In this document: positions 1 through 64,000 of the stretch, piece by piece | How the letters are laid out: the number at the start of each line of letters is the position of its first letter | Position numbering within the stretch: position 1 is the first letter of the stretch | From: Sulfurovum sp. | GTDB taxonomy: Bacteria > Campylobacterota > Campylobacteria > Campylobacterales > Sulfurovaceae | DNA length: 64,000 nucleotides | Assembly (NCBI GenBank): GCA_027068485.1 | Contig: JAMOSB010000017.1 | Location: 1 to 64,000 of the forward strand | Direction: 5' to 3' | Position numbers and translations under genes: made by a program | The notes under the pieces: model-generated | What the model saw: only the letters and a program-made list of their open reading frames with translations | Told to the model about the DNA's origin: nothing | Database searches by the model: none

Positions 1-90
1 AAATACAGAAATAGAAGAAAAAGATTTGGCTTGAGATTTAATCTAATCTGTGCTTTAGTAAACTTGGATAGAGGTTTTGCGGTTAAATGA
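1..90 (+). CDS. IS5-family transposase, C-terminal fragment (cut by window edge)
   Basis: The first 29 codons read openly to a TGA at 88-90. The peptide contains RKRFGLRFNLI and then NLDRGFAVK, a pattern I associate with the basic C-terminal end of IS5-type DDE transposases. Only this tail is in the window, so catalytic residues and integrity cannot be judged. The stop lies 2 bases before the terminal repeat, the tight packing expected of an insertion sequence. Confidence 0.7.
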   Translation, partial: KYRNRRKRFGLRFNLICALVNLDRGFAVK

Positions 91-110
91 TAGGTTATGC
101 AAGAAGTCTA
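1..110 (+). mobile_element. Right end of an IS5-like insertion sequence (partial)
   Basis: The window starts inside an insertion sequence. Its transposase reading frame ends at 88-90 and is followed at once by the terminal repeat GGTTATGCAAGAAGTC (93-108) and a TA dinucleotide (109-110). The last 13-14 bases recur as both ends of the short element at 1124-1203, which confirms that they are an element terminus. DNA right of 110 is the interrupted RloB-like gene. The left part of the IS lies outside the window, so its length and intactness are unknown. The family call rests on the transposase C-terminus. TA flanks are also seen with IS630-type elements, so the family is likely rather than certain. 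Confidence 0.75.
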
Positions 111-427
111 ATATTGCTATGACAAATCCTCTATTTGAATTTTGGTTATTATTGCATGTAGATGATATTACTAAATATGATAATGAAATTTTATATATTA
201 ATGACTGGATTACATCAAGTAAAAATAGAAGATATATTGATAAGCAACTTTCAAATATATTAGCAAATGGTTATAATAAGAAAAATTTTAATAAAGAAAT
301 CGTAACTAAAGATAATATAGATAGAGCCTTAGAACAGGAAAAATTATTTGAAAATAATATAGAAAAAATTATGGATAATTTAGGTTCTAATATTGGAGAT
401 TTAATTCGTAATATATTTAAAACCTAA
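111..427 (+). pseudogene. RloB-like protein, N-terminally truncated by the IS
   Basis: About 105 codons read through to a TAA at 425-427. The segment MTNPLFEFWLLLHVDD matches the conserved core of RloB/Abi-type proteins (usually S-N-P-x-F-E-x-W-L-L-L-H). RloB proteins are about 200 residues, are often found in restriction-modification or phage-defence loci, and carry a Toprim-like fold in their N-terminal half. Here that half is missing: the IS terminal repeat ends at 110 and RloB-like sequence starts right after it. A TTG at 77 could start a chimeric ORF whose first residues come from the IS end. The gene is very AT-rich. Its stop codon lies inside a possible attC remnant, so it may once have been an integron cassette gene. 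Function is probably lost. Confidence 0.7.
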
Positions 428-441
428 CTCAGCCGTTAGAC
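422..441 (+). repeat. Possible degenerate attC remnant
   Basis: ACCTAAC (422-428) fits the integron R'' box (RYYYAAC), and GTTAGAC (435-441) fits the R' box (GTTRRRY). Only six bases separate them, so the usual hairpin is absent. The RloB-like stop codon lies in the R'' box, as is usual for cassette genes, and the toxin-antitoxin cassette starts directly after R'. It may be an attC site that lost its stem by internal deletion. Two 7-base boxes could also arise by chance. Confidence 0.4.
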
Positions 442-446
442 TCCAT

Positions 447-475
447 TTGAATTTTACAAAAATTTGTAGTATAAT
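447..475 (+). promoter_or_regulatory. Sigma-70-type promoter of the toxin-antitoxin pair
   Basis: TTGAAT (447-452) and TATAAT (470-475) are separated by 17 bases, with the antitoxin start codon 22 bases after the -10 box. An own promoter is expected for a TA cassette that may be inserted far from the integron promoter. Confidence 0.7.
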
Positions 476-498
476 GTATCTACAAAAGGATACATTAT
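471..498 (+). promoter_or_regulatory. Palindromic operator over the -10 box and start codon
   Basis: ATAATGTATC (471-480) and GATACATTAT (489-498) are perfect 10-base inverted repeats separated by 8 bases. They cover the -10 box on one side and the first bases of the antitoxin start codon on the other. Ribbon-helix-helix antitoxins commonly repress their own operon by binding such repeats. Self-repression here is inferred from position and symmetry. Confidence 0.6.
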
Positions 499-724
499 GA
501 AGAAAGCTATAAATATTAGAATGGATGAAACACTTTTAAGTGCTTTAGATTCTTATGCACAAGAACTTGAACGCTCTCGTACTTATATTATTGAAAAAGC
601 GGTAGGTACATATTTTGATACATTAGATGAGATGATTTCAGATAAACGCATAGATGAATTAAAAGCTGGAAAAACTGAAGTATATTCCCTTGAAGAGGTA
701 GCACAAAGACTTGGACTAAACTAA
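497..724 (+). CDS. Ribbon-helix-helix antitoxin (RelB/CopG-like)
   Basis: A 75-residue protein. The N-terminus (KKAINIRMDETLLSALDSYA) has the beta strand plus helix expected of a ribbon-helix-helix DNA-binding domain. The C-terminus, ending EVYSLEEVAQRLGLN, resembles the toxin-binding tails of RelB-like antitoxins. It should bind and neutralise the toxin encoded next and repress the shared promoter. Its stop TAA overlaps the toxin start by one base (TAATG), giving translational coupling with the antitoxin made first. The start ATG lies at the edge of the palindrome 471-498. Family assignment is firm; subfamily is not. Confidence 0.85.
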   Translation: MKKAINIRMDETLLSALDSYAQELERSRTYIIEKAVGTYFDTLDEMISDKRIDELKAGKTEVYSLEEVAQRLGLN

Positions 725-975
725 TGTTTAAAATTATTGTTCCAAAAGCTACTTTTAAAGAGTTAGAAAAAATTGATGCACAAAATCAAAAACTTATCTT
801 TGAAAAAATCAAAGATTTAGAAGTAGGAAATTTTTCAAATGATAAAGCTTTAAAAGGTAAACATAAAGGTAAGTTTAGAAAAAGAGCAGGAAACTATAGA
901 ATTGTGTATTTAAAAGAGAATGATATTTTAGTAATTACTCTCATTAGAATTACTCATAGAAAAGAAGTTTACTAA
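724..975 (+). CDS. RelE/ParE-superfamily toxin
   Basis: An 83-residue protein with the RelE-fold pattern: an N-terminal strand (FKIIVPKATFKEL), two helices, then RKRAGNYRIVY and the C-terminal strand with ITHRKEVY. The order R-x-G-x-Y-R-I-V-Y followed by I-x-H-R-K-x-x-Y is the usual active surface of RelE-type mRNA interferases. ParE-type gyrase poisons share the fold, so the target cannot be fixed from sequence. Length is normal and nothing appears broken. Its stop lies two bases before the attC site, so the pair fills the cassette. Confidence 0.87.
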   Translation: MFKIIVPKATFKELEKIDAQNQKLIFEKIKDLEVGNFSNDKALKGKHKGKFRKRAGNYRIVYLKENDILVITLIRITHRKEVY

Positions 976-977
976 CA

Positions 978-1049
978 GTCTAACAAGTCAGAGTAGCCAA
1001 TACATTACTAACGGCAATGTATTGGCTATCTTCAGCCTCGCCGTTAGAT
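978..1049 (+). repeat. attC: attC recombination site of an integron cassette
   Basis: R'' is GTCTAAC (978-984) and R' is GTTAGAT (1043-1049), complementary at six of seven positions. Between them TAGCCAATACATT (994-1006) and AATGTATTGGCTA (1016-1028) form a perfect 13-bp stem with a 9-base loop. The flanking imperfect segments (985-993 and 1029-1042) fit L'' and L' arms. Total length, box sequences, the central hairpin and position right after a gene's stop codon all match attC sites, which integrases recognise as folded single strands. A rho-independent terminator is unlikely because no T-tract follows. Confidence 0.8.
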
Positions 1050-1063
1050 TACAAAGGAATATA

Positions 1064-1415
1064 TTGACTAAAAATGAAGCAATAAAAAAATAAATGTTTT
1101 AGAGTTAACAGATTTAAGTAATAGACTTCTTGCATAACCAAAAAAATGATAAAATCTCTTAAAAATTATATTGGTTAAGAAATGAAGAATTATGCAAGAA
1201 GTCTAGTATGTAATTTTGATTTTGAAAAAATATTTGGAGAGATTGGAAAAGGTTTTATTCATGTACATCATGTAAAACCATTATCAGAAGTTAACGAGGA
1301 ATATAAAATTAACCCAATTCAAGATTTAAGACCAGTATATCCAAATTGTCATGCTATGATACATAGTAAAAAACCAGCATACAAAATAAAAGATATTAAA
1401 AAGCTAATTGAGTGA
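1064..1415 (+). pseudogene. HNH endonuclease gene, frameshifted and interrupted by a MITE
   Basis: A TTG at 1064 follows an AAAGGA ribosome site and opens a peptide starting TKNEAIKK. This stops at 1091, but a one-base shift in the A7 run (1084-1090) continues as INVLELTDLSN up to the inserted element at 1124-1203. After the element the frame resumes with FDFEKIFGEIGKGF, the HVHHVKPLSE catalytic block and LRPVYPNCHAMIH. These are the hallmarks of McrA-like HNH nucleases, which cut DNA and occur in restriction systems and integron cassettes. The usual CPNC zinc pair reads YPNC, so one ligand is lost. An ATG at 1182 inside the element could start a 77-residue chimera. The gene is most likely dead. 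Confidence 0.75.
1124..1203. mobile_element. 80-bp MITE with IS-matching terminal inverted repeats
   Basis: The ends are exact inverted repeats: GACTTCTTGCATAA (1124-1137) and TTATGCAAGAAGTC (1190-1203). Each side is flanked by TA, consistent with a target duplication (1122-1123, 1204-1205). The same terminus ends the IS at 95-108. The interior has no transposase, so it would have to be moved in trans by that IS. The right part GGTTAAGAAATGAAGAATTA also loosely resembles the last 30 bases of the IS, suggesting an internally deleted copy. It sits inside the HNH nuclease gene. Confidence 0.75.
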
Positions 1416-1668
1416 AAAACTTATAGATATTACAAGAGTTTAGTATATAAAATGTTTTAATGTAACTTTTGATAGGGTTTAATATGCTTTTAATCATATA
1501 GTTATTAGACTGTTCTTCTCATAGTGTATACGATGGTAGTGAATTGATAGGAAATATATAACTGCTACTGCGATACTCAATAAGCAAAAGCTTTCTTTTT
1601 CTCAGATTCATCAATCAATTTATGCTACTATGTCTTCTATTCAATAAGGGGTGGGATAGGAGGTGTGC
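1416..1668. other. AT-rich spacer between accessory patch and core genome
   Basis: No intact gene is visible. An open stretch of 33 codons (1546-1647, plus strand) has coding-like composition (contains NKQKLSFSQIHQSIYA) but no usable start and no family I recognise, so it may be a gene remnant. No attC boxes, terminal repeats or tRNA were found. GC content rises sharply at about 1650, where the transglycosylase gene begins, which marks the edge of the accessory patch. Confidence 0.5.
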
Positions 1669-2652
1669 CTACCGCACCGCTTGGGCGATGAGGTGGATGG
1701 CGAGTCCATAGGTGGTGGCGTTGTTGTAGCGGGTGAGGACGCGGAAGTTGCTACTGCCTAGGTAGAGGTCATCGTGGGTGGTGTTGTGGACTTTGAGGAG
1801 GTAGGCTTTGGATTGGGTGAAGGGCTGTGTCGGCGTGATACCGTGTCTGCGTAGGGTGCTGAGTGGGTAGCGTCGTTTGCGTGAGGGTTTGGGGGATTGG
1901 TGGTAGCGTATGGCGTGGAAGTTGGTCGTTACGGCTGCGGGTAGCCCCTCTCTCCAGCCGTTTTTGTGCATAAAGCGTGCGATGATGCCGATACTATCTT
2001 CTAAGCTCCATGGGTCTTTGACCCCGTCGTGGTTGTAGTCCATCCCATACTTTCTAAAGACAGAAGGAACCTGCTGTACCATCCCCATCGCTCCTGCAAA
2101 TGACCCTTTGAGTCGCTCTATGGTGTAGCCCTGCTCTCGTGCCATCAAAAAGAGGTGCTTGAGCTGAGACTTGAAGAAGCGTTGCATACGGTTGGGGTGA
2201 AAGGCGAGAGTGGTGAGGGCATCGAGGACACTGTAGTCACCACTATACTCCCCAAACTTACTCTCCACACAGATAAACCCTACAATATAGTCAAGGTCGA
2301 CATGGTACTCACGACTCGCACGGCGTAGGGTGCTGTAGTAGTCGTGTTTGAACTGCTTGGCTTTGTGGAGGGTGGTGGCATCGAGGACATGGGCTTTGTA
2401 GCGTTCCCATGAGCCGTTGGTCGAGCCGACTTTATAGCGTCCTGTATAGCGGTCGAGGGTATCACGGTCGAGTTTGGCGTGATGGAGGGTACGACGCAGA
2501 TAGGCACGCTTGAAGTGGTGCTTGGTGACCATCATCGAGATAAAGCGTTGTACCGATGGTTTGGCAAGGAAGTCATGGGGGATAGGGGGTCTATCGTCAT
2601 GGGCAAGAAGGAGTAGGGGAAGCAGAAAGATCAAAAGAACACTACGCATCAT
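1669..2652 (-). CDS. mltB: Membrane-bound lytic transglycosylase, MltB family
   Basis: A 327-residue secreted protein that should cleave peptidoglycan glycan strands to anhydro-muropeptides in the periplasm. It begins with a hydrophobic signal (RSVLLIFLLPLLLLAHD). The transglycosylase domain shows IVGFICVESKFGEYSG, with the catalytic Glu in VESKFG, then GSFAGAMGMVQQVPSVF and the YNHDGVKDPW block, all MltB hallmarks. No lipobox Cys is present, so it may be soluble or held by an uncleaved signal. The start ATG at 2652 follows an AAGGGGG ribosome site and overlaps the upstream CitE-like gene by 11 bases, implying coupling. A longer upstream frame exists but would run over that neighbour. Its stop borders the AT-rich accessory patch. 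Confidence 0.88.
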   Translation of the reverse strand: MMRSVLLIFLLPLLLLAHDDRPPIPHDFLAKPSVQRFISMMVTKHHFKRAYLRRTLHHAKLDRDTLDRYTGRYKVGSTNGSWERYKAHVLDATTLHKAKQFKHDYYSTLRRASREYHVDLDYIVGFICVESKFGEYSGDYSVLDALTTLAFHPNRMQRFFKSQLKHLFLMAREQGYTIERLKGSFAGAMGMVQQVPSVFRKYGMDYNHDGVKDPWSLEDSIGIIARFMHKNGWREGLPAAVTTNFHAIRYHQSPKPSRKRRYPLSTLRRHGITPTQPFTQSKAYLLKVHNTTHDDLYLGSSNFRVLTRYNNATTYGLAIHLIAQAVR

Positions 2653-3586
2653 CGCCCCCTTGGGTGTGTTGGAGTACGAGTAGTGCGTCACGGTAGATCG
2701 GCTCATCGATAAACCCATACACCTCATCCATAAAGCCGTTATTGCCCTCTTTGGCATGGGTTTCAAAGGAGGTTTTGATATGGATCGCACGATCTCGCTC
2801 TCGTGGTGTGACCCCAAAGACGCTGTTGGCGATGGCGACCTGTTTGGGTCCCATACACGCTTTGGTCTCAAACCCCATACGCTTCTCATGCTGACACCAT
2901 GCCAAGAACCCTTCTGTATCGTGATACTCCTGAAACATAAACGAGATAGGGTGTATCCCCGCACGCTTGGCATCGATGAGAAACTTGGAGAGGATATAGT
3001 CGATGGTGGGGTTATGTAGGGTGATAAGGGATTGGGGGAGTCCTAGAGAGGTGAGGAGGTCGAGTATCCCGAGGTTGGCGGTGGTGAGTCGTGGGTCGAA
3101 GCGTAGACTCCCTAGCGACTCAAACGCCTCTTTGGTCTCCAAAGAGATATGAAGCTCTTTGTCTGGTGCGAGAAGGGTGAGGGCTTGGGCGATTTGGGTT
3201 TGGGTCTTGACCTTGGAGAGGCGTATCGCATCAAAGCCAAAGTCATTGAGAAAGCTAATCTCCTCAGCACCTCCCTCCTCAAGGGGATTGGTGCGGACGA
3301 TGATAAAGGAACGACTCTTTTGGAGATGGGAGAGGAAGAGGGCGATGTTGTAGCGTGCCTCTTGTTTGCGTGCAGGGGCGATGGCATCTTCGAGGTTGAG
3401 GGTAATCATATCAGCAGACATCGTGTCGATACGGTTGAGGTGTTTGAGATTGAGTGGGTTGAGCATCATATTGGAGCGAAATCGCTTGGGTGTGGCTCTT
3501 GGCTTGTAGGCTGTGCCAAAGTGCTTGGGGTACGCTTCTAGTGGAAGTTGGTCGATAAAGTCTAGTTTTTCAAAAATCATATACAA
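2642..3586 (-). CDS. HpcH/HpaI aldolase / citrate lyase beta-like protein (CitE-like)
   Basis: A 314-residue TIM-barrel enzyme of the CitE/HpcH superfamily, which makes or breaks C-C bonds in acyl-CoA or keto-acid substrates with a divalent metal. Diagnostic segments are MITLNLEDAIAPARKQEAR (the LEDA motif with metal-site acidic residues), SFIIVRTN, IRLSKVKT and HISLET. Citrate lyase alpha and gamma subunits are not adjacent, so it is not a classical citrate lyase. Stand-alone homologues act on malyl-CoA, citramalyl-CoA or similar, and the substrate here is unknown. The next gene in the operon is the MltB-type transglycosylase, with an 11-base overlap and no obvious functional link. Confidence 0.82.
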   Translation of the reverse strand: MYMIFEKLDFIDQLPLEAYPKHFGTAYKPRATPKRFRSNMMLNPLNLKHLNRIDTMSADMITLNLEDAIAPARKQEARYNIALFLSHLQKSRSFIIVRTNPLEEGGAEEISFLNDFGFDAIRLSKVKTQTQIAQALTLLAPDKELHISLETKEAFESLGSLRFDPRLTTANLGILDLLTSLGLPQSLITLHNPTIDYILSKFLIDAKRAGIHPISFMFQEYHDTEGFLAWCQHEKRMGFETKACMGPKQVAIANSVFGVTPRERDRAIHIKTSFETHAKEGNNGFMDEVYGFIDEPIYRDALLVLQHTQGGDDA

Positions 3587-3627
3587 TCATAGCAAAAATT
3601 TTTAGATAAAAAGAGTAAACTTCCCTT

Positions 3628-3849
3628 ATGGAAAATACAATAGAGTTAGAATTGAAAGATCAGACGGTTGAGAGTCTTCAACTCTTTTCGGATATTTTAA
3701 AAAAAGATATCAACAGGATACTGGAAGAGGCACTAGCACAGTACTTTGAGAGTGAGCAAGCCAAGCTCTTGGAGAACAACCCTCACGATGAGAGTGCCAT
3801 GACAAACCTCGACTATGATGAGTTTTGGGATGGAGTGGAGATTGACTAG
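3628..3849 (+). CDS. Small acidic conserved-type protein, possibly RHH-like
   Basis: A 73-residue protein. The first 45 residues (ENTIELELKDQTVESLQLFS, then KDINRILEEALAQYF) look like a strand followed by two helices, as in ribbon-helix-helix proteins. The C-terminus (NLDYDEFWDGVEID) is strongly acidic and could contact a partner, as antitoxin tails do, but no toxin gene follows. The next gene, a thioredoxin-like protein, starts directly after the stop codon, so the two are co-transcribed. No firm function can be given. The coding call rests on the tight operon arrangement and sensible composition. Confidence 0.6.
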   Translation: MENTIELELKDQTVESLQLFSDILKKDINRILEEALAQYFESEQAKLLENNPHDESAMTNLDYDEFWDGVEID

Positions 3850-4362
3850 ATGCTAAAGTGGAGAGGATGGTCGCCCAAAGCCCTCTTCAAAGAGCTTCTG
3901 AGCTGGGTTGTGGTGATTGCTATACTCAGCAATGTGATGAGCTACCTACGCAAGCCTACGCTACAGAGTGACCAACTCCCCCCTATTGCAGTGACACTGA
4001 TTGATGGTACCCCGTTTGAGAGTCAGCAGTTGGAGGGGCGTCCTTTGGTGCTACACTTCTGGGGGAGCTGGTGTCCTACCTGTCGTATGGAGGCGGGGGT
4101 GATTGAGTCGATCTCCCATGACTACCCACTTCTCTCTATCGCGGTCAACTCAGGGAGTGATAGTGAGATAGCTACCTATATGCAGGAGCATGAGCTAAGC
4201 TTCAAGGTACTCAATGACCGCGAGGGGAGCTGGGCAAAGCGGTTTGATGTCCAAGCGTTTCCGACGACTTTTGTCTATGATGGCAGAGGGAAGTTACGCT
4301 TTAGTGAGGTGGGCTATACCACCACGGCGGGACTATTGGCTAGATTAAAGCTAATAGAGTAG
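3850..4362 (+). CDS. Membrane-anchored thioredoxin-like disulfide oxidoreductase (ScsD/TlpA-like)
   Basis: A 170-residue protein with one N-terminal membrane helix (residues 16-31) and a periplasmic thioredoxin fold. The active site WCPTC (Cys75, Cys78) lies in LHFWGSWCPTCRMEAG. The second signature, cis-Pro in QAFPTTFVYD, is present. It should reduce or rearrange disulfides in envelope proteins, drawing electrons from a DsbD/CcdA-type transporter not seen in this window. Length and motifs resemble ScsD of the copper-tolerance cluster and other TlpA-like proteins. It follows the small protein at 3628-3849 without a gap and precedes phnA by 28 bases. Confidence 0.85.
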   Translation: MLKWRGWSPKALFKELLSWVVVIAILSNVMSYLRKPTLQSDQLPPIAVTLIDGTPFESQQLEGRPLVLHFWGSWCPTCRMEAGVIESISHDYPLLSIAVNSGSDSEIATYMQEHELSFKVLNDREGSWAKRFDVQAFPTTFVYDGRGKLRFSEVGYTTTAGLLARLKLIE

Positions 4363-4390
4363 AATACATAATTATTTCAAAGGAGTCTAA

Positions 4391-4930
4391 ATGAGTATCG
4401 ATCAGGCATTAATGGAGCGAAGTGACAGTAAGTGTGAGTTGTGTGGGAGTACGGAGGCACTTGAGGCCTATAGCGTAGCACCCAAAGAGGATGCGATTGT
4501 GATCTGTGGGAAGTGTCGTGCTTCGATCGAAGAGCCTACTAGTGATGAGAAGCACTGGAACTGTCTGCATGATAGTATGTGGAGTAGTGAGCCTGCAGTA
4601 CAGGTGATGGTCTTTAGACTACTTAGTAAGCTTGGGGCTCAAGATCAGCTCGATATGATGTACCTTGAAGAGGATGTCAGAGCGTGGGCAGAGTCTGGGT
4701 TAGAGGAGGAGAAGAACGAACCTGTACGAGATAGCAACGGCAACCTCCTCCAAGAGGGAGATAGCGTCACCATCATCAAAGATCTCCCCGTCAAAGGAGC
4801 AGGCTTCACCGCCAAGCAGGGAACCACCGTCAAAAACATCCGTATGGCACCCAATGACCCGACCCATATCCAAGGGCGTGTCAATGGTACGATGATCTTC
4901 CTCAAAACAGACTTCCTCAAGAAGCTCTAA
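4391..4930 (+). CDS. phnA: PhnA/YjdM family zinc-ribbon protein
   Basis: A 179-residue protein named after E. coli PhnA/YjdM, whose cellular role is poorly defined; the name does not imply phosphonate use. A zinc ribbon is formed by Cys15, Cys18, Cys39 and Cys42. The C-terminal SH3-like PhnA domain begins around residue 112 (RDSNGNLLQEGDSVTIIKD) and includes KGTTVKNIR-like sequence, here QGTTVKNIRM. An AAAGGAG ribosome site precedes the start. A hairpin just after the stop separates it from the convergent yedI gene. Confidence 0.87.
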   Translation: MSIDQALMERSDSKCELCGSTEALEAYSVAPKEDAIVICGKCRASIEEPTSDEKHWNCLHDSMWSSEPAVQVMVFRLLSKLGAQDQLDMMYLEEDVRAWAESGLEEEKNEPVRDSNGNLLQEGDSVTIIKDLPVKGAGFTAKQGTTVKNIRMAPNDPTHIQGRVNGTMIFLKTDFLKKL

Positions 4931-4934
4931 GCAC

Positions 4935-4958
4935 CAAGAGGGGTGTTAACCCCTCTTG
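4935..4958. terminator. Hairpin between convergent phnA and yedI
   Basis: CAAGAGGGG (4935-4943) pairs with CCCCTCTTG (4950-4958) across a 6-base loop that holds the yedI stop codon. The 9-bp GC-rich stem between convergent genes fits a bidirectional terminator, but neither strand has a clear T-tract. Confidence 0.55.
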
Positions 4959-5800
4959 AGTAGTCTCATGCCCATTAGGGCAATCCCCCCAACCCCTAAT
5001 CCTACGACTAAATCCCCTAATAGCATCGGCATAAAGTCGAGTAGCGCATGAAGTGTGTGTAGGTTGTGTAAGAAGATCCCACCTGCGACTAAGAGCATCG
5101 CAATCGTACCGATGACGGTGAGGGATTGGATAAGCTTGGGGAGTAGACGCACCAAAAACTGCCCAATGGTAGTCCCTACACCCAGACCCCCACTCCGCCG
5201 AATCATGCCATAGCCTACATCATCGATACGCACGAGTAGTGCGACTATCCCATAGACCCCAACAGTTGCTAAGAGTGCGATGAGAGAGACGACGATGATC
5301 TGTACAGGGAGCGTCTGCTCAGTGACGGTACTGAGTGCGATGATGATAATCTCAATCGAGAGGATAAAGTCTGTAATAAGTGCCGATTTGATCTTGCTCT
5401 TCTCTTGGGAGAGGATCATCTCTTTGGAGAGGGGGGTCAGATCTTTGATAGGCTGATGGGGAGTGTGAGGGTAGAAGTACTCATGGATCTTCTCTGCCCC
5501 CTCATACGCTAGATAGACTCCCCCCACCATCAAGATAGGCACAATCGCCCACGGAGCAAACGCACTGAGTAGAAATGCGAAGGGGAGGATGATGAGCTTG
5601 TTGAGGAGTGAGCCTTTGGTGATAGCCCAAAGCACAGGAAGCTCCCGCGAAGCAGAAAACCCCGATGCCTTCTCCGCATTGACCGCGAGATCATCTCCAA
5701 GTATCCCCGCAGTCTTCTGTGTCGCAACTTGACTGACTGTGGAGACATCATCCATCAAAAGAGCAATATCATCAAAAAGTGCAAAAAAACCTGTAGCCAT
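4946..5800 (-). CDS. yedI: YedI / DUF808 family inner-membrane protein
   Basis: A 284-residue multi-spanning membrane protein. The N-terminal LFDDIALLMDDVSTVSQVATQKTAG region (about residues 8-32) followed by GILGDDLAVNAEKASGF is the signature of DUF808/YedI. Several hydrophobic segments follow (about 65-98, 137-195, 232-280). The family is widespread, but no transport substrate or activity is established. It reads toward phnA and shares its terminator hairpin. Upstream lies a spacer with a vapC remnant. Confidence 0.85.
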   Translation of the reverse strand: MATGFFALFDDIALLMDDVSTVSQVATQKTAGILGDDLAVNAEKASGFSASRELPVLWAITKGSLLNKLIILPFAFLLSAFAPWAIVPILMVGGVYLAYEGAEKIHEYFYPHTPHQPIKDLTPLSKEMILSQEKSKIKSALITDFILSIEIIIIALSTVTEQTLPVQIIVVSLIALLATVGVYGIVALLVRIDDVGYGMIRRSGGLGVGTTIGQFLVRLLPKLIQSLTVIGTIAMLLVAGGIFLHNLHTLHALLDFMPMLLGDLVVGLGVGGIALMGMRLLKRG

Positions 5801-5979
5801 ACTAGTATCCTTTATGTTAAAGTGCTATTTTAGCAGGAAAGTGGAGGATTGGCTACTCAGTTGGTGGCATTCCCTAGTTCATCTATGCAACTTACAAATA
5901 CAATTCTATTGAAAATTGCAATGCTCATGGGTCTGTTTGGTTGGTGGGGGAGGAGGGGGAGAAGAAGTTTAGGCTTCTT

Positions 5980-6120
5980 CTATACCAAAGCCAATTTGAT
6001 AATCTCATCATTGGTTTTTAAAATCTTAAAAACTGCTATCTCTTTGGCTATAAAATTTAAATCGCTCTTGTTTTTTGCACCTTGATATAACTCCATTACA
6101 ACAATATCACTCACTCCCTC
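5980..6120 (-). pseudogene. Remnant of a VapC-type PIN-domain toxin
   Basis: On the minus strand 44 codons without stop read SDIVVMELYQGAKNKSDLNF and continue to a TAG at 5980-5982. This matches the middle of VapC toxins, where the second acidic residue of the PIN nuclease (Glu in VVMELYQGA) lies. The N-terminal Asp motif and the C-terminal acidic residues are absent and no VapB gene is adjacent, so it is a relic. The rest of the 5801-6121 spacer holds nothing I can identify beyond a G-rich stretch at 5932-5965. Confidence 0.65.
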
Positions 6121-6121
6121 T

Positions 6122-6805
6122 CTACCCAAAGAGAGAGGAGCCGACTCTTACGAGGTTGGATCCACATTTGATGGCGAGTGGATAATCTGAACTCATGCCC
6201 ATGGAGCAGAGGGTGGCTCCCTCTTTTTGGAGGGTTTCGTAGATGCGGTGGGTGGTCTCAAAGCTCTGTTGTATGAGGGGGGTCTCCTCGGTGTGGGCTC
6301 CGATGCTCATCACCCCTTTGAGTCTGATCTGAGGGAAACGCTCTTGGATCTCTTGGTAGATATCGACTGCCTCTTCTGGCATGACACCTGATTTGGTCTG
6401 CTCTTTGGCACTGTTGATCTGTAGTAGCATCGCCATGGTTTGGTTCTGCTCTGTGAGCTTTTTGTTGAGTGCCTCTGCGAGTGCGAGGCTATCGAGCGCG
6501 TGGAAGAGGGTGGGTCTTTGGGCGATAAGTTTATTGATCTTGTTCTTTTGGAGTGAGCCGATCATATGCCACTGGAGTGGAAGCTCCTCTAGGCTCTCCA
6601 TGCGTTGGGTGAGTTGTTGGACTTGGTTCTCTCCAAAGGCACGCTGTCCAAGCTGATAGAGGCTCTGGATATTCTCTATCTCGGTGTATTTTCCCACTGC
6701 CACTAGCTGTACAATATGGTGTTCACTCACACTGATGCGTGCCTCTTCTATCGTCCAGATGACCCTGTCGAGGTTGTGTCGTAGTTGTTCTTTCTCTTGT
6801 ATCAT
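6122..6805 (-). CDS. yggS: YggS family pyridoxal phosphate-binding protein
   Basis: A 227-residue PLP-binding protein of the PLPHP family, which helps keep B6 vitamers and amino-acid pools balanced and has no known catalytic turnover. The PLP lysine is Lys39 in VQLVAVGKY. Other family blocks are AFGENQVQQL, WHMIGSLQKNK, LLQINSAKEQTKSG and MGMSSDYPLAIKCGSNLVRVGS. Length is normal. It lies 21 bases after rseP with its own GGAGGAG-like ribosome site, so the two form one operon. Confidence 0.92.
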   Translation of the reverse strand: MIQEKEQLRHNLDRVIWTIEEARISVSEHHIVQLVAVGKYTEIENIQSLYQLGQRAFGENQVQQLTQRMESLEELPLQWHMIGSLQKNKINKLIAQRPTLFHALDSLALAEALNKKLTEQNQTMAMLLQINSAKEQTKSGVMPEEAVDIYQEIQERFPQIRLKGVMSIGAHTEETPLIQQSFETTHRIYETLQKEGATLCSMGMSSDYPLAIKCGSNLVRVGSSLFG

Positions 6806-6826
6806 AAGTATCTCCTCCTAAATAAT

Positions 6827-7882
6827 TTAACCCATCATCAGACGGTTGAAGTCGTTGTAGAGTCCTAGTAGCATCAAGGAGAGCAGTAGTCCCCACCCCA
6901 CCATCGTGATATAGTACATTGCTCCATCACTGGGTGCTTTGCCTCTCATAATCTCATAGAGATTAAACATAATATGCCCTCCATCTAGGGCGGGGATAGG
7001 CAGAAGATTGAGTACGCCGAGGTTGACCGAGATGAGTGCGGTAAAGAAGAGTAGGGAGAGTATCCCTGCACTACTGGCTTGGGCGGTTATATCGACGATG
7101 GTGATAACCCCTCCGAGTTTGTCCGCTCCCACTACACCTGTGATGAGTTTCTGGAGACTTTGGAAGATAAGTAGACTCGCATTATAGGTTTGTTCTAGGG
7201 CATAGCCAAGCCCCTCACCAAGCCCATAGTAGACGGTGGTTTGTCTACCTAGTGGGCTGATCCCGATAATCTGACGGCTAATGGTCTCTCCAAAGATATT
7301 TTTCTCCTTGATGATCTTGGGGGTAAGGGTGAGGGAGATACGGCTCTGGTTGCGTTCGAGGGTGACCTGTAGAGTGCCGTGGCTCTGGTTGATCGCCTCT
7401 CCTATCTCCTCCCAGTAGCTCAGAGGGGTGCCGTTGATACTGAGGATCTTATCGTCTTTTTGGAGACCTGCGTGTTGTGCGGGGGTTGCCTCTCCTACCT
7501 CTCCCACAAAAGGGAGAAGCTTTGGTACACCCAAAAAGGAGATAGCAAGATAGAGTAGAAACGCCATAAAGAAGTTGGCAAAGGGACCTGCAAGGAGGAT
7601 AATGATGCGTTGCCACGGTTTTTTGGTGGTGTAGCTATCGCTACCATTGCTAGTCTGTGTTGGGTCACTATCATCCTGCCCTTTCATCTTGACATACCCC
7701 CCAAGAGGGATGAGAGAGAGACTCCACTCTGTGGTACCGATGGTTTTGGTGAAGAGTCGTTTGCCAAATCCAATACTAAAGACATCGACTCGCACACCAA
7801 AGAGGCGTGCCGCACTAAAATGCCCCAACTCATGAAAGAAGATAAGGAGTGACAAGACCAGTAATGCAACCAAAATACCCAT
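6827..7882 (-). CDS. rseP: RIP zinc metalloprotease RseP (site-2 protease)
   Basis: A 351-residue inner-membrane protease that cuts substrates such as anti-sigma factors or signal-peptide remnants within the bilayer. The zinc motif HELGH is at residues 17-21 in the first helix, followed by FSIGFGKRLF and SLIPLGGYVKMKGQ. A single PDZ domain lies around residues 115-190, and the LLPIPALDGGH motif gives the third zinc ligand. E. coli RseP has two PDZ domains; one is normal in many other bacteria. I chose ATG 7882 because an AAGGA site lies 5-7 bases upstream; ATG 7888 is too close to it. A longer frame upstream would cross the promoter at 7907-7912. Confidence 0.92.
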   Translation of the reverse strand: MGILVALLVLSLLIFFHELGHFSAARLFGVRVDVFSIGFGKRLFTKTIGTTEWSLSLIPLGGYVKMKGQDDSDPTQTSNGSDSYTTKKPWQRIIILLAGPFANFFMAFLLYLAISFLGVPKLLPFVGEVGEATPAQHAGLQKDDKILSINGTPLSYWEEIGEAINQSHGTLQVTLERNQSRISLTLTPKIIKEKNIFGETISRQIIGISPLGRQTTVYYGLGEGLGYALEQTYNASLLIFQSLQKLITGVVGADKLGGVITIVDITAQASSAGILSLLFFTALISVNLGVLNLLPIPALDGGHIMFNLYEIMRGKAPSDGAMYYITMVGWGLLLSLMLLGLYNDFNRLMMG

Positions 7883-7906
7883 AAACATCCTTGCAATTTT
7901 TGGGAG

Positions 7907-7912
7907 ATTATA
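7907..7912 (-). promoter_or_regulatory. -10 element for rseP-yggS
   Basis: On the minus strand the sequence reads CTGCTATAATCTCC, with TATAAT 19-25 bases upstream of the rseP start. No convincing -35 hexamer is present, a common situation in Campylobacterota. Confidence 0.55.
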
Positions 7913-8005
7913 GCAGAGAGTTGTAAAAATTTGATATGAATTAAAAGAATAGTAGTAAAGTTTTGATAAAATAACTCTAAACATTAACCAATAAAGGATC
8001 GACCC

Positions 8006-9088
8006 GTGGAAGAGAAGAGAGAAGTAGTAGATCAGACACAAGAAGAGCAAGAAGAGCAAGAGGTACTTCAGGCAGAGGAGAGTAGAGAACTTCAAGAGCA
8101 AGTAGAGGCTTCTGAAGCTGTAGAAGAGGCGTATTCTGAGGAGGTCTCCTTGAGTAAGCAAGAGGAGGCGGAGATGCTCATTAATGAGGCACGGACAATC
8201 GTCGCAAATGCTGACAATCAAACCCAAGAGTGTAAACTCCTCCTCTCTGATGACTTGAGCAACTATGAAGAGGCAAAAGCATCACTGCTTAGTGGTGGTT
8301 TGGAGGCGAGTGAGGCACTGTTGATAGAGCTTGCACCACCTGCGGATGAGGATAGGGTAGAGGAGAAGAGTGTTGAGGAGTCTACGGTCGTCTTTGAGAG
8401 TAAAGAGGAGCTTGCTCCAATGTTTGTGCGTGATGTATCGAGTGGTAAGTTTACAGGCTTCTTGCTTGGTCTCATCGGAGCAGGTGCGACAGTGGCAGGT
8501 ATGGCATACTTCGCAAGTGATAAGTTAGGGCAGGCACTAGACTTCTCCAAAGTTCCAACCAAAGAGAGTATCGATGCGATCTTGGGGTGGTTTGGTACGC
8601 TTGTAGGCATGAGTGATGATATCAATGTCGGTGGGGCGGTAGTGGGTCTCTCTGCATTGGTCGTGATGGTGATACTCTACAAGATTCGTGTCTCCAAAAA
8701 AGCGACCAAGAATCTTGCATTTGCGGTAGCACAGCTTGAAGAGGCAGAGGAGTATGCACTCCATAAAGGTAACTGTAAAAATGAGATGGATCGTGTCGAT
8801 GCCCATATCAATGACTCAATCAAGACTCTCAATACCTACCGTGTCCTCCTTAATGAGCAGGTTGGAAAACTCCAGCGAATCCTCTATATCGAGGGTAAAA
8901 AAGAGGAGGGTGAACGCTACCATGAGAAGTCTATCATCGAGATGAACGATACACAGACACTACTCCAGAGTATTCATGCCTTTATGGCAACACCGATGTC
9001 TCAAGAGGGTAAACTCGCTAGTGAGAGCGTACGCCTCTTACAAGGTGCGAAAAACAAGATGGATAGCCTACTCGCAAGACTCTACTAA
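8006..9088 (+). CDS. Uncharacterised two-helix membrane protein with coiled coils, first gene of a TonB-ExbBD operon
   Basis: A 360-residue protein I do not recognise. Residues 1-60 are extremely rich in Glu and Gln and probably form a charged coil. Residues 50-110 look helical. Two membrane segments follow, about 150-171 (GFLLGLIGAGATVAGMAYFA) and 206-226 (NVGGAVVGLSALVVMVILY). Residues 232-360 are predicted helical coiled coil. There is no signal peptide or lipobox. The GTG start follows AAAGGATC. The gene lies 12 bases before tonB, then exbB and exbD, so it probably works with that energised complex in the inner membrane. A -10-like TAAAAT is at 7967-7972. Confidence 0.75.
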   Translation: MEEKREVVDQTQEEQEEQEVLQAEESRELQEQVEASEAVEEAYSEEVSLSKQEEAEMLINEARTIVANADNQTQECKLLLSDDLSNYEEAKASLLSGGLEASEALLIELAPPADEDRVEEKSVEESTVVFESKEELAPMFVRDVSSGKFTGFLLGLIGAGATVAGMAYFASDKLGQALDFSKVPTKESIDAILGWFGTLVGMSDDINVGGAVVGLSALVVMVILYKIRVSKKATKNLAFAVAQLEEAEEYALHKGNCKNEMDRVDAHINDSIKTLNTYRVLLNEQVGKLQRILYIEGKKEEGERYHEKSIIEMNDTQTLLQSIHAFMATPMSQEGKLASESVRLLQGAKNKMDSLLARLY

Positions 9089-9100
9089 GGTCTGGAGAAG

Positions 9101-9802
9101 GTGAGGGATCTACTACCGCTTCTTGTCTCTTTTGTCATGGTATGGATGCTCCATGAGTGGTTCTTGGGGTATGCTAAAGAGGAGAGGCAGGTGTGGATCG
9201 CCCCTCCACTTCAAACGCACCACGATCCCAAGGTCAATCTCAAGCCCCTATCACTCTCCCTATGCATGGCACCTATGAGACCCCCATCCACTACACCCCA
9301 AGCCTCTAAAGCACGCCAAGAGCCTATCCAAGAGACCACGACTCCGCACGATACACCCCCTCTACCCAAGAGTCCTACCGCAGTGCATCCCCTAGCCCAA
9401 TCTAGTAAGGCATCACAGGAGAAGTCAGAGCCACAGTCACCAAGCCTCTCTACCCCTGCCCCAGCTACCCAAACCAAGAGCCAGCCACCTCCTACCTCGC
9501 CTCAGCTCAAAAAGCTTAGAGACACCTATCTCAGTCGGGTACAGCAACTTATCGAACGCCACAAATACTACCCCGATAGAGCTAAGCAGAGGCGAGAGGA
9601 GGGGGTGGTCTTGGTGAGGTTTACTATTGCTTCTGATGGCAAGATAGTGGAGCTTAGTATCGCCAAGCGTTCTGCGTATCGTCGGCTTGACCGTGCCACA
9701 CTCAAGGGGATCAAATCGATAGGGCAGTTCCCCCCTATCCCCCCCAAACTACAGATAGCACAGATGACTTTGACTGTGCCTATCTACTATAAAATAGACT
9801 AG
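9101..9802 (+). CDS. tonB: TonB-like energy transducer
   Basis: A 233-residue protein with an uncleaved N-terminal anchor (about residues 4-20, LLPLLVSFVMVWMLHEW), a long Pro/Ser/Thr-rich periplasmic linker (about 50-150), and a C-terminal TonB domain (about 155-233). The latter includes the YYP motif in RHKYYPDRAK and VVLVRFTIASDGKIVE. TonB proteins carry proton-motive energy from ExbB-ExbD to outer-membrane transporters. Unlike the classical arrangement no receptor gene is adjacent, so the cargo is unknown. The GTG start follows GGAGAAG. It precedes exbB by 8 bases. Confidence 0.88.
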   Translation: MRDLLPLLVSFVMVWMLHEWFLGYAKEERQVWIAPPLQTHHDPKVNLKPLSLSLCMAPMRPPSTTPQASKARQEPIQETTTPHDTPPLPKSPTAVHPLAQSSKASQEKSEPQSPSLSTPAPATQTKSQPPPTSPQLKKLRDTYLSRVQQLIERHKYYPDRAKQRREEGVVLVRFTIASDGKIVELSIAKRSAYRRLDRATLKGIKSIGQFPPIPPKLQIAQMTLTVPIYYKID

Positions 9803-9810
9803 GAGAGAGT

Positions 9811-10317
9811 ATGTTGGAGATAGCAGAGTATATCGAGCGAGGTGGGGTGATTGTCACCCTTCTGATCGGATTAAATATCTTTGGGTTTACCCTGATGTTG
9901 TGGAAGTTTCTACTGCTTACCCTGATACGGTGGCGAGAGTTGGATATGGTAGAGCGTGTCTTGGTCTTTGTGAAGCGACACAATGAGGCGTTTGATAAGG
10001 AGCTACTAGACAATGCACTGCGTATGGAGATACAGAAGTTGGAGTTTGGGCTGAGTAGTATCAAGATCATCGCCTTGATCGCACCACTACTGGGGCTACT
10101 CGGGACGGTACTCGGGGTCTTGAGTGCCTTTGATGCGATTGCCAAGCAGGGGTTGGGAGATCCTGCGGTCTTCTCATCGGGTATCTCTGTGGCACTTATC
10201 ACCACGGTCGCGGGGTTGATTGTCGCGATTCCGCACTATATCGGCTACAACTATCTCATCGCACGACTCGATGTGATAGAGCTACACCTAGAGCAAGAGG
10301 TCTTAGCACAGCTATGA
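9811..10317 (+). CDS. exbB: MotA/TolQ/ExbB family proton channel protein
   Basis: A 168-residue inner-membrane protein, shorter than E. coli ExbB and typical of the compact ExbB/TolQ type. It has an N-terminal helix (about 12-38), a cytoplasmic segment and two C-terminal helices. The conserved blocks IALIAPLLGLLGTVLGVLSA and GISVALITTVAGLIVAIPH carry the small and hydroxyl residues that line the proton path. It forms the stator-like complex with the ExbD encoded next and drives the TonB encoded before it. The last four bases overlap exbD. Confidence 0.9.
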   Translation: MLEIAEYIERGGVIVTLLIGLNIFGFTLMLWKFLLLTLIRWRELDMVERVLVFVKRHNEAFDKELLDNALRMEIQKLEFGLSSIKIIALIAPLLGLLGTVLGVLSAFDAIAKQGLGDPAVFSSGISVALITTVAGLIVAIPHYIGYNYLIARLDVIELHLEQEVLAQL

Positions 10318-10703
10318 GACGCAGAGAACCCCTCACCCCCGATATGACCCCATTAGTCGATGTGGTCTTTATCTTGCTGATCTTCTTTATCGTCACCTCC
10401 GTATTCAAGAGAGAGGAGCTACTCCTCCCCCTTACACTTCCTAGTGCTACGACACAACCACTTGAGGTGGAGTCCAAACCCTTGACGATAGAACTCTCCT
10501 CTGATCGTATCGCATTTCAGGGTGAAGTCCTCTCCCTAGAGCAACTTCAAGATAAGCTCCATACGATTAGCAACAAAGAGCGTCCACTCCTCCTCCGCAT
10601 CGATGAAGCGGTGACCTATAAACGGGTGGTAGCCCTCTTGGATCTACTCCAGCAAGCGAGCTTGACCCATCTCTCTTTGGTCACGACTACCCCCTCTCAC
10701 TAA
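10314..10703 (+). CDS. exbD: ExbD/TolR family biopolymer transport protein
   Basis: A 129-residue protein with one membrane helix (about 13-33) and a periplasmic domain. Asp16 in LTPDMTPLVDVVFILLIFF is the protonatable residue essential for energy transduction in this family. The start overlaps the exbB stop (ATGA), so the two are translated together. A pqi-type operon converges from the other side 30 bases later, with no clear terminator hairpin between. Confidence 0.9.
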   Translation: MRRREPLTPDMTPLVDVVFILLIFFIVTSVFKREELLLPLTLPSATTQPLEVESKPLTIELSSDRIAFQGEVLSLEQLQDKLHTISNKERPLLLRIDEAVTYKRVVALLDLLQQASLTHLSLVTTTPSH

Positions 10704-10733
10704 AAGCTATAACTCACACGCTTCTTTAGATTC

Positions 10734-11303
10734 TCAAAACCGCTTCAGCCCTTTGGCAATATTCTCTTCTAATGCGCCAAAGGCTTGATCCATGGAGTGG
10801 ACGATTTTTTCTATATCGTTGGGGGTGGTGGGGAGTGTGATGTGGAAGAGTTTGGCGATGCGTTTGGTGGTGTGGAGGTTCTCTAGCTCCCAGACGGCTT
10901 GGAGTGTGACACGGTCATCTTGGGCGATGAAGCGGGAGATTTGGAGTTTGAGTTTGATATCGGGTTGTCGGCTGAGTTCCCATGGGTAGGCGTAGATATC
11001 GGGGTGGTTAAACTTGGTCTGTAAAAAGGCGATGAGACGGTGGGTGAGTCCCTCTTGGAGATCCTCTGCCCAAGTCGCTCCACTCAAAAAAAGTACACTA
11101 CTTGCCGACTCAGCTACGGCGATCTCCCGCTTGAAGAGGTAGCGTGGTACGGTGACCTGTTCGATACCGATGAGGCGTTTGGTCGAGGGGTAGTGGTGTG
11201 TGGGGCTAGAGGGGGTCGAGAGGACAAAGAAGCGTGTTGAGCCACACCCTGCAAGGAGAAGGAGGAGTAGCGTTAGGGGGAGTAGGGATCTAAAAGCAGG
11301 CAT
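10734..11303 (-). CDS. pqiC: PqiC-like ABC-type transport auxiliary lipoprotein
   Basis: A 189-residue lipoprotein. The signal LTLLLLLLAGCGS ends at the lipidated Cys20. The rest matches the PqiC/YmbA (DUF330) family: RFFVLSTPSSPT at the mature N-terminus, then IGIEQVTVPRYLFKREIAV and WAEDLQEGLTHRL. PqiC sits in the outer membrane and docks the tip of the PqiB tunnel for lipid movement between membranes. It is the last gene of the pqiA-pqiA-pqiB-pqiC operon and starts at the last base of pqiB. Confidence 0.85.
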   Translation of the reverse strand: MPAFRSLLPLTLLLLLLAGCGSTRFFVLSTPSSPTHHYPSTKRLIGIEQVTVPRYLFKREIAVAESASSVLFLSGATWAEDLQEGLTHRLIAFLQTKFNHPDIYAYPWELSRQPDIKLKLQISRFIAQDDRVTLQAVWELENLHTTKRIAKLFHITLPTTPNDIEKIVHSMDQAFGALEENIAKGLKRF

Positions 11304-12940
11304 TATTTATCTCCAAAGATAAGTGAGTTGGGTTTGCGGTTGAGCATCTTGAAGAAGATCTCTAGTTGGTCACTTCCACGAGTGACGGCTTTGAGGGTCT
11401 GTGTGAGCTTACGCATGATGAGAGAGTTGCTCTTATAGCCCTTGACGACACGCTGAGTGGTCTTGAGGGTTTGGGTAAGGGTCTTGAGGCTTGTCTCTAT
11501 GGCATTTGGCATCGCTCTAAAGCTCTTTTGGTTGGTAAAGGCATGAATATCCTTAGCACTCTGTTTGAGTTCGATGAGGAGGGTGTTGAGGTTCTCGATG
11601 GGGGCTTGGCTCTGCTGTAGGAGGGTATTGAGTGAGGTGATGAGGGCTTCGAGCTTGAGATCATTGAGCTTGGTAGCGATCGCCTCGACTCTCTCCATCA
11701 GCCCTTGCTCTTGGGTCTGGCTCATAGGGAGTAGAGGGTACTGCTCCCCTTGGGTGAGGGTCTGTTGTGTCTGATTCTCCTCAAAGCACAAGGAGACAAA
11801 GAGCATCCCACTGATGGGATCAGCTTGGCTGAGCTTAGCACGCAGACCCTCTGTGATCGCTTGGTAGAAGTTCTCCTCTCCTGTATGGACTGCTCCTACA
11901 GTAGGGCGAAAGGCTGAGGTGTCGATGGTGAGGAGGATACGCCCCTCCATCTGATGAGAGTGGGGGTCATAGGAGAGGGTGATACGCTTCACACTTCCCA
12001 CCTCAAACCCCTCATACTCAACACTCGCCCCCTCTTTGAGCTTGGCGATGGAGCGTTGGGTATGAAGCTCAAAGTACTTGATAGCATGCCCCCCCTCTCC
12101 GATGCGTTTGCTCAAGGCTCTTGTATGGTTGGGGTAGAGGTGAAAGCTAAACTTCTCGGGGATAGTACGGCTACTATCCTCTCCTGAGGAGGAGAAGCTC
12201 AACGCCCCTTGGATAAGCTGGCTGAGTGGGGCGACATTGACATTGAGTTTGCCATGGGAGAGATCGAAATCGACCATACTACTCACCCAAAACTTGGAGT
12301 CGGTATGGAGGTAGGGGATAAAGGCTTTGTTGATATAGACCTCATAGGCGATGCCTTTGCCATCGAGTGCCATATGGACATACTCGACCGCTCCTGCTTG
12401 GAGGTTGTTGAAGTAGATGGGGGTACCCTCTTTGATATGGTAGCCTTGGGGAGAGTAGAGGTGGAAGTACTCGCCTTGCTTATCCTCTCTGTAGGCGTGA
12501 GAGAGTCCACGAAAGATGCGTTTTTGCTCCACACCCTCTTGGGTAAACATATTGATATAGGTGCCTGAGATAAGGGTGTCTAGCCCACTCACGCCCCCCA
12601 TACTCACCTCGGCTTTGACGATCCAAAACTTGGTATTTTCATTGAGGAATCGCTTGGCGGTCTTGTCGATACGCACAAAGACCACGACCCCATTGCCATC
12701 GTTTTGGAGTTGGATTTTGGTCACCTTGCCGATGGGGACATCTTTGTATTTGATACGGCTCTGACCCGCTTGGAGTCCCTCGTTTTTGGGGAAGATGATC
12801 TTGATCTCTGGTCCAAGCTGTGCGTAGTACTGATAGGCGAGCCACCCCGCAATCATCAACGCCACAAACGGCACAAGCCAGATGGAGGTGATGAGGTTAA
12901 ACTTTTTGGACTCTTCTACTTGGGGGATATTTTGAAGCAT
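11303..12940 (-). CDS. pqiB: PqiB/MCE-domain lipid transport protein
   Basis: A 545-residue protein with one N-terminal membrane helix (about 20-37, SIWLVPFVALMIAGWLAYQ) and three MCE domains. Their starts are visible as IIFPKNEGLQAGQSRIKYKD (about 45), YHLYSP-like FHLYSPQGYHIKEGTPIYF (about 155) and LHTQRSIAKLKEGASVEYEG (about 290). The remaining 150 residues are helical and would form the central channel. PqiB hexamers stack into a tunnel that spans the periplasm and carries lipids. It follows pqiA by 13 bases. Confidence 0.9.
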   Translation of the reverse strand: MLQNIPQVEESKKFNLITSIWLVPFVALMIAGWLAYQYYAQLGPEIKIIFPKNEGLQAGQSRIKYKDVPIGKVTKIQLQNDGNGVVVFVRIDKTAKRFLNENTKFWIVKAEVSMGGVSGLDTLISGTYINMFTQEGVEQKRIFRGLSHAYREDKQGEYFHLYSPQGYHIKEGTPIYFNNLQAGAVEYVHMALDGKGIAYEVYINKAFIPYLHTDSKFWVSSMVDFDLSHGKLNVNVAPLSQLIQGALSFSSSGEDSSRTIPEKFSFHLYPNHTRALSKRIGEGGHAIKYFELHTQRSIAKLKEGASVEYEGFEVGSVKRITLSYDPHSHQMEGRILLTIDTSAFRPTVGAVHTGEENFYQAITEGLRAKLSQADPISGMLFVSLCFEENQTQQTLTQGEQYPLLPMSQTQEQGLMERVEAIATKLNDLKLEALITSLNTLLQQSQAPIENLNTLLIELKQSAKDIHAFTNQKSFRAMPNAIETSLKTLTQTLKTTQRVVKGYKSNSLIMRKLTQTLKAVTRGSDQLEIFFKMLNRKPNSLIFGDK

Positions 12941-12953
12941 GGAACTCCTTCAC

Positions 12954-13562
12954 TCAAAATCTATAGGGGGACTCTTGAATGAGTCGTTCATCAAAGGCGT
13001 GGGCTGCCAAGAGGGTAAAAAAGACAGAGATCGCAAAGGCGGTCGCTGCGGTGCCTGCGACAATCTGGATATTGCTCAGGTGGATGAGGGCGGAGAGTAT
13101 TGCCACAACGAAGACATCAACCATCGACCATGGTCCTACGACCTCGGTCATATAGTAGAGCTTATGTTTGTCTACTTTTCGCTCCTTGCCAAGGGGGTAC
13201 TTGACACTGATAAGCAGATAGAGCAGGATAAAAAACTTCATCACAGGGATCACAATCGACGCAAAGAAGATCACCACCGCAATGGGGTAGGAGCCATGCT
13301 CCCAGAGTAGTATCACCCCCCCTACGATGGTACTCCCCTCGACCATACCAAACTGTTTGGTGATGAGCATCGGATAGAGGTTGGCAGGGATATAGGCGAT
13401 GATAGCAGTGATGAGAAATGCCCAGCTCCGCTCTGTCTTGAAGCGTCTGTGGTGGTAGATAGCACTCTCACACCGCCGACAGCAGTTACTCTTGCCTTTG
13501 TCGATATTGACCGCTTCACAGATGGGGCATCGGATAAGTTGTTTGGGATCGACCTCTAGCAT
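12954..13562 (-). CDS. pqiA: PqiA-like inner-membrane protein, second half-size copy
   Basis: A 202-residue protein with a CPIC...CCRRCESAIYHHRR zinc-ribbon-like N-terminus followed by four membrane helices. E. coli PqiA is a single protein of about 420 residues made of two such halves; here the halves are separate genes that overlap by 7 bases. The RSWAFLITAIIAYIPANLYP and VSVKYP-like sections fit the PqiA family. It is the presumed inner-membrane platform for the PqiB tunnel. Confidence 0.87.
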   Translation of the reverse strand: MLEVDPKQLIRCPICEAVNIDKGKSNCCRRCESAIYHHRRFKTERSWAFLITAIIAYIPANLYPMLITKQFGMVEGSTIVGGVILLWEHGSYPIAVVIFFASIVIPVMKFFILLYLLISVKYPLGKERKVDKHKLYYMTEVVGPWSMVDVFVVAILSALIHLSNIQIVAGTAATAFAISVFFTLLAAHAFDERLIQESPYRF

Positions 13563-14203
13563 CCTCTACCTTGTGGGAAAAAGAGCCGTTTATGGAGCAT
13601 CCATATCTCAGAGATGCGTATCATCTTGGTGATATAGAGATCAACTGCCACGAAGAGTACCAATGCCCAAAAGGCAGTCCCTATCTCTATTTGAGCATAG
13701 CCGATGAGCTTGACAAGGGAGACGAGTATCGAGAGGAGGAAGATATCGCTCATGCTCCACGGGATACTACGGGAGAGGAGGACAAGAAGCCGTCGTGTGA
13801 GCCTCTCCCCTCGCTGTAGCTTGAGAAGTGTAAAGATCCATAAGTAGAGCAAAAAGACCCCCAAAGGGAAGATAAAGATCAAGAAACTACAGAAGATCCC
13901 TACGATATAGAAGCCATGCTCAAAGAGGCTCAAGAAGGTCTTGGGGATGGTGATAAACTGGGCATGCCCCAAAATCTCTATCTTGACGATTGGAAAGAAG
14001 TTGGCAACAAAGAAGAAGATGAGTGCGGTGATGCTCAGTGCCAACCCACGATCAATCAGATGAGAGTCGTAGCGGTACATCATCGTCCCGCAGGCACTAC
14101 AGTATGCCATCGCACCATCACGAAGCGGTATCTCGTGGTGGAGGGTCTGACATTTATGGCAGATGATAAAGTCATCGAGTGCCTCTTCATTTTCAATTTT
14201 CAT
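13556..14203 (-). CDS. pqiA: PqiA-like inner-membrane protein, first half-size copy
   Basis: About 215 residues from ATG 14203. The zinc ribbon uses CHKCQTLHH and YCSACGTMMYR, followed by four membrane helices including LALSITALIFFFVANFFPIV. It forms the N-terminal half of a split PqiA with the next gene. An in-frame TTG at 14221 would add six residues, but neither start has a ribosome site. The region immediately upstream is the palindrome 14203-14220, and an ATG there would give an almost leaderless mRNA if the -10 within it is used. It heads the pqi operon. Confidence 0.85.
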   Translation of the reverse strand: MKIENEEALDDFIICHKCQTLHHEIPLRDGAMAYCSACGTMMYRYDSHLIDRGLALSITALIFFFVANFFPIVKIEILGHAQFITIPKTFLSLFEHGFYIVGIFCSFLIFIFPLGVFLLYLWIFTLLKLQRGERLTRRLLVLLSRSIPWSMSDIFLLSILVSLVKLIGYAQIEIGTAFWALVLFVAVDLYITKMIRISEIWMLHKRLFFPQGRGC

Positions 14204-14220
14204 GGCTATAATTATAGCCA
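14203..14220. promoter_or_regulatory. Perfect palindrome with back-to-back -10 elements
   Basis: TGGCTATAATTATAGCCA is an 18-bp perfect palindrome. It contains TATAAT on the plus strand (14207-14212) and on the minus strand (14216-14211), located between the divergent pqiA and DAG-kinase-like genes. The plus-strand box sits well for the gene at 14246. The minus-strand box lies almost on the pqiA start. It may also be a protein-binding site. Confidence 0.5.
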
Positions 14221-14245
14221 ATAAATCTAAGGATTAAGGATAGGT

Positions 14246-14929
14246 ATGCGTATTCTCTCGATTGGTAAAGTAGTGACAGATGACTCTTTAGAGATTGTCA
14301 ATGTAACAGAAAGTTCTCTGAGTGAGATAGCAGAGATAGGGGCGTTTGACTATCTTCTCATTAGTGGGGGAGATGGGACGATACGGCGTGTGATGAAACA
14401 GCTCTATACTTATCTCCCTCTTCCCCCAGTTATCCTCAATCCTACTGGCTCTTTCAATGTCATCGCCAAGCTCCACCGTGTCCCCAAACTAGAGCCTCTT
14501 TTGGAGCAGTTGGGAGGAGGGGAGCGACCCCCTACGGCTCTACAGAAGCTCTATCGCCTCAATGCTGAGGTGTTTCTCTTCTCGGCGGGCAATATGGGAG
14601 ATCTCCAACATATCTTTCTCTCTGAGACGCTACGGTTTGGGTGGTTGAAGCGAGGGATAGGGAAGTACCTCTTAGCAGGACTCTTTTTGCTACCTGTACA
14701 TCTGGTAATGACCCCGTTTATGCTACGGAGTCGACAGCGGTTTTTTATCTTTACACCCGCAGGGTTTATCCCCAAGTTTGGGAGTTTTTATGGGAGAGTA
14801 GAGGAGGCGATGAGTCTAGAGCTTCACAACCGCTACAATTTGGTTGAACTCGATGGGGATGTGGTGACGATCCCCGAGAGCCAGCTGGCTATTCAGCCCC
14901 TAGGGAGTATTGAGATCGTGACCCGTTAA
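14246..14929 (+). CDS. Diacylglycerol kinase catalytic-domain protein (YegS/LCB5-like)
   Basis: A 227-residue protein. The nucleotide-binding motif GGDGT is at residues 41-45 (LLISGGDGTIRRV), followed by PTGSFNVIAK, equivalent to the P-x-G-T-x-N-D/x-x-A block. The C-terminal half is beta-rich and ends VELDGDVVTIP, as in lipid kinases of the DAGK_cat family. At 227 residues it is shorter than the usual 290-320 because the region before GGDGT is reduced. The substrate may be diacylglycerol, phosphatidylglycerol or another lipid. Its last four bases overlap the end of the convergent arsC-like gene. Confidence 0.8.
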   Translation: MRILSIGKVVTDDSLEIVNVTESSLSEIAEIGAFDYLLISGGDGTIRRVMKQLYTYLPLPPVILNPTGSFNVIAKLHRVPKLEPLLEQLGGGERPPTALQKLYRLNAEVFLFSAGNMGDLQHIFLSETLRFGWLKRGIGKYLLAGLFLLPVHLVMTPFMLRSRQRFFIFTPAGFIPKFGSFYGRVEEAMSLELHNRYNLVELDGDVVTIPESQLAIQPLGSIEIVTR

Positions 14930-15285
14930 GCCTCTGCTAGGAGGGTGTGGAGGTTTTCGATAGGGCGTGCGATGACGGCTCTCTCCCCTTTGATGATGAT
15001 GGGGCGTTCGATGAGCTTGGGGTGGCTACACATCGCTTCGATCAGGACTCTATTGGAGGTGACGGTGTGGAGTCCTAGCTCTTGGTAGAGATCCTCTTTG
15101 GTACGCATCAGCTCTCGTGGAGAGAGGGCTAGTTGTCGAAGCACTTGGGTGAGTGCTTCGTAGCTAGGGGGTGTCTCAAGGTAGTTAAAGGTGGTAATAG
15201 AGAGGTTGTTTTGCTTCTCTAGTAGAGCCATACTCGCGCGTGACTTGCTACAGTTTGGGTTGTGCCAGATGGTGATAGGTTGCAT
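14926..15285 (-). CDS. ArsC/Spx-family thioredoxin-fold reductase
   Basis: A 119-residue protein with WHNPNCSKSRASMALL at the N-terminus, where Cys12 is the expected catalytic residue, and RPIIIKGERAVIARP near the C-terminus with the arginines that bind oxyanions in ArsC. Length fits glutaredoxin-coupled arsenate reductases, which turn arsenate into arsenite. The closely related YffB/Spx-like proteins share these motifs and do not reduce arsenate, and no ars genes are nearby, so the substrate is open. It follows valS by 10 bases. Confidence 0.82.
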   Translation of the reverse strand: MQPITIWHNPNCSKSRASMALLEKQNNLSITTFNYLETPPSYEALTQVLRQLALSPRELMRTKEDLYQELGLHTVTSNRVLIEAMCSHPKLIERPIIIKGERAVIARPIENLHTLLAEA

Positions 15286-15295
15286 ATACTACTCC

Positions 15296-17929
15296 TTATA
15301 CGCCAAAGCCTGCCAGCTCCGTGGCGACTTTATTCATTTTGTTTTGGGCATCACTTAGGGCTTGTCTATTCTCTGCGATGACCGCTTCAGGGGCATTGGC
15401 AACGAATCGTTCATTGTTGAGCATCCCATTGAGCTTTGCGATCTCTTTTTCAAGCTTCTCTTTTTGGCGGGTGAGTTTGGTGATGATGGGTTGCATATCG
15501 ATCTCACCTGTAGGGAGGTAGACCTCTAGGTTGTCTGATACATCGGTGATGGAGTTAGCGACTTTTGCCTCTACAAAGGCTATCTCCGTGACTTTAGCAA
15601 GCTTCTGGATAAACGGCTTTGCCATTGCCGTATCGATGGTGCTATCGAGTTTGATATAGGCTTTGTCTATCTTCGAATTCCCCATATCGATGACCACTTT
15701 GGCACGACGCAGAGCGGTGATAGACTCCTCGATAATAGTAAACATCGCCTCACTCTGTGCATCTTGCTTGATCGCTTTAGGGAATGGCATCACCATGAGT
15801 GACTCCCCCTCCTCTAGGGTTGTACCACTGAGCTTGTGATAGAGGTGGTCTGCGATAAATGGCATAAAGGGAGAGACCATCTTGAGTGTCTCTTTGAAGA
15901 TCGCTCCAAGCTCTACGATACTCTCACGATCAGCTTTGGAGTACTCAATCCCCCAGTCACAAAACTCATTCCAGACGAAGTTGTAGAGGGCTTTGGCACT
16001 CTCATCAAACTTATAAGACTCAATCGCCCCACGCACACGCTCGACTGCTACACCTAGACGGCTCTGCATATAGCGTCCTAGTGGCGTAGTCACCTCAATA
16101 TCTTTGAGGTCAGGGAAGGTCTCGACATTGAGCTGGAGGTAGTTGGTGGCGTTGTAGAGCTTATTGGTGAAGTTTCTAAACTGCTCTAGGTTTTTGGCTC
16201 CTAGCTTGATATCGCGTCCTTGTACAGCGAGGTAGGCAAGGGTGAAGCGGATGATATCGGCACTATGCTCCTCGACCATATCGAGTGGGTCGATGACATT
16301 GCCTTTGGATTTGGACATCTTGGCTCCATGCTCATCACGCACTAAGGCGTGCATATAGATATCTTTGAAGGGGAGTTGCCCTTGGAAGTGTTCTCCCATC
16401 ATCATCATCCGAGCAACCCAGAAGAACATGATATCAAACCCTGTAATCAGCAGAGAGTTGGGGTAGAAGTCTGCCATATCGGTATCGTTGTAGGTCTCAC
16501 GCATCTTGCCGTTGTTGCCCCATCCTAGTGGACTCATCGCCCAGAGAGCAGAGGAGAACCAAGTATCCAAGACATCAGGGTCTTGGGTGAGGGTAGTGGC
16601 GTGACACTTGGGACACGCCTCTGGCTCATCGGCTCTATCTGCCCACTGATGACCACAGCTCTCACAGCTAAAGACAGGGATACGATGCCCCCACCAGAGC
16701 TGGCGAGAGATACACCATGGGCGTAGTTCATCCATCCACGCCGTGTAGGAGTTGATCCAGTGTGCGGGGTGGAAGTTGTTGTGTTTTTTGGTCTGTTCGA
16801 TAGAGTTTTTGGCGATATCTTCACTCAAAAACCACTGCGTAGAGATAAACGGCTCTACGATATTTTTACAACGGTAGCAGTGTCCTACTTGGTGGGTATG
16901 CTCTTCGATCTTGACGATATGTCCCGCCTCTTGGAGTGCCTTGACGATGATAGGGCGTGCCTCAAGACGCTCTAGCCCTGCAAACTCCCCACAGTAGTCG
17001 TTGAGTATCCCCTTCTCATCGAAGACTTTGATAAACTCTAGGTCGTGTCGCTTCCCTACGGCGTAGTCGTTTTGGTCATGGGCAGGCGTGACCTTGACGA
17101 TCCCTGTCCCAAATGCCATATCGACATGGCTATCGGTGATGATTGTGATAGTGCGGTTGGTTAGGGGGAGGAGTACCTCTTTGCCAACAATACCAAAGTA
17201 GCGTTCATCCTCTGGGTGTACCATGATCGCCGTATCCCCAAAGTAGGTCTCAGGACGGGTGGTGGCAACCTCTATCTCACCACTCCCATCGGCAAATTTA
17301 TAGAGCATATGGTAGAACTTCCCATTGATCTCCTCATGCTCCACTTCGATATCACTCAACGCTCCATCGTGGGTACACCAGTTGACCATATAGGTATTTT
17401 GGGTGATTTTGCCTTCATCGTAGAGTGAGACAAACGCCTCTTTGACTGCCTCTTTGAGTCCCTCATCCATGGTAAATCGCTCACGCTTCCATGCAGGGGT
17501 GACACCGAGCTTACGCATCTGGTGGACGATATTGCCCCCACTGGTCTCTTTCTGGAGCCATGCACGCTCCAAAAACTTCTCTCGCCCTATCGCCTCTTTG
17601 GTTGTCCCCTCTGCAAGGAGCTGTTTTTCGACGATATTTTGTGTCGCAATCCCCGCATGGTCAGTCCCTGGTTGCCAGAGGGTCTTGTAGCCATCCATAC
17701 GCTTATAACGGGTGATGATATCTTGAAGGGTGAAGGTGAGGGCGTGTCCGATATGAAGACTCCCCGTGACATTGGGAGGGGGCATCATAATAGAGAAGTT
17801 TTTCCCCTCCTCTTGGATCTTCTGGTTTCCATCGATCTCAAAGTAGCCACGCTCCTCACAGAGCTTATAGTAGGCATCTTCTACTAATTTGGGGTCATAG
17901 GTCGCTTTTTTGGGTGTTGTTTGGCTCAT
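15296..17929 (-). CDS. valS: Valyl-tRNA synthetase
   Basis: An 877-residue class I synthetase that charges tRNA-Val. It contains the HIGH motif in PPPNVTGSLHIGHAL (about residues 50-64), the editing domain, GSPEQHR-type zinc-ribbon cysteines around 420-450 (CESCGHQW and CPKCHATT), and the KMSKS motif in GAKMSKSKGNVIDP. The C-terminal anticodon-binding domain ends with the ValS coiled coil (TRQKEKLEKEIAKLNGML). Length is normal for the short bacterial type. The arsC-like gene follows in the same operon. Confidence 0.97.
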   Translation of the reverse strand: MSQTTPKKATYDPKLVEDAYYKLCEERGYFEIDGNQKIQEEGKNFSIMMPPPNVTGSLHIGHALTFTLQDIITRYKRMDGYKTLWQPGTDHAGIATQNIVEKQLLAEGTTKEAIGREKFLERAWLQKETSGGNIVHQMRKLGVTPAWKRERFTMDEGLKEAVKEAFVSLYDEGKITQNTYMVNWCTHDGALSDIEVEHEEINGKFYHMLYKFADGSGEIEVATTRPETYFGDTAIMVHPEDERYFGIVGKEVLLPLTNRTITIITDSHVDMAFGTGIVKVTPAHDQNDYAVGKRHDLEFIKVFDEKGILNDYCGEFAGLERLEARPIIVKALQEAGHIVKIEEHTHQVGHCYRCKNIVEPFISTQWFLSEDIAKNSIEQTKKHNNFHPAHWINSYTAWMDELRPWCISRQLWWGHRIPVFSCESCGHQWADRADEPEACPKCHATTLTQDPDVLDTWFSSALWAMSPLGWGNNGKMRETYNDTDMADFYPNSLLITGFDIMFFWVARMMMMGEHFQGQLPFKDIYMHALVRDEHGAKMSKSKGNVIDPLDMVEEHSADIIRFTLAYLAVQGRDIKLGAKNLEQFRNFTNKLYNATNYLQLNVETFPDLKDIEVTTPLGRYMQSRLGVAVERVRGAIESYKFDESAKALYNFVWNEFCDWGIEYSKADRESIVELGAIFKETLKMVSPFMPFIADHLYHKLSGTTLEEGESLMVMPFPKAIKQDAQSEAMFTIIEESITALRRAKVVIDMGNSKIDKAYIKLDSTIDTAMAKPFIQKLAKVTEIAFVEAKVANSITDVSDNLEVYLPTGEIDMQPIITKLTRQKEKLEKEIAKLNGMLNNERFVANAPEAVIAENRQALSDAQNKMNKVATELAGFGV

Positions 17930-17950
17930 CGTAGTATCCTGCGTGATAGT

Positions 17951-17970
17951 ATTATAGTGACGCGATTATA
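17951..17970 (-). promoter_or_regulatory. Two candidate -10 boxes for valS
   Basis: TATAAT occurs twice on the minus strand, at 17956-17951 and at 17970-17965 (within CGCTATAATCGCG). These are 22 and 36 bases upstream of the valS start. The second carries the GCTATAAT form seen at several other genes in the window. The divergent ung gene has a TATACT box at 18013-18018. Confidence 0.5.
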
Positions 17971-18024
17971 GCGTAATGGTGCTTTGGCATTCTTCCCTTA
18001 GAGTAGATACGCTATACTTTTGCC

Positions 18025-18711
18025 ATGAATAATAACAAGAAAATAGATTTGGATTCCTCGTGGTTGGCTCATCTTGGGGATGAGTTTGAGAAGCCTTATA
18101 TGCAAGAGCTTAGAGCTTTTTTGGCTTCACAGATCGCTGAGGGGAGGCAGATATTGCCCCCTCCTAAGCAGTGGTTTCATGCACTCAATAGTACACCCCT
18201 AGAGCAGGTAAAAGTGGTGATACTTGGGCAAGATCCTTATCCTACGGTGGGGCATGCGCATGGACTCTGCTTTTCGGTACTCCCTGAGGTCACCCCGCTC
18301 CCCAAATCTCTGCTCAATATCAACAAAGAGCTGTTGAGTGATATCGGTGTAGACAATAGCCACACGGGTTACCTTCAGCCGTGGGCAGAGCAGGGGGTAC
18401 TGCTACTCAATGCCGTCCTCACCGTAGAAGCAGGCAAGACCAATGCCCACCAAGGAAAAGGGTGGGAACGCTTCACCGATCGGGTCATCGAGGTGATCAA
18501 TGAGGCATGTGAGCATGTCGTCTTTATCTTGTGGGGGGCGTATGCTCAGAAGAAGGGGCATCATATCGATACCACACGCCATCTCATACTCAAAAGCCCC
18601 CACCCCTCTCCGCTCTCTGCCTATCGTGGGTTTTTTGGAAGTCGTCCCTTCTCACAGACCAATGCCTACCTTGAAGCACACGGCAAAGGGGTGATTGATT
18701 GGGCGGTGTGA
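18025..18711 (+). CDS. ung: Uracil-DNA glycosylase, family 1
   Basis: A 228-residue base-excision repair enzyme that removes uracil from DNA. The water-activating Asp70 lies in VVILGQDPYPTVGHAHGLCF, the uracil pocket in GVLLLNAVLTVEAGK, and the DNA-intercalation loop with catalytic His in SPHPSPLSAYRGFFGSRPFS. Length is normal. It is transcribed divergently from valS. Confidence 0.96.
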   Translation: MNNNKKIDLDSSWLAHLGDEFEKPYMQELRAFLASQIAEGRQILPPPKQWFHALNSTPLEQVKVVILGQDPYPTVGHAHGLCFSVLPEVTPLPKSLLNINKELLSDIGVDNSHTGYLQPWAEQGVLLLNAVLTVEAGKTNAHQGKGWERFTDRVIEVINEACEHVVFILWGAYAQKKGHHIDTTRHLILKSPHPSPLSAYRGFFGSRPFSQTNAYLEAHGKGVIDWAV

Positions 18712-18737
18712 GTCGCTCTCTTTAACGCACTTTTGGC

Positions 18738-18743
18738 TATAAT
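18738..18743 (+). promoter_or_regulatory. -10 element for the UbiD-family gene
   Basis: TTTTGGCTATAATCTTTGG contains TATAAT 33 bases before the start codon at 18777. No good -35 hexamer lies 16-18 bases upstream. Confidence 0.55.
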
Positions 18744-18776
18744 CTTTGGAACAATCACAACGCCAAAGGTAGAATA

Positions 18777-20600
18777 ATGCAAGATGTAGTAGCGTGGCTC
18801 ACAGCACACGGCAACCTCAAAATCATAGATGAACCCCTCGATGTAGAGCTAGAGATCCCCCATGTCGCCTATATCGAGGTGAAGAAGCCCGACTCTCGTC
18901 CTCTCCTCTTTACTCAGCCTATCAATCGTGCCAAGGGGATCACCTATGAGATGCCTGTACTGATGAATATTTTTGCCAATAAATCCCTCACTGAGGAGAT
19001 CTTTGGGAAGCACCCTGACGCAGTGGCAGAGGGGATAGAGGAGCTACTCAAACTCAAACCCCCCAAAGCCCTTATCGATAAGATCAAGATGATACCCAAG
19101 CTCTTCTCACTCAAAAATGTCTTCCCTAAGCGGTTAAAGTTTAGAGGGGAGTGTCAAGAGGTGATTATCCCCAAAGCGGAGGTGGATCTCGATAGACTCC
19201 CGATTCTCAAGACTTGGGAGGAGGATGGGGGTGCGTTTATCACGATGGGGCAGGTCTATACCCAAAGCCTCGATGGGAGTATGCAAAATCTTGGGATGTA
19301 CCGTCTACAGCAGTATGATAAAAATCGTCTAGGGATGCACTGGCAGATCCATAAAGATGCCTCTCACTTCTTTGATCAGTACCAACGAGCAGGTAAAAAG
19401 ATGCCTATTAGTGTGGCGATCGGGGGAGATCCTCTCTATATCTGGTGTGGACAGGCTCCGATGCCTCATGGGATGTTTGAGATGTTGCTCTATGGATTTG
19501 TCCGCAACCAAAATGCCCAACTTGTCAAGTCGATCACCAATGAGATCTATATCCCTAGGGATGTCGATATCGTCATTGAGGGGTTTGTCGATCCGACACT
19601 CACCGAGATAGAGGGACCCTTTGGGGATCATACAGGCTACTATACACTCAAAGAGCCGTTTCCTGTGATGGAGGTAGAGACTATCACTATGAAAAAATCT
19701 CCCGTCTTTGCTGCGACAGTGGTAGGGAAGCCACCTTTGGAAGATAAGTATATGGGGTGGGCGACAGAGCGTGTTTTCCTCCCGATGCTCAAACCCATGG
19801 CTCCTGATCTCATCGACTACAATATGCCAGAGAATGGGGTCTTTCATAACCTTATTATGGCGAAGATGAAAACACTCTATAAGGGACATGCGATGCAGTT
19901 TATGCACGCCTTTTGGGGAGTGGGGCAGATGAGCTTTGTGAAGCATGCCCTCTTTGTGGGGGAGGATGCCCCCAAGCTAGAGGAGAGTGAAGCCCTTACC
20001 GAGCATATCCTTGACCGTCTAAGTCCTGAGCGGGTTTTTATCACCAAAGGGATCGTCGATCATCTCGATCACTCCTCCTCTGAGCAGTTTGTCGGTGGGA
20101 AGCTTGGGGTCGATGCTACAGGTGATGAGATAGCAGAGGGGGTAGCAGTGCCACTAGAGGATAGTAAGCTCTTTGAGAAGGTACACAAGTGCTACCGTGA
20201 TGTGGTCGCACTCAAGCAGTACTTCTCTCAGACCAAAAACCCCCTCTGTGTCATTATGGTAGAGAAGCAGGAGTCTATGGCTAACCTCATGGACAAACTC
20301 GCCCCACTCCATGCCCACATCAAAGTCGCCATCATCGTAGAGCGAGCCAATAATGAACTTGACAACCCCTATATGTTGCTATGGCGTGTGGTCAACAACA
20401 TCGACGCAAGCCGAGATGTTCGCCTCTCCCCCTATATCATGGTCGATGCCACCAACAAGGGAGCATTGGATGGCTTCAGCCGTGAGTGGCCAGGAGACAC
20501 CTTCTGTACCAAGTCTGTACTCGATGATTTACAAGCTAAAGGGCTGATAGATATAGAGGAAGCATTTGTGAAGAAGTTTGGATTGTTGCCGTTTGAGTAG
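18777..20600 (+). CDS. UbiD-family decarboxylase (probable menaquinone biosynthesis)
   Basis: A 607-residue UbiD-fold enzyme. Such enzymes use prenylated FMN, made by a UbiX partner not in this window, to remove CO2 from aromatic or unsaturated acids. Conserved blocks include FRGECQEVIIPKAEVDLDRLP, then WHIHK-equivalent MHWQIHKDASHFF, SVAIGGDPLYIWC and FVDPTLTEIEGPFGDHTGYY, whose E-x-x-x-E/D residues form the active site. Length fits the long UbiD form seen in Campylobacterota, where it is thought to act late in menaquinone synthesis (futalosine pathway). That pathway role is inferred. An AAAGG site precedes the start. Confidence 0.88.
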   Translation: MQDVVAWLTAHGNLKIIDEPLDVELEIPHVAYIEVKKPDSRPLLFTQPINRAKGITYEMPVLMNIFANKSLTEEIFGKHPDAVAEGIEELLKLKPPKALIDKIKMIPKLFSLKNVFPKRLKFRGECQEVIIPKAEVDLDRLPILKTWEEDGGAFITMGQVYTQSLDGSMQNLGMYRLQQYDKNRLGMHWQIHKDASHFFDQYQRAGKKMPISVAIGGDPLYIWCGQAPMPHGMFEMLLYGFVRNQNAQLVKSITNEIYIPRDVDIVIEGFVDPTLTEIEGPFGDHTGYYTLKEPFPVMEVETITMKKSPVFAATVVGKPPLEDKYMGWATERVFLPMLKPMAPDLIDYNMPENGVFHNLIMAKMKTLYKGHAMQFMHAFWGVGQMSFVKHALFVGEDAPKLEESEALTEHILDRLSPERVFITKGIVDHLDHSSSEQFVGGKLGVDATGDEIAEGVAVPLEDSKLFEKVHKCYRDVVALKQYFSQTKNPLCVIMVEKQESMANLMDKLAPLHAHIKVAIIVERANNELDNPYMLLWRVVNNIDASRDVRLSPYIMVDATNKGALDGFSREWPGDTFCTKSVLDDLQAKGLIDIEEAFVKKFGLLPFE

Positions 20601-20619
20601 GGGAGGCTTTCTCAATGCT

Positions 20620-20673
20620 CTATCGTAATAAGCCTAGCTTGCTAAACTCCTTATGGATAGCAATATCAAGCAC
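20620..20673 (-). pseudogene. Toxin stub next to the RelB/DinJ remnant
   Basis: A GTG at 20673, overlapping the antitoxin-remnant stop, opens 17 codons (LDIAIHKEFSKLGLL) and ends at a TAG. YafQ/RelE-type toxins begin with a similar strand and helix, so this looks like the first residues of a toxin gene whose remainder is gone. The call depends on the antitoxin remnant beside it. Confidence 0.45.
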
Positions 20674-20797
20674 CGAGTTTCTCTCTTAGGGTATCAAGGG
20701 AGACTTTGGTCATCTTCTTTCCCTTTCGTGCATCTTCTATGATGCTGACGGTCTCTTCATTGGGGATTTTGATAGCAAAAGGTATACCCTTTTCCAT
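20666..20797 (-). pseudogene. RelB/DinJ-family antitoxin remnant
   Basis: A 43-codon frame starts at ATG 20797 and contains KGIPFAIKIPNEETVSIIED, which matches the C-terminal half of RelB/DinJ antitoxins (G-x-P-F-x-x-x-x-P-N-x-E-T). It then runs through KKMTKVSLDTLREKLGA. The N-terminal ribbon-helix-helix half is absent, and a TGA lies in frame two codons upstream of the ATG. Without a DNA-binding domain it is probably a relic, although the part that binds the toxin is intact. The rest of the 20601-20902 spacer holds only the toxin stub and the peroxiredoxin promoter. Confidence 0.6.
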
Positions 20798-20860
20798 GAC
20801 TCATCAGGAGAGAAGAAGATAAAATCACTCCTATTTTATCTTCCTTTAAAGTTAAGCTGA

Positions 20861-20866
20861 TATAAT
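20861..20866 (+). promoter_or_regulatory. -10 element for the peroxiredoxin gene
   Basis: TATAAT in AGCTGATATAATTTCC lies 36 bases before the start codon. The AT-rich stretch between it and the start (ATAAAAATTATTATTAA, about 20877-20893) resembles PerR/Fur operators, which are rich in ATTAT repeats. Control by the PerR-like protein encoded next is plausible but not shown. Confidence 0.55.
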
Positions 20867-20902
20867 TTCCTTACAAATAAAAATTATTATTAAGGAATTT
20901 AA

Positions 20903-21499
20903 ATGTTAGTAACTAAAAAAGCTCCAGATTTTACAGCAACAGCTGTACTTGCAGATGGTCAAATTGTTGATGGATTTAATCTTATGGAAAACTTGGGTGA
21001 GAAGGGTGCGGTACTTTTTTTCTATCCACTTGACTTTACTTTTGTCTGTCCTTCAGAGATTATCGCATTTTCTCATAGAGCCAAAGAGTTTACTGATAGA
21101 GGGATCAATGTAATTGGTGTCTCTGTAGATAGCCAATTCTCACACTTCGCATGGAGAGAGACACCAGTAGAGCAAGGTGGTATTGGTAGAGTCAACTTCC
21201 CATTGGTTGCTGACCTCTCTAAGCAGATCGCGAGAGACTATGATGTATTGCTTGATGAAGCGGTAGCACTTAGAGGATCATTCCTTATCGATGCAGATGG
21301 TACTGTAAGACATGCTGTGATCAATGACCTTCCACTGGGTAGAAATATTGATGAGATGATCAGAATGGTGGATACTATGCTCTTTACCAATGAGCATGGT
21401 GAAGTCTGTCCTGCTGGTTGGGTCAAAGGTGATGAGGGTATGAAAGCTGATACAGAAGGTGTTGCTGAGTATCTTGAGAAACACGCTGACGAACTCTAG
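20903..21499 (+). CDS. Typical 2-Cys peroxiredoxin (AhpC/TSA family)
   Basis: A 198-residue thiol peroxidase that reduces H2O2 and organic peroxides. Peroxidatic Cys49 is in DFTFVCPSEI, resolving Cys169 in GEVCPAGW. GGIG replaces the GGLG loop at 92-95, and the C-terminal YF motif of over-oxidation-sensitive enzymes is missing (it ends EKHADEL), so it may be a robust type. Reduction would come from thioredoxin or a similar donor. A PerR/Fur-family gene follows on the same strand, separated by a long hairpin. Confidence 0.95.
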   Translation: MLVTKKAPDFTATAVLADGQIVDGFNLMENLGEKGAVLFFYPLDFTFVCPSEIIAFSHRAKEFTDRGINVIGVSVDSQFSHFAWRETPVEQGGIGRVNFPLVADLSKQIARDYDVLLDEAVALRGSFLIDADGTVRHAVINDLPLGRNIDEMIRMVDTMLFTNEHGEVCPAGWVKGDEGMKADTEGVAEYLEKHADEL

Positions 21500-21543
21500 T
21501 CAATAGACCTCCTCCGAGTGAGGGGGTACTACAGAAGTAATGT

Positions 21544-21592
21544 TTTAGCCTCATACTTCAACTCCTCCCCTTTTTTGGGGTATGAGGCTAAA
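21544..21592 (+). terminator. Hairpin between peroxiredoxin and PerR-like genes
   Basis: TTTAGCCTCATAC (21544-21556) pairs perfectly with GTATGAGGCTAAA (21580-21592), and inside it CCCC pairs with GGGG around a T-rich loop. The long stem would end or attenuate transcription after the peroxiredoxin gene. The T residues lie in the loop rather than after the stem, so it is not a textbook terminator. A further weak GC-rich stem lies at about 21507-21528. Confidence 0.55.
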
Positions 21593-21616
21593 CCATTATT
21601 TCTCCAAAGGATCACC

Positions 21617-22039
21617 ATGAGTGACTATGCAACGCTACTCAAAGCGTCTGGACTCAAAGCAACATTTCAACGCATGATTGTACTTGAGACCATAGAGTGT
21701 GATGGACATCGAAGTGTGGAGGAGATCCATGAAGTCCTCAAAGAGAGTTACCCCTCTATCTCCCTCGCCACAATCTACAAAAATATCACGATGCTCCAAG
21801 AGAAAGGGATCTTAACAGAGGTGCCAATCGTCGGGAGAAAATCAAAGTATGAACTCTCCAAATCGGAGCATATCCATCTTGTCTGTACGCTTTGTGGTGG
21901 GGTAGAGGATCACCCCTATCCTCCGCAGAGTGATGAGGTGTTGAGACCATTGATAGCCAAGGAGCAGTTTGCCCTGCAGAAACGAGACATCAACCTCTAT
22001 GGTATCTGTCACCTCTGTCAGGTCGCCTCGACCTCTTAG
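21617..22039 (+). CDS. perR: Fur-family regulator, PerR-like
   Basis: A 140-residue metal-dependent repressor. The winged helix includes GLKATFQRMIVLETIECDGH and ISLATIYKNITMLQEKGIL. The metal-site half has SEHIHLVCTLCGGVEDH and a second CxxC pair at the end (YGICHLCQ), the structural zinc site. Position after a peroxiredoxin gene suggests PerR, but Fur cannot be excluded by sequence. I chose ATG 21617 because AAAGGATCACC lies just upstream; a longer frame from 21518 would read through the hairpin 21544-21592. Confidence 0.87.
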   Translation: MSDYATLLKASGLKATFQRMIVLETIECDGHRSVEEIHEVLKESYPSISLATIYKNITMLQEKGILTEVPIVGRKSKYELSKSEHIHLVCTLCGGVEDHPYPPQSDEVLRPLIAKEQFALQKRDINLYGICHLCQVASTS

Positions 22040-22296
22040 AGAGAGATGAGGTGCTTGAGCTTCTCTTGATTGAGCTTTTTGATAAGTTTGGTAGAGAGTT
22101 CGCCGTAGCGTTCTTCATCAAGGTTGAGTTGGGTTTGGATCGTTTGTGCATCCTGCTCTCTTGCCCATGCCGTGAGAAGCTTTAGCTCTTTTTTGGTGAG
22201 TTTGACTTTGAGTACTTCATAGACCTCTTGGGGGTCTTTGAGTGGTGTGACGAGTTTGTTGATATGTTTTTCTATCTCTTGGTTGAGTTCTATCAT
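22036..22296 (-). CDS. Small helical protein of unknown function
   Basis: An 86-residue all-helical protein, highly charged. The middle (KKELKLLTAWAREQDAQTIQ followed by LDEERYGELSTKLIKKL) is shaped like a sigma-region-4 or LuxR-type helix-turn-helix, which suggests DNA or protein binding. This is inference from spacing only. Its end overlaps the perR end by four bases (convergent), and it lies 12 bases after crcB, so it is the last gene of the crcB-plsC string. Confidence 0.6.
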   Translation of the reverse strand: MIELNQEIEKHINKLVTPLKDPQEVYEVLKVKLTKKELKLLTAWAREQDAQTIQTQLNLDEERYGELSTKLIKKLNQEKLKHLISL

Positions 22297-22308
22297 CGAT
22301 AGCTCCTT

Positions 22309-22698
22309 CTATTTAGTAAAGTGTAGCATTGAGAGGTAGCCAATCCCTGCAAAGAGAATGGTACCAAAGAGGTTGAGTGTGATATTGAGTAGGGCATGGC
22401 TATACTCTCCCGCCTCCAACAAAAAAAAGCTCTCTATCGCAAAGGTAGAGTAGGTGGTCAACGCACCCAAAATCCCTGTCACCATAAAAGTTTTTAGGTG
22501 TGGAGAGAGTGCGGTATTGAGATGAAAATAGGCAAAGAGTAGCCCGATGAGTAGACTCCCGATGAGGTTGACTGTGAGTGTCCCTAGTGGGAGGAAGTGG
22601 CTAAAGTGCTTGTTGATTGTGGTGTTGATGAGGAGTCGAAGGGTTGCTCCTACTGCCCCTCCACTAGCGACTGCGATGATGCTGAGTGTACTCGTCAT
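22309..22698 (-). CDS. crcB: Fluoride efflux channel CrcB (FluC)
   Basis: A 129-residue protein with four membrane helices that forms a dual-topology dimer exporting fluoride. Family blocks are ASGGAVGATLRLLIN, PLGTLTVNLIGSLLIGLL with the key Asn, and TGILGALTTYSTFAIE with the phenylalanine-box threonines. Its start overlaps the plsC end by 35 bases, so there is no room for a fluoride riboswitch directly upstream. Confidence 0.93.
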   Translation of the reverse strand: MTSTLSIIAVASGGAVGATLRLLINTTINKHFSHFLPLGTLTVNLIGSLLIGLLFAYFHLNTALSPHLKTFMVTGILGALTTYSTFAIESFFLLEAGEYSHALLNITLNLFGTILFAGIGYLSMLHFTK

Positions 22699-23374
22699 CT
22701 ATAGCCTTTTGCATCTGCTCATGGAGCGTCTCAAACCAGTCACTCTCTGCCTCTTTGACGTCGATAGTCGGGAGGTACTTGTAGTGGACGGTACCACTGT
22801 GTCCTGTCTTCTCATGCTCATTGAGTACCCACTTGCTCCCTGTGATGATGATTGGTTGGACTTTAAGTCCAAGCTTTTTCGCGATCATCTTGGTACCCTG
22901 CTTAAAGGGGAGGAGTCTTTGGGCTTTGGCACGGGTACCTTCAGGGAAGATTGCTACAGGGCGATGAAGCTCCTCTCGTGAGGTTTTGACATCTTTGATG
23001 AGCTTGATAAGTCCCGCTTTATTTCCTCTATCGAGTGAAATCATCTCCCCATGACGCAGAAGATTGCCAAACCATATTGCATCAAAGAGCTCTTTTTTGG
23101 CGACCCATCGGAGGTGGTTGTTTTGAAGGGCTTCCATAGCAACAATATCAACAATCCCTTGATGGTTCATCACATAGATATCTGCCTCAAGATCCATCTC
23201 CCCCTCTTGGGAGAGTCTGCCCCCCATCATCCAGAGGGTGACGGCATTGATCTTGTGGACGATGGTGCTTTTGTAGCGACCAAAGAGCATCAGTGCAGGT
23301 ATCATAAATACTGCGGTATTGAAAGAGATGACAAACGCCCCCCAGTAGAACCTAATCTTGGCAAATATCTTCAT
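22664..23374 (-). CDS. plsC: 1-acyl-sn-glycerol-3-phosphate acyltransferase
   Basis: A 236-residue membrane-bound acyltransferase that turns lysophosphatidic acid into phosphatidic acid. The catalytic H-x4-D motif is in YVMNHQGIVDIVAME, the acceptor-binding motif in AIFPEGTRAKAQRLLPFKQG, and one N-terminal membrane segment is present (about 9-29). It overlaps the upstream gene by 23 bases and crcB by 35. Confidence 0.92.
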   Translation of the reverse strand: MKIFAKIRFYWGAFVISFNTAVFMIPALMLFGRYKSTIVHKINAVTLWMMGGRLSQEGEMDLEADIYVMNHQGIVDIVAMEALQNNHLRWVAKKELFDAIWFGNLLRHGEMISLDRGNKAGLIKLIKDVKTSREELHRPVAIFPEGTRAKAQRLLPFKQGTKMIAKKLGLKVQPIIITGSKWVLNEHEKTGHSGTVHYKYLPTIDVKEAESDWFETLHEQMQKAIDDEYTQHHRSR

Positions 23375-24392
23375 CGTCTATCCATCCTATAACCCCCTTT
23401 TGGTACTCGATTTTTTTAAAGCTCTCTCGCTCTCCTAGTAAAATAGCCTTAAACTCCTGATCCGTCCGCATCGTAATCGTGCTTGTTTGGGTCGGGAGGA
23501 TATGGAGTGAGGCTCCCTTTTTAACACAGATCTTCTCATGAGGGATAAAGCGTGTAAGCAGGGTGATAAAGACCACTACACTCCAGACTAGATAGAAAAA
23601 ATCTCTACGCACAATAAACATAATCAAAAAGAAGAGGACAAAGAAGGTAAGTGCATACTTCTTAAGCTTCTCAAAGCTATCCTCCCTTGGATTGAGATCA
23701 GATTGTGTGCTGACCGAGTCATCGCGTAGGGCTATGGCTACCTCTAAGAACTGATACTGCTTTTTGATGGTATTGAAGTAGGTAAACTTAAGCTCTGTCT
23801 GCTGGGAGGGGAGTACCAGATAGAACTCTGCTTCGACCTTGGCATTGAGTCGTTTGATCTGCTCAACCCCTGACTCTATCGCACTAGAGAGGTTAATATC
23901 TTCGATATTCGCTTCAAATGCCTCAAGGGAGAGGGTTACAAGGTGGTGTGTCTCATCGTAGTTTGAGACCTGATGGCTCTTGATCTTCATATCGGCTGCG
24001 AGTACACCACAGTAGTCGGCTCTGGGTTTGAGTGGTGTGACGGGGATAAACTGGGCGGGGAGTACGGCGACATGGCTAGGGGAGGTGATTGAGAGTTCAG
24101 GGATCTCGATATCTTGACTATTGGCTTTGAAGTAGAAGGTATAGAAACGATCACTACCATTTTGAATGATAAGGGGTTCTTTCGTAAGGGGTTGGATCCA
24201 ACTGTTGGTATCAAATCCAAATGAGACCTTCTCTTTGGCACTCTTGGTACCGATGATTGTCACGGGAAAAAGCTGATTGGTGTAGACCCGTTTGGGCATA
24301 TAGCTATATTTATACTGCGTCTGTGCAGTCAGTAGGGTGGTGGAGACCAAAAGTATCCCCAACCAGAGCCACAAAGCACGAAAGCGTGACAT
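23352..24392 (-). CDS. Exported membrane protein with BatD-like front and SH3-like tail
   Basis: A 346-residue protein not recognised beyond its layout. A signal peptide (about 7-23) is followed by a periplasmic beta-rich region (about 27-235, with KYSYMPKRVYTNQLFPVTI, reminiscent of BatD-type domains). Two membrane helices follow (about 248-262 and 267-287), and then a bacterial SH3-like end (CVKKGASLHILPTQTSTITM to GVIGWIDDEDI). It lies in a tight operon, starting at the base where purQ ends and overlapping plsC by 23 bases. A role in the envelope is likely. Confidence 0.65.
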   Translation of the reverse strand: MSRFRALWLWLGILLVSTTLLTAQTQYKYSYMPKRVYTNQLFPVTIIGTKSAKEKVSFGFDTNSWIQPLTKEPLIIQNGSDRFYTFYFKANSQDIEIPELSITSPSHVAVLPAQFIPVTPLKPRADYCGVLAADMKIKSHQVSNYDETHHLVTLSLEAFEANIEDINLSSAIESGVEQIKRLNAKVEAEFYLVLPSQQTELKFTYFNTIKKQYQFLEVAIALRDDSVSTQSDLNPREDSFEKLKKYALTFFVLFFLIMFIVRRDFFYLVWSVVVFITLLTRFIPHEKICVKKGASLHILPTQTSTITMRTDQEFKAILLGERESFKKIEYQKGVIGWIDDEDICQD

Positions 24393-25063
24393 TAGGATTC
24401 AAACCCTTTAAGCATCTTGATCCCATCTTCTGAACCAAGGATAGACTCCAAGGCACGCTCAGGGTGAGGCATTAGACCAAAGACATTTTTGGCTTGGTTG
24501 CAGACTCCTGCAATGGAGGTGACGGAGCCATTGACTACGACAGGGTTACCCTCTGTGTCACAGTAGCGAAGGAGGATCTGCCCATTGGCTTCAAGTGCCT
24601 CAAATCCTGCCTCATCGATATAGTAGTTGCCATCTGCGTGTGCGATAGGGATGGTGAGTACTTCACCTCTACTACACTGATTGAGGAAGGCATTGTCACT
24701 GTTGACGACACGGAGGTGTTGCTGTTTGGAGATGAAGTGAAGGTTATTATTTCGCTTCAAGGCTCCAGGGAGTAATCCTGCCTCTGTAAGGATCTGAAAT
24801 CCATTACAGATACCGAGTACTTTGCCTCCTGTATCAGCAAAGGCTTGTACCGCCTTCATCACTTTGGAGAAGCGTGCGATAGAGCCTGAGCGGAGGTAGT
24901 CCCCATAGGAGAATCCACCAGGGACAACCACAAGGTCAATCTCTGTAGGGAGTGACGACTCCTCATGCCATACAAGCTCTGTAGTATGACCGAGCTTCTC
25001 AAAAGCGTACTGGGTATCAAACTCGCAGTTGGTTCCAGGGAATTGTAATATGGCTACTCTCAT
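24392..25063 (-). CDS. purQ: Phosphoribosylformylglycinamidine synthase, glutaminase subunit
   Basis: A 223-residue class I amidotransferase that supplies ammonia for the fourth step of purine synthesis. Cys86 is the nucleophile in GKVLGICNGFQILTEAG, and the His/Glu pair is in MPHPERALESI. The oxyanion block VVPGGFSYGDYLRSG is present. It lies one base after purS and works with PurS and a separate PurL not in this window. Confidence 0.96.
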   Translation of the reverse strand: MRVAILQFPGTNCEFDTQYAFEKLGHTTELVWHEESSLPTEIDLVVVPGGFSYGDYLRSGSIARFSKVMKAVQAFADTGGKVLGICNGFQILTEAGLLPGALKRNNNLHFISKQQHLRVVNSDNAFLNQCSRGEVLTIPIAHADGNYYIDEAGFEALEANGQILLRYCDTEGNPVVVNGSVTSIAGVCNQAKNVFGLMPHPERALESILGSEDGIKMLKGFES

Positions 25064-25064
25064 C

Positions 25065-25304
25065 TTAGTTGATCTCTATAGTGTAGTCTTCTATGACAGT
25101 ATTGGCAAGGAGGGTTTCACTCATCTCTTTAACTTTTTCTTCTGCGATAGCTCTATTGTCTGTATCGAGTTGGATAATGATCTGCTTACCGATGCGTACA
25201 TCTACTACGCCATCAAATCCGAGTGCATCGAGTGCGTGGTGTGCGGCTTTTCCTTGTGGGTCGAGTACACCCTCTTTTAAAAATACATTTACTACTGCTG
25301 TCAT
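25065..25304 (-). CDS. purS: Phosphoribosylformylglycinamidine synthase subunit PurS
   Basis: A 79-residue subunit that bridges PurL and PurQ. Recognisable parts are NVFLKEGVLDPQGKAAHHAL and the VVDVRIGKQIIIQLDT strand; it ends VIEDYTIEI. Length and the purC-purS-purQ order are typical of Gram-positive and Campylobacterota purine operons, where the large PurL of enterobacteria is replaced by three proteins. Confidence 0.95.
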   Translation of the reverse strand: MTAVVNVFLKEGVLDPQGKAAHHALDALGFDGVVDVRIGKQIIIQLDTDNRAIAEEKVKEMSETLLANTVIEDYTIEIN

Positions 25305-25313
25305 GGCTTATCC

Positions 25314-26027
25314 TTATCTGTTTTGAATTCGTTGAAGTACTTGTCTATAGGCTTCTGTCAATCCACCTAAACCTTGTCTAAATCTATCTTTGTCTAGCTT
25401 CTCATCAGTTTTGGCATCCCAGAGTCTAAAGTTGTCAGGGCTGAGTTCATCAATGAGAATGATATTACCATCTTTGTCGCGTCCAAACTCAAGCTTGAAG
25501 TCAACCACTTTGATATCCAACTCTGCATAAAACTCTGAGAGTAGGGTGTTGATGCGTCGTGCCATAAAGCGGATATAGTCTAGCTCATCGGTACTCTTGA
25601 CAAGATTGAGGATGAGGCAGTGTTGGTCATTGAGCTTTGGGTCACCGAGTGCATCATTTTTGTAGTCAAACTCCACAAGGGTAAAGGGGAGAATCGTCTT
25701 ATCTGCGATACCAAGGTTTTTACTCAATGAGCCTGTTGCGATATTACGCACGATCACTTCGATAGAGATCACCTCTGCTCTCTTGTGGAGCATATTGTTT
25801 GCATCGATGGTATCGACATAGTGAGAGGGGATCCCTTTTTCGGCTAGATACTTGAAGAGCTCTGTAGAGATCTGGTTGTTGAGGGCTCCTTTGCCCGCTT
25901 CGCTAGACTTTTTTTCGCCATTAAACGCAGTCAAGGAGTCCTTGAACTCTGAGATCAGGAGATTCTTATCGGCTGTCTCCCAGATCTTTTTTGCTTTTCC
26001 CTCATAAAGAAGCGTGGTTTTTTCCAT
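25314..26027 (-). CDS. purC: Phosphoribosylaminoimidazole-succinocarboxamide synthase
   Basis: A 237-residue SAICAR synthetase, joining CAIR and aspartate with ATP. Family blocks include [13 protein letters not shown] at the N-terminus, [17 protein letters not shown], and LVDFKLEFG-like [20 protein letters not shown] with [12 protein letters not shown]. The start is directly at the last base of ctpA (TAATG), so it is coupled to the protease gene. Confidence 0.96.
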
Positions 26028-27358
26028 TATCTTTTTCCTTTGTTTGTAATAATAAGTGCTTTGAGGATATTGACAGCACTCTTGAGCTGTGCATCTTTAT
26101 AGAGTTGCTCCTCGGTGATGATAGACTCCTCCACGGTGGTATTGGACTCCTCGGACGGTGTGGTTGTGGTGTTGCCATCAATCTTGGCAAGCTCCCCCTC
26201 TAGGTGTTTTTTGAGGTCACGCTCTTTGAGGAAGTCGGGGTCTTTCTGTTGGGGTACTTCACCTGCGTGTACGATGATATCAGGGGTGACACCTACTGCT
26301 TGAATCGTCCGACCACTAGGGAGGTAGTAGCGTGCGACAGTGAGTTTGAGTGCTTCACTCTTCCCTACAGGCATTACCACTTGTACCGATCCCTTACCGA
26401 AGGTCTTCTCTCCGATGATGATAGAGCGGTTGAAGTCTTGAAGTGCCCCACTGACAATCTCACTGGCACTCGCAGAGCCTCCATTGACTAAGACCACGAT
26501 AGGGGTTTGGGTATCACTCTCTTGCGTATGGGCAGAGTAGACGATGTTTTCTGTCTTGGCTCGCCCTTTTTGTGTGACGATATCGCCCTCCGTGACAAAG
26601 AGATCCACCAAACCCACTGCTTGGTCAAGGAGTCCTCCAGGGTTGTTACGCAAGTCGAGGATAATCCCCTCGGTTTGGTTATGCTCTTTGAGTGCCTCTT
26701 TTACCCCATCGACAACCTTTTGATCAAATGAGGTAACATGGAGGTAGAGCAGTTTCTCATAGATCGTCTTGGTATAGACCGATTGGATCTTGATAATATC
26801 TCGGGTGATTTTAATCTTGAGGGGTTTAGGCTCTTTTTTGCGAATGATGGTGAGAGTGATATCGGTCTTGGGCTTCCCTCTCATAAGCTTCACCGACTCA
26901 TCAATCGTCATCCCAATGGTTGCCTGTTCATCGATCTTGAGGATAATATCCTCAGACTTGACTCCTGCATGAAAGGCAGGGGTATCATAGAGAGGGGTGA
27001 TGACTGTCAACGCACCATGCTTCATCCCTATCGAGATCCCTAGCCCTCCAAACTCCCCTTTGGTCTGGACACTGAGACTATTGTAGGATTTGGTATCCAT
27101 AAAACTAGAGTGTGCATCGAGATTGGCAAGGAGTCCTTTGAGTGCTTTGTCCATGAGTACAGTGGTGTTGACCTCGTCTACATACTCCTTTTCGATGACA
27201 GAGAGTATCTGTGTAAACTTGAGATACGCCTCAAGCTTCTCTTTGGCACTAGATTCATTAGGGGTTGCTTTGGCTTGTGCAAAAGAGCCAAAGAGATAGG
27301 ACGCAGTGAGTGTAGCAAGTAGTCCTGTAGCAATAATCTTTTTACTTTTTTTAATCAT
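26027..27358 (-). CDS. ctpA: S41-family carboxy-terminal processing peptidase (CtpA)
   Basis: A 443-residue periplasmic serine protease. It has a signal peptide (about 5-29), an N-terminal helical region, a PDZ domain (about 102-185, [16 protein letters not shown] to [11 protein letters not shown]), and the catalytic core with [14 protein letters not shown] (about 291-303) carrying the serine and [11 protein letters not shown] with Lys322 as general base. It trims C-termini of envelope proteins and cell-wall hydrolases. The C-terminal 60 residues are charged and variable. Coupling to purC is typical of Campylobacterota gene order. Confidence 0.93.
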
Positions 27359-27447
27359 AGCACTCTTTCATAAATAGGTGGGTATAGAATTGATTTATTA
27401 TTTTATTTAAAAATCTCTGAGAGGTTGCTTTTTGGGGTATAAAAGCG

Positions 27448-27990
27448 TTAGCTCTCTTTGAGTAGTCGCTTGGCTAAGGGTAGGATGTGAGCAGTCTCTA
27501 TACGCAAGAATGGTTCTCTATAGAGTAGGCTTGGGATCCACTCCAAAAAGAGCAGAGCGATGGGGATAAGTGGGTAAAAGAGTCTATACTCAAGGCTAAA
27601 ACTCTCAAGGGTATAGCGTATCTGAAACCACTCTTTGGCACTCTTGACCCCTTGGTAGAGAAGTAGAAGCTCCATCGTAAAGGTAAACCCCCAGACCAGA
27701 TAGGTCAACAGTACAACCAATGCTGCACCCTCTATCCCATAGATCCCCATCACTCCTGCTAGGAAGATCGCTCCATAGAGTCCAAATGAAGCAGACCCAA
27801 GTGTAACGGCAACCACCAAGGCAGAGAAGATAAAGAGCAGACTCCCCAAAAGAAAAAAGAGCTCTAGGTAGCTGTGTCGCTCCTCAAAGGAGGTACTAAA
27901 GTAGGCCCCTAGAAGTGTCAGCAAAAAGATAGTGATGATAATGAGGAGTAGATCCCGATACTCTAAGAGTAGACGCATTATCCACCTCAT
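27448..27990 (-). CDS. Uncharacterised inner-membrane protein
   Basis: A 180-residue hydrophobic protein with about four to five membrane helices (around 13-29, 43-66, 70-105, 138-155). No motif or family is recognised. Its ATG overlaps the stop of the M3 oligopeptidase gene by one base (TAATG), so it is co-expressed. An alternative start at 27978 would remove four residues. The 89 bases between its stop and ctpA contain only AT-rich sequence and the ctpA promoter region. Confidence 0.65.
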   Translation of the reverse strand: MRWIMRLLLEYRDLLLIIITIFLLTLLGAYFSTSFEERHSYLELFFLLGSLLFIFSALVVAVTLGSASFGLYGAIFLAGVMGIYGIEGAALVVLLTYLVWGFTFTMELLLLYQGVKSAKEWFQIRYTLESFSLEYRLFYPLIPIALLFLEWIPSLLYREPFLRIETAHILPLAKRLLKES

Positions 27991-29945
27991 TACTGTGGGG
28001 CAATCTCATAGAGCTTCATCAAGCTCTCGACGCGTGCCTCTCTGTTGAGCCATGCGTGGTAGAGTTGACTCATCTCTTGGCTCCCCCCTTTGGCGAGGAT
28101 ATGTGCTTTGTAGCCTTTGGCACGGAGGGTATCAAAGGCTCCATCACTATCCAAGCAGGAGAAGAACGCATCCGCACTGAGTACCTCTGCCCACTTGTAG
28201 GAGTAGTATCCCGCAGCATAGCCCCCTGCGAAGATATGGGCAAAGCTGTGTTGGAATTTGTTGTATTTAGGAGGGGTGAGTAGGGCGGTCTTCTCTCGTA
28301 TGCTATCAAGGAGATGCTGTACAGCTTCCCCTTGATAGCACTTCTGGTGAAGCATAAAGTCAAAGAGGGAGAACTCCACTTGGCGTAAGATACCGAGTGC
28401 GGCTTGGAAGTTTTTGGTCTCTTTAATCTTGGCAATCAGTGCGGTAGGGATAGGCTCTTGGGTCTCATAGTGAAATCCAAACCGTTTGAGTATAGAGGCT
28501 TCATAGGCGAAGTTTTCCAAAAACTGTGAGGGGAACTCTACTACATCCCACGCGACACCATTGATCCCCGAGACTGAACGCTCATGACACTGACTAAAGA
28601 GGTGGTGTATCGCATGTCCCATTTCATGGAAGAGTGTTACCACATCATCATGACGCAGGAGGGATGGGGTCTTAGCCGTAGCGGGTGCAAAGTTGCAGAC
28701 TACAAATGCAGAGGGGAGGTGTCTCTCTCCTTGTGTATCACGATAGTGTGTCTCCCAATCTTGCATCCATGCCCCACCGCGTTTCTCTGTGCGTGCCTCA
28801 AGGTCGAAGTAGATGCGTCCTGAGAGTTCCCCCTCCTCAAAGATATCAAATACCTTGACACAGGGGTGCCACACACTTATAGTGATGGATTTGAAGGTGA
28901 CATCAAAGAGTTCGGAGATGATCGCTAACAGCCCCTCTAGCACACGACTCTGTTCAAAGTAGGGTTTGGTCATCGTATCATCAAAGGCAAACTTCTCTTT
29001 TTTGAGCTTTTCACTATAGTAGGCGACATCATAACTGGCAAGATCTTCAATACCATCAGAGGTTTGTGCGTAGGCTTGAAGCTCTTGGAGTTCGAGTTTG
29101 GCTTGGGGGAGTGCCGCATTGGCTAAGGCGTGTAGAAACGCGAGTACCTCCTCCTGAGTGGAGGCATCTCGCTTCTCTAAGGCATAGTGTGCATAGTTCT
29201 CAAATCCCAAAATGGTCGCTTTCTCTTGTTTGAGAGAGAGGATACTATCGATCACTTCAGCATTTTGAGGGGCACGGGTCACATAGGCTTTGGAGAGAGC
29301 TTGACGGTGGGCTCTATTGGGTCCATAGGTCATATAGGCGAGATAGGATGGGGTTTGGAGAGTAAACTTATAGGTGGTTTTCCCCTCTTGCTCCTCCAGA
29401 GCAGACTCGATATCAGAGGGAGGCATCCCCGCAACATCGGCAGGATCTTCCATAATTAGCTCATAGGCATTGGTTGCATTGAGGAGGTTTTGGGAGAATT
29501 GATTGGAGAGGTCACTTAGCTCTAGTGCGATCTGCTCTAGTGCTTTTTTCTGCTCGGTAGGGAGGGTGACACCCGAGAGGACAAAGTCTCGAATATCATT
29601 GGCAATCACGCGTTTAGACTCCAGATCACTCCCCTCTATCTGCTCTATCTTCTTAAAAAGCTTCTCATTTTGTGCCATCTGGGAGGAGAACTTGGAGAGG
29701 AGGGGGAGGGAGTCCTCATAGGCTTTTTGTGTCTCTTCTGAGTTCATCACAGAGTTTAGGCAGGAGAGTGGGGTGAAGAAGTTGCTTAGGGACTCATCAA
29801 GGTCTTGAAGAGGTTTAAGTATCGTCTCATAGCGACAGGGAGCAGTGTCGGTAAGTTGTTTAATTTGTTCGCGTTGTTGGTCGAGTAGTGCTTCGAGTCT
29901 TTTGGGAAAGGTATCGAGTTGGTCTATTGTAAATTCTTGAAACAT
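27990..29945 (-). CDS. prlC: M3-family zinc oligopeptidase (OpdA/PrlC-like)
   Basis: A 651-residue cytosolic oligopeptidase that degrades peptides, including cleaved signal peptides. The zinc motif is in VVTLFHEMGHAIHHLFSQ (HEMGH), with the third ligand downstream in WDVVEFPSQFLENFAYE. Size is close to the 680 of E. coli PrlC. I start at ATG 29945 (FQEFTIDQLDTFPKRL), preceded by GAGGG. The frame stays open further upstream but would overlap the divergent rplI gene, and a TAAAAT -10-like box at 29980-29975 (minus) supports the shorter form. Confidence 0.92.
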   Translation of the reverse strand: MFQEFTIDQLDTFPKRLEALLDQQREQIKQLTDTAPCRYETILKPLQDLDESLSNFFTPLSCLNSVMNSEETQKAYEDSLPLLSKFSSQMAQNEKLFKKIEQIEGSDLESKRVIANDIRDFVLSGVTLPTEQKKALEQIALELSDLSNQFSQNLLNATNAYELIMEDPADVAGMPPSDIESALEEQEGKTTYKFTLQTPSYLAYMTYGPNRAHRQALSKAYVTRAPQNAEVIDSILSLKQEKATILGFENYAHYALEKRDASTQEEVLAFLHALANAALPQAKLELQELQAYAQTSDGIEDLASYDVAYYSEKLKKEKFAFDDTMTKPYFEQSRVLEGLLAIISELFDVTFKSITISVWHPCVKVFDIFEEGELSGRIYFDLEARTEKRGGAWMQDWETHYRDTQGERHLPSAFVVCNFAPATAKTPSLLRHDDVVTLFHEMGHAIHHLFSQCHERSVSGINGVAWDVVEFPSQFLENFAYEASILKRFGFHYETQEPIPTALIAKIKETKNFQAALGILRQVEFSLFDFMLHQKCYQGEAVQHLLDSIREKTALLTPPKYNKFQHSFAHIFAGGYAAGYYSYKWAEVLSADAFFSCLDSDGAFDTLRAKGYKAHILAKGGSQEMSQLYHAWLNREARVESLMKLYEIAPQ

Positions 29946-30051
29946 GCGTAGGAATCCCTCTATTGGTTTATGGGATTTTAGCATAGCAGTACTAATATTA
30001 GCAATTTTTCGATAAAATAACTCAAATTTTAGTATCAATAAGGATAAAACT

Positions 30052-30495
30052 ATGAAAGTATTATTAATTAAAGATGTCAAAGCCTTAGGTAAAGCGGGTG
30101 AGATCAAAGAGGTCAAAGATGGATATGGTCAAAATTTTTTGATTGGTAAAGGGTTAGCAAAGTTGGCAACACCTGAGGTGGTAGAGCAGTGGACAGCAGA
30201 GCAGGAGCGTATGGCACAAGAGCTGAAAGAGGAGCTGGCACGCTTGACCAAAGAGAAGGTGATTTTGGAGGAGCATACGATCAAGATCGAGAAGCCTACT
30301 GCCCCTGTGGGGATCAAAGGCTCTGTGGGTAATGGCGATATCGCCAAAGCGATTTTATCTCAGCTTAACATCACATTGGATAAAAAACATATTGTCCTTA
30401 AAAAAGCACTCAAATCAACGGGTATTCATGAGATTGATACAAAATTGGGGCATGGGATTCATGCGACATTGAAAGTCGAAGTAGTGGGTGTCTAA
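30052..30495 (+). CDS. rplI: 50S ribosomal protein L9
   Basis: A 147-residue ribosomal protein with [20 protein letters not shown] and the [13 protein letters not shown] block of the N-terminal domain, then the long connecting helix and C-terminal RNA-binding domain. Length is standard. An AAGGA site and a TAAAAT -10-like box (30013-30018) precede it. It heads rplI-hslV-hslU-era. Confidence 0.97.
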
Positions 30496-30497
30496 GC

Positions 30498-31028
30498 GTG
30501 TTTGATGCTACAACGATACTAGGCTATAAAGGCGAGGGTAGAGCGGTCATTGGAGGGGATGGACAGGTGACTTTTGGGGATACTGTCCTCAAAGGCAATG
30601 CCACCAAGATCCGTACGCTGTATGAGGGAAAGATACTCGCAGGGTTTGCGGGAAGTACCGCCGATGCGTTTAATCTTTTTGATATGTTTGAGGGGATACT
30701 TGCTGAGAAGCGTGGAGATCTCTTTAAATCAGTGATTGGGTTTTCTAAGATGTGGAGAAAAGATAAGCACTTGCGTCAGCTTGAAGCGATGATGATAGTC
30801 CTCAATACAGAGCATATCTTTATCCTCTCAGGGACAGGAGATGTGGTCGAACCCCAAGATGGTAAAATCGCAGCGATAGGCTCAGGGGGCAACTACGCTA
30901 TCTCAGCAGCCAGAGCCTTGGATAAGCATGCCAACCTAGAGCCTAGAGCCTTGGTAGAGGAGTCGCTTGCTGTGGCAGGAGATCTCTGTATCTACACCAA
31001 TAAAAATATAAAAATATTAGAGTTATAA
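30498..31028 (+). CDS. hslV: ATP-dependent protease subunit HslV
   Basis: A 176-residue peptidase subunit of the HslUV (ClpQY) complex. The chain begins [13 protein letters not shown]; the active site would be the Thr exposed after removing the first four residues. [21 protein letters not shown] and [14 protein letters not shown] are family blocks. The GTG start lies two bases after rplI, implying coupling. Confidence 0.96.
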
Positions 31029-31038
31029 GGAAGTGTCA

Positions 31039-32367
31039 TTGGATAATTTAACACCCAAAGAGATCGTTAGTCATCTCGATAGTTATGTAATAGGGCAGAG
31101 GGATGCCAAAAAGACTATAGCCGTAGCACTACGAAACCGCTACCGTCGAATGCAACTGAGTGAAGAGATGCAAAATGATGTTGTACCTAAAAATATTTTG
31201 ATGATCGGAAGTACAGGGGTCGGAAAGACTGAGATCGCTCGACGACTTGCGAAGATGATGAACCTCCCCTTTATCAAGGTAGAGGCAAGTAAATATACCG
31301 AAGTGGGGTTTGTTGGGCGTGATGTGGAGTCGATGATCCGTGATCTTGCTACCGTCTCTTTGGGGATTGTGCGAGAAGAGGAGAATGAGAAGAACCAAGA
31401 GAAGATAGAGAACTATATCGAAAATAAGATTATTGAGAAACTTCTTCCTCCCCTTCCTGCAGGGGCAAGTGAGCAGAAAAAGCGTGAGTATGAGGCGTCG
31501 TTTGCTCGTATGCAAGCGAAGTTTCATACAGGGGAGCTAGATCATCTCAAGATTAAAGTGACCATCCCCAACACCCCTAGTATGCCTGATGAGGGACTCC
31601 CCCCTCAGATGATACAGGTACAAGAATCGATTGTTAAAGTCTTGGGTGGTATGGGTAAGAAAGGGGCAGAGAAAGAGGTCTTTGTCAAAGATGCCAAGAA
31701 GATTCTCTCTCAAGAGGCGAGTAGTGAACTGCTTGATGAGGAGCAACTCAAAGAGCTTGCCCTTCAGAAGGTTGAGAAGGGGGGGATTGTTTTTTTAGAT
31801 GAGGTTGATAAGATCGCTGTTGCCTCCAACTCTCAAAGTAGACAAGACCCAAGTAAAGAGGGGGTACAGAGAGATCTTCTCCCTATCGTAGAGGGGTCAA
31901 CTGTCCATACTAAGCTTGGTATGGTCAAGACCGATCATATCCTCTTTATCGCTGCGGGGGCATTTCATCTGAGTAAACCTAGTGATCTGATCCCTGAGTT
32001 GCAGGGGCGTTTTCCTTTGCGTGTGGAGCTTGATAGTCTTGATGAGGAGACGCTCTATCGTATCTTGACAGAGCCAAACAACTCATTGATTAAGCAGTAT
32101 CAAGCCCTGCTTGAAGTCGAAGGGGTAACCCTCTGTTTTGAGGAAGAGGCGTTGCGTGCGATTGCACACTACTCACTCCTTGCCAATGAGAAGACTGAAG
32201 ATATTGGGGCAAGACGCTTGCATACCGTGATGGAGAATATTTTGGAGGAGATTAGCTTTAGTGCCGATGAGCATTCGGGTGAGTCGGTGACGATCGATAA
32301 GGCAAAAGTCCAAGAGAAGATTGGTAAAGTAGTAGAAGATGAAGATGCTACACGGTATATTTTATAA
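31039..32367 (+). CDS. hslU: HslU ATPase subunit
   Basis: A 442-residue AAA+ unfoldase feeding HslV. Walker A is in LMIGSTGVGKTEIARRLAK, Walker B in GGIVFLDEVDKIA, sensor 2 in TEDIGARRLHTVMENIL. The C-terminal tail DEDATRYIL inserts into HslV. TTG 31039 lies eight bases after AAGG and gives DNLTPKEIVSHLDSYVIGQ, a normal HslU N-terminus. A GTG at 31033 is possible but nearly touches the ribosome site. Confidence 0.95.
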   Translation: MDNLTPKEIVSHLDSYVIGQRDAKKTIAVALRNRYRRMQLSEEMQNDVVPKNILMIGSTGVGKTEIARRLAKMMNLPFIKVEASKYTEVGFVGRDVESMIRDLATVSLGIVREEENEKNQEKIENYIENKIIEKLLPPLPAGASEQKKREYEASFARMQAKFHTGELDHLKIKVTIPNTPSMPDEGLPPQMIQVQESIVKVLGGMGKKGAEKEVFVKDAKKILSQEASSELLDEEQLKELALQKVEKGGIVFLDEVDKIAVASNSQSRQDPSKEGVQRDLLPIVEGSTVHTKLGMVKTDHILFIAAGAFHLSKPSDLIPELQGRFPLRVELDSLDEETLYRILTEPNNSLIKQYQALLEVEGVTLCFEEEALRAIAHYSLLANEKTEDIGARRLHTVMENILEEISFSADEHSGESVTIDKAKVQEKIGKVVEDEDATRYIL

Positions 32368-32385
32368 TGCAAAGTGGGAGCTAAA

Positions 32386-33285
32386 ATGGCAGAGAAGAGA
32401 GTAGCGAGTAGAGCAGGATTTGTAGCAGTTGTGGGGCGACCCAATGCGGGGAAGAGTACCCTACTCAACCACCTTGTAGGAGAGAAACTTGCGATGGTCT
32501 CTAAGAAGGCACAAGCGACACGCAAGCGTATGAATATTATCGTAATGCATGAAGAGGCACAGATTATTTTTGTCGATACGCCAGGGATCCATGAACGGGA
32601 GCGTCTGCTCAATAAGTTTATGCTCGATGAGGCACTCAAGGCGATGGGAGATAGTGATCTGATTATTTTTCTTGCACCCATTACAGACAAACTGGCAGAG
32701 TATGAGAAGTTTTTAGAGACTCCCCAAGCCAAAGGGGTCAAGCATATTATTGTCTTGACCAAGATAGACCATGTCAAGCAGGGGGATATCCTCGCAAAAC
32801 TAGGTGAGTATCAGAAGTATCAAGATCGTTTTGAGGCATTGATCCCTTTTAGTGTCAATAAGCGAGTGGGTAAAGCGCAACTGCTCAATGCAATTGCCAA
32901 AGAGCTTCCCCACTCTCCTTTCCTCTACGATACAGAGATACTTACTACGGAGAATATCCGTGATATCTACAAAGAGTTGATTCGTGAATCTATCTTTGAG
33001 AATCTTAGTGATGAGATTCCCTATGAGAGTGATGTGACGATTGAGAGGATTGAAGAGAGTGATGCTCTTGATCGTGTCTATGCAACGATTGTGGTAGAGA
33101 AAGAGACCCAAAAGGGGATGATTGTTGGACAGCAAGGGAGTGGGATTAAGCGTGTAGGAAAGTTTGCTCGTGAGCAGATGGTACACTTCTCTGGTAAAAA
33201 GATCTTTTTAGACCTACATGTCTCGGTCAAGAAGGGGTGGAGTAAAAATAGAGAGAGTTTGGAAGAGTTTGGTTATATAGTTTAG
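32386..33285 (+). CDS. era: GTPase Era
   Basis: A 299-residue GTPase for 16S rRNA maturation and 30S assembly. G1 is VVGRPNAGKSTLLNHL, G3 DTPGIHE, G4 LTKIDHV. The KH domain near the C-terminus contains MIVGQQGSGIKRVGKFAREQ. ATG 32386 is chosen for the GGGAGC ribosome site; a GTG at 32374 would only add four residues. Nineteen bases separate it from hslU. Confidence 0.96.
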   Translation: MAEKRVASRAGFVAVVGRPNAGKSTLLNHLVGEKLAMVSKKAQATRKRMNIIVMHEEAQIIFVDTPGIHERERLLNKFMLDEALKAMGDSDLIIFLAPITDKLAEYEKFLETPQAKGVKHIIVLTKIDHVKQGDILAKLGEYQKYQDRFEALIPFSVNKRVGKAQLLNAIAKELPHSPFLYDTEILTTENIRDIYKELIRESIFENLSDEIPYESDVTIERIEESDALDRVYATIVVEKETQKGMIVGQQGSGIKRVGKFAREQMVHFSGKKIFLDLHVSVKKGWSKNRESLEEFGYIV

Positions 33286-33329
33286 ATCAATGCTTACGGG
33301 TGCTAAGATGGTTTTAATATTATAACATA

Positions 33330-33335
33330 TATAAT
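33330..33335 (+). promoter_or_regulatory. -10 element for the transformation/secretion operon
   Basis: TATAAT in CATATATAATCGG lies 27 bases before the first gene's start, whose ribosome site is GAAGGAAG. It suggests that the operon is transcribed separately from era. Confidence 0.5.
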
Positions 33336-33361
33336 CGGTTAACAAACGAAGGAAGTGATGA

Positions 33362-34903
33362 ATGTTTTTGAAAAAAAGTTCTCCAAAAGAATCAAAATCT
33401 AACATACAAAATGTTGTTACGCTCAACGCATATACAGGTAAAAGCTACCTCTTTAAAGGAGAGGCATTTCAAGCGTTGCCCAAAGCGAAATATAATACTT
33501 CAAATTTTGTCACATCCTATGTACGCAATAGGGATATGATTAGTACCACTGTTGCGCTCAGCTCCTCAGTGACAGAAGAGGATATCCCCGATATCCTTGA
33601 GATTAAAGCCTATGAAGATCTCAGCCTTGATCAAGCAAGCAGTTACAATATCTCTTGGATAGAGCTTGAAAATGACCGAGATGAGCGAGAGTTTTTCCTC
33701 TTTGTTATTGAGCTAGAGATACTTGATGAACTCTTCTTACCGATCAAAGAGGAGATCAAGTATCTTGACCTCATTGTCCCCGCACCCCTACTCTACAAAA
33801 CACTCTACAAACGAGAGATCCTTCGTAATGAGGGAACCCACTGTTTTGTCTACTTCACCAAGCAAGATGCCTTTGTCACCTTCTATCGTGATGGGCAGTA
33901 TCTCTACTCTAAAAGTATTGGCTACTCTCTCGAGCAGATGTATGAGAAGTATTGTGAGATTACAGGGGAGACGGTCGATGAGAAGGCGTTCTATACCGTC
34001 ATAGAGAAAGAGGGGCTCAAGGTAACCGATGGTGACTATCAGCAGAATCTAACCAAGATCTTCTTGGAGGTCTTTAACAGTATCAACGATATTGTGATCT
34101 ATACCAAAAGAGCTTTTGAGCTAGAGTCAATTGAGCATATGTTTATCGGTTCGGTCTTGGGGCCTATCTCGGGACTCAATGAGTATAGTGAGAACTACTT
34201 GGGACTCAACTCTGAAGATATGAACTTTGAGTATGGTGTAGAGAGTGATAGTTGGTATATCGATCAACTCCACTCACTTATGCTACTGACCTCATGGGAC
34301 TTTATGGAGGATGAGAGTAGTACCGTAAACCTCACACTCTATCCGCGTCCACCAGCCTTTATGAATCGTACCAGTGGGCAGTTTATTATGTCAACACTAA
34401 TGGCGATTGTGGCAGGGCTTGCCTATCCACTCTACTTTTTTGCGGGTTCGTATGTCAATGATGCACAGATCTATGCACTTCAAGGGGAGAATAGAGAACT
34501 CAGTGCAGAGACTAAAAAGTTTAAAAAGATCTTAAGTGAGAAGAAAAAGAAGATCTCTGTACTCGATAAAGCCATTGATAAACTAGCGAAGACCTATAAG
34601 GGAAAGACTGAAACACTCACCGCGATCTATGATAAAAAGGTCAATTACCGTTTGAAATCGGGTATGTTTCATACCATCGCAGAGGAGTTGGATAAGTTTG
34701 ATGTCCATATCGATATGCTCTATAGTGAAAATGATACCGTATGGATGTCACTGGTAAGCTCTAATGATAGAAAATTTACACAGTTGATTCAGTACATCTC
34801 AGATAGCCGTTTTGAGGAGATTAAGCAGATTGATATCGAGATGATAGAGAAAGATCCAAAGAGTAGTTACTACAAAGGTCTATTAAAGGTTGATTTAAAA
34901 TGA
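33362..34903 (+). CDS. PilM-PilN-type fusion, inner-membrane platform protein (GspL-like)
   Basis: A 513-residue protein. Residues 1-325 look like a cytoplasmic actin-like PilM/GspL domain. The linker SSTVNLTLYPRP (about 320) corresponds to the N-L-x-P motif at the start of PilN. A membrane helix follows (about 340-360, FIMSTLMAIVAGLAYPLYFF), then a coiled coil (370-415) and a ferredoxin-like end. PilM and PilN are separate in type IV pilus systems; here they are one chain. It heads pilO-pilP-secretin-ATPase genes. In Campylobacter the related Cts system imports DNA during natural transformation. Confidence 0.75.
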   Translation: MFLKKSSPKESKSNIQNVVTLNAYTGKSYLFKGEAFQALPKAKYNTSNFVTSYVRNRDMISTTVALSSSVTEEDIPDILEIKAYEDLSLDQASSYNISWIELENDRDEREFFLFVIELEILDELFLPIKEEIKYLDLIVPAPLLYKTLYKREILRNEGTHCFVYFTKQDAFVTFYRDGQYLYSKSIGYSLEQMYEKYCEITGETVDEKAFYTVIEKEGLKVTDGDYQQNLTKIFLEVFNSINDIVIYTKRAFELESIEHMFIGSVLGPISGLNEYSENYLGLNSEDMNFEYGVESDSWYIDQLHSLMLLTSWDFMEDESSTVNLTLYPRPPAFMNRTSGQFIMSTLMAIVAGLAYPLYFFAGSYVNDAQIYALQGENRELSAETKKFKKILSEKKKKISVLDKAIDKLAKTYKGKTETLTAIYDKKVNYRLKSGMFHTIAEELDKFDVHIDMLYSENDTVWMSLVSSNDRKFTQLIQYISDSRFEEIKQIDIEMIEKDPKSSYYKGLLKVDLK

Positions 34904-35553
34904 AATTCATAGAAGATAAACTTGAAGAGCTCGATGCCTATTTTGAACCACGGCAAGAGAGTGAAAAGTGGATGTTTATTTTGGGTATTGCAGGGGCAAT
35001 TGCCTACCTCGCGTATGCCTTTCTACTTCCCTACTCTGAGCAGATTTTTAAAAAGAGTGAGACAGATAAAAAGAGTATCCAAAAACTGATAGCAGATAAC
35101 AATATCTATCTTAACTCTATTACTGTAGGGGGTGATCGTAACTACTATGTGAAGAAGTATAGTCAGGATATCATCAACAAAGAAAGGGAGAAGAAGAGTC
35201 TTCAAGAACGGATTTTATTTATCGATAAAAACCTACAGAAACTCTCTGATATGCTTTTTAATGAGAAGAGTTGGTCAATCTTTTTGAACTCTATTACGGA
35301 GAAGGCTGAGGTACAAAATGTTGATATCCAGTATATCAAAAATAGATTTGTGGATAACAATGGTAGCTTTGGGTATGTACTAGAGATTGGGGTTGGATGT
35401 ATTGGTGAGTATAAAGGGATTGTAAAGTTTATCAATGAACTAGAGCAAAATGTTTTGGTTACAGATATCTATGGAGCAAAGTTCTCCCTTGATGAGAATA
35501 CCTCTAAAATTTTAGCCGATATCAATATCTCAGTCTGGGGGGTAAATAGATAA
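34900..35553 (+). CDS. PilO-like platform protein
   Basis: A 217-residue protein with one membrane helix (about 27-46, FILGIAGAIAYLAYAFLLPY), a coiled coil (about 50-115) and a C-terminal ferredoxin-like domain, the PilO/GspM layout. It overlaps the PilM-PilN fusion by four bases and the PilP-like gene by one. It would pair with the PilN part across the inner membrane. Sequence similarity to PilO is weak; the call rests on architecture and position. Confidence 0.72.
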   Translation: MKFIEDKLEELDAYFEPRQESEKWMFILGIAGAIAYLAYAFLLPYSEQIFKKSETDKKSIQKLIADNNIYLNSITVGGDRNYYVKKYSQDIINKEREKKSLQERILFIDKNLQKLSDMLFNEKSWSIFLNSITEKAEVQNVDIQYIKNRFVDNNGSFGYVLEIGVGCIGEYKGIVKFINELEQNVLVTDIYGAKFSLDENTSKILADINISVWGVNR

Positions 35554-35972
35554 TGCAAAAACTATTTTTTATGATTTTTATCTGCTTTAGTGGGTTGGTT
35601 CTAGCCGATTTGAGTGTCGAGCAGATTGAGGAGATGACAACAAAAATACACCTTAAACGAGAGGGGATTAAACTCTCTACACTTGAGACAACCAAGGAGC
35701 CTTTTGTGGTAGCAGAACGCACCAGTAATGTCACAGTCTATAAGGTACCTGTGATTAAGCAAAAAGAAGCGGTAAAGTTGGTACTCCATGCGTTATTAAA
35801 TGGTAGAGCCTATATCAATGATGGCTGGAAGAGTCTAGATGAGGTGGTTATGGGCTATACGGTAAAGTTTATTGGAAAAAGAGGCGTGGTTCTTCGTAAT
35901 GGAAATCATGTAAAAAAATTGCTCCTTCATAAAGAGGGAGAGAGTTTTATTAAGTTAGAAGAGAGGAAATAG
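35553..35972 (+). CDS. Small periplasmic PilP/CtsR-like protein
   Basis: A 139-residue protein with a signal peptide (about 3-19, LFFMIFICFSGLVLADL) and a beta-rich domain from about residue 70 (GYTVKFIGKRGVVLRNGNH) that resembles the HR domain of PilP/GspC, a strand order ending with residues that read out as V-x-L. PilP links the PilN/PilO platform to the secretin encoded next. No lipobox Cys is seen, unlike classical PilP. Confidence 0.68.
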   Translation: MQKLFFMIFICFSGLVLADLSVEQIEEMTTKIHLKREGIKLSTLETTKEPFVVAERTSNVTVYKVPVIKQKEAVKLVLHALLNGRAYINDGWKSLDEVVMGYTVKFIGKRGVVLRNGNHVKKLLLHKEGESFIKLEERK

Positions 35973-35977
35973 TAGAG

Positions 35978-37531
35978 ATGATAAAAAGAGGAAAAGTAGG
36001 CATAAAGCTTATGGTAGTATTGGGTATGCTAATAGGAGCGATGAGTAGTCTATCGGCTACAAGTTGTTCATCAAAGCTCTTTTCGGTAACAATAGATAGT
36101 AAACTTACAATTAGTGATGTGATTGATAATCTTGCAGATACCTGTGAACTCACTGTGGTCGTACGAGATGACGCAGCCAAGAAGCGTATGAATAAAAATC
36201 TCTACTATGTGAAGCTCAAAAATAGTACACTCAATGGTTTTTTAAATACGATTTTGAAAGATAATGATCTCTACTATACCCTTCGTGGTAATAAATTGAC
36301 CATCTCTTATCTTATTACACGCACTTTCCGTATTCACTATATCTCAGGGAGTCGGATCGGTAAGAGTTTGGCCAATGTCACTATCGCTAACTCTAGTAAT
36401 GGGGCCTCTAGCGATGCTGCGAGTAGCTCTAAGACAGGTATCTCTATTGAGAGTAGTGATGAGTTTAAGTTTTGGGAGACTGTGGAGCAGGAGATTCAGC
36501 GTATTTTGATTGGTGCGGGTGATGGCAGTACACACTATGTGAAGTCGGGAGAGACTTGGACAGGACCTGATGGTAAAGTGTGGGAGTATAATCCACTCGC
36601 ACCGATTGTCAATCCTGATGCGGGAATGGTCACGGTCACAGGTACGGATAGACAGATCAATCGGGTTACGCGTTATATTCGTGCCTTGACAGCTCAGATG
36701 AAGTCACAGGTATTGATCGATGTGCGTATCTTAACAGTCACTTTTGATAACTCAAAGACTTCAGGGGTTGACTGGTCTCAGCTCTATGGATTACAAAACC
36801 TCACCATCAATACACTTGCAATGGCTCAAGAGGATGTCGCATCTTATAGCTTTGGTGAGGGTGAGAGCAGTATGACAACAGGTGGTGATGCCCCAAGTAA
36901 TGCTAAAGTGATACAGTTTAGTGGTAGTACAGAGGTTTCAGAGGTGGTGAAGTTCTTACATACCCAAGGGGATGTAAAGTCGATCTCTAGCCCACGGGTG
37001 ATGACACTCAATAACCAGCCTGCACTCATCTCTGTTGGTAAAGAACTCTTCTATAAGATCAAGTCAAGTAGTACGGCTAGTAGTGGTGGGGGATCGGTTG
37101 CTGCGGAAGGTGAAACAGTCGACTCTGTCTTTGCGGGTATCTTGCTTGATATCACACCAGAGATCAACCCTAACGGGATGATTACACTGAAGGTCAACCC
37201 CTCAATCTCTGATACTGTCAACACCGTTACCAGTGATGCAGGTGTGCGTTCTATACCACCAGATCTTATCCGTAGACAGATTGCATCGGTGATCAAGGTG
37301 AGAGATGGCGATCATGCGATTTTAGGTGGACTCATCTTCTCTCGTAGTGGTATCAAAGAGAATAAAATCCCACTTTTAGGGGATCTGCCTCTCTTGGGTA
37401 ATGTCTTTAAGCATGAGGAGAAGATTGATACGGTTGAGGAGTTGGTGTTGATTGTGACACCACATATTGTCAAAAATAATAAATCAATCTCATTGAAAGA
37501 TTTAGGGTATACCAAGCTCAATGAAAAGTAA
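35978..37531 (+). CDS. Secretin of MshL/PilQ/CtsD type
   Basis: A 517-residue outer-membrane secretin that forms the gated exit or entry pore. It has a signal peptide (about 8-27), an N-terminal STN-like segment (LTISDVIDNLADTCELTVVV), an N1-like domain, then the secretin core with SQVLIDVRILTVTFDNS, VKSISSPRVMTLNNQPALI, and the final IPLLGDLPLLGNVFKHEEK block. A Ser/Gly-rich linker is at about 137-155. It overlaps the ATPase gene by 11 bases. Confidence 0.9.
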   Translation: MIKRGKVGIKLMVVLGMLIGAMSSLSATSCSSKLFSVTIDSKLTISDVIDNLADTCELTVVVRDDAAKKRMNKNLYYVKLKNSTLNGFLNTILKDNDLYYTLRGNKLTISYLITRTFRIHYISGSRIGKSLANVTIANSSNGASSDAASSSKTGISIESSDEFKFWETVEQEIQRILIGAGDGSTHYVKSGETWTGPDGKVWEYNPLAPIVNPDAGMVTVTGTDRQINRVTRYIRALTAQMKSQVLIDVRILTVTFDNSKTSGVDWSQLYGLQNLTINTLAMAQEDVASYSFGEGESSMTTGGDAPSNAKVIQFSGSTEVSEVVKFLHTQGDVKSISSPRVMTLNNQPALISVGKELFYKIKSSSTASSGGGSVAAEGETVDSVFAGILLDITPEINPNGMITLKVNPSISDTVNTVTSDAGVRSIPPDLIRRQIASVIKVRDGDHAILGGLIFSRSGIKENKIPLLGDLPLLGNVFKHEEKIDTVEELVLIVTPHIVKNNKSISLKDLGYTKLNEK

Positions 37532-38333
37532 ATACCAAGTAGCTAAAAATGTCTTTTTGGACTCGATTGATATTAGTGACTATATTGAGTTAGACTCCTC
37601 TACCAAAGCCTATACACAGCTCAAGCATAGTATTGAGAAGCCACTGAAGATGATTTTACTCTTTGGTAGACCAGGGACAGGAAAGAGTATCCTCCTCAAC
37701 CGTCTACAAGATAAGCTTAAGTACCAAAAAGAGATTCACTACTTTGCGACCCCCGCAATTACAGAGAAAGAGTTTTTTCGCAAACTCTTTAAGGTCTTGA
37801 CGAAAAAAGACCTTCCCCATAGTACAGAAGTGAACTTCTCTGCATTGGTTGATTTCTGTAAAGAGCTTCGGGGAGAGCGGGAGATTATCATCCTCTTAGA
37901 TGAGGCACAGATGTATAGTGGTGAGATTATGGAGAAGATACGCCTTCTCTCCGATAGTCGTGCAGTGAAGTTTGTGGTAGCACTTCACCAAACTGATGAT
38001 GAGGAGTTAATTGCCAAAGAGCATTTTCAGACACGCATTTGGGAGACGATTGAACTCAAGAATGCTTCACGAGAAGAGCTTACGGTCTATGTACATAAAA
38101 AGCTTCTCAAAAGAAACCTTTTTGACATTGCAGATAGTATCAAGGAGAATAATATGAAGCTTATTCATACCTTTACCAAAGGAAACTATAGAGAGTGTAA
38201 TAAACTCCTCTTTACACTCTTTGAGATTTGTGAGTATTATGATGAGAATGATAGTTCAAAGCTCAATGAGAGCCATATCCCACAACGACTCATTGAGATG
38301 GCTGGTTTGAAGTTGGGGTATATTCATGTATGA
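37521..38333 (+). CDS. AAA ATPase of the ExeA/MshM/CtsP type
   Basis: A 270-residue ATPase. Walker A is LLFGRPGTGKSILLNRL and Walker B EIIILLDEAQMYSG; the sensor region follows in KFVVALHQTDDEELI. ExeA/MshM-type ATPases help assemble the secretin, often through a peptidoglycan-binding domain, which is absent here. CtsP of Campylobacter is a comparable stand-alone ATPase needed for transformation. It overlaps the secretin by 11 and the next gene by 8 bases. Confidence 0.83.
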   Translation: MKSKYQVAKNVFLDSIDISDYIELDSSTKAYTQLKHSIEKPLKMILLFGRPGTGKSILLNRLQDKLKYQKEIHYFATPAITEKEFFRKLFKVLTKKDLPHSTEVNFSALVDFCKELRGEREIIILLDEAQMYSGEIMEKIRLLSDSRAVKFVVALHQTDDEELIAKEHFQTRIWETIELKNASREELTVYVHKKLLKRNLFDIADSIKENNMKLIHTFTKGNYRECNKLLFTLFEICEYYDENDSSKLNESHIPQRLIEMAGLKLGYIHV

Positions 38334-39018
38334 TATCAAGCCCTTAGAGGAGCAGTGGGTAGCTTATAAGAGAAAGCAGAGACGACCTTTTGTACTAGGA
38401 GGGTTTGCACTGGTAGTAGTGATGGGAGCATCACTCTTTTTAGTTGATTTCAAAGAGCTTAATAGGAACCTACTCTCAGAGTTTACTAGCCAACCTAAAC
38501 CAGTTGTTCAGGCAGATAAACTCCTTATTACTCCTGCCTTTGATAGCTTGCTACTGAATGAACCAACCAAAAGAGCTAAAGTAGCATTGATTACAACGCA
38601 AGGGCATAATCTCATAGAGATTAGTGAAGCTCCAAGTAGTGAAGAGGATATAGAGCTGATAGCTCCACCAGAAGTCCCCTCAAAGCCTAGAGTTAAGATA
38701 GATCTCAATATTACCAAAACGGAGAGTTTGAGTGCTTACAAAGATGTAGAGAAGCAGTTTTTAACCGCACCTGATCCAGATAATTCACTCTTCCTTGCAC
38801 GCAACTACTACCGCCTAGGGAAGTATCGAAAAGCAGAGTATTGGGCATTAGAGACCAATAAGATTGATGATAATATAGAGGAGAGTTGGTTGCTCTTCGC
38901 TAAAGCCAAACTCAAATTGGGGCGTAGAGAGGATGCTGTTGCTATCCTAAGTAGCTATATAAAGAGCTCAAAATCTTCAAAAGCGAAAGAATTACTCGAT
39001 AGAATAAAAAAAGATTAA
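38326..39018 (+). CDS. Membrane-anchored TPR protein (MshN-like)
   Basis: A 230-residue protein with a short cytosolic start, one membrane helix (about 22-43, FVLGGFALVVVMGASLFLVD), a long acidic linker and a C-terminal pair of TPR-like repeats (about 150-228, LFLARNYYRLGKYRKAEYWA then SWLLFAKAKLKLGRREDAVA). The position between secretin-ATPase and GspE matches MshN of mannose-sensitive pilus loci. It probably scaffolds periplasmic parts. Confidence 0.72.
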   Translation: MYDIKPLEEQWVAYKRKQRRPFVLGGFALVVVMGASLFLVDFKELNRNLLSEFTSQPKPVVQADKLLITPAFDSLLLNEPTKRAKVALITTQGHNLIEISEAPSSEEDIELIAPPEVPSKPRVKIDLNITKTESLSAYKDVEKQFLTAPDPDNSLFLARNYYRLGKYRKAEYWALETNKIDDNIEESWLLFAKAKLKLGRREDAVAILSSYIKSSKSSKAKELLDRIKKD

Positions 39019-39019
39019 G

Positions 39020-39025
39020 TATAAT
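39020..39025 (+). promoter_or_regulatory. Possible internal promoter before the GspE-like gene
   Basis: TATAAT in AAGTATAATATCTC directly follows the TPR gene and lies 32 bases before the next start. It may give extra transcription of the ATPase and platform genes. No clear -35 is seen. Confidence 0.4.
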
Positions 39026-39057
39026 ATCTCTACAAAAAAGATAAGAAGGCTGTTGAA

Positions 39058-40794
39058 ATGGTAAAACTTATTGAGATAATGTTAAAAGAGAAGCTAATTA
39101 CCAAAGAGGCAATCTCAACATTAGTAAGAAGCAGACCACCTAAAAAGATATCCTTTGCGAACCTTTTGGCTGAGAATATGACTGATCTGCATACAGTTGA
39201 ACTCTTTCTTGCCAAGAAGATACGCCAAGGGGTGATTACCCTACGACACCTTGAGAAGATAGAGGGGATTGATATCACCCCGATTCTTGAAGAGGTTGCC
39301 AAAGAGCTTCGTATTGAGTATATTGATCTTGATGATGTTGAGATTGATATGAAACTCTTCTCTAAACTCCCCTACAAACAGCTCATCAAATACAATATCA
39401 TCCCAATCGAAGAGGGGGAGCTTCATATTCTCATCGTCTTTGATGATCCGTTGGATATGGAGGCACAAGATGCCATTCAGCGACTCTTCCCTAAAAAGCC
39501 TATTAAGATCGCTATTGCTAAACCGATGCAGATTAGTCAGCATCTCCAACGCCTAGAGATCAATGAGAGTGTTAAGGGACTCGTCTCTGCTATCCGTGAT
39601 GACCTTACCAAAAAATCGGGTAAAGAGAAAGATGATGAGTCTCCTGCGGTACTCAAGCTGATTGATATTATCTTGAAGTCAGCTATCTATGCAGGGGCGA
39701 GTGATATCCATATCGAAGCGACAGAGAAGAATGCTATTGTTCGGGAGCGGGTTGATGGGATGTTGCGTCAGAGTTTTGTCTTTGATAAAGATATTTTTAA
39801 TCCTCTTGCCTCACGAATGAAGCTCCTCTCTAATCTTGATATTGCAGAGAAGCGAAAACCCCAAGATGGGAGGTTCTCTACGACAGTGGGTAAGAAACCC
39901 TTTGACTTTAGGGTCTCAACCCTCCCGACCATCTATGGTGAGTCGATTGTTTTGAGGATTCTTGATACCTCTAAAGCGATGATTAAACTTGAAGATGCGG
40001 GGATGAGTAAATTCTGTTATGATCGATTTTCCGAGGCGATTAAAGCACCCTATGGGATTGTCCTTGTTACTGGACCTACGGGGTCTGGTAAGACCACAAC
40101 CCTCTATGGTGCGCTTAATGCGATTAAGGATATCAAAGATAAGATTATCACCGTAGAGGATCCTGTAGAGTACCAGATGGGGGGGCTTCAGCAGGTGCAG
40201 GTGCGTGCCAATGTTGGATTGAGCTTTGCTGCGGCACTTAAATCGATCTTGAGACAAGATCCCGATAAGATTATGATTGGGGAGATTCGGGATCAAGAGA
40301 CCTTGCGTATCGCCATTCAAGCAGCCCTTACAGGTCACTTGGTACTCTCAACCCTGCACACCAATGATGCGATCTCTGCGGTGACACGGATCTTGGATAT
40401 GGGGATAGAGGAGTATCTAGTGAGTGGGGCGTTGGTTGCGATACAAGCACAGCGACTGGTACGAAAGATCTGTACCCACTGTAAGAAAGAGACGATACTC
40501 CAAGAGAAGCTTCTCAAAGATGTCAAAAAGTATCTTCCTGAGAACCCTACCTTCTATATCGGAGAGGGGTGTAAAGAGTGTGGACATAGTGGCTACTCAG
40601 GAAGAGAGATGATCTCTGAGGTCTTGACTATTAGTGAAGAGTTGGCACGAATGATTGCACGCAACGCCTCCAAAGAGGAGCTGACACAGCAGGCAGTTGC
40701 TGAAGGGTTTGTCAATATGTTTGAAGATGGTGTCGCCAAAGCGATGGATGGTAAATCAACGATCGAAGAGATCTATAGGGTAGCGAGGCTATAA
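39058..40794 (+). CDS. GspE/PilB-type secretion ATPase
   Basis: A 578-residue hexameric ATPase. N-terminal T2SSE domains occupy about 1-190. The motor core has Walker A in LVTGPTGSGKTTTLYGAL, the Asp box, Walker B in KIMIGEIRDQETLRIAIQ and the His box in LTGHLVLSTLHTNDA. A four-Cys zinc finger (CTHCK and CKECG) lies near residues 475-510. It powers pilus-like fibre extension; CtsE is the Campylobacter counterpart in DNA uptake. It ends at the first base of the GspF-like start codon. Confidence 0.95.
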   Translation: MVKLIEIMLKEKLITKEAISTLVRSRPPKKISFANLLAENMTDLHTVELFLAKKIRQGVITLRHLEKIEGIDITPILEEVAKELRIEYIDLDDVEIDMKLFSKLPYKQLIKYNIIPIEEGELHILIVFDDPLDMEAQDAIQRLFPKKPIKIAIAKPMQISQHLQRLEINESVKGLVSAIRDDLTKKSGKEKDDESPAVLKLIDIILKSAIYAGASDIHIEATEKNAIVRERVDGMLRQSFVFDKDIFNPLASRMKLLSNLDIAEKRKPQDGRFSTTVGKKPFDFRVSTLPTIYGESIVLRILDTSKAMIKLEDAGMSKFCYDRFSEAIKAPYGIVLVTGPTGSGKTTTLYGALNAIKDIKDKIITVEDPVEYQMGGLQQVQVRANVGLSFAAALKSILRQDPDKIMIGEIRDQETLRIAIQAALTGHLVLSTLHTNDAISAVTRILDMGIEEYLVSGALVAIQAQRLVRKICTHCKKETILQEKLLKDVKKYLPENPTFYIGEGCKECGHSGYSGREMISEVLTISEELARMIARNASKEELTQQAVAEGFVNMFEDGVAKAMDGKSTIEEIYRVARL

Positions 40795-42038
40795 TGAAGT
40801 ATTTTAATGTAACCGTAATGGAGAAGGGTAAGAAGCGTTTGGAGCTTACTCAGGCAGAGAGTCGGATGGATGCGGTTAAGATTATTAAGTCCAAGTTTCC
40901 CAACGCCTTAGTGACAAAAGCCGTAGAGACAGCCGCACCACTAGAGGATAGTTTTGCAGATTTGATTAAGGGGTTTAAGAAGCACTTCAAAGCCAAAATC
41001 CCTATCAATGACAAAGTCTCAAGTATTCGTCAGATTGCGGTTATGACCGATGCAGGTATCTCGATCACTGATACACTCAAAGATGTTGGAGAGAACACCA
41101 CCAACCCTGGACTTAAAGAGATCTATAGTAAGATGAATAGTGATATTAACGCAGGAAATACAATGGTGGATGCGATGCGTCCCTACACCGATGAGTTTGG
41201 ACATATTGCCTTAGCAATGACTGATCTAGGGGAGCGTACAGGTAATGTCTCTGAGGCGTACCATAAGCTAGCTGATATCCTTGAGACGATTCGAGATAAC
41301 AACAAAAAGTTTAAGAAAGCGATTCGCTCTCCTATGATTACTTTGACTGCGATGGCAGGTGCCTTTACGGTCTTGATTATGGTGGTTGTCCCTAAGTTTA
41401 AGGATATCTTTTCTCGCTTTAAGACAGAACTTCCTATACCTACCCAGATCCTACTTAATCTTGAGTGGGCATTTAGTAACTTTGGTATTTACATTATAAT
41501 AGCATTTGCTGGGTTGATCTCCTTTGTAAAATTCTCTTACAAAAACAATGATGACTTCAAGTTTCAGATGGATAAGTTAATGATCCACCCCAAATTCTTT
41601 ATGATTAATCAAGCAATTTTTCTCTCTACCATGCACAAATACAATCTGGTCTTTGGGGAGCTGGTTAAGTCTGGTATCCCTGTAGCAGAAGCACTCGATA
41701 CCGCAGTTGGGATGGTTACCAATATGGCGATCAAAGAGAAGCTTTTGGGAGTCAATGCCAATATCTCTCGTGGTATGAGTCTGGGTGAAGCACTCGATGA
41801 GACCAAGCTTTACGAAAATATGCTACTTCAGATGATACGGGCTGGGGAGGCAGGTGGACAGTTAGATGCGATGCTTGATAAGGTAACAGAGTATTATGAT
41901 ATGCGTTTTCAAGCCTTTATTGATGGTATCTCTGCGATGATTGAGCCGATTATGGGGGTCTTTGTTGCAGGGCTTGTTCTTTTGATGGCACTAGGTATCT
42001 TTATGCCAATGTGGGATTTGGGTAAAGCTGTAGGCTAA
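40794..42038 (+). CDS. GspF/PilC-type platform protein
   Basis: A 414-residue inner-membrane protein with two repeated T2SSF domains (about 80-200 and 285-405) and three membrane helices (about 185-205, 230-255, 385-405). SIRQIAVMTDAGISITDTLK and the repeat MLLQMIRAGEAGGQLDAMLD are typical. It couples the ATPase to pseudopilin assembly. A terminator follows, so it is the last gene of the operon. No pseudopilin or prepilin peptidase gene lies in the window. Confidence 0.93.
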   Translation: MKYFNVTVMEKGKKRLELTQAESRMDAVKIIKSKFPNALVTKAVETAAPLEDSFADLIKGFKKHFKAKIPINDKVSSIRQIAVMTDAGISITDTLKDVGENTTNPGLKEIYSKMNSDINAGNTMVDAMRPYTDEFGHIALAMTDLGERTGNVSEAYHKLADILETIRDNNKKFKKAIRSPMITLTAMAGAFTVLIMVVVPKFKDIFSRFKTELPIPTQILLNLEWAFSNFGIYIIIAFAGLISFVKFSYKNNDDFKFQMDKLMIHPKFFMINQAIFLSTMHKYNLVFGELVKSGIPVAEALDTAVGMVTNMAIKEKLLGVNANISRGMSLGEALDETKLYENMLLQMIRAGEAGGQLDAMLDKVTEYYDMRFQAFIDGISAMIEPIMGVFVAGLVLLMALGIFMPMWDLGKAVG

Positions 42039-42049
42039 CCCTTGAGCTA

Positions 42050-42081
42050 AGGGTATCCCTCTGGTGGGGTACCCTCTTTTT
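42050..42081 (+). terminator. Rho-independent terminator after the secretion operon
   Basis: AGGGTATCCC (42050-42059) pairs with GGGGTACCCT (42066-42075), one mismatch, around a 6-base loop, and TTTTT follows (42077-42081). An overlapping smaller hairpin (ACCCTT / AAGGGT) lies just upstream, which could compete with it. Confidence 0.8.
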
Positions 42082-42185
42082 AATCCTCTCTTCTCTCCTC
42101 TTAGCTCACCTTTTTTCTCTACGCTATCCTGAGCTTACGGAAGTTTGATATAATAGGGTATATTTCGTTCAAGAAAGGGGTTGGG

Positions 42186-44825
42186 ATGTATTGGATTAAA
42201 AATCGATTTGTTTTGGGATTATTGATTATACTTTTGATGGGTGGAGTGGGGCTGATGGGCTATGGGACACTCAATGCTTACTACACCTACACTATCACAC
42301 AAAAAGCAGTGAAGGTAGAGCCTTTTATAGAGAAGATTGGTGCGGTCATGCACGCACTAGAGGTGGAGCAGATACGCAGTGTAGGGTATCAAGAGTTTCA
42401 GACTTCAGAGAAGTTTCAAAACCTCCAAGAGGCACGAGCCAAAGTCAACCAAGCAATTGAGGCACTCGATCTCTTTATCTATCAGAGTGATCGCTTTAGA
42501 GGCTATACCCCATCACTGCACGCTATCTCCAAAGAGTTGTTGCGTATTCGCACGCTTGTAGAGGGGTTAAAGGGTGAGAGGATGGAGGTCTTCTACTATG
42601 GTTACTATAGTGGACTTTTTGGGATAGTGGAGTCGATGCTACAGTCGCTCTCTATTGACCAAGACTCTCGACTCCTCCACCACTACTTGGCACTCTACCA
42701 TGACTTTCTCAAGGTACGAGAGAATAGTGTCTTAGAAAATAGTACCGTCTATGGGATACTGCTTGCCAAAAAACCGCTCAGCAAATCCGAACGCGTTTTA
42801 CTAGAGCAGATGATGGTGCGTGATAGATTACCTGATTATGGGCTACTCAGAGATGAGGAGATGGTCGTTGATATCATGACACGGCTCTCTAGTGAGGCGT
42901 ATCAGGCGATCTTAGCTAAGGAGCGTCACGCAATACTTCAGGGTGCCTCTTCGGGGCAGTATCAGGTAAGTATCTTTGAGTGGTTAGGTAAAGTTGAAAA
43001 GAAGATGGCATATTTCAATCAAGTTGAATCACTCCTTCAAGAGGGGATGAAACGCTCTAGTATCGTACATATACAGCAACTACAAAAGAGGATGCTTATA
43101 GAGGGTGGAGCAACACTTCTGCTTTTTGTGCTTCTCCTGCTGACGATGGGTAGCTATAGTAAGGTCAAAATCCGACGCGACCGTGAGCTATTTGAGGATA
43201 CCTTACGAGATATTGAGCTTGTATTTGACAAAACCCAACAAAAAAAGCTCAAAAAACTGATTGATAAGGGAAAAATCAACCATATCTATAAGTTCCTTAT
43301 CCAAGCGATCCAAGATGCCAACCAGACCAAAGATCTCTTCTTGGCAAGTATGTCCCATGAGATACGCACCCCACTCAATGGGATTGTAGGGTTTACCCAA
43401 CTGCTTAAAGAGACAGAGGTCAATGCAGAGCAAGCGGAGTTTATCACCACCATTGAGCAGAGTTCGGCAAATCTACTCAATATCCTCAATGATGTACTTG
43501 ACCTTGCAAAGATTAAAGCCCAGAAGATTGAGCTTGAGGCGATAGCATTTGACCCTATTGAGAGCTTTGAGTCTGCCGTAGAGTCTTACGCTGCCAAGTC
43601 GGCTCAAGAGGATATCGATTTTAATATCTTTGTCGATCCAACACTCCCCACACAGCTCATAGGTGACCCGACCAAAGTCTCTCAGGTGATTGTCAATCTT
43701 ATCAGTAATGCGATTAAGTTTACGCCAAAGCATGGTGAGGTGAGTGTGAAGATAGAGAAGCTCTCTGAGGAGGCAGAAGAGGTCAAAGTGAAGTTCTCTG
43801 TGAGTGATACAGGGATAGGAATCACCAAAGAGCAACAAAAGAAGATCTTTGAGGCTTTTGGTCAAGCAGATGTGAGTACCAGTCGAAAGTATGGTGGGAC
43901 AGGACTAGGACTCTCTATCTCTGGTAAGCTTGTCACGCTGATGGGAGGAGAGTTGCGTATTCGTAGTGTACAAGATGAGGGGTCGACCTTCTACTTCACG
44001 GCGACCTTTGCCAAACCAGCCACTGCAACCCCTCGGGTCGTGGAGGATTTGAGTCACTATACAGTAGGGGTACTCAACCCAAATATCAATGGAGAGTACC
44101 CTATCAATGAGAACCTTGAACGCTATATCCAAACTACGGGTGCGAAGATCAAGTACTATACCGATGCGTCACTCTTGGCACTTAAAGGGAGTAGTACAGT
44201 GCCTGATATACTTTTTATTGATCATAAGTTTAGACACCGTACGGGTGAGCTCAAAACATTTTTGGATGTCGATACCAAGATCGTGATCCTCTCTACAGGA
44301 GATCAAAAACGCGCACTCAAAGCCTATAGCTCACAGATAGATAAGATACTCTATAAGCCTGTAAATTTCAGCAAAACCCTAAGAGCATTGAGTAATAAAG
44401 CAGAGCGTGTTGAGCGTAGTGAGGCGGTGAAGTTTGAAAATGTTCATATCCTTGTCGCTGAAGATAATCTCATCAACCAGAAATTGGTTCTCAATATCCT
44501 CCAGAAATTTGGGATAGAGGTGACCTTTGCCAACAATGGTAAGGAGGCACTCCAGAAGCGTATGTCACACCCCTATGATATGCTCTTTATGGATATTGAG
44601 ATGCCTATTATGGGGGGGATGGAAGCGACAGGTAAGATCTTGCACTATGAGCGAAGTCGTGGGGTTGCCCATGTACCTATCATTGCCCTTACTGCCAATG
44701 CCCTCTCAGGAGATAAGGTCAAGTATACGGGTGCGGGGATGGATGGCTACCTTGCCAAACCTATCGATCTCAAAGCCCTCGTAGAGGTACTAGAGCGTTA
44801 CTTTGAAGATCGAATCATTGGCTAA
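42186..44825 (+). CDS. NIT-domain hybrid histidine kinase/response regulator
   Basis: An 879-residue membrane kinase. Helices at about 8-30 and 305-325 bracket a periplasmic sensor whose start (KIGAVMHALEVEQIRSVGYQ) matches NIT domains, linked to nitrate or nitrite sensing in some proteins. Then come a HisKA domain with His391 in SMSHEIRTPLNG, an HATPase domain (NLISNAIKFTPK, DTGIGI, GGTGLGLSIS), a degenerate receiver-like region (about 625-730), and a true receiver with Asp803 in LFMDIEMPIMGG. No HPt domain or separate regulator is adjacent. The ligand is unproven. TATAAT at 42149-42154 and AAAGGGG precede the start. Confidence 0.87.
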   Translation: MYWIKNRFVLGLLIILLMGGVGLMGYGTLNAYYTYTITQKAVKVEPFIEKIGAVMHALEVEQIRSVGYQEFQTSEKFQNLQEARAKVNQAIEALDLFIYQSDRFRGYTPSLHAISKELLRIRTLVEGLKGERMEVFYYGYYSGLFGIVESMLQSLSIDQDSRLLHHYLALYHDFLKVRENSVLENSTVYGILLAKKPLSKSERVLLEQMMVRDRLPDYGLLRDEEMVVDIMTRLSSEAYQAILAKERHAILQGASSGQYQVSIFEWLGKVEKKMAYFNQVESLLQEGMKRSSIVHIQQLQKRMLIEGGATLLLFVLLLLTMGSYSKVKIRRDRELFEDTLRDIELVFDKTQQKKLKKLIDKGKINHIYKFLIQAIQDANQTKDLFLASMSHEIRTPLNGIVGFTQLLKETEVNAEQAEFITTIEQSSANLLNILNDVLDLAKIKAQKIELEAIAFDPIESFESAVESYAAKSAQEDIDFNIFVDPTLPTQLIGDPTKVSQVIVNLISNAIKFTPKHGEVSVKIEKLSEEAEEVKVKFSVSDTGIGITKEQQKKIFEAFGQADVSTSRKYGGTGLGLSISGKLVTLMGGELRIRSVQDEGSTFYFTATFAKPATATPRVVEDLSHYTVGVLNPNINGEYPINENLERYIQTTGAKIKYYTDASLLALKGSSTVPDILFIDHKFRHRTGELKTFLDVDTKIVILSTGDQKRALKAYSSQIDKILYKPVNFSKTLRALSNKAERVERSEAVKFENVHILVAEDNLINQKLVLNILQKFGIEVTFANNGKEALQKRMSHPYDMLFMDIEMPIMGGMEATGKILHYERSRGVAHVPIIALTANALSGDKVKYTGAGMDGYLAKPIDLKALVEVLERYFEDRIIG

Positions 44826-45427
44826 ATCGTACCTCTCACCTGCTCAATCCAGTAGGGCATAATGTGCTGTTCTGCTTTGAGGGTGGTGGTGACTCCATGA
44901 CCTGGGTAGAGGGTGAAGTCCTCTTCTATCTCTAGGACACGCTCTAGGCTCTGGAGCATCTGTGAGGCACTAGAAGTGGGAAAATCCCAGCGTCCTATTG
45001 ACTGTGCAAAGAGAAAATCCCCACTAAACCAGACATCTTCTATCTCGATGATGGAGTTGCCTGGGGTGTGTCCCGCAAAGTGACGAAAGCGTACGGGGAT
45101 CCCCTCGATAAGCAGTGATTCATCTCCCTTAACCTCATAGTCTGGGAGACTCTTGGGAGTGCCTTGTCCTAGAGGGTCATCAGTGAGCATAAAGGTATCA
45201 GCTTGGGGGGTATAAAGAGGGATATTCAACTGCTCTTTAAGTGCTTGGTTTGACCAGACATGGTCGAAGTGTCCATGGGTATTGAGGATCGCTATAGGGT
45301 TGGTGACCTGCTCTAGTACCCATGTGGTTGCATCGACACCAGGATCGATAATCAGCTCTTTTCCCTCAATCGTAACGATATAGCAGTTGGTTTGGTAGGG
45401 TCCCATGGGTTGTAGTTTAATCTGCAT
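44822..45427 (-). CDS. MBL-fold metallohydrolase, glyoxalase II-like
   Basis: A 201-residue enzyme with the zinc motif NTHGHFDHVWSNQ, FAGHTPGNSIIE and LYPGHGVTTTLK, the usual metal ligands of the metallo-beta-lactamase fold. Short proteins of this type hydrolyse thioesters such as S-lactoylglutathione, but the substrate cannot be read from sequence. It converges on the kinase gene with a 4-base overlap and is divergent from DUF455. Confidence 0.87.
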   Translation of the reverse strand: MQIKLQPMGPYQTNCYIVTIEGKELIIDPGVDATTWVLEQVTNPIAILNTHGHFDHVWSNQALKEQLNIPLYTPQADTFMLTDDPLGQGTPKSLPDYEVKGDESLLIEGIPVRFRHFAGHTPGNSIIEIEDVWFSGDFLFAQSIGRWDFPTSSASQMLQSLERVLEIEEDFTLYPGHGVTTTLKAEQHIMPYWIEQVRGTI

Positions 45428-45444
45428 AGTATATAATATCTCCT

Positions 45445-46260
45445 ATGAATATAAGTAATGTATTAGAGCAGGCCATACGCAGTGATGATATTGCTCTCAA
45501 AGAGCAGTTGACACTAAAGTGTTTGGCGTATTGTAACCAAAATGAGGTGCCTTGTGAAGAGGCGTTTGTCCCCAAGGTGTTTGAGACTCCCTCTTATGCC
45601 CAGAAGTGTACGATAGTCCCTCCACGAGCGCTACCCGCACGCAAAGAGTTTGAGAGTCGTGAGGGGTTGGCGACACTGGTACATGCGATTGCTCATATCG
45701 AGTACTCTGCTATCGACTTGGCACTTGACGCGGTCTATCGCTTCCCTCAGATGCCACACGCCTATAAAATAGATTGGTTAGTCGTAGCAGAAGATGAGAT
45801 ACGACACTACAAGATGCTCCATAGACTCCTCGTAGCGTTAGGGTATACCTATGGGGATTTTCCTGTGCATTGTGGATTGTTTGATGCGTCGTGTCATACC
45901 GCTGATTCTGTACTTGATCGGATGGCGATTATCCCCCGTTACTATGAAGCCTCAGGACTCGATGTCAATCCTCAGATTATCAAAAAACTCATTAATAAAC
46001 GCAAAAACCCACTCATCCAAGAGCTGATTGATACCCTTAACTTAATCTATGATGAGGAGATAGACCATGTCCACAAAGGGGATAAGTGGTTTAAGTATCT
46101 CTGTGAGCAGGAGGGGTTAGAGGAGTCGGTCTATTTCGAGATACTCGAACGCTACAGACTCCTTGATAAGCACCGCCCCCATCTCAATGTCTCGGGACGC
46201 AAAGAGGCAGGATTTAGCTGTGGTGAGATGAAGCGACTAGGAGCCAAATCGTGCGACTAA
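45445..46260 (+). CDS. DUF455 ferritin-like protein
   Basis: A 271-residue protein of the DUF455 family. The ferritin-like half shows AIAHIEYSAIDLALDAVYRF, EDEIRHYKMLHRLL and YDEEIDHVHKGDKWF, giving the E-x-x-H metal ligands of a di-iron helical bundle. It is related to tRNA-modifying MiaE-type proteins, but function is not established. The start has no ribosome site and lies only seven bases after a TATAAT box, so a leaderless message is possible. It overlaps lpxK by 10 bases. Confidence 0.83.
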   Translation: MNISNVLEQAIRSDDIALKEQLTLKCLAYCNQNEVPCEEAFVPKVFETPSYAQKCTIVPPRALPARKEFESREGLATLVHAIAHIEYSAIDLALDAVYRFPQMPHAYKIDWLVVAEDEIRHYKMLHRLLVALGYTYGDFPVHCGLFDASCHTADSVLDRMAIIPRYYEASGLDVNPQIIKKLINKRKNPLIQELIDTLNLIYDEEIDHVHKGDKWFKYLCEQEGLEESVYFEILERYRLLDKHRPHLNVSGRKEAGFSCGEMKRLGAKSCD

Positions 46261-47183
46261 AGCCATTTTTTGAGGGGATGTTTTTTGCCCCGCAGTGGTA
46301 TCACTACCTCTTAATGGTACTCCTCTTCCCCCTCTCTCTCCTCTATGGGAGTGTGATGTGGGTGCGTCGAGTCCTGAGTCGTCGTAAACGCTATAGTATC
46401 CCTATTATCAGTGTAGGCAATCTTCAAGTGGGAGGGGCAGGTAAGACCCCTTTTGTGATCGCTTTGGCTTCACGCTATCGAGGAGTTTGTATCATCTCGC
46501 GTGGCTATGGCCGTCAGAGTCATGGCTCTCTGAAGGTGAGTGAGCAGGGGCATATCTTGGTTGATGTGACACAGAGTGGGGATGAAGCGATGCTGATGGC
46601 ACTCTCCTTGCCCTCAGCCTCACTTATCGTCTCAGAAGATCGTACCGAGGCGATTGAGATGGCTATTGCTGAGAGGGCAAGGCTGATTGTGTTAGATGAT
46701 GGCTTCAACCGTGTGGAGGTGGAGAAGTTTGAGATACTCTTAGAGCCTGTTTCTCGTTCCAATAGCCTCCCCTTTCCTGCGGGTGGACTGCGTGAGTTTG
46801 CCTTCTCTACCCGTTATGCTGATCTGGTTGCACAGGAGGAGCGGGATTTTAGGCGGATAGTAGAGGTTGTGGATGTTACAGAGCGTATGGTACTTGTCAC
46901 TGCGATCTCCAATCCTACACGACTCGATCCCTATCTCCCTCAAGGGGTGGTTGCCAAGGTCTACTTGGATGATCATGCCTATTTTGAGGAGGCAACACTT
47001 CAGAAGCTCCTAGCTGACCATCATGCCACCTCTATCCTCTGTACCCAAAAAGACTCTGTAAAGATGGCAGGGTTTAAGTTGTCTATCTCCCAAATGAAGT
47101 TAAAATTAGCCATTGAAAACGCTATCTTGGAGAAGATAGAGACCTATATCAAGCAAGAAGGATACCCAACACATGAGAGATAA
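46251..47183 (+). CDS. lpxK: Tetraacyldisaccharide 4'-kinase
   Basis: A 310-residue inner-membrane kinase adding the 4'-phosphate of lipid A. It has an N-terminal membrane segment (about 14-33), the P-loop in IISVGNLQVGGAGKTPFVIA, RGYGRQSHG, the QSGDEAMLMA block, and the catalytic DDGFNR sequence. Length is normal. GTG start, overlapping DUF455 at the 5' end and argB by 11 bases at the 3' end. Confidence 0.95.
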   Translation: MRLKPFFEGMFFAPQWYHYLLMVLLFPLSLLYGSVMWVRRVLSRRKRYSIPIISVGNLQVGGAGKTPFVIALASRYRGVCIISRGYGRQSHGSLKVSEQGHILVDVTQSGDEAMLMALSLPSASLIVSEDRTEAIEMAIAERARLIVLDDGFNRVEVEKFEILLEPVSRSNSLPFPAGGLREFAFSTRYADLVAQEERDFRRIVEVVDVTERMVLVTAISNPTRLDPYLPQGVVAKVYLDDHAYFEEATLQKLLADHHATSILCTQKDSVKMAGFKLSISQMKLKLAIENAILEKIETYIKQEGYPTHER

Positions 47184-48024
47184 TATACAAGTCGTTAAGA
47201 CACTGCTAGATGCACTCCCCTATATCAAACGATTTAGCAATGAGAAGATCGTCATTAAGTATGGAGGCTCTGCACAGACTAGTAGTGCCCTCAAAGAGCA
47301 GTTTGCTCAAGATATCGTACTCTTGCACCTTGTTGGGATGAAGCCTATTATTGTCCACGGTGGGGGGAAGAGTATCACCACGCTCTTGGCTGATTTGGGG
47401 GTGGATACTACCTTTATTGAGGGGCAGAGAGTCACGACCAAAGAGGTGATGCGTGTGGTTGAGATGGTACTGAGTGGAGAGATCAATAAAGAGATCGTCT
47501 CTCTGCTTGACAATCACGGTACCAAGGCGATTGGTATCTCAGGTAAAGATGGGGGCTTTCTCAAGGGGATGCCCAAAGATTTTGAGACCTATGGCTATAC
47601 GGGGACGATAGAGCATATCAATCCTGAGATCGTCAACAATATCATCGAAGATGGAGCTGTCCCTGTCATCGCTCCTATTGCGGGAAGTAGTACGATGGGA
47701 CACCCTGGGTTTAATATCAATGCAGATCTTGCGGCTAGTAAAATCGCAGTAGCACTCGAATCACGCAAGATCCTTTTCCTCACCGACACTCCAGGGGTAC
47801 TCGATAGTAAGATGGAGCTGATCCACAACCTTAGTATTGAGAAGACCCAAGCCCTTAAAGCAGATGGAACGATCCAAGGGGGGATGGTACCCAAGGTAGA
47901 TGCATGTATCGAAGCATTGCGTGGAGGGGTGAAAAAAGCACACATTATTGATGGGCGTGTAGAGCACTCTTTACTTTTAGAGATATTGACAAGTTCAGGT
48001 ATCGGGACTTGTATTGAGCTGTAG
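47173..48024 (+). CDS. argB: Acetylglutamate kinase
   Basis: A 283-residue enzyme for the second step of arginine synthesis. Family blocks are IKYGGSAQTSSALKEQFAQD, PIIVHGGGKSITTLL, GISGKDGGFL, and FNINADLAASKIAVAL with FLTDTPGVLDSK. Length is typical. Overlap with lpxK implies co-translation. No other arginine gene is nearby. Confidence 0.96.
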   Translation: MRDNIQVVKTLLDALPYIKRFSNEKIVIKYGGSAQTSSALKEQFAQDIVLLHLVGMKPIIVHGGGKSITTLLADLGVDTTFIEGQRVTTKEVMRVVEMVLSGEINKEIVSLLDNHGTKAIGISGKDGGFLKGMPKDFETYGYTGTIEHINPEIVNNIIEDGAVPVIAPIAGSSTMGHPGFNINADLAASKIAVALESRKILFLTDTPGVLDSKMELIHNLSIEKTQALKADGTIQGGMVPKVDACIEALRGGVKKAHIIDGRVEHSLLLEILTSSGIGTCIEL

Positions 48025-48030
48025 TATCTT

Positions 48031-48957
48031 ATGTCCATAGCCTCTCTGTTACGACTCTTTGCTCTTTGGTTGATACTCCATAATCTCGTAGTGGCGCGTT
48101 CGATTCGTCCGTTGCCTCGTCATATCGCGTTAGATCATGCCAAGGTGCTACTGGGTAAACAGCTCTTTTTTGATCCGATACTCTCAGAAGATCGTACCAT
48201 CTCATGTGCATCATGTCATGATCTTCAGCATGGAGGAGATGATGGGTTACGCTACTCTATTGGAGTACATCAACGCCAAGGGGAGATCAACGCCCCTACC
48301 GTCTATAATAGTCACTTCAACTTCCGTCAATTTTGGGATGGTCGAGCCAAAGATCTCAAAGCCCAAGTCTATGGACCCATCACCAACCCCAAAGAGATGA
48401 ATCACTCTATGGCATCTAGTGTCAAACGACTCAAGCAAGAGCGAGGCTACCTCAAAGCTTTTGAAGCGATCTACACAGAGGGGATTACATCTGATACGAT
48501 TGCGGATGCGATTGCAGAGTTTGAGAAAGCACTCATCACTCCTAATGCACCCTTTGACCGATACCTCAATGGTGATACGCACGCGATCACCCCTCAAGTC
48601 AAACGGGGCTACTATCTCTTTGAGTCTAAGGGGTGTATCCTCTGTCATCACGGTATCAATGTGGGAGGCAACTCCTACAATAAGTTTGGTATCTACCGTG
48701 ATAGCAACAGTACACAGTTGGGACGCTATAATATTACCCATCGGGAGCTTGATCGCTATCTCTTTAAAGTACCCTCTTTGAGAAATGTTGCCCTCACCGC
48801 ACCCTATATGCATGATGGGCGTGTCGATACCCTAGAGGATGCTGTAGAGCTGATGGCAAAGTACCAGTTGGGACGCTATATGGAGCAAAGTGAGATTGCA
48901 GATATTGTTAGTTTTCTTAAGTCACTTACAGGTGAAATACCAAAGATAGCAGAGTAA
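48031..48957 (+). CDS. Di-haem cytochrome c peroxidase family protein
   Basis: A 308-residue periplasmic protein with a signal-like N-terminus (about 5-22) and two haem-c motifs: CASCH (Cys59, Cys62, His63) and CILCH (Cys202, Cys205, His206). LFFDPILSEDRTISCASCHD, FWDGRAKDLKAQ and PSLRNVALTAPYMHDGRV are characteristic of bacterial CCP and MauG-like enzymes, which reduce H2O2 or oxidise proteins. CCP usually is about 330 residues. It lies six bases after argB and its stop overlaps the following c-di-GMP gene (TAATG). Confidence 0.9.
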   Translation: MSIASLLRLFALWLILHNLVVARSIRPLPRHIALDHAKVLLGKQLFFDPILSEDRTISCASCHDLQHGGDDGLRYSIGVHQRQGEINAPTVYNSHFNFRQFWDGRAKDLKAQVYGPITNPKEMNHSMASSVKRLKQERGYLKAFEAIYTEGITSDTIADAIAEFEKALITPNAPFDRYLNGDTHAITPQVKRGYYLFESKGCILCHHGINVGGNSYNKFGIYRDSNSTQLGRYNITHRELDRYLFKVPSLRNVALTAPYMHDGRVDTLEDAVELMAKYQLGRYMEQSEIADIVSFLKSLTGEIPKIAE

Positions 48958-51818
48958 TGAAACAACTTTTACACGAAAAAATCGATAAATTTCTTCAGCT
49001 TCTACTCCTCTTTGGTGTGGTGCTGATTGCACTTTTCTTCTATCTTCAGACGATTGATAGTAAAATCAAAAACTATACAACCTACCAGCAACAGTTGGAG
49101 AAGATGATTGGATTAGAGTATCGCCTAGAGAACTTCTTTCTTCGCTCCTATCGCTACATTGACTATGATGAGACAACGGAGGTGCTAGAGGAGTTTGAGA
49201 AGCGTATCCTCTCCTTGAAGCAGAGTCGTATCAAAGAGGAGTTTGGTCAAGCGTTTTATACGCAGATAGAGACAATAGAGAGCCTCTACCGAACCAAGCT
49301 ACAGCTACTCGAAGACTTTAAAAGCCTCAATGCACGCGTCACCAACTCCCTCTACTATCTCTATGATTTGCGTAGAAGTATGAGTAACACCAAGCTACTT
49401 GACTCCCAACGAGGGGGTGTCGTTGATAGTGTCTTTTTTACGATTGGACAGATATTGATGGAGCTTAACTATGATAAAGCAAAACTGCAACAAGCACTAC
49501 ACCTCCTGCAAGGGTATGCCAAAGAGGATAGGCGTTTTGACTACTTCTATCAGCATAGTCAACAGTTTCTAATCAATATCACACTGGTGCAATCTATCTT
49601 GGAAAAGCATAAGAAGGTGGCTCTACTCAGACAGCTCAAAGTGACAGCACATCAGCTCTCAGACTCCTATGAAGCGAGTCGTGAGCAACAGAAGCTTATT
49701 GCACTCTTCTTCTTTGGGTTGGCATTTTTTGTCTTGGTCTTGTTGATCTTTAGTTATCAGCGGGTGCGTCGTACGACGCGTGAACTCTTGGCATTTCGCT
49801 ACGCCATTGAGAAGAGTGATAACGCCATTGTCATCACCGATACCAATCGTACGATAGAGTATGTCAATGAGGCATTTGAGCATAGCAGTGGCTATAGCAA
49901 ACAAGAGGTACTAGGTAAGCACCCACGGGTACTCAAGTCTGATCTCTTGGGGCGTGAGTTCTATCAGCAGATGAATCAGGCACTCAACCGTGGAGAGAAG
50001 TGGCAAGGGGAGTTGATTAGTCGTCGTAAAGATGGCTCACTCCTCTATGAGAAATCCTCTATCGTTCCGATTTTTGTTGATGATGAGATGGTGAAGTATA
50101 TCGCAATCAAACTTGATGTGACGGAGTATAAGGAGCAACAGCAGAAGCTTCAGCAGTCGGCTACCGTCTATGATACGATCGCTGATGGGATTTTGATCAC
50201 CAATAGTCAGCAAGAGGTACTCTCTCTCAATCCTGCCTATACACAGATGTTTGGTTACAGTGAGTCTGAACTTAAAGGGAGAGAGACCAATCTACTCTCT
50301 AGCCTCAATCAAGAGGAGGCGTTTGTCAAGCGGGTCTGGTATATTCTGGAGCAAGAAGGACGCTGGGCGGGTAAGATCTATAGTAAGAGTAAGGAGGGGA
50401 AGGTACTCCCTATCTGGTTGACACTCACCCTTGTCAAAGATGAAGAGGGGGAGATACGCAACTATATTGCTATCTACTCCAATCTTGAGGATATTATTGA
50501 GATGGAGGAGCATGCGGAGTTTCTTGCTTATCACGATAGCCTCACGCAACTGCCTAACCGTGCCTATTTTGAGCGAGAGGTTGTCCATATCTTTGAGAGA
50601 GCCAATCGTTATGAGAGTCAAGTGGCGGTGATGCTTCTAGATCTCGATCGCTTCAAGGTAATCAATGATACGCTAGGACACTCCATTGGGGATGCGATGC
50701 TTGTGACACTGGCTAATCGTATCCGTAGTGTACTCCCCCAAGAGGATCTCGTGGCTCGTATTGGTGGGGATGAGTTTGTTGTGGTGCTTGATCTTGTCGA
50801 GGGAGAAGAGGGGGTTGAGGTGATTGCCAAACGACTGCTTGGGGTAATTGCTGAGGTAATGGAGATAGAGAACTATCAGCTCAATACCACTGCGAGTATC
50901 GGTATCGCACACTATCCTGATGATGGCAAAGATAAAGATGAGGTAATGAAACACGCGGACTCTGCGATGTATGATGCCAAGCGACGGGGTAAAAATATCT
51001 ACGCCTACTATACCAAACAGCTCTCTGTGGATATTCAAGAGCGTCTGGAGCTAGAGCAGGCACTCAAATATGCGATTATTCGTGAAGAGCTCTTTGTCTA
51101 CTACCAACCTCAATACAATATCAAAACCAATGCAATTTCAGGAGCTGAGGCACTGGTGCGTTGGGATAGTCCTACACTAGGGCGGGTCTCCCCTGAGCTC
51201 TTTATCCCCGTAGCCGAGGAGACAGGTTTGATTATCGATCTGGGGTATTTTGTCTTTGAGCAGGCGTGTCGAGACTATATGTTGTGGCGTGCTGAGGGGA
51301 TAGCCATCGAGACCATTGCGATCAATATCTCTGCGGTGCAGTTTAGGGATAGTGAGTTATTTGATAACTTTACGACAACTATGAAGCATATCGGTATCCC
51401 TCCATCGCATGTGGAGATAGAGATTACCGAGCGGTTTATTATGGAGGACTCTTCGGATAATATCGCGATTATTGAGAAGTTCCGCGAGATAGGGTGTAAG
51501 ATCTCTATCGATGATTTTGGGACAGGCTACTCCTCTATGAGCTATATGAAGAGCCTACCACTCGATACAATTAAGATTGATAAGTCGTTTGTCGATGAAC
51601 TCCCCCATAGTAGTCATGATGCCGAGGTCTCCAAGGCGATTATCGCACTCTCCAAGAGTTTGGGCTATGATGTAGTAGCTGAGGGGATAGAGAACCCCTC
51701 TCAAGAGGCATTTTTACGAGAGCATGGGTGTGATATCGGGCAGGGGTACTACTTTGCCAAGCCGATGGATAGTGGGGCATTTGTAACATTTGCCAAAGCA
51801 AAGCAGTCCAAAAAATAA
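48957..51818 (+). CDS. Membrane PAS-PAS-GGDEF-EAL protein (c-di-GMP turnover)
   Basis: A 953-residue protein. A helix at about 15-36 and one at about 244-266 enclose a helical periplasmic sensor. Two PAS domains follow (about 275-390 and 400-515). The cyclase site GGDEF (603-607) is intact, as is the EAL motif (731-733). Other phosphodiesterase residues are present: Asn in INISAVQF, Glu in EITERF and Asp-Asp-Lys in SIDDFGTGYSSMSY and DTIKIDKSF. So both synthesis and breakdown of c-di-GMP are possible. It is translationally coupled to the di-haem peroxidase gene, which hints at a redox or peroxide input. Confidence 0.92.
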   Translation: MKQLLHEKIDKFLQLLLLFGVVLIALFFYLQTIDSKIKNYTTYQQQLEKMIGLEYRLENFFLRSYRYIDYDETTEVLEEFEKRILSLKQSRIKEEFGQAFYTQIETIESLYRTKLQLLEDFKSLNARVTNSLYYLYDLRRSMSNTKLLDSQRGGVVDSVFFTIGQILMELNYDKAKLQQALHLLQGYAKEDRRFDYFYQHSQQFLINITLVQSILEKHKKVALLRQLKVTAHQLSDSYEASREQQKLIALFFFGLAFFVLVLLIFSYQRVRRTTRELLAFRYAIEKSDNAIVITDTNRTIEYVNEAFEHSSGYSKQEVLGKHPRVLKSDLLGREFYQQMNQALNRGEKWQGELISRRKDGSLLYEKSSIVPIFVDDEMVKYIAIKLDVTEYKEQQQKLQQSATVYDTIADGILITNSQQEVLSLNPAYTQMFGYSESELKGRETNLLSSLNQEEAFVKRVWYILEQEGRWAGKIYSKSKEGKVLPIWLTLTLVKDEEGEIRNYIAIYSNLEDIIEMEEHAEFLAYHDSLTQLPNRAYFEREVVHIFERANRYESQVAVMLLDLDRFKVINDTLGHSIGDAMLVTLANRIRSVLPQEDLVARIGGDEFVVVLDLVEGEEGVEVIAKRLLGVIAEVMEIENYQLNTTASIGIAHYPDDGKDKDEVMKHADSAMYDAKRRGKNIYAYYTKQLSVDIQERLELEQALKYAIIREELFVYYQPQYNIKTNAISGAEALVRWDSPTLGRVSPELFIPVAEETGLIIDLGYFVFEQACRDYMLWRAEGIAIETIAINISAVQFRDSELFDNFTTTMKHIGIPPSHVEIEITERFIMEDSSDNIAIIEKFREIGCKISIDDFGTGYSSMSYMKSLPLDTIKIDKSFVDELPHSSHDAEVSKAIIALSKSLGYDVVAEGIENPSQEAFLREHGCDIGQGYYFAKPMDSGAFVTFAKAKQSKK

Positions 51819-51858
51819 AAGTTAGCCACAGAAGAGTAGAGAATAATTACTTTTTTGC

Positions 51859-51864
51859 TATAAT
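51859..51864 (+). promoter_or_regulatory. -10 element for thrC
   Basis: TTTTTTGCTATAATAGATG contains TATAAT 27 bases before the thrC start. The -35 region is not conserved. It has the GCTATAAT form shared by several promoters in this window. Confidence 0.55.
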
Positions 51865-51890
51865 AGATGAAAAAAATAGGATAGTAGTCA

Positions 51891-53357
51891 ATGCAATTTA
51901 TTGAGACACGAGGTAACGATCAAGGAAGAGCCAAAAGCGTATCATTTTCAGAAGCAATACTCAATCCCAGTGCAAGTTTTGGTGGACTCTATGTGCCAGA
52001 GTCACTACCGGATATGGGTGAGGCATTTTTGACCCAGCACCTTCAGAGTAGCTACAAAGCGTTGGCATTGGACTTTTTAACACAGTTTGGTATCGATATT
52101 GAGCGTGAAGTACTAGAAGTAGCGTTGTCTCGCTACGATAACTTTGATGATGCCAACAACCCTGTCCCCGTAGTAGAGATAGAGGAGGAGTGTTTTGTCT
52201 CTGAACTCTATCATGGCCCTACACGGGCGTTTAAAGATATGGCACTTCAGCCCTTTGGGAGTATCCTCAGTCATGTAGCACAGAGTAGAGAAGAGAACTA
52301 CCTGATTATGGCAGCTACGAGTGGAGATACAGGACCTGCGACACTAGAGACCTTCAAAAACCAAGCCAATATCAAAGTGGCATGTCTCTACCCTGATGGG
52401 GGTACAAGTGATGTGCAGAAGCTTCAGATGGTGACAGAGGAGGCTTCCAACCTCAAAGTCATCGGGGTAGATGGTAACTTTGATGATACCCAACATACAC
52501 TCAAATCACTCCTCGCCTCTGATTCGTTTAAGTCAGAGCTTAAAGAACGAGGGATCAAGCTCACCGCAGCTAACTCTGTCAACTTTGGGCGTATTATCTT
52601 CCAGATTATCTACCATATCCACAGCTACCTTGAGCTACTACGCCAAGATCGTATCACAATGGGAGAGAAGATCTACCTTGTAGTTCCTAGTGGAAACTTT
52701 GGGAATGCACTTGGTGCCTACTATGCGAAAAAAGCGGGACTCCCTATCGAGAAGATACTCATCGCCTCTAATGTCAACAATATCCTCACAGAGTGGATTA
52801 TGACAGGAGCCTATGACTTGACCAATAAAGAGCTGATTTTGACAGAGTCTCCTGCGATGGATATCCTCAAAAGCTCCAATATCGAACGCATTATGTATGA
52901 TAAGTTTGGAGTCAACCGTACCAAAGAGCTGATGGAGTCACTAGAGCGTGAAGGGCGATACCAACTCACCACTACTGAACTCGCATCACTCCAAGAGGAC
53001 TTTGTTGCCAACTTCTCTACCGATACAGAGTGTGAAGCGGTGATTGCACAGTATGCGAAAAAGGGTTATATTATGGATCCTCATACGGCAACTTGTATGA
53101 AAGCCTATAAGGAGTTGCGTCAGAAGCCTCTTCCTACGGTCATCTACTCAACTGCGGAGTGGACAAAGTTCTCTTCAACTGTTGCCAAAGCACTAGGGCA
53201 TGAGGTCTCAGGTGATATCGAAGCTCTAGAGTGGGTGAGCAAAGAGAGCAATCTCCCTGTCCCCGCGATGGTCAAAGGACTCTTTGATAAGCCTCTTATC
53301 CACACTGTAGTAGTCGATAAAGCCTCTATCAAAGAGGAGATGCTAAGCTTTTTATAG
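51891..53357 (+). CDS. thrC: Threonine synthase
   Basis: A 488-residue PLP enzyme converting phosphohomoserine into threonine. The PLP lysine is Lys115 in ELYHGPTRAFKDMALQPFG. Further blocks are LIMAATSGDTGPATLE and VPSGNFGNALGAYYAKKAG. Length is normal for the class found in Campylobacterota. Confidence 0.96.
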   Translation: MQFIETRGNDQGRAKSVSFSEAILNPSASFGGLYVPESLPDMGEAFLTQHLQSSYKALALDFLTQFGIDIEREVLEVALSRYDNFDDANNPVPVVEIEEECFVSELYHGPTRAFKDMALQPFGSILSHVAQSREENYLIMAATSGDTGPATLETFKNQANIKVACLYPDGGTSDVQKLQMVTEEASNLKVIGVDGNFDDTQHTLKSLLASDSFKSELKERGIKLTAANSVNFGRIIFQIIYHIHSYLELLRQDRITMGEKIYLVVPSGNFGNALGAYYAKKAGLPIEKILIASNVNNILTEWIMTGAYDLTNKELILTESPAMDILKSSNIERIMYDKFGVNRTKELMESLEREGRYQLTTTELASLQEDFVANFSTDTECEAVIAQYAKKGYIMDPHTATCMKAYKELRQKPLPTVIYSTAEWTKFSSTVAKALGHEVSGDIEALEWVSKESNLPVPAMVKGLFDKPLIHTVVVDKASIKEEMLSFL

Positions 53358-53372
53358 TTTGGTATAAATCTG

Positions 53373-54524
53373 ATGGCTAAAATATACATAACTTCTCTAC
53401 TTCTTCTCTCAGGTGTTGCGATGGCAAAGCCTGTGGAGTGTCGGATTGCGATAGAGGGTACCTCCTCTTGTAACCCCTACAGTATGAAACTCCTTCGTGT
53501 GCAACATATCGACTACAGGCATACAGGAGAACACGCTACTATGGGTAGGGAGCGGAGTAGTAAGGTAGTTGAAGTCCCTGCAAAGGTAGTTCCTGTTGAG
53601 GAGCCTCGTGACTACATAGACTATACTCAAGTAGAGGAGCCTGTACGGTTTAGAGGGAAAGAGGAACTAGAGAGTCAGCATAGTCTATGGAAGAAAAAAG
53701 AGGAGATCTATACCCGTATTGAGGCGATACGCACCGCACGGGAAGCATTTTTTGCTAAGATGCAAGCAGAGCGTGCCAAGCGAGAAGCCCGAGAACAGGA
53801 GGCGATACGCGTTGCCAAAGAGGAGGAGCGTAAACTCCTAGAGGAGAAGCGTAAACACCAAGGCTACTACACTATTAAGAAGGGGGATAGCTTAGGGAAG
53901 ATTGCACAGATATTTGATCTTAAAATCTCCGAGATCAAATCCCTCAATGGGTTGAAGAAAAAAGCCCTACTCAAAGTAGGTCAGAGTCTTCTCCTCCCCT
54001 ATCCTCAAGAGAAGATTGACGCGATTGCGACGGGAGAGTATCGTGTCAAATCAGGGGATACACTAGGACATATTGCACAGAAGTTTGGTCTTACTACCAA
54101 AGCGATTAAAGAGTTCAACCACTTCAAACGCAACACGCTACTGCGTATCAATGAGAAGATACTCCTCCCTTTCCCTCATAAGCTCGCAGAGATGCAACGC
54201 TACAGCAAATATGGCAGGCACGAACTGCGTGTCACCGCAACAGCCTATAGTTCACACGCTAACCAGACCGATAGCACCCCTTTTCTTGCCGCATGGAATA
54301 ACCGTTTGGCTCCAGGGATGAAGGTCATCGCCGTCTCACGCGATCTGCTTAAACGCTACGGGATGCGTAATGGTACCAAGGTGCGGATCTCTGGACTTAG
54401 TGGACTCTATGAAGTGCGTGATAAGATGAACAAACGCTACCGTAAACGCATCGATATCTATATGGGACTCAACCGTAAACGGGCACTGCGTTGGGGACGA
54501 CGCAGTGTCGTCATCCACTGGTAG
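53373..54524 (+). CDS. Secreted protein with two LysM domains and a 3D domain
   Basis: A 383-residue protein: signal peptide (about 4-18), a charged coiled coil (about 100-160), two LysM peptidoglycan-binding modules (about 165-210 with KKGDSLGKIAQ; about 222-267 with KSGDTLGHIAQ), and a 3D domain (about 287-383, VTATAYSSHANQTDSTPFLA, GMKVIAVSRDLLKRYG, YEVRDKMNKRYRKRIDIYM). The 3D domain carries the catalytic Asp residues of MltA-like lytic transglycosylases and Rpf2/YabE-type wall hydrolases, so glycan cleavage is likely. It follows thrC by 15 bases. Confidence 0.88.
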   Translation: MAKIYITSLLLLSGVAMAKPVECRIAIEGTSSCNPYSMKLLRVQHIDYRHTGEHATMGRERSSKVVEVPAKVVPVEEPRDYIDYTQVEEPVRFRGKEELESQHSLWKKKEEIYTRIEAIRTAREAFFAKMQAERAKREAREQEAIRVAKEEERKLLEEKRKHQGYYTIKKGDSLGKIAQIFDLKISEIKSLNGLKKKALLKVGQSLLLPYPQEKIDAIATGEYRVKSGDTLGHIAQKFGLTTKAIKEFNHFKRNTLLRINEKILLPFPHKLAEMQRYSKYGRHELRVTATAYSSHANQTDSTPFLAAWNNRLAPGMKVIAVSRDLLKRYGMRNGTKVRISGLSGLYEVRDKMNKRYRKRIDIYMGLNRKRALRWGRRSVVIHW

Positions 54525-54532
54525 TCGTGCCT

Positions 54533-55564
54533 CTACTCTAGGGTAGGGGGGTGACTAAGGTCGAAGACCTTTGTTGTAGCAGGGGTACCTGTTGGCTTGT
54601 GGGGGATAGGGATCGTTTTGTCTCTTCTCTTCCTGTGTAGTTTCATGAGGTCGATAGGGTCTTTCTCTAGTACCCACTTAAAGTGGCGTACAGACTCCCC
54701 CTCCATTCCAAAAATATAGCGTTGAGACGCTTTACCTATCTGGGCAGTTATCTCCTCTCCCGTGTCCAGATCGATGAGCTTCATCTGTCTTAGCAGTGGG
54801 TGGTGGAGTCGATGGAGTGTACCAAACTTTCCTGAAGGGGTAGGATAGAGCTGATAGAGTCCTCGCCATGAGAGGATGATGGTGGCATCGGTGGTATCAC
54901 TATTGACGGTAAACTCCCAACTATCCTCTTCTTGATAGCGATGAAACTCCTGCTTATAGATGTCACTCAGTCGTATGGTGAGATGATGATTGCGTGGCGG
55001 GAGTGCTTTGAGTGTCGTAGAGTGATAGCGTGTCTGTCCTAGTTGACTACTGGCATCTTTGAGTCCTCTCGCTTTGTCTTGGGCAATAAGATGGATAAAC
55101 CACTCCTTAGGGTGTTGTGTGCTAGAGGGTAGTGCGGCTCTTTGCCCCTTGGTTTTAGGTAGTACGGTGAGTTGAAGGGTTGTGGTATTGGAGATAGCTC
55201 CTTCATTATCAGCAACTTGATAGTGCCAGAGTACCTCTCCTGTAAAGTCTTGAGCGGGTGAGTAGCAGATATATCCCTGCTTTGCAACCCTACTGATCCC
55301 TATAGTAGGTGTATCGGCTAAGAGAATAGTACTTTTATCAATCGTCCCATCACTATCGTAATCATTGGCAAGCACATCGATACAGATATTTGTATTGTAG
55401 GGGGTGGTTACACTATCCTGTTGGGCTTTGGGGGGGTGATTGATTGGGAGTGTAGGGGAGGGGGGTGTGGTACTCTCATTGCTCTCTATCGCTCCATCAT
55501 GCTGACTAAGACAGCCTGTGAGTAGGAGTGCAATGGCGAGTGAGAGGGGAGTATATTTCATCAT
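54533..55564 (-). CDS. Lipoprotein with a tandem-95/cadherin-like Ig domain
   Basis: A 343-residue lipoprotein (ATG 55564, AAGG ribosome site). The lipobox LALALLL-type signal reads IALLLTGCLS with the lipidated Cys at 18. Residues 50-140 form an Ig-like domain of the tandem-95 type (YNTNICIDVLANDYDSDGTI then YQVADNEGAISNTTTL). The remaining 200 residues are of unknown type. It starts one base after the stop of the LamG protein gene, so the two are made together and may form a surface complex. An upstream in-frame extension overlapping that gene is unlikely. Confidence 0.75.
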   Translation of the reverse strand: MMKYTPLSLAIALLLTGCLSQHDGAIESNESTTPPSPTLPINHPPKAQQDSVTTPYNTNICIDVLANDYDSDGTIDKSTILLADTPTIGISRVAKQGYICYSPAQDFTGEVLWHYQVADNEGAISNTTTLQLTVLPKTKGQRAALPSSTQHPKEWFIHLIAQDKARGLKDASSQLGQTRYHSTTLKALPPRNHHLTIRLSDIYKQEFHRYQEEDSWEFTVNSDTTDATIILSWRGLYQLYPTPSGKFGTLHRLHHPLLRQMKLIDLDTGEEITAQIGKASQRYIFGMEGESVRHFKWVLEKDPIDLMKLHRKRRDKTIPIPHKPTGTPATTKVFDLSHPPTLE

Positions 55565-55565
55565 G

Positions 55566-57962
55566 TTACCTTTTTGGAATGAGTAGTTTGATCTCTTTGC
55601 CTTTGGTGGCACCATTGAGTTCGACAATAAACCCTTGAAACGGAAGGAGCTTACACCCCTCAGCAGAGTCATCTGCACAGGTGATATAGCCATTGTTTCC
55701 TGCTTTGTTATCATTGGGGGCGTAGAGCCAGACCTGCTTATTGGCATACTTGGAGTCATTGGCTTCGCTTGGTGTATAGGCATCCCCATCGATAAGGAAG
55801 CGACAATCTGCCCACTCTACGGGCTTCTCTATCCCGATATAGCCACTAAAATTATAACGATAGGGACCTCCAATCGCACCACTATCACCATCACTCTCAT
55901 CGAGTGTTACTGCTTTGAGAGGTATCTCGACACAAGTATCATCTTGCCCGCACGCACTGCTTGTGGAGTTGTAGTCAACAACAGCAAGTTTATCTACTCC
56001 CCAGTCACTAGAGAGTTTGCTCCCTAGCCAATACCCCACCCCAAACTCCAAGGTATCACTAAGACTATCGAGATGCTCATACCAGCTACTGTTGTTGCTC
56101 TCACTGTAGACGCGTCTGTAGAGTCTCCAGTCACTATTGAAGCTACCATTCATATCATCTCCAAAAGTGTTGCTGATATTGTGTTCCTCTTGACGACTAT
56201 CCGCAGGGATACCGACAAGCTCCCAGCTCTTGGCAGTGATATGAGCAGAGGTACAGTTTTGACAGATACGAGCCTCTCCCGTATCGTAGTTTTTACCATC
56301 AGATTCATTATCATAGATCGCTTTGATCTCATTTTTATCAAGGACACGCCCCCAGACCTTGACCTCATCAATCCCCCCTTGCCAGCGATCATCGGTGCTA
56401 CTGCCTGAGATATCATCTCCGATAGAGAGAGCCAATGCACCAGGGGTGTAGTTGGATTGTTTGACAGACTTGCTTATCCAACCTTGTGAGACAATCTTTC
56501 CATCGATATAGAGACGGATATCACTTCCATCATAGGTACCTACCACATGTGTCCATGCCTCATCGTTGAGCCTACCTTTGGCATAGACCTCATAGCTATC
56601 TACAAAAAAGTGTATCTCATTGTCTTGCGTACCCTTCTGGTGGATAATCCCCCATCCATCTTTCCAGCTATCATCACTCACCTTGATGATACCTGCCATC
56701 CACTTATCCTTATCGTTATTTTTCTTAAGCCAGAGAGAGATAGAGAAGGGGGCATACTTGGCGATGCCTTCCTCTATCCCCGTTGTATTTGGGTAGTAGA
56801 CCGCATCACTCTTGTTGGTATCAGCATAGTTGTTGATAAAGGCTCCAGAGCGACAGAGTAGGGCATCGGACTTGACATTGTCTGCTTTGTTGCGTGAGGT
56901 AGCATCCAAACCATTACCTGAGTAGTCAAGAATATCCTCTGTGACTCCATTACTTCCCCCCATCCAGTAGCACTCATCCATACGCAGATCGATATAGGGG
57001 TCAGGTGTCACGACGGCGATGATAAAGCTATCGGTGTTGGAGTCCCCATCTTTATCGGTAGCGTAGAGGCTGAGATACTGCTCCCCTAGGGTATCAGGTG
57101 TGCCTGAGATGATCTGTGTGCTAGCGTCATAGCTGAGTCCATGGGGAAGTGTACCCTCCAAATGGTAGGCGGTGATAGGATCCCCATTGGTTTTTGAGAC
57201 ATAGGTGGAGAGATCCAGAGAGAAGCTGACATTGACCTCTGCTAGTGTATCGGGGATATCATGGACAACAGGAGGCATATCGGGAGGCGGGGTGAAGTTG
57301 ATGGTGAGACGGGGAGCTACGGAGCTATTTTGATCTTGACTATAAAACTGTCTAAAGCAGGTCTCATCCTTACAGCCACTAGAGGGCTTAAAGAGGAGTA
57401 CGATGGTGTGGTTGTTCTCCCACCCGCGTCCTATGACTACCTCACTGATGATAGGGGTAACGGTGACATTGTACTTTTGGTCTTGACTCCACGCCTCTAC
57501 ACTCCACTCGATGGTTGTCTCATTCTCAACTCTATCGGTGATATTATTCTCATCTGTAGAGAATCGTGGAGCACGGTTCAAGGCTTCACTGACAATGGTG
57601 ATATTGGTTTCGGTATTTTGAGTATTGGAGGAGGTGAAGGTGATATAGGCATAGTTGATGGTCGCACCAAAGGGGATATCGACAGGGGCGAAGTGTAGTC
57701 CATCCTCTTGTCGAAACTCATCTGTCATCATCATTCCGATGAAGCTAAAGAATCCACCCCCTCCACATTGAAGCATAAAGTCATTGTTATGTGTATTGGC
57801 ACACCCTAGATTGATGATAGTATCATTGATGGTGACAGTATTATCCTCTAGTGCCTCATAGGCATCACTACTACTTTGAGATAGCTCTACCTCCACACTC
57901 TCAGCATGGAGTCCACTCAGACACCATAGACCCAAAAGCACTACCCATATAACTCTCTTCAT
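55566..57962 (-). CDS. Secreted LamG / Ig-like surface protein
   Basis: A 798-residue secreted protein. A signal peptide (about 3-20) is followed by a beta-rich region (about 20-225), a putative Ig domain (about 230-322, TLPHGLSYDASTQIISGTPD, ATDKDGDSNTDSF), and a LamG/concanavalin-like domain (about 325-555, SISLWLKKNNDKDKWMAGII, GTYDGSDIRLYIDGKIVSQG, GGIDEVKVWGRVLDKNEIKA). The last 230 residues are an unassigned domain with WELVGIP and GVGYWL signatures. LamG domains bind glycans or act in adhesion. No LPxTG, autotransporter or type 9 sorting signal is evident, so anchorage is unknown. Confidence 0.8.
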   Translation of the reverse strand: MKRVIWVVLLGLWCLSGLHAESVEVELSQSSSDAYEALEDNTVTINDTIINLGCANTHNNDFMLQCGGGGFFSFIGMMMTDEFRQEDGLHFAPVDIPFGATINYAYITFTSSNTQNTETNITIVSEALNRAPRFSTDENNITDRVENETTIEWSVEAWSQDQKYNVTVTPIISEVVIGRGWENNHTIVLLFKPSSGCKDETCFRQFYSQDQNSSVAPRLTINFTPPPDMPPVVHDIPDTLAEVNVSFSLDLSTYVSKTNGDPITAYHLEGTLPHGLSYDASTQIISGTPDTLGEQYLSLYATDKDGDSNTDSFIIAVVTPDPYIDLRMDECYWMGGSNGVTEDILDYSGNGLDATSRNKADNVKSDALLCRSGAFINNYADTNKSDAVYYPNTTGIEEGIAKYAPFSISLWLKKNNDKDKWMAGIIKVSDDSWKDGWGIIHQKGTQDNEIHFFVDSYEVYAKGRLNDEAWTHVVGTYDGSDIRLYIDGKIVSQGWISKSVKQSNYTPGALALSIGDDISGSSTDDRWQGGIDEVKVWGRVLDKNEIKAIYDNESDGKNYDTGEARICQNCTSAHITAKSWELVGIPADSRQEEHNISNTFGDDMNGSFNSDWRLYRRVYSESNNSSWYEHLDSLSDTLEFGVGYWLGSKLSSDWGVDKLAVVDYNSTSSACGQDDTCVEIPLKAVTLDESDGDSGAIGGPYRYNFSGYIGIEKPVEWADCRFLIDGDAYTPSEANDSKYANKQVWLYAPNDNKAGNNGYITCADDSAEGCKLLPFQGFIVELNGATKGKEIKLLIPKR

Positions 57963-58014
57963 GATATACCTCTCTTTAGATTAGTATATCGAGAGTTAGT
58001 TTAGGGATTCATAA

Positions 58015-58036
58015 AGCACCCCTAGTGTAAGGGGCT
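58015..58036 (-). terminator. Hairpin after the amt-glnK-NifX-like operon
   Basis: AGCCCCT and AGGGGTGCT on the minus strand (58036-58030 and 58023-58015) pair almost fully around a 6-base loop, followed by TTAT. The short T-tract makes termination probable but modest. Confidence 0.5.
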
Positions 58037-58040
58037 AGCT

Positions 58041-58388
58041 TTAGTGGTAGAGGTGGAAGTTTTCAGGAGTGATCTGTGGGTAGCTTCCCGTTTGATACTC
58101 TTTGAGTGCGTCTCGCATCGTTTTTCGCTCATCTCCACAGTAGAAGAGGGTGATACCCCGTTGCATTGCAGCTTTGACCGCTCCCGGTCCAGCATGGGGT
58201 GTCAAGACTACCTCTACACCCAAAGCATGGAGCACCTCAAAGATCCTAGGACCTGTTGGATCCTCATTGATAATGACCTCAAGGGTATCACTGCTATCAT
58301 CATAGATTCCAAAATATTTGGCTTTTCCAAGTACCTTCGTGATGGCACTCTCCTCTTTGTTCATCTTCAAGGGTGAAGCGTATTTCAT
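58041..58388 (-). CDS. NifX/NafY-like dinitrogenase cofactor-binding domain protein
   Basis: A 115-residue protein of the NifB/NifX/NafY superfamily, whose members bind FeMo-cofactor or its precursors. Visible features are KYFGIYDDSSDTLEVIINE, the conserved glycine block LTPHAGPGAVKAAMQRGI, and LFYCGDERKTMRDAL. It is the last gene of an amt-glnK operon, although no nif genes are in the window. Homologues in non-fixing bacteria have unclear roles, so a cofactor function is not implied. Confidence 0.75.
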   Translation of the reverse strand: MKYASPLKMNKEESAITKVLGKAKYFGIYDDSSDTLEVIINEDPTGPRIFEVLHALGVEVVLTPHAGPGAVKAAMQRGITLFYCGDERKTMRDALKEYQTGSYPQITPENFHLYH

Positions 58389-58421
58389 TGTAACTCCTTT
58401 TATTTTATTGAAACTCTAATG

Positions 58422-58775
<354 letters not shown>

Positions 58776-58786
58776 TTAGTGTTTGG

Positions 58787-59953
58787 TTAGATACTGCGTT
58801 TAAATTCGGGATAGGCTTCCATCCCACACTCAATAGCATCGATCCCCTGCTGTTGCTCCTCTTTGGTCGCGGTGAGGGTGAAGAATTTATTGAGGATATA
58901 GATACTGACCCATGAGAGAGGGAATACGATGAGTCCGACTACCACAATCCCCTTGAACTGAGAGAGTAGACTCACATTCTTGACAAAGATACCCAAAGCC
59001 AATGTCCCCCAAATACCATTGACAAGGTGTACAGAGAGGGCTCCGACGGGATCATCCATCTTGAGCTTATCGAAGAGTGGTACGGCAACAACAACCAACG
59101 CACCACCAATGACACCGATGAGGATCGGGGTGTAGATATCATACTGATCGGCTCCTGCGGTCACTGCGACAAGTCCACCCAACGCCCCATTGAGCATCAT
59201 GGTGATATCAAACTTCTTATAGCGGAAGTAGGTGAGTAGCCACCCTGAAATCGCTCCTGCGAGTCCTGCGGTATTGGTGTTCATGATGGTGAGTGCTACG
59301 GCATCGGCATTCTCTTTGGAGGAGATCGCACCGACACTACCACCATTAAATCCAAACCATCCAATCCAGAGGAGGAATGCCCCAAGGGTAACGAGTGGGA
59401 TATTGGACGCAGGGATGACATGGATACGCCCATTTTTGAAACGCCCCTCTCTTGACCCCATGATCAAGATCGCAGCAAGGAGTTCCCAGCCTCCTGTAGA
59501 GTGGATGACAGTTGATCCTGCTAAGTCGGAGAGAGAGGAGATATCAAACGCTGTGCCTGCTAAGAAGTTGGCTCCCCATGTGATATTGACAATGGTCGGG
59601 TAGATAAAGGCTCCTACTAAGAGGGTAAAGAGTGCTAAGGGGAGGATACGCGATCGTTCACTCACCCCACCACTCATAATATTGACGACTTTCCCTACAA
59701 ATGCCATCTGAAACATAAAAAATGCATACTGACTCATACCATCTTGGTGATCCCATGATCCAAAGGCGTACTCATAGCCGATGAGTAGAAATGCTAGTGA
59801 GGCGAGGGCGTAGATCATGACATTGACTGTCAAGACCGCAGTAACATTTTTGGTACGGACAAGCCCCGCTTCTAGCATCGCAAACCCTGGCACCATAAAG
59901 ATAATCAGGGTCATGGTAAAGATGGTAAAAAATGTATCAATTATATAATTCAT
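58787..59953 (-). CDS. amt: Ammonium transporter Amt
   Basis: A 388-residue protein with about 11 membrane helices. Signatures are GFAMLEAGLVRTKN at the N-terminus, STGGWELLAAILIMGSREGR, the twin-His region FVAGDQYDI-type TAGADQYDIYTP, and VHLVNGIWGTLALGIF. It exchanges NH4+ for use as nitrogen and is regulated by the glnK product of the next gene. Length is normal. Confidence 0.96.
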   Translation of the reverse strand: MNYIIDTFFTIFTMTLIIFMVPGFAMLEAGLVRTKNVTAVLTVNVMIYALASLAFLLIGYEYAFGSWDHQDGMSQYAFFMFQMAFVGKVVNIMSGGVSERSRILPLALFTLLVGAFIYPTIVNITWGANFLAGTAFDISSLSDLAGSTVIHSTGGWELLAAILIMGSREGRFKNGRIHVIPASNIPLVTLGAFLLWIGWFGFNGGSVGAISSKENADAVALTIMNTNTAGLAGAISGWLLTYFRYKKFDITMMLNGALGGLVAVTAGADQYDIYTPILIGVIGGALVVVAVPLFDKLKMDDPVGALSVHLVNGIWGTLALGIFVKNVSLLSQFKGIVVVGLIVFPLSWVSIYILNKFFTLTATKEEQQQGIDAIECGMEAYPEFKRSI

Positions 59954-60081
59954 TTCTATTATAAACTCCTAAACTTTGACTAGAGCGATTGTAGCTAAAA
60001 TATGGTAAAATTATTCAAAGTTAATCCAAAGGGGTATTCATCAAAACGCTATTTAAAGAATTTTGCCGATGCTACCCTTAT

Positions 60082-60930
60082 TTGAGTCTGGAGCAGGCGG
60101 TTCATGCCTTTGCTGTACTAGGAGGGATAGAGTCCCAAAAGGTAGTAGGCTACTTTGATGATAGGTTTGAGATGGTTGAGTCTACTATCGTAGCGGAGTA
60201 TGAGGCGTTTGAGTTACTCATCTCTCCCTCCTATCTCCTTGAGAGTCCCTACTTAGAGATACTTATCGCGGTTGCCCGTGGGGATGGTAAGCTCTATAGT
60301 GTTCTACGAAAGGCTAAATTGAGTGAGGTGGTAGGCTTGGAGAGTGTTGGGTTCTTGTGTGAGAAGGGGGTACTCTCCTTAGAGTCCTCACGCCAAGCCC
60401 CTCTCAAGCAACACCCCAAACAGAAGCTTAAAAAATCCCTTCGAAGCTACCGTATACAAGATAAGCTCCGTTTTAGGTACCCTTTTATACGATTTTGGTT
60501 TGGGTTTGTTGCCCCCTATGCCTCTGAGCTACGCCGAGGGGAGGGGAGAGGATTTTTACGCTATTTTGCACAGCACCAAGAACGCCTTGCCTCTCGTGTC
60601 TATGAGGAGCTCTCCAATGCCCTCTTGGTAGCACACTATCAGCAGACTACCCCGCTTGTGACATCGGGGAGCTACTGGGATCACCACAGTGAGTTTGATA
60701 TCCTTGCTCGTACCACGGAGGGGCAGGTGATTTTGGGAGAGTGTAAATACAAAGATCGTAAAGTGTGTAAAAACGAACTTACCAAGCTTAAACTCAAAGC
60801 TCAGCAGTCTGGGATACGGGTCGATACCTACGCACTCTTCTCCAAAGAGGGCTTCTCTAAGGAGCTACTATCACACCCTCGTGAGGGCTTACTGCTCTTT
60901 GATCTTGAGGGATTACGACAACTACTCTAG
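60082..60930 (+). CDS. DUF234 / PD-(D/E)XK nuclease-like protein
   Basis: A 282-residue protein from TTG 60082. The end (SEFDILARTTEGQVILGECKYKDRKV) carries D-x-n-E-x-K of the PD-(D/E)XK nuclease fold seen in DUF234 domains, which usually form the C-terminal part of archaeal-type ATPases; no P-loop is present here. The middle contains YRIQDKLRFRYPFIRFWFGF, common in this family. The frame is open from 60025 and encodes FKEFCRCYPYLSLEQAVHAF, a good family-like N-terminus lying mostly upstream of TTG. An AAAGGGG site at 60028-60034 precedes an ATC at 60040, so a non-standard start is possible. Confidence 0.75.
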   Translation: MSLEQAVHAFAVLGGIESQKVVGYFDDRFEMVESTIVAEYEAFELLISPSYLLESPYLEILIAVARGDGKLYSVLRKAKLSEVVGLESVGFLCEKGVLSLESSRQAPLKQHPKQKLKKSLRSYRIQDKLRFRYPFIRFWFGFVAPYASELRRGEGRGFLRYFAQHQERLASRVYEELSNALLVAHYQQTTPLVTSGSYWDHHSEFDILARTTEGQVILGECKYKDRKVCKNELTKLKLKAQQSGIRVDTYALFSKEGFSKELLSHPREGLLLFDLEGLRQLL

Positions 60931-60942
60931 GAGAACCAGAAG

Positions 60943-61404
60943 ATGAAAATAAATCTGATTATTATCGATAAGAAGTCCAAAGACAAACGCTACACACCGC
61001 TGGTAGAACACTATCAAAAGATCGCTAAACCCTTTGCCAAAGTGGAGGTGATTGAGCTGTTTGATAAAGAGATCGCCAAAGCACAAGATATCTCACCCGC
61101 CTTAGCACAGCGTGCCTATACCAAAGCCTTGGAGAAGTATATGCATACGGGGATCAACATCGCACTCGACCCCGCATCCAAAGAGGTCGATAGCCATGGC
61201 TTTGCCAAACTTCTTAAGGATAGTACTACCATCAATCTCTACATCGGCGGTGCATACGGCTTTGAGAGGGATTTTTTGGCTAAATGTAATTATGCAATAT
61301 CATTTGGTAAAATAACGCTTTCACATAAACTGGTGAAGTTGGTATTGTTGGAGCAGATCTTTCGGGGACTCACCATCAACCACAATCACCCATACCACAA
61401 ATAG
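60943..61404 (+). CDS. rlmH: 23S rRNA (pseudouridine-1915-N3) methyltransferase RlmH
   Basis: A 153-residue SPOUT-class methyltransferase. The knot region includes INIALDPASKEVDSHGFAKLL and LYIGGAYGFERDFL; the end SHKLVKLVLLEQIFRGLTIN with NHNHPYHK is characteristic. Length and ending are normal. It lies 12 bases after the DUF234 gene. Confidence 0.95.
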   Translation: MKINLIIIDKKSKDKRYTPLVEHYQKIAKPFAKVEVIELFDKEIAKAQDISPALAQRAYTKALEKYMHTGINIALDPASKEVDSHGFAKLLKDSTTINLYIGGAYGFERDFLAKCNYAISFGKITLSHKLVKLVLLEQIFRGLTINHNHPYHK

Positions 61405-61417
61405 GAAGAGGAATAGA

Positions 61418-61774
61418 ATGCTAACAAAAACAGAGTTGGAGGAGTTTCAAAACAAACTTCTCGCTAGACGCGTACAGATCGAGAAGAACCTTGCAGAGAC
61501 ATCACTAGAGCTAGAGGGGATGAGAGGTTTAGAACTCAATGATGAAGGGGATCACGCCTATGCTTCGGCAGAAACGATGCTTGATAGTGCGATTTTGGTG
61601 CAACAGCGTAAAGAATTAAACGAAATTGAACTTGCTTTGGGTAAAATAAAAAATGGTGCGTATGGGGTCTGTGAGATGTGTGAAGAACCCATAGGAAAAG
61701 CACGCCTCGATGTCAAGAATTTTGCACGATTTTGCATTGTCTGTCGGGAGATTAACGAAAAAGAAGCGAAATAA
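61418..61774 (+). CDS. dksA: DksA/TraR-family zinc-finger transcription factor
   Basis: A 118-residue protein that enters the RNA polymerase secondary channel with ppGpp. The coiled coil (about 5-80) has acidic residues in LNDEGDHAYASA at its tip, and the C4 finger is CEMCEEPIGKARL and CIVCRE. Shorter than E. coli DksA (151) but typical of Campylobacterota. Confidence 0.92.
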   Translation: MLTKTELEEFQNKLLARRVQIEKNLAETSLELEGMRGLELNDEGDHAYASAETMLDSAILVQQRKELNEIELALGKIKNGAYGVCEMCEEPIGKARLDVKNFARFCIVCREINEKEAK

Positions 61775-61783
61775 GGAGTAGAG

Positions 61784-62821
61784 ATGAGAATTGGTTTATA
61801 TATATTTGTAGCCTTAGTATTGGGTGCTATCATTGGGGGGTCGGTCTATACGATCAATGATGGTAACTATCTAGTGGAAGTGATGGGTATTCAGCTCAAC
61901 TTCCCTGTGGCAGTATGGGTTATCCTACCGATGCTTCTTCTATTGATCTTTACGGCATTTCATATGATGTTTTATAGTCTTAAAGGGTACTTTAGACTCA
62001 AGAAGTGGGAGAAGGATGCTGTGGCACTAGAAGATGCGCTCTACTGGTCACTGCTCAATGAACCCAAAGAGCAGAAGTATACCCGAGAGCAGATCAAGAG
62101 TGCTGCGGTTATCTTGAGTAAAGCCTCTCTTGAGATCCATGATAGTATCGATGGACTCAATAGCCGACTCTCCAAAGTCGTCCACCTACTAAGCAAGATA
62201 AAAAATGGTGAGTATGTTGATCTCAAAGAGCATAAGCTCGCCAAAGTTTTGACTGCGGGTAACCCCTATCTCATCCAAAATAGACTCAACCGTCTTGAGG
62301 TAGATGAGAGTTTTGTAGAAGAGGTGATACGTTCCTCTACACAGTACTCCAAAGAGGTACAGGCTAAAGCGTTGGAGATCTTTGCTACAACAGCTAGCTT
62401 TGAGAAGGCACGCAAGTATGCGAAGGTCTTTGATGCCAAAAATTTCCACTTGATGCTCAATCGTGTTGCGATGGGTGAAGAGGATCTGGAGCTGACAGGT
62501 GAAGTGATCGATAGCTTTGTTGAGGTACTCAAACTTGGATGTGCTGATTTTGTTTCGATTGCGATGGTGACTAAAAAAGAGTTTAGTCCTGATCAAAACT
62601 TGGCACTCTTCCGTCGCTACCAAAACCAAAACCCTAAAGCTCAAAATGCCTATCTCTATCTCCTCTTTGAGTATGAGCTTCTGGATAATGTCTCTGCCTA
62701 CCTTGATGAGCAGGGTGAAGAGGAGTTTGTGAAGTTTAGAGCCCTCTACGAACTCAAGAAGACCCATAAGACGAAGTTTAATCTTGAAGATCTGATCGAT
62801 ATGGATTCGCTCTGTAGATGA
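61784..62821 (+). CDS. Conserved membrane protein of unknown function
   Basis: A 345-residue protein with two N-terminal membrane helices (about 5-25 and 43-67) and a long helical, repeat-like cytoplasmic part, with TPR-like pairs such as SFEKARKYAKVFDAK and QNPKAQNAYLYLLFEYELLD. No enzyme motif is seen. It lies between dksA and dusB in a tight operon (9 bases after dksA, 4-base overlap with dusB), a placement that suggests a conserved but unknown role. Confidence 0.7.
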   Translation: MRIGLYIFVALVLGAIIGGSVYTINDGNYLVEVMGIQLNFPVAVWVILPMLLLLIFTAFHMMFYSLKGYFRLKKWEKDAVALEDALYWSLLNEPKEQKYTREQIKSAAVILSKASLEIHDSIDGLNSRLSKVVHLLSKIKNGEYVDLKEHKLAKVLTAGNPYLIQNRLNRLEVDESFVEEVIRSSTQYSKEVQAKALEIFATTASFEKARKYAKVFDAKNFHLMLNRVAMGEEDLELTGEVIDSFVEVLKLGCADFVSIAMVTKKEFSPDQNLALFRRYQNQNPKAQNAYLYLLFEYELLDNVSAYLDEQGEEEFVKFRALYELKKTHKTKFNLEDLIDMDSLCR

Positions 62822-63774
62822 GACTTGACTTTAGTAAAACCGTCTACGCCTTAGCCCCGCTTGCGGGCTTTACGGATCTACCCTTTCGTTCGGTGGTGAA
62901 GAAGTTTGGAGTGGATCTCACAGTGAGTGAGATGATCAGCTCCAATGCTCTCGCCTATCATAGTAAAAAAACCCATAAAATGTTAGAGAGGAGTGCGTTG
63001 GAGAATCCCTACTCCATACAGATTGCAGGCTCCAACCTCGATGTGATACGCAAAGCCGTGGAGATCATCAACGACAAAGAGGGGGTAGATATCATCGATC
63101 TCAACTGTGGTTGTCCTGCTCCCAAAGTGGTCAACAATCTTCAAGGAAGCTCTCTACTGACGGATCTGCCTCAGATGGGGCGGGTGATTGAGATGATCAA
63201 ACGCACCTCCAACAAAGCACAAACCTCTGTCAAGATTCGTCTAGGGTTTGATACCAAAAACCACCTAGAGATCGCCAAAGTGTGCCAAGAGAGTGGAGCA
63301 GACTTCATCTCAGTCCACGGACGCACCAGAGCGGGACGCTATAAAGCCCCTGTGGATTATGATGCGATTGCCGAGATTAAAGCATCACTTACCATCCCTG
63401 TCATCGCCAATGGAGATATCGACTCCCCTGCTAAAGCTCAGTGGGTAGTAGAGCATACCAAAGCAGACGGGGTAATGATCGGACGGGCTGCAGTAGGTAA
63501 TCCATGGATCTTTCATCAGATCAAGACGGGTGAATCGGTGGTGAGTAGTAGGCTTATCCAAGAGGTGGTACTCGAACACTTTGATCAGATGATTGCCCAC
63601 TATGGGGTCTATGGTGCGGTGATGTTTCGTAAGCATCTACACACCTACTCCAAGGCAGGCTATGAGGGGGCGAGTGCTTTTCGTAACCATGTCAATACCA
63701 TCGAAGATGTGACACAGATGCGAGAGGTCGTCGCAGCGTTTTTTGCCCAATCGCTCCTCCTCCCTACACACTAA
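62818..63774 (+). CDS. dusB: tRNA-dihydrouridine synthase
   Basis: A 318-residue FMN enzyme reducing uridines in the tRNA D-loop. Blocks are LAPLAGFTDLPFRSVVKKFG, VDIIDLNCGCPAPKVVNN with the catalytic Cys, VHGRTRAGRY, PVIANGDI and GVMIGRAAVGNPWIF. The DusB label fits best, though bacterial Dus subclasses are close. The start overlaps the preceding gene (ATGA). Confidence 0.9.
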   Translation: MRLDFSKTVYALAPLAGFTDLPFRSVVKKFGVDLTVSEMISSNALAYHSKKTHKMLERSALENPYSIQIAGSNLDVIRKAVEIINDKEGVDIIDLNCGCPAPKVVNNLQGSSLLTDLPQMGRVIEMIKRTSNKAQTSVKIRLGFDTKNHLEIAKVCQESGADFISVHGRTRAGRYKAPVDYDAIAEIKASLTIPVIANGDIDSPAKAQWVVEHTKADGVMIGRAAVGNPWIFHQIKTGESVVSSRLIQEVVLEHFDQMIAHYGVYGAVMFRKHLHTYSKAGYEGASAFRNHVNTIEDVTQMREVVAAFFAQSLLLPTH

Positions 63775-63792
63775 TTTAAAAGGATACTGTTT

Positions 63793-64000
63793 ATGACATT
63801 TGTATTGATTAAGACGATTCATATCTTTGCTGCGTTTATCTATGGGGGGTTTCTTATCGTAGACAACCTCTTTTTGGTACATATCAAAAAAAGCTATAGT
63901 GAGGCAGAGCATAAGGAGATACGAGAGTCTTTTATGAAGTATGTACGCAAAGTCGTCCCCCCCAGCCTTATCGTTGCGGTACTTACGGGACTCTACCTAA
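63793..64000 (+). CDS. Integral membrane protein, N-terminal part (cut by window end)
   Basis: An ATG at 63793 opens at least 69 codons that continue past the window. The sequence FVLIKTIHIFAAFIYGGFLI is a membrane helix with an internal His, then a charged loop and a second helix (PPSLIVAVLTGLYL). This resembles CopD-like or DUF-type small membrane proteins with haem-ligand histidines, but too little is visible to name it. An AAAAGGA ribosome site precedes it, 18 bases after dusB. Confidence 0.65.
   Translation, partial: MTFVLIKTIHIFAAFIYGGFLIVDNLFLVHIKKSYSEAEHKEIRESFMKYVRKVVPPSLIVAVLTGLYL

Follow-up and report, generated by a model that had tools for sequence, protein, structure and literature searches.

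Integrons have been described from a range of phyla that includes the Campylobacterota (PMC8618304). Clusters of attC sites lacking an integrase (CALINs) were reported for Sulfurovum sp. NBC37-1, and one In0 together with one CALIN for Sulfurimonas autotrophica (PMC10295459). The threshold for a CALIN in IntegronFinder 2.0 is two attC sites (PMC9024848). Cassettes encoding toxin–antitoxin pairs are well known from Vibrio (PMC11023631). The first-pass annotation of the DNA analysed here regarded a cassette in a Campylobacterota-like chromosome as a taxonomic surprise. This surprise is small, as integrons of Campylobacterota were common in our genome searches and had already been published (PMC8618304, PMC10295459); the host taxon is unremarkable, integrons being a regular part of these genomes and no gammaproteobacterial peculiarity. 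No paper describing this particular cassette, or giving the integrase and attC frequencies presented below, was found outside the subscription literature.

The window, meaning the whole stretch of 64,000 nucleotides analysed, comprised bases 1–64000 of a 71-kb contig (C17) from a 1.73-Mb genome in 38 contigs. Position 1 of the window is the start of this contig, which the first-pass annotation had missed; the 50 kb on the left that it proposed to check are therefore absent from this assembly. The features of the locus were as follows:

1–109, plus strand: end of an insertion sequence (IS) at the contig start, with a transposase C-terminus (1–90) and a terminal inverted repeat (93–109)
110–427, plus strand: 3′ fragment of an RloB-like (AbiLii-like) gene (PF13707; AbiLii match in PADLOC)
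422–441, plus strand: left cassette boundary, with R″ ACCTAAC (422–428), 6 bp, and R′ GTTAGAC (435–441)
about 436–1043, plus strand: gene cassette of 608 bp, TTAGAC...G (R′/R″ complementarity, homologous cassettes)
497–724, plus strand: CopG/ribbon-helix-helix antitoxin gene, 75 aa, intact (PF01402, 22.7 bits)
724–975, plus strand: RelE/ParE-family toxin gene, 83 aa, intact (PF05016, 30.3 bits)
978–1049, plus strand: attC site (covariance model R1, folding, shuffle test)
1044–1122, plus strand: first 79 bp of the next cassette, ended by a MITE (comparison with the intact HNH copy at C7:173495–174232)
1123–1203, no strand assigned: 81-bp MITE made from both ends of the IS at 1–109 (inverted repeat AGACTTCTTGCATAA)
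1204–1415, plus strand: 3′ fragment of an HNH endonuclease gene (PF01844)

The chromosomal integrons of two Campylobacterota relatives (G082 and G202) have the same attC family, in the same orientation after gene stops, and that of G082 carries the toxin–antitoxin cassette of the window. The window differs from both in that an integrase was not found, the attC sites are reduced to one intact and one apparently core-deleted copy, and IS/MITE copies cut both sides. An attC without a neighbouring integrase is shared with CALINs and single-attC elements; however, with one intact and one core-deleted site, the locus falls under the IntegronFinder 2.0 threshold of two sites per cluster (PMC9024848). 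The likeness to the cassettes of the Vibrio cholerae superintegron (PMC11023631) lies in a unit of two toxin–antitoxin genes that has a promoter-like region of its own and ends in an attC. The host phylum and the attC sequence are different, and, unlike in V. cholerae, the array is nearly gone and a large array is no longer stabilised. Relative to the aadA1 attC of class 1 integrons, the R″ (GTCTAAC) and R′ (GTTAGAT) boxes were identical and the extrahelical base was on the same arm, whereas the stem in the window is AT-rich and of unrelated sequence, and a class 1 model misses it.

The boxes of the site are located at 978–984 (R″) and 1043–1049 (R′) and conform to the attC consensus (R″ RYYYAAC and R′ GTTRRRY, mutually complementary). 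Between them lies a perfect 13-bp stem (TAGCCAATACATT/AATGTATTGGCTA). The stop codon of the RelE-type open reading frame ends at 975, and R″ starts 2 bp further on. The boxes, the spacing, the stem and the position directly after the stop agree with the description in the first-pass annotation, which had overlooked a 5-nt insertion (TCGCC) preceding R′; this insertion makes the site slightly atypical. An extrahelical G is present on the left arm and aligned with the covariance model R1, rendering the hairpin imperfect, as in other attC sites. The predicted folding energy was −16.9 kcal/mol (z −6.6) for the bottom strand and −12.9 kcal/mol (z −4.0) for the top strand. Both strands folded more stably than nearly all of the shuffled sequences, the bottom strand more strongly so, as is expected of an attC.

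A strict search of the attC architecture, which demanded both box consensuses and a stem of 10 bp or more, returned 978–1049 as the sole match in the 64 kb and no match in 60 dinucleotide shuffles. The covariance model R1 was built from 13 aligned attC sites, 12 from the same genus and one from a different family within the order; all were taken from other genomes, the window site being left out, and the pairs in the alignment were backed by changes on both sides. With this relatives-only model, the site scored 62.4 bits (E = 4.2 × 10−14), with no second match in the window. The covariance-model search proposed in the first-pass annotation was therefore significant, and its rating of the site as a strong attC candidate was upheld. 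A scan of the window against Rfam gave no match; to our knowledge, Rfam contains no attC family. The site at 978–1049 was also missed by a model derived from five attC sites of class 1 integrons. This narrow model likewise misses the attC behind the G082 integrase, and it is thus uninformative on the site in the window.

Integron integrases, defined as matches above the TIGR02249 integron-integrase cut-off, were present in 20 of the 78 genomes of the genus and in none of 14 control genomes. At least one attC was identified by model R1 in 40 of the same 78 genomes, and a wider sample of the order gave integrases in 21 and attC sites in 43 of 150 genomes. Many sister genomes had attC sites with no integrase detected. 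On four contigs of different relatives (G018:C93, G081:C73, G013:C32 and G031:C18), the integrase match was spread over two reading frames, apparently as the result of a frameshift or a stop, and from these matches integrase decay looks frequent in the genus. A second attC sequence type (GAGGAGACCAATAATTTACCC...) was also observed in the genus (L027, L065 and L072, in G013, G018 and G024); in G013 and G024, single arrays contain both this type and the main one.

The toxin–antitoxin cassette of the window also stands behind an integrase in the sister species G082. On contig C1 of that genome, the integrase (53471–54415) is followed by same-strand attC sites at 56421, 57040, 57619 and 58221, the last of which closes a homologous cassette, complete with both boundaries and with 92% (CopG) and 86% (RelE) identity. 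Three further genomes (G006, G001 and G028) carry the homologous cassette with one boundary or with boundary remnants. The close homologues extend from R′ to R″; for homologues of 76% identity or less, no attC was found in the flanks read. In G202, the complete genome of a member of another family of the order, the integron (C1:1146764–1164794) consists of an integrase and, behind it, a long row of same-strand attC sites over ~16 kb. When relatives were searched with the window region, the hairpin alone matched in many unrelated gene contexts, as AAC...GTT hairpins. Complementarity between R′ of one site and R″ of the next is the mark of recombination at G^TT. In four arrays of relatives, R′ of each site and R″ of the following site agreed at a mean of 6.75 of 7 bases, with none of 20,000 permutations as good. 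Given that integron integrases of the same genus and order are followed by arrays of closely similar sites, 978–1049 is an attC of integrase-mediated origin, as had been proposed in the first-pass annotation, and IntI has presumably recombined at this site in the past.

The cassette extends from 436 to 1043, with G^TT on the left and the attC on the right, and recurs as a unit elsewhere. Its own start, GTTAGAC at 435–441, is a second box overlooked in the earlier annotation; it is the exact complement of R″ at 978–984 (7/7 bases), and homology to the cassettes of G082 and G006 starts there. Both boxes are present at the left boundary (422–441) and the hairpin is absent, which suggests an attC with its hairpin core deleted. 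The PF01402 and PF05016 matches of the two cassette genes both exceed their cut-offs, and the stop of the antitoxin gene is overlapped by the start of the toxin gene (724). An adjacent ribbon-helix-helix antitoxin and RelE/ParE toxin, both intact, predict a type II toxin–antitoxin system (CopG/RelE-ParE), and the pair would be expected to be active as such. An inverted repeat (TTGTAG...CTACAA, 464–485) lies upstream of the antitoxin within the cassette and is likely to be the usual autoregulatory operator and own promoter region. Taking the site and the cassette together, we have very high confidence that 978–1049 is a bona fide attC ending an integron gene cassette with a CopG/RelE-type toxin–antitoxin pair.

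The surroundings of the cassette are decayed. The transposase C-terminus at 1–90 (translation KYRNRRKRFGLRFNLICALVNLDRGFAVK*) belongs to an IS that we take to be IS5-like from its C-terminal motif, and the same IS end recurs in contigs C10 and C19. The RloB-like gene keeps its C-terminal half only (PF13707 profile positions 105–195 of 195, 39.5 bits), because this IS end cuts its 5′ side. The fragment has no homologue elsewhere in the genus and is probably the remnant of an upstream cassette. On the right, the HNH fragment is 98.7% identical over 223 bp to contig C7, which carries an intact copy at its far end, and in another genome of the genus (G022) an HNH homologue occupies a cassette, with an attC scoring 86 bits at its stop. 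Of the broken RloB-like and HNH neighbours named in the first-pass annotation, the former is a gene fragment, as stated there, and the latter has a homologue in a cassette. An HNH gene split as the next cassette by a simple MITE insertion was considered and rejected, since the intact C7 copy has another N-terminus than the sequence left of the MITE; the 79 bp at 1044–1122 do not correspond to the 5′ end of the HNH gene on its other side. A rearrangement probably joined 1044–1122 and the MITE to the HNH fragment, and the array itself has probably undergone breakage and rejoining at IS/MITE copies. Near-identical MITE copies were found at C14:49–128, C16:285–360 and C19:301–371, near contig ends. 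MITE copies in such positions are a possible cause of assembly breaks.

The search for an integron integrase, also proposed in the first-pass annotation, found none in the 38 contigs; the best TIGR02249 match was 61.6 bits against a cut-off of 265, and the only two tyrosine recombinases of the genome are both other than IntI. The lack of an integrase in its own genome has no bearing on the identity of the site. Further attC sites, which the annotation had named as possible support, comprised one clear site and one weaker candidate. The second clear attC of the genome (C7:107–176, 50.9 bits) is 107 bp from the contig start and adjoins a fragment of an IS91-type zinc-binding transposase, followed by chromosomal genes, the one beyond the fragment being pyrH on our reading. 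A weaker third candidate (about C5:14583–14637, 34 bits) has an IS/MITE fragment alongside, and appears likely, as we read the region, to follow a DNA methyltransferase-like gene fragment beside restriction-modification genes. The earlier suggestion of an integron or a captured cassette near position 1 holds for the cassette and not for a working integron. With no detectable integrase, the locus is best described as a remnant in which IS/MITE copies cut both sides. As the left attC also lacks its hairpin, the cassette can probably no longer move.

A complete integron requires an intI gene in the genome, and this assembly contains none. The organism may still possess a complete integron, the integrase falling in an assembly gap at an IS or on an unbinned contig; we consider this unlikely, but with an appreciable chance. 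Contig C17 begins inside an IS, the second attC is 107 bp from the start of C7, the completeness of the 38-contig genome is 98.4%, and draft genomes inflate the number of integrase-less clusters (PMC9024848). However, no contig holds any trace of an integrase, the C7 and C5 sites adjoin ordinary chromosomal or restriction-modification genes, the left attC of the window is damaged, and many sister genomes likewise carry attC sites and no detected integrase. These observations favour the remnant without an integrase.

That an integrase supplied in trans inserted the cassette alone at a non-integron site (attG), giving a single-attC element, appears quite improbable. While the bare core GTTAGAC without a hairpin at the left boundary and the singly scattered attC sites of this genome would fit such an event, the left boundary keeps an R″-like ACCTAAC and TCAGCC, as in a core-deleted attC, and the RloB-like gene ends exactly at this boundary, as cassette genes do. 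Lastly, it is scarcely credible that the hairpin is a dispersed palindromic repeat (REP/RAYT-like or another MITE) with a chance likeness to attC, a reading that draws on its strong conservation and dispersal across the genus and on the true MITE nearby at 1123–1203, and that was rejected, as was the unrelated repeat family raised in the first-pass annotation, on the grounds that related sites follow integron integrases as rows at gene ends, all on one strand, that their outer boxes vary yet follow the shifted R′/R″ rule, unlike those of a REP or MITE, and that the MITE has a quite different inverted repeat.

By analogy with active integrons, IntI would recognise the attC at 978–1049 as a folded bottom strand, bind it and cut R′ between G and TT, whereby the cassette would be excised as a circle that could be inserted elsewhere. 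A toxin–antitoxin pair with its own promoter-like operator would punish the loss of its cassette and may in this way have stabilised the array. In the remnant seen here, the cassette would at present be immobile. A broader conjecture, which we regard as improbable, is that in this group of Campylobacterota it is common for cassettes to depart from their integron, be placed by IntI at ordinary sites of the chromosome and survive there as scattered islands of defence genes, each with a single attC, and that this genome represents such a case after integrase loss.

These results provide a usable attC model for this group of Campylobacterota. They identify a toxin–antitoxin cassette common to integrase-bearing and apparently integrase-less Campylobacterota relatives, and present the window as a case of integron decay through IS activity and the loss of an attC hairpin.
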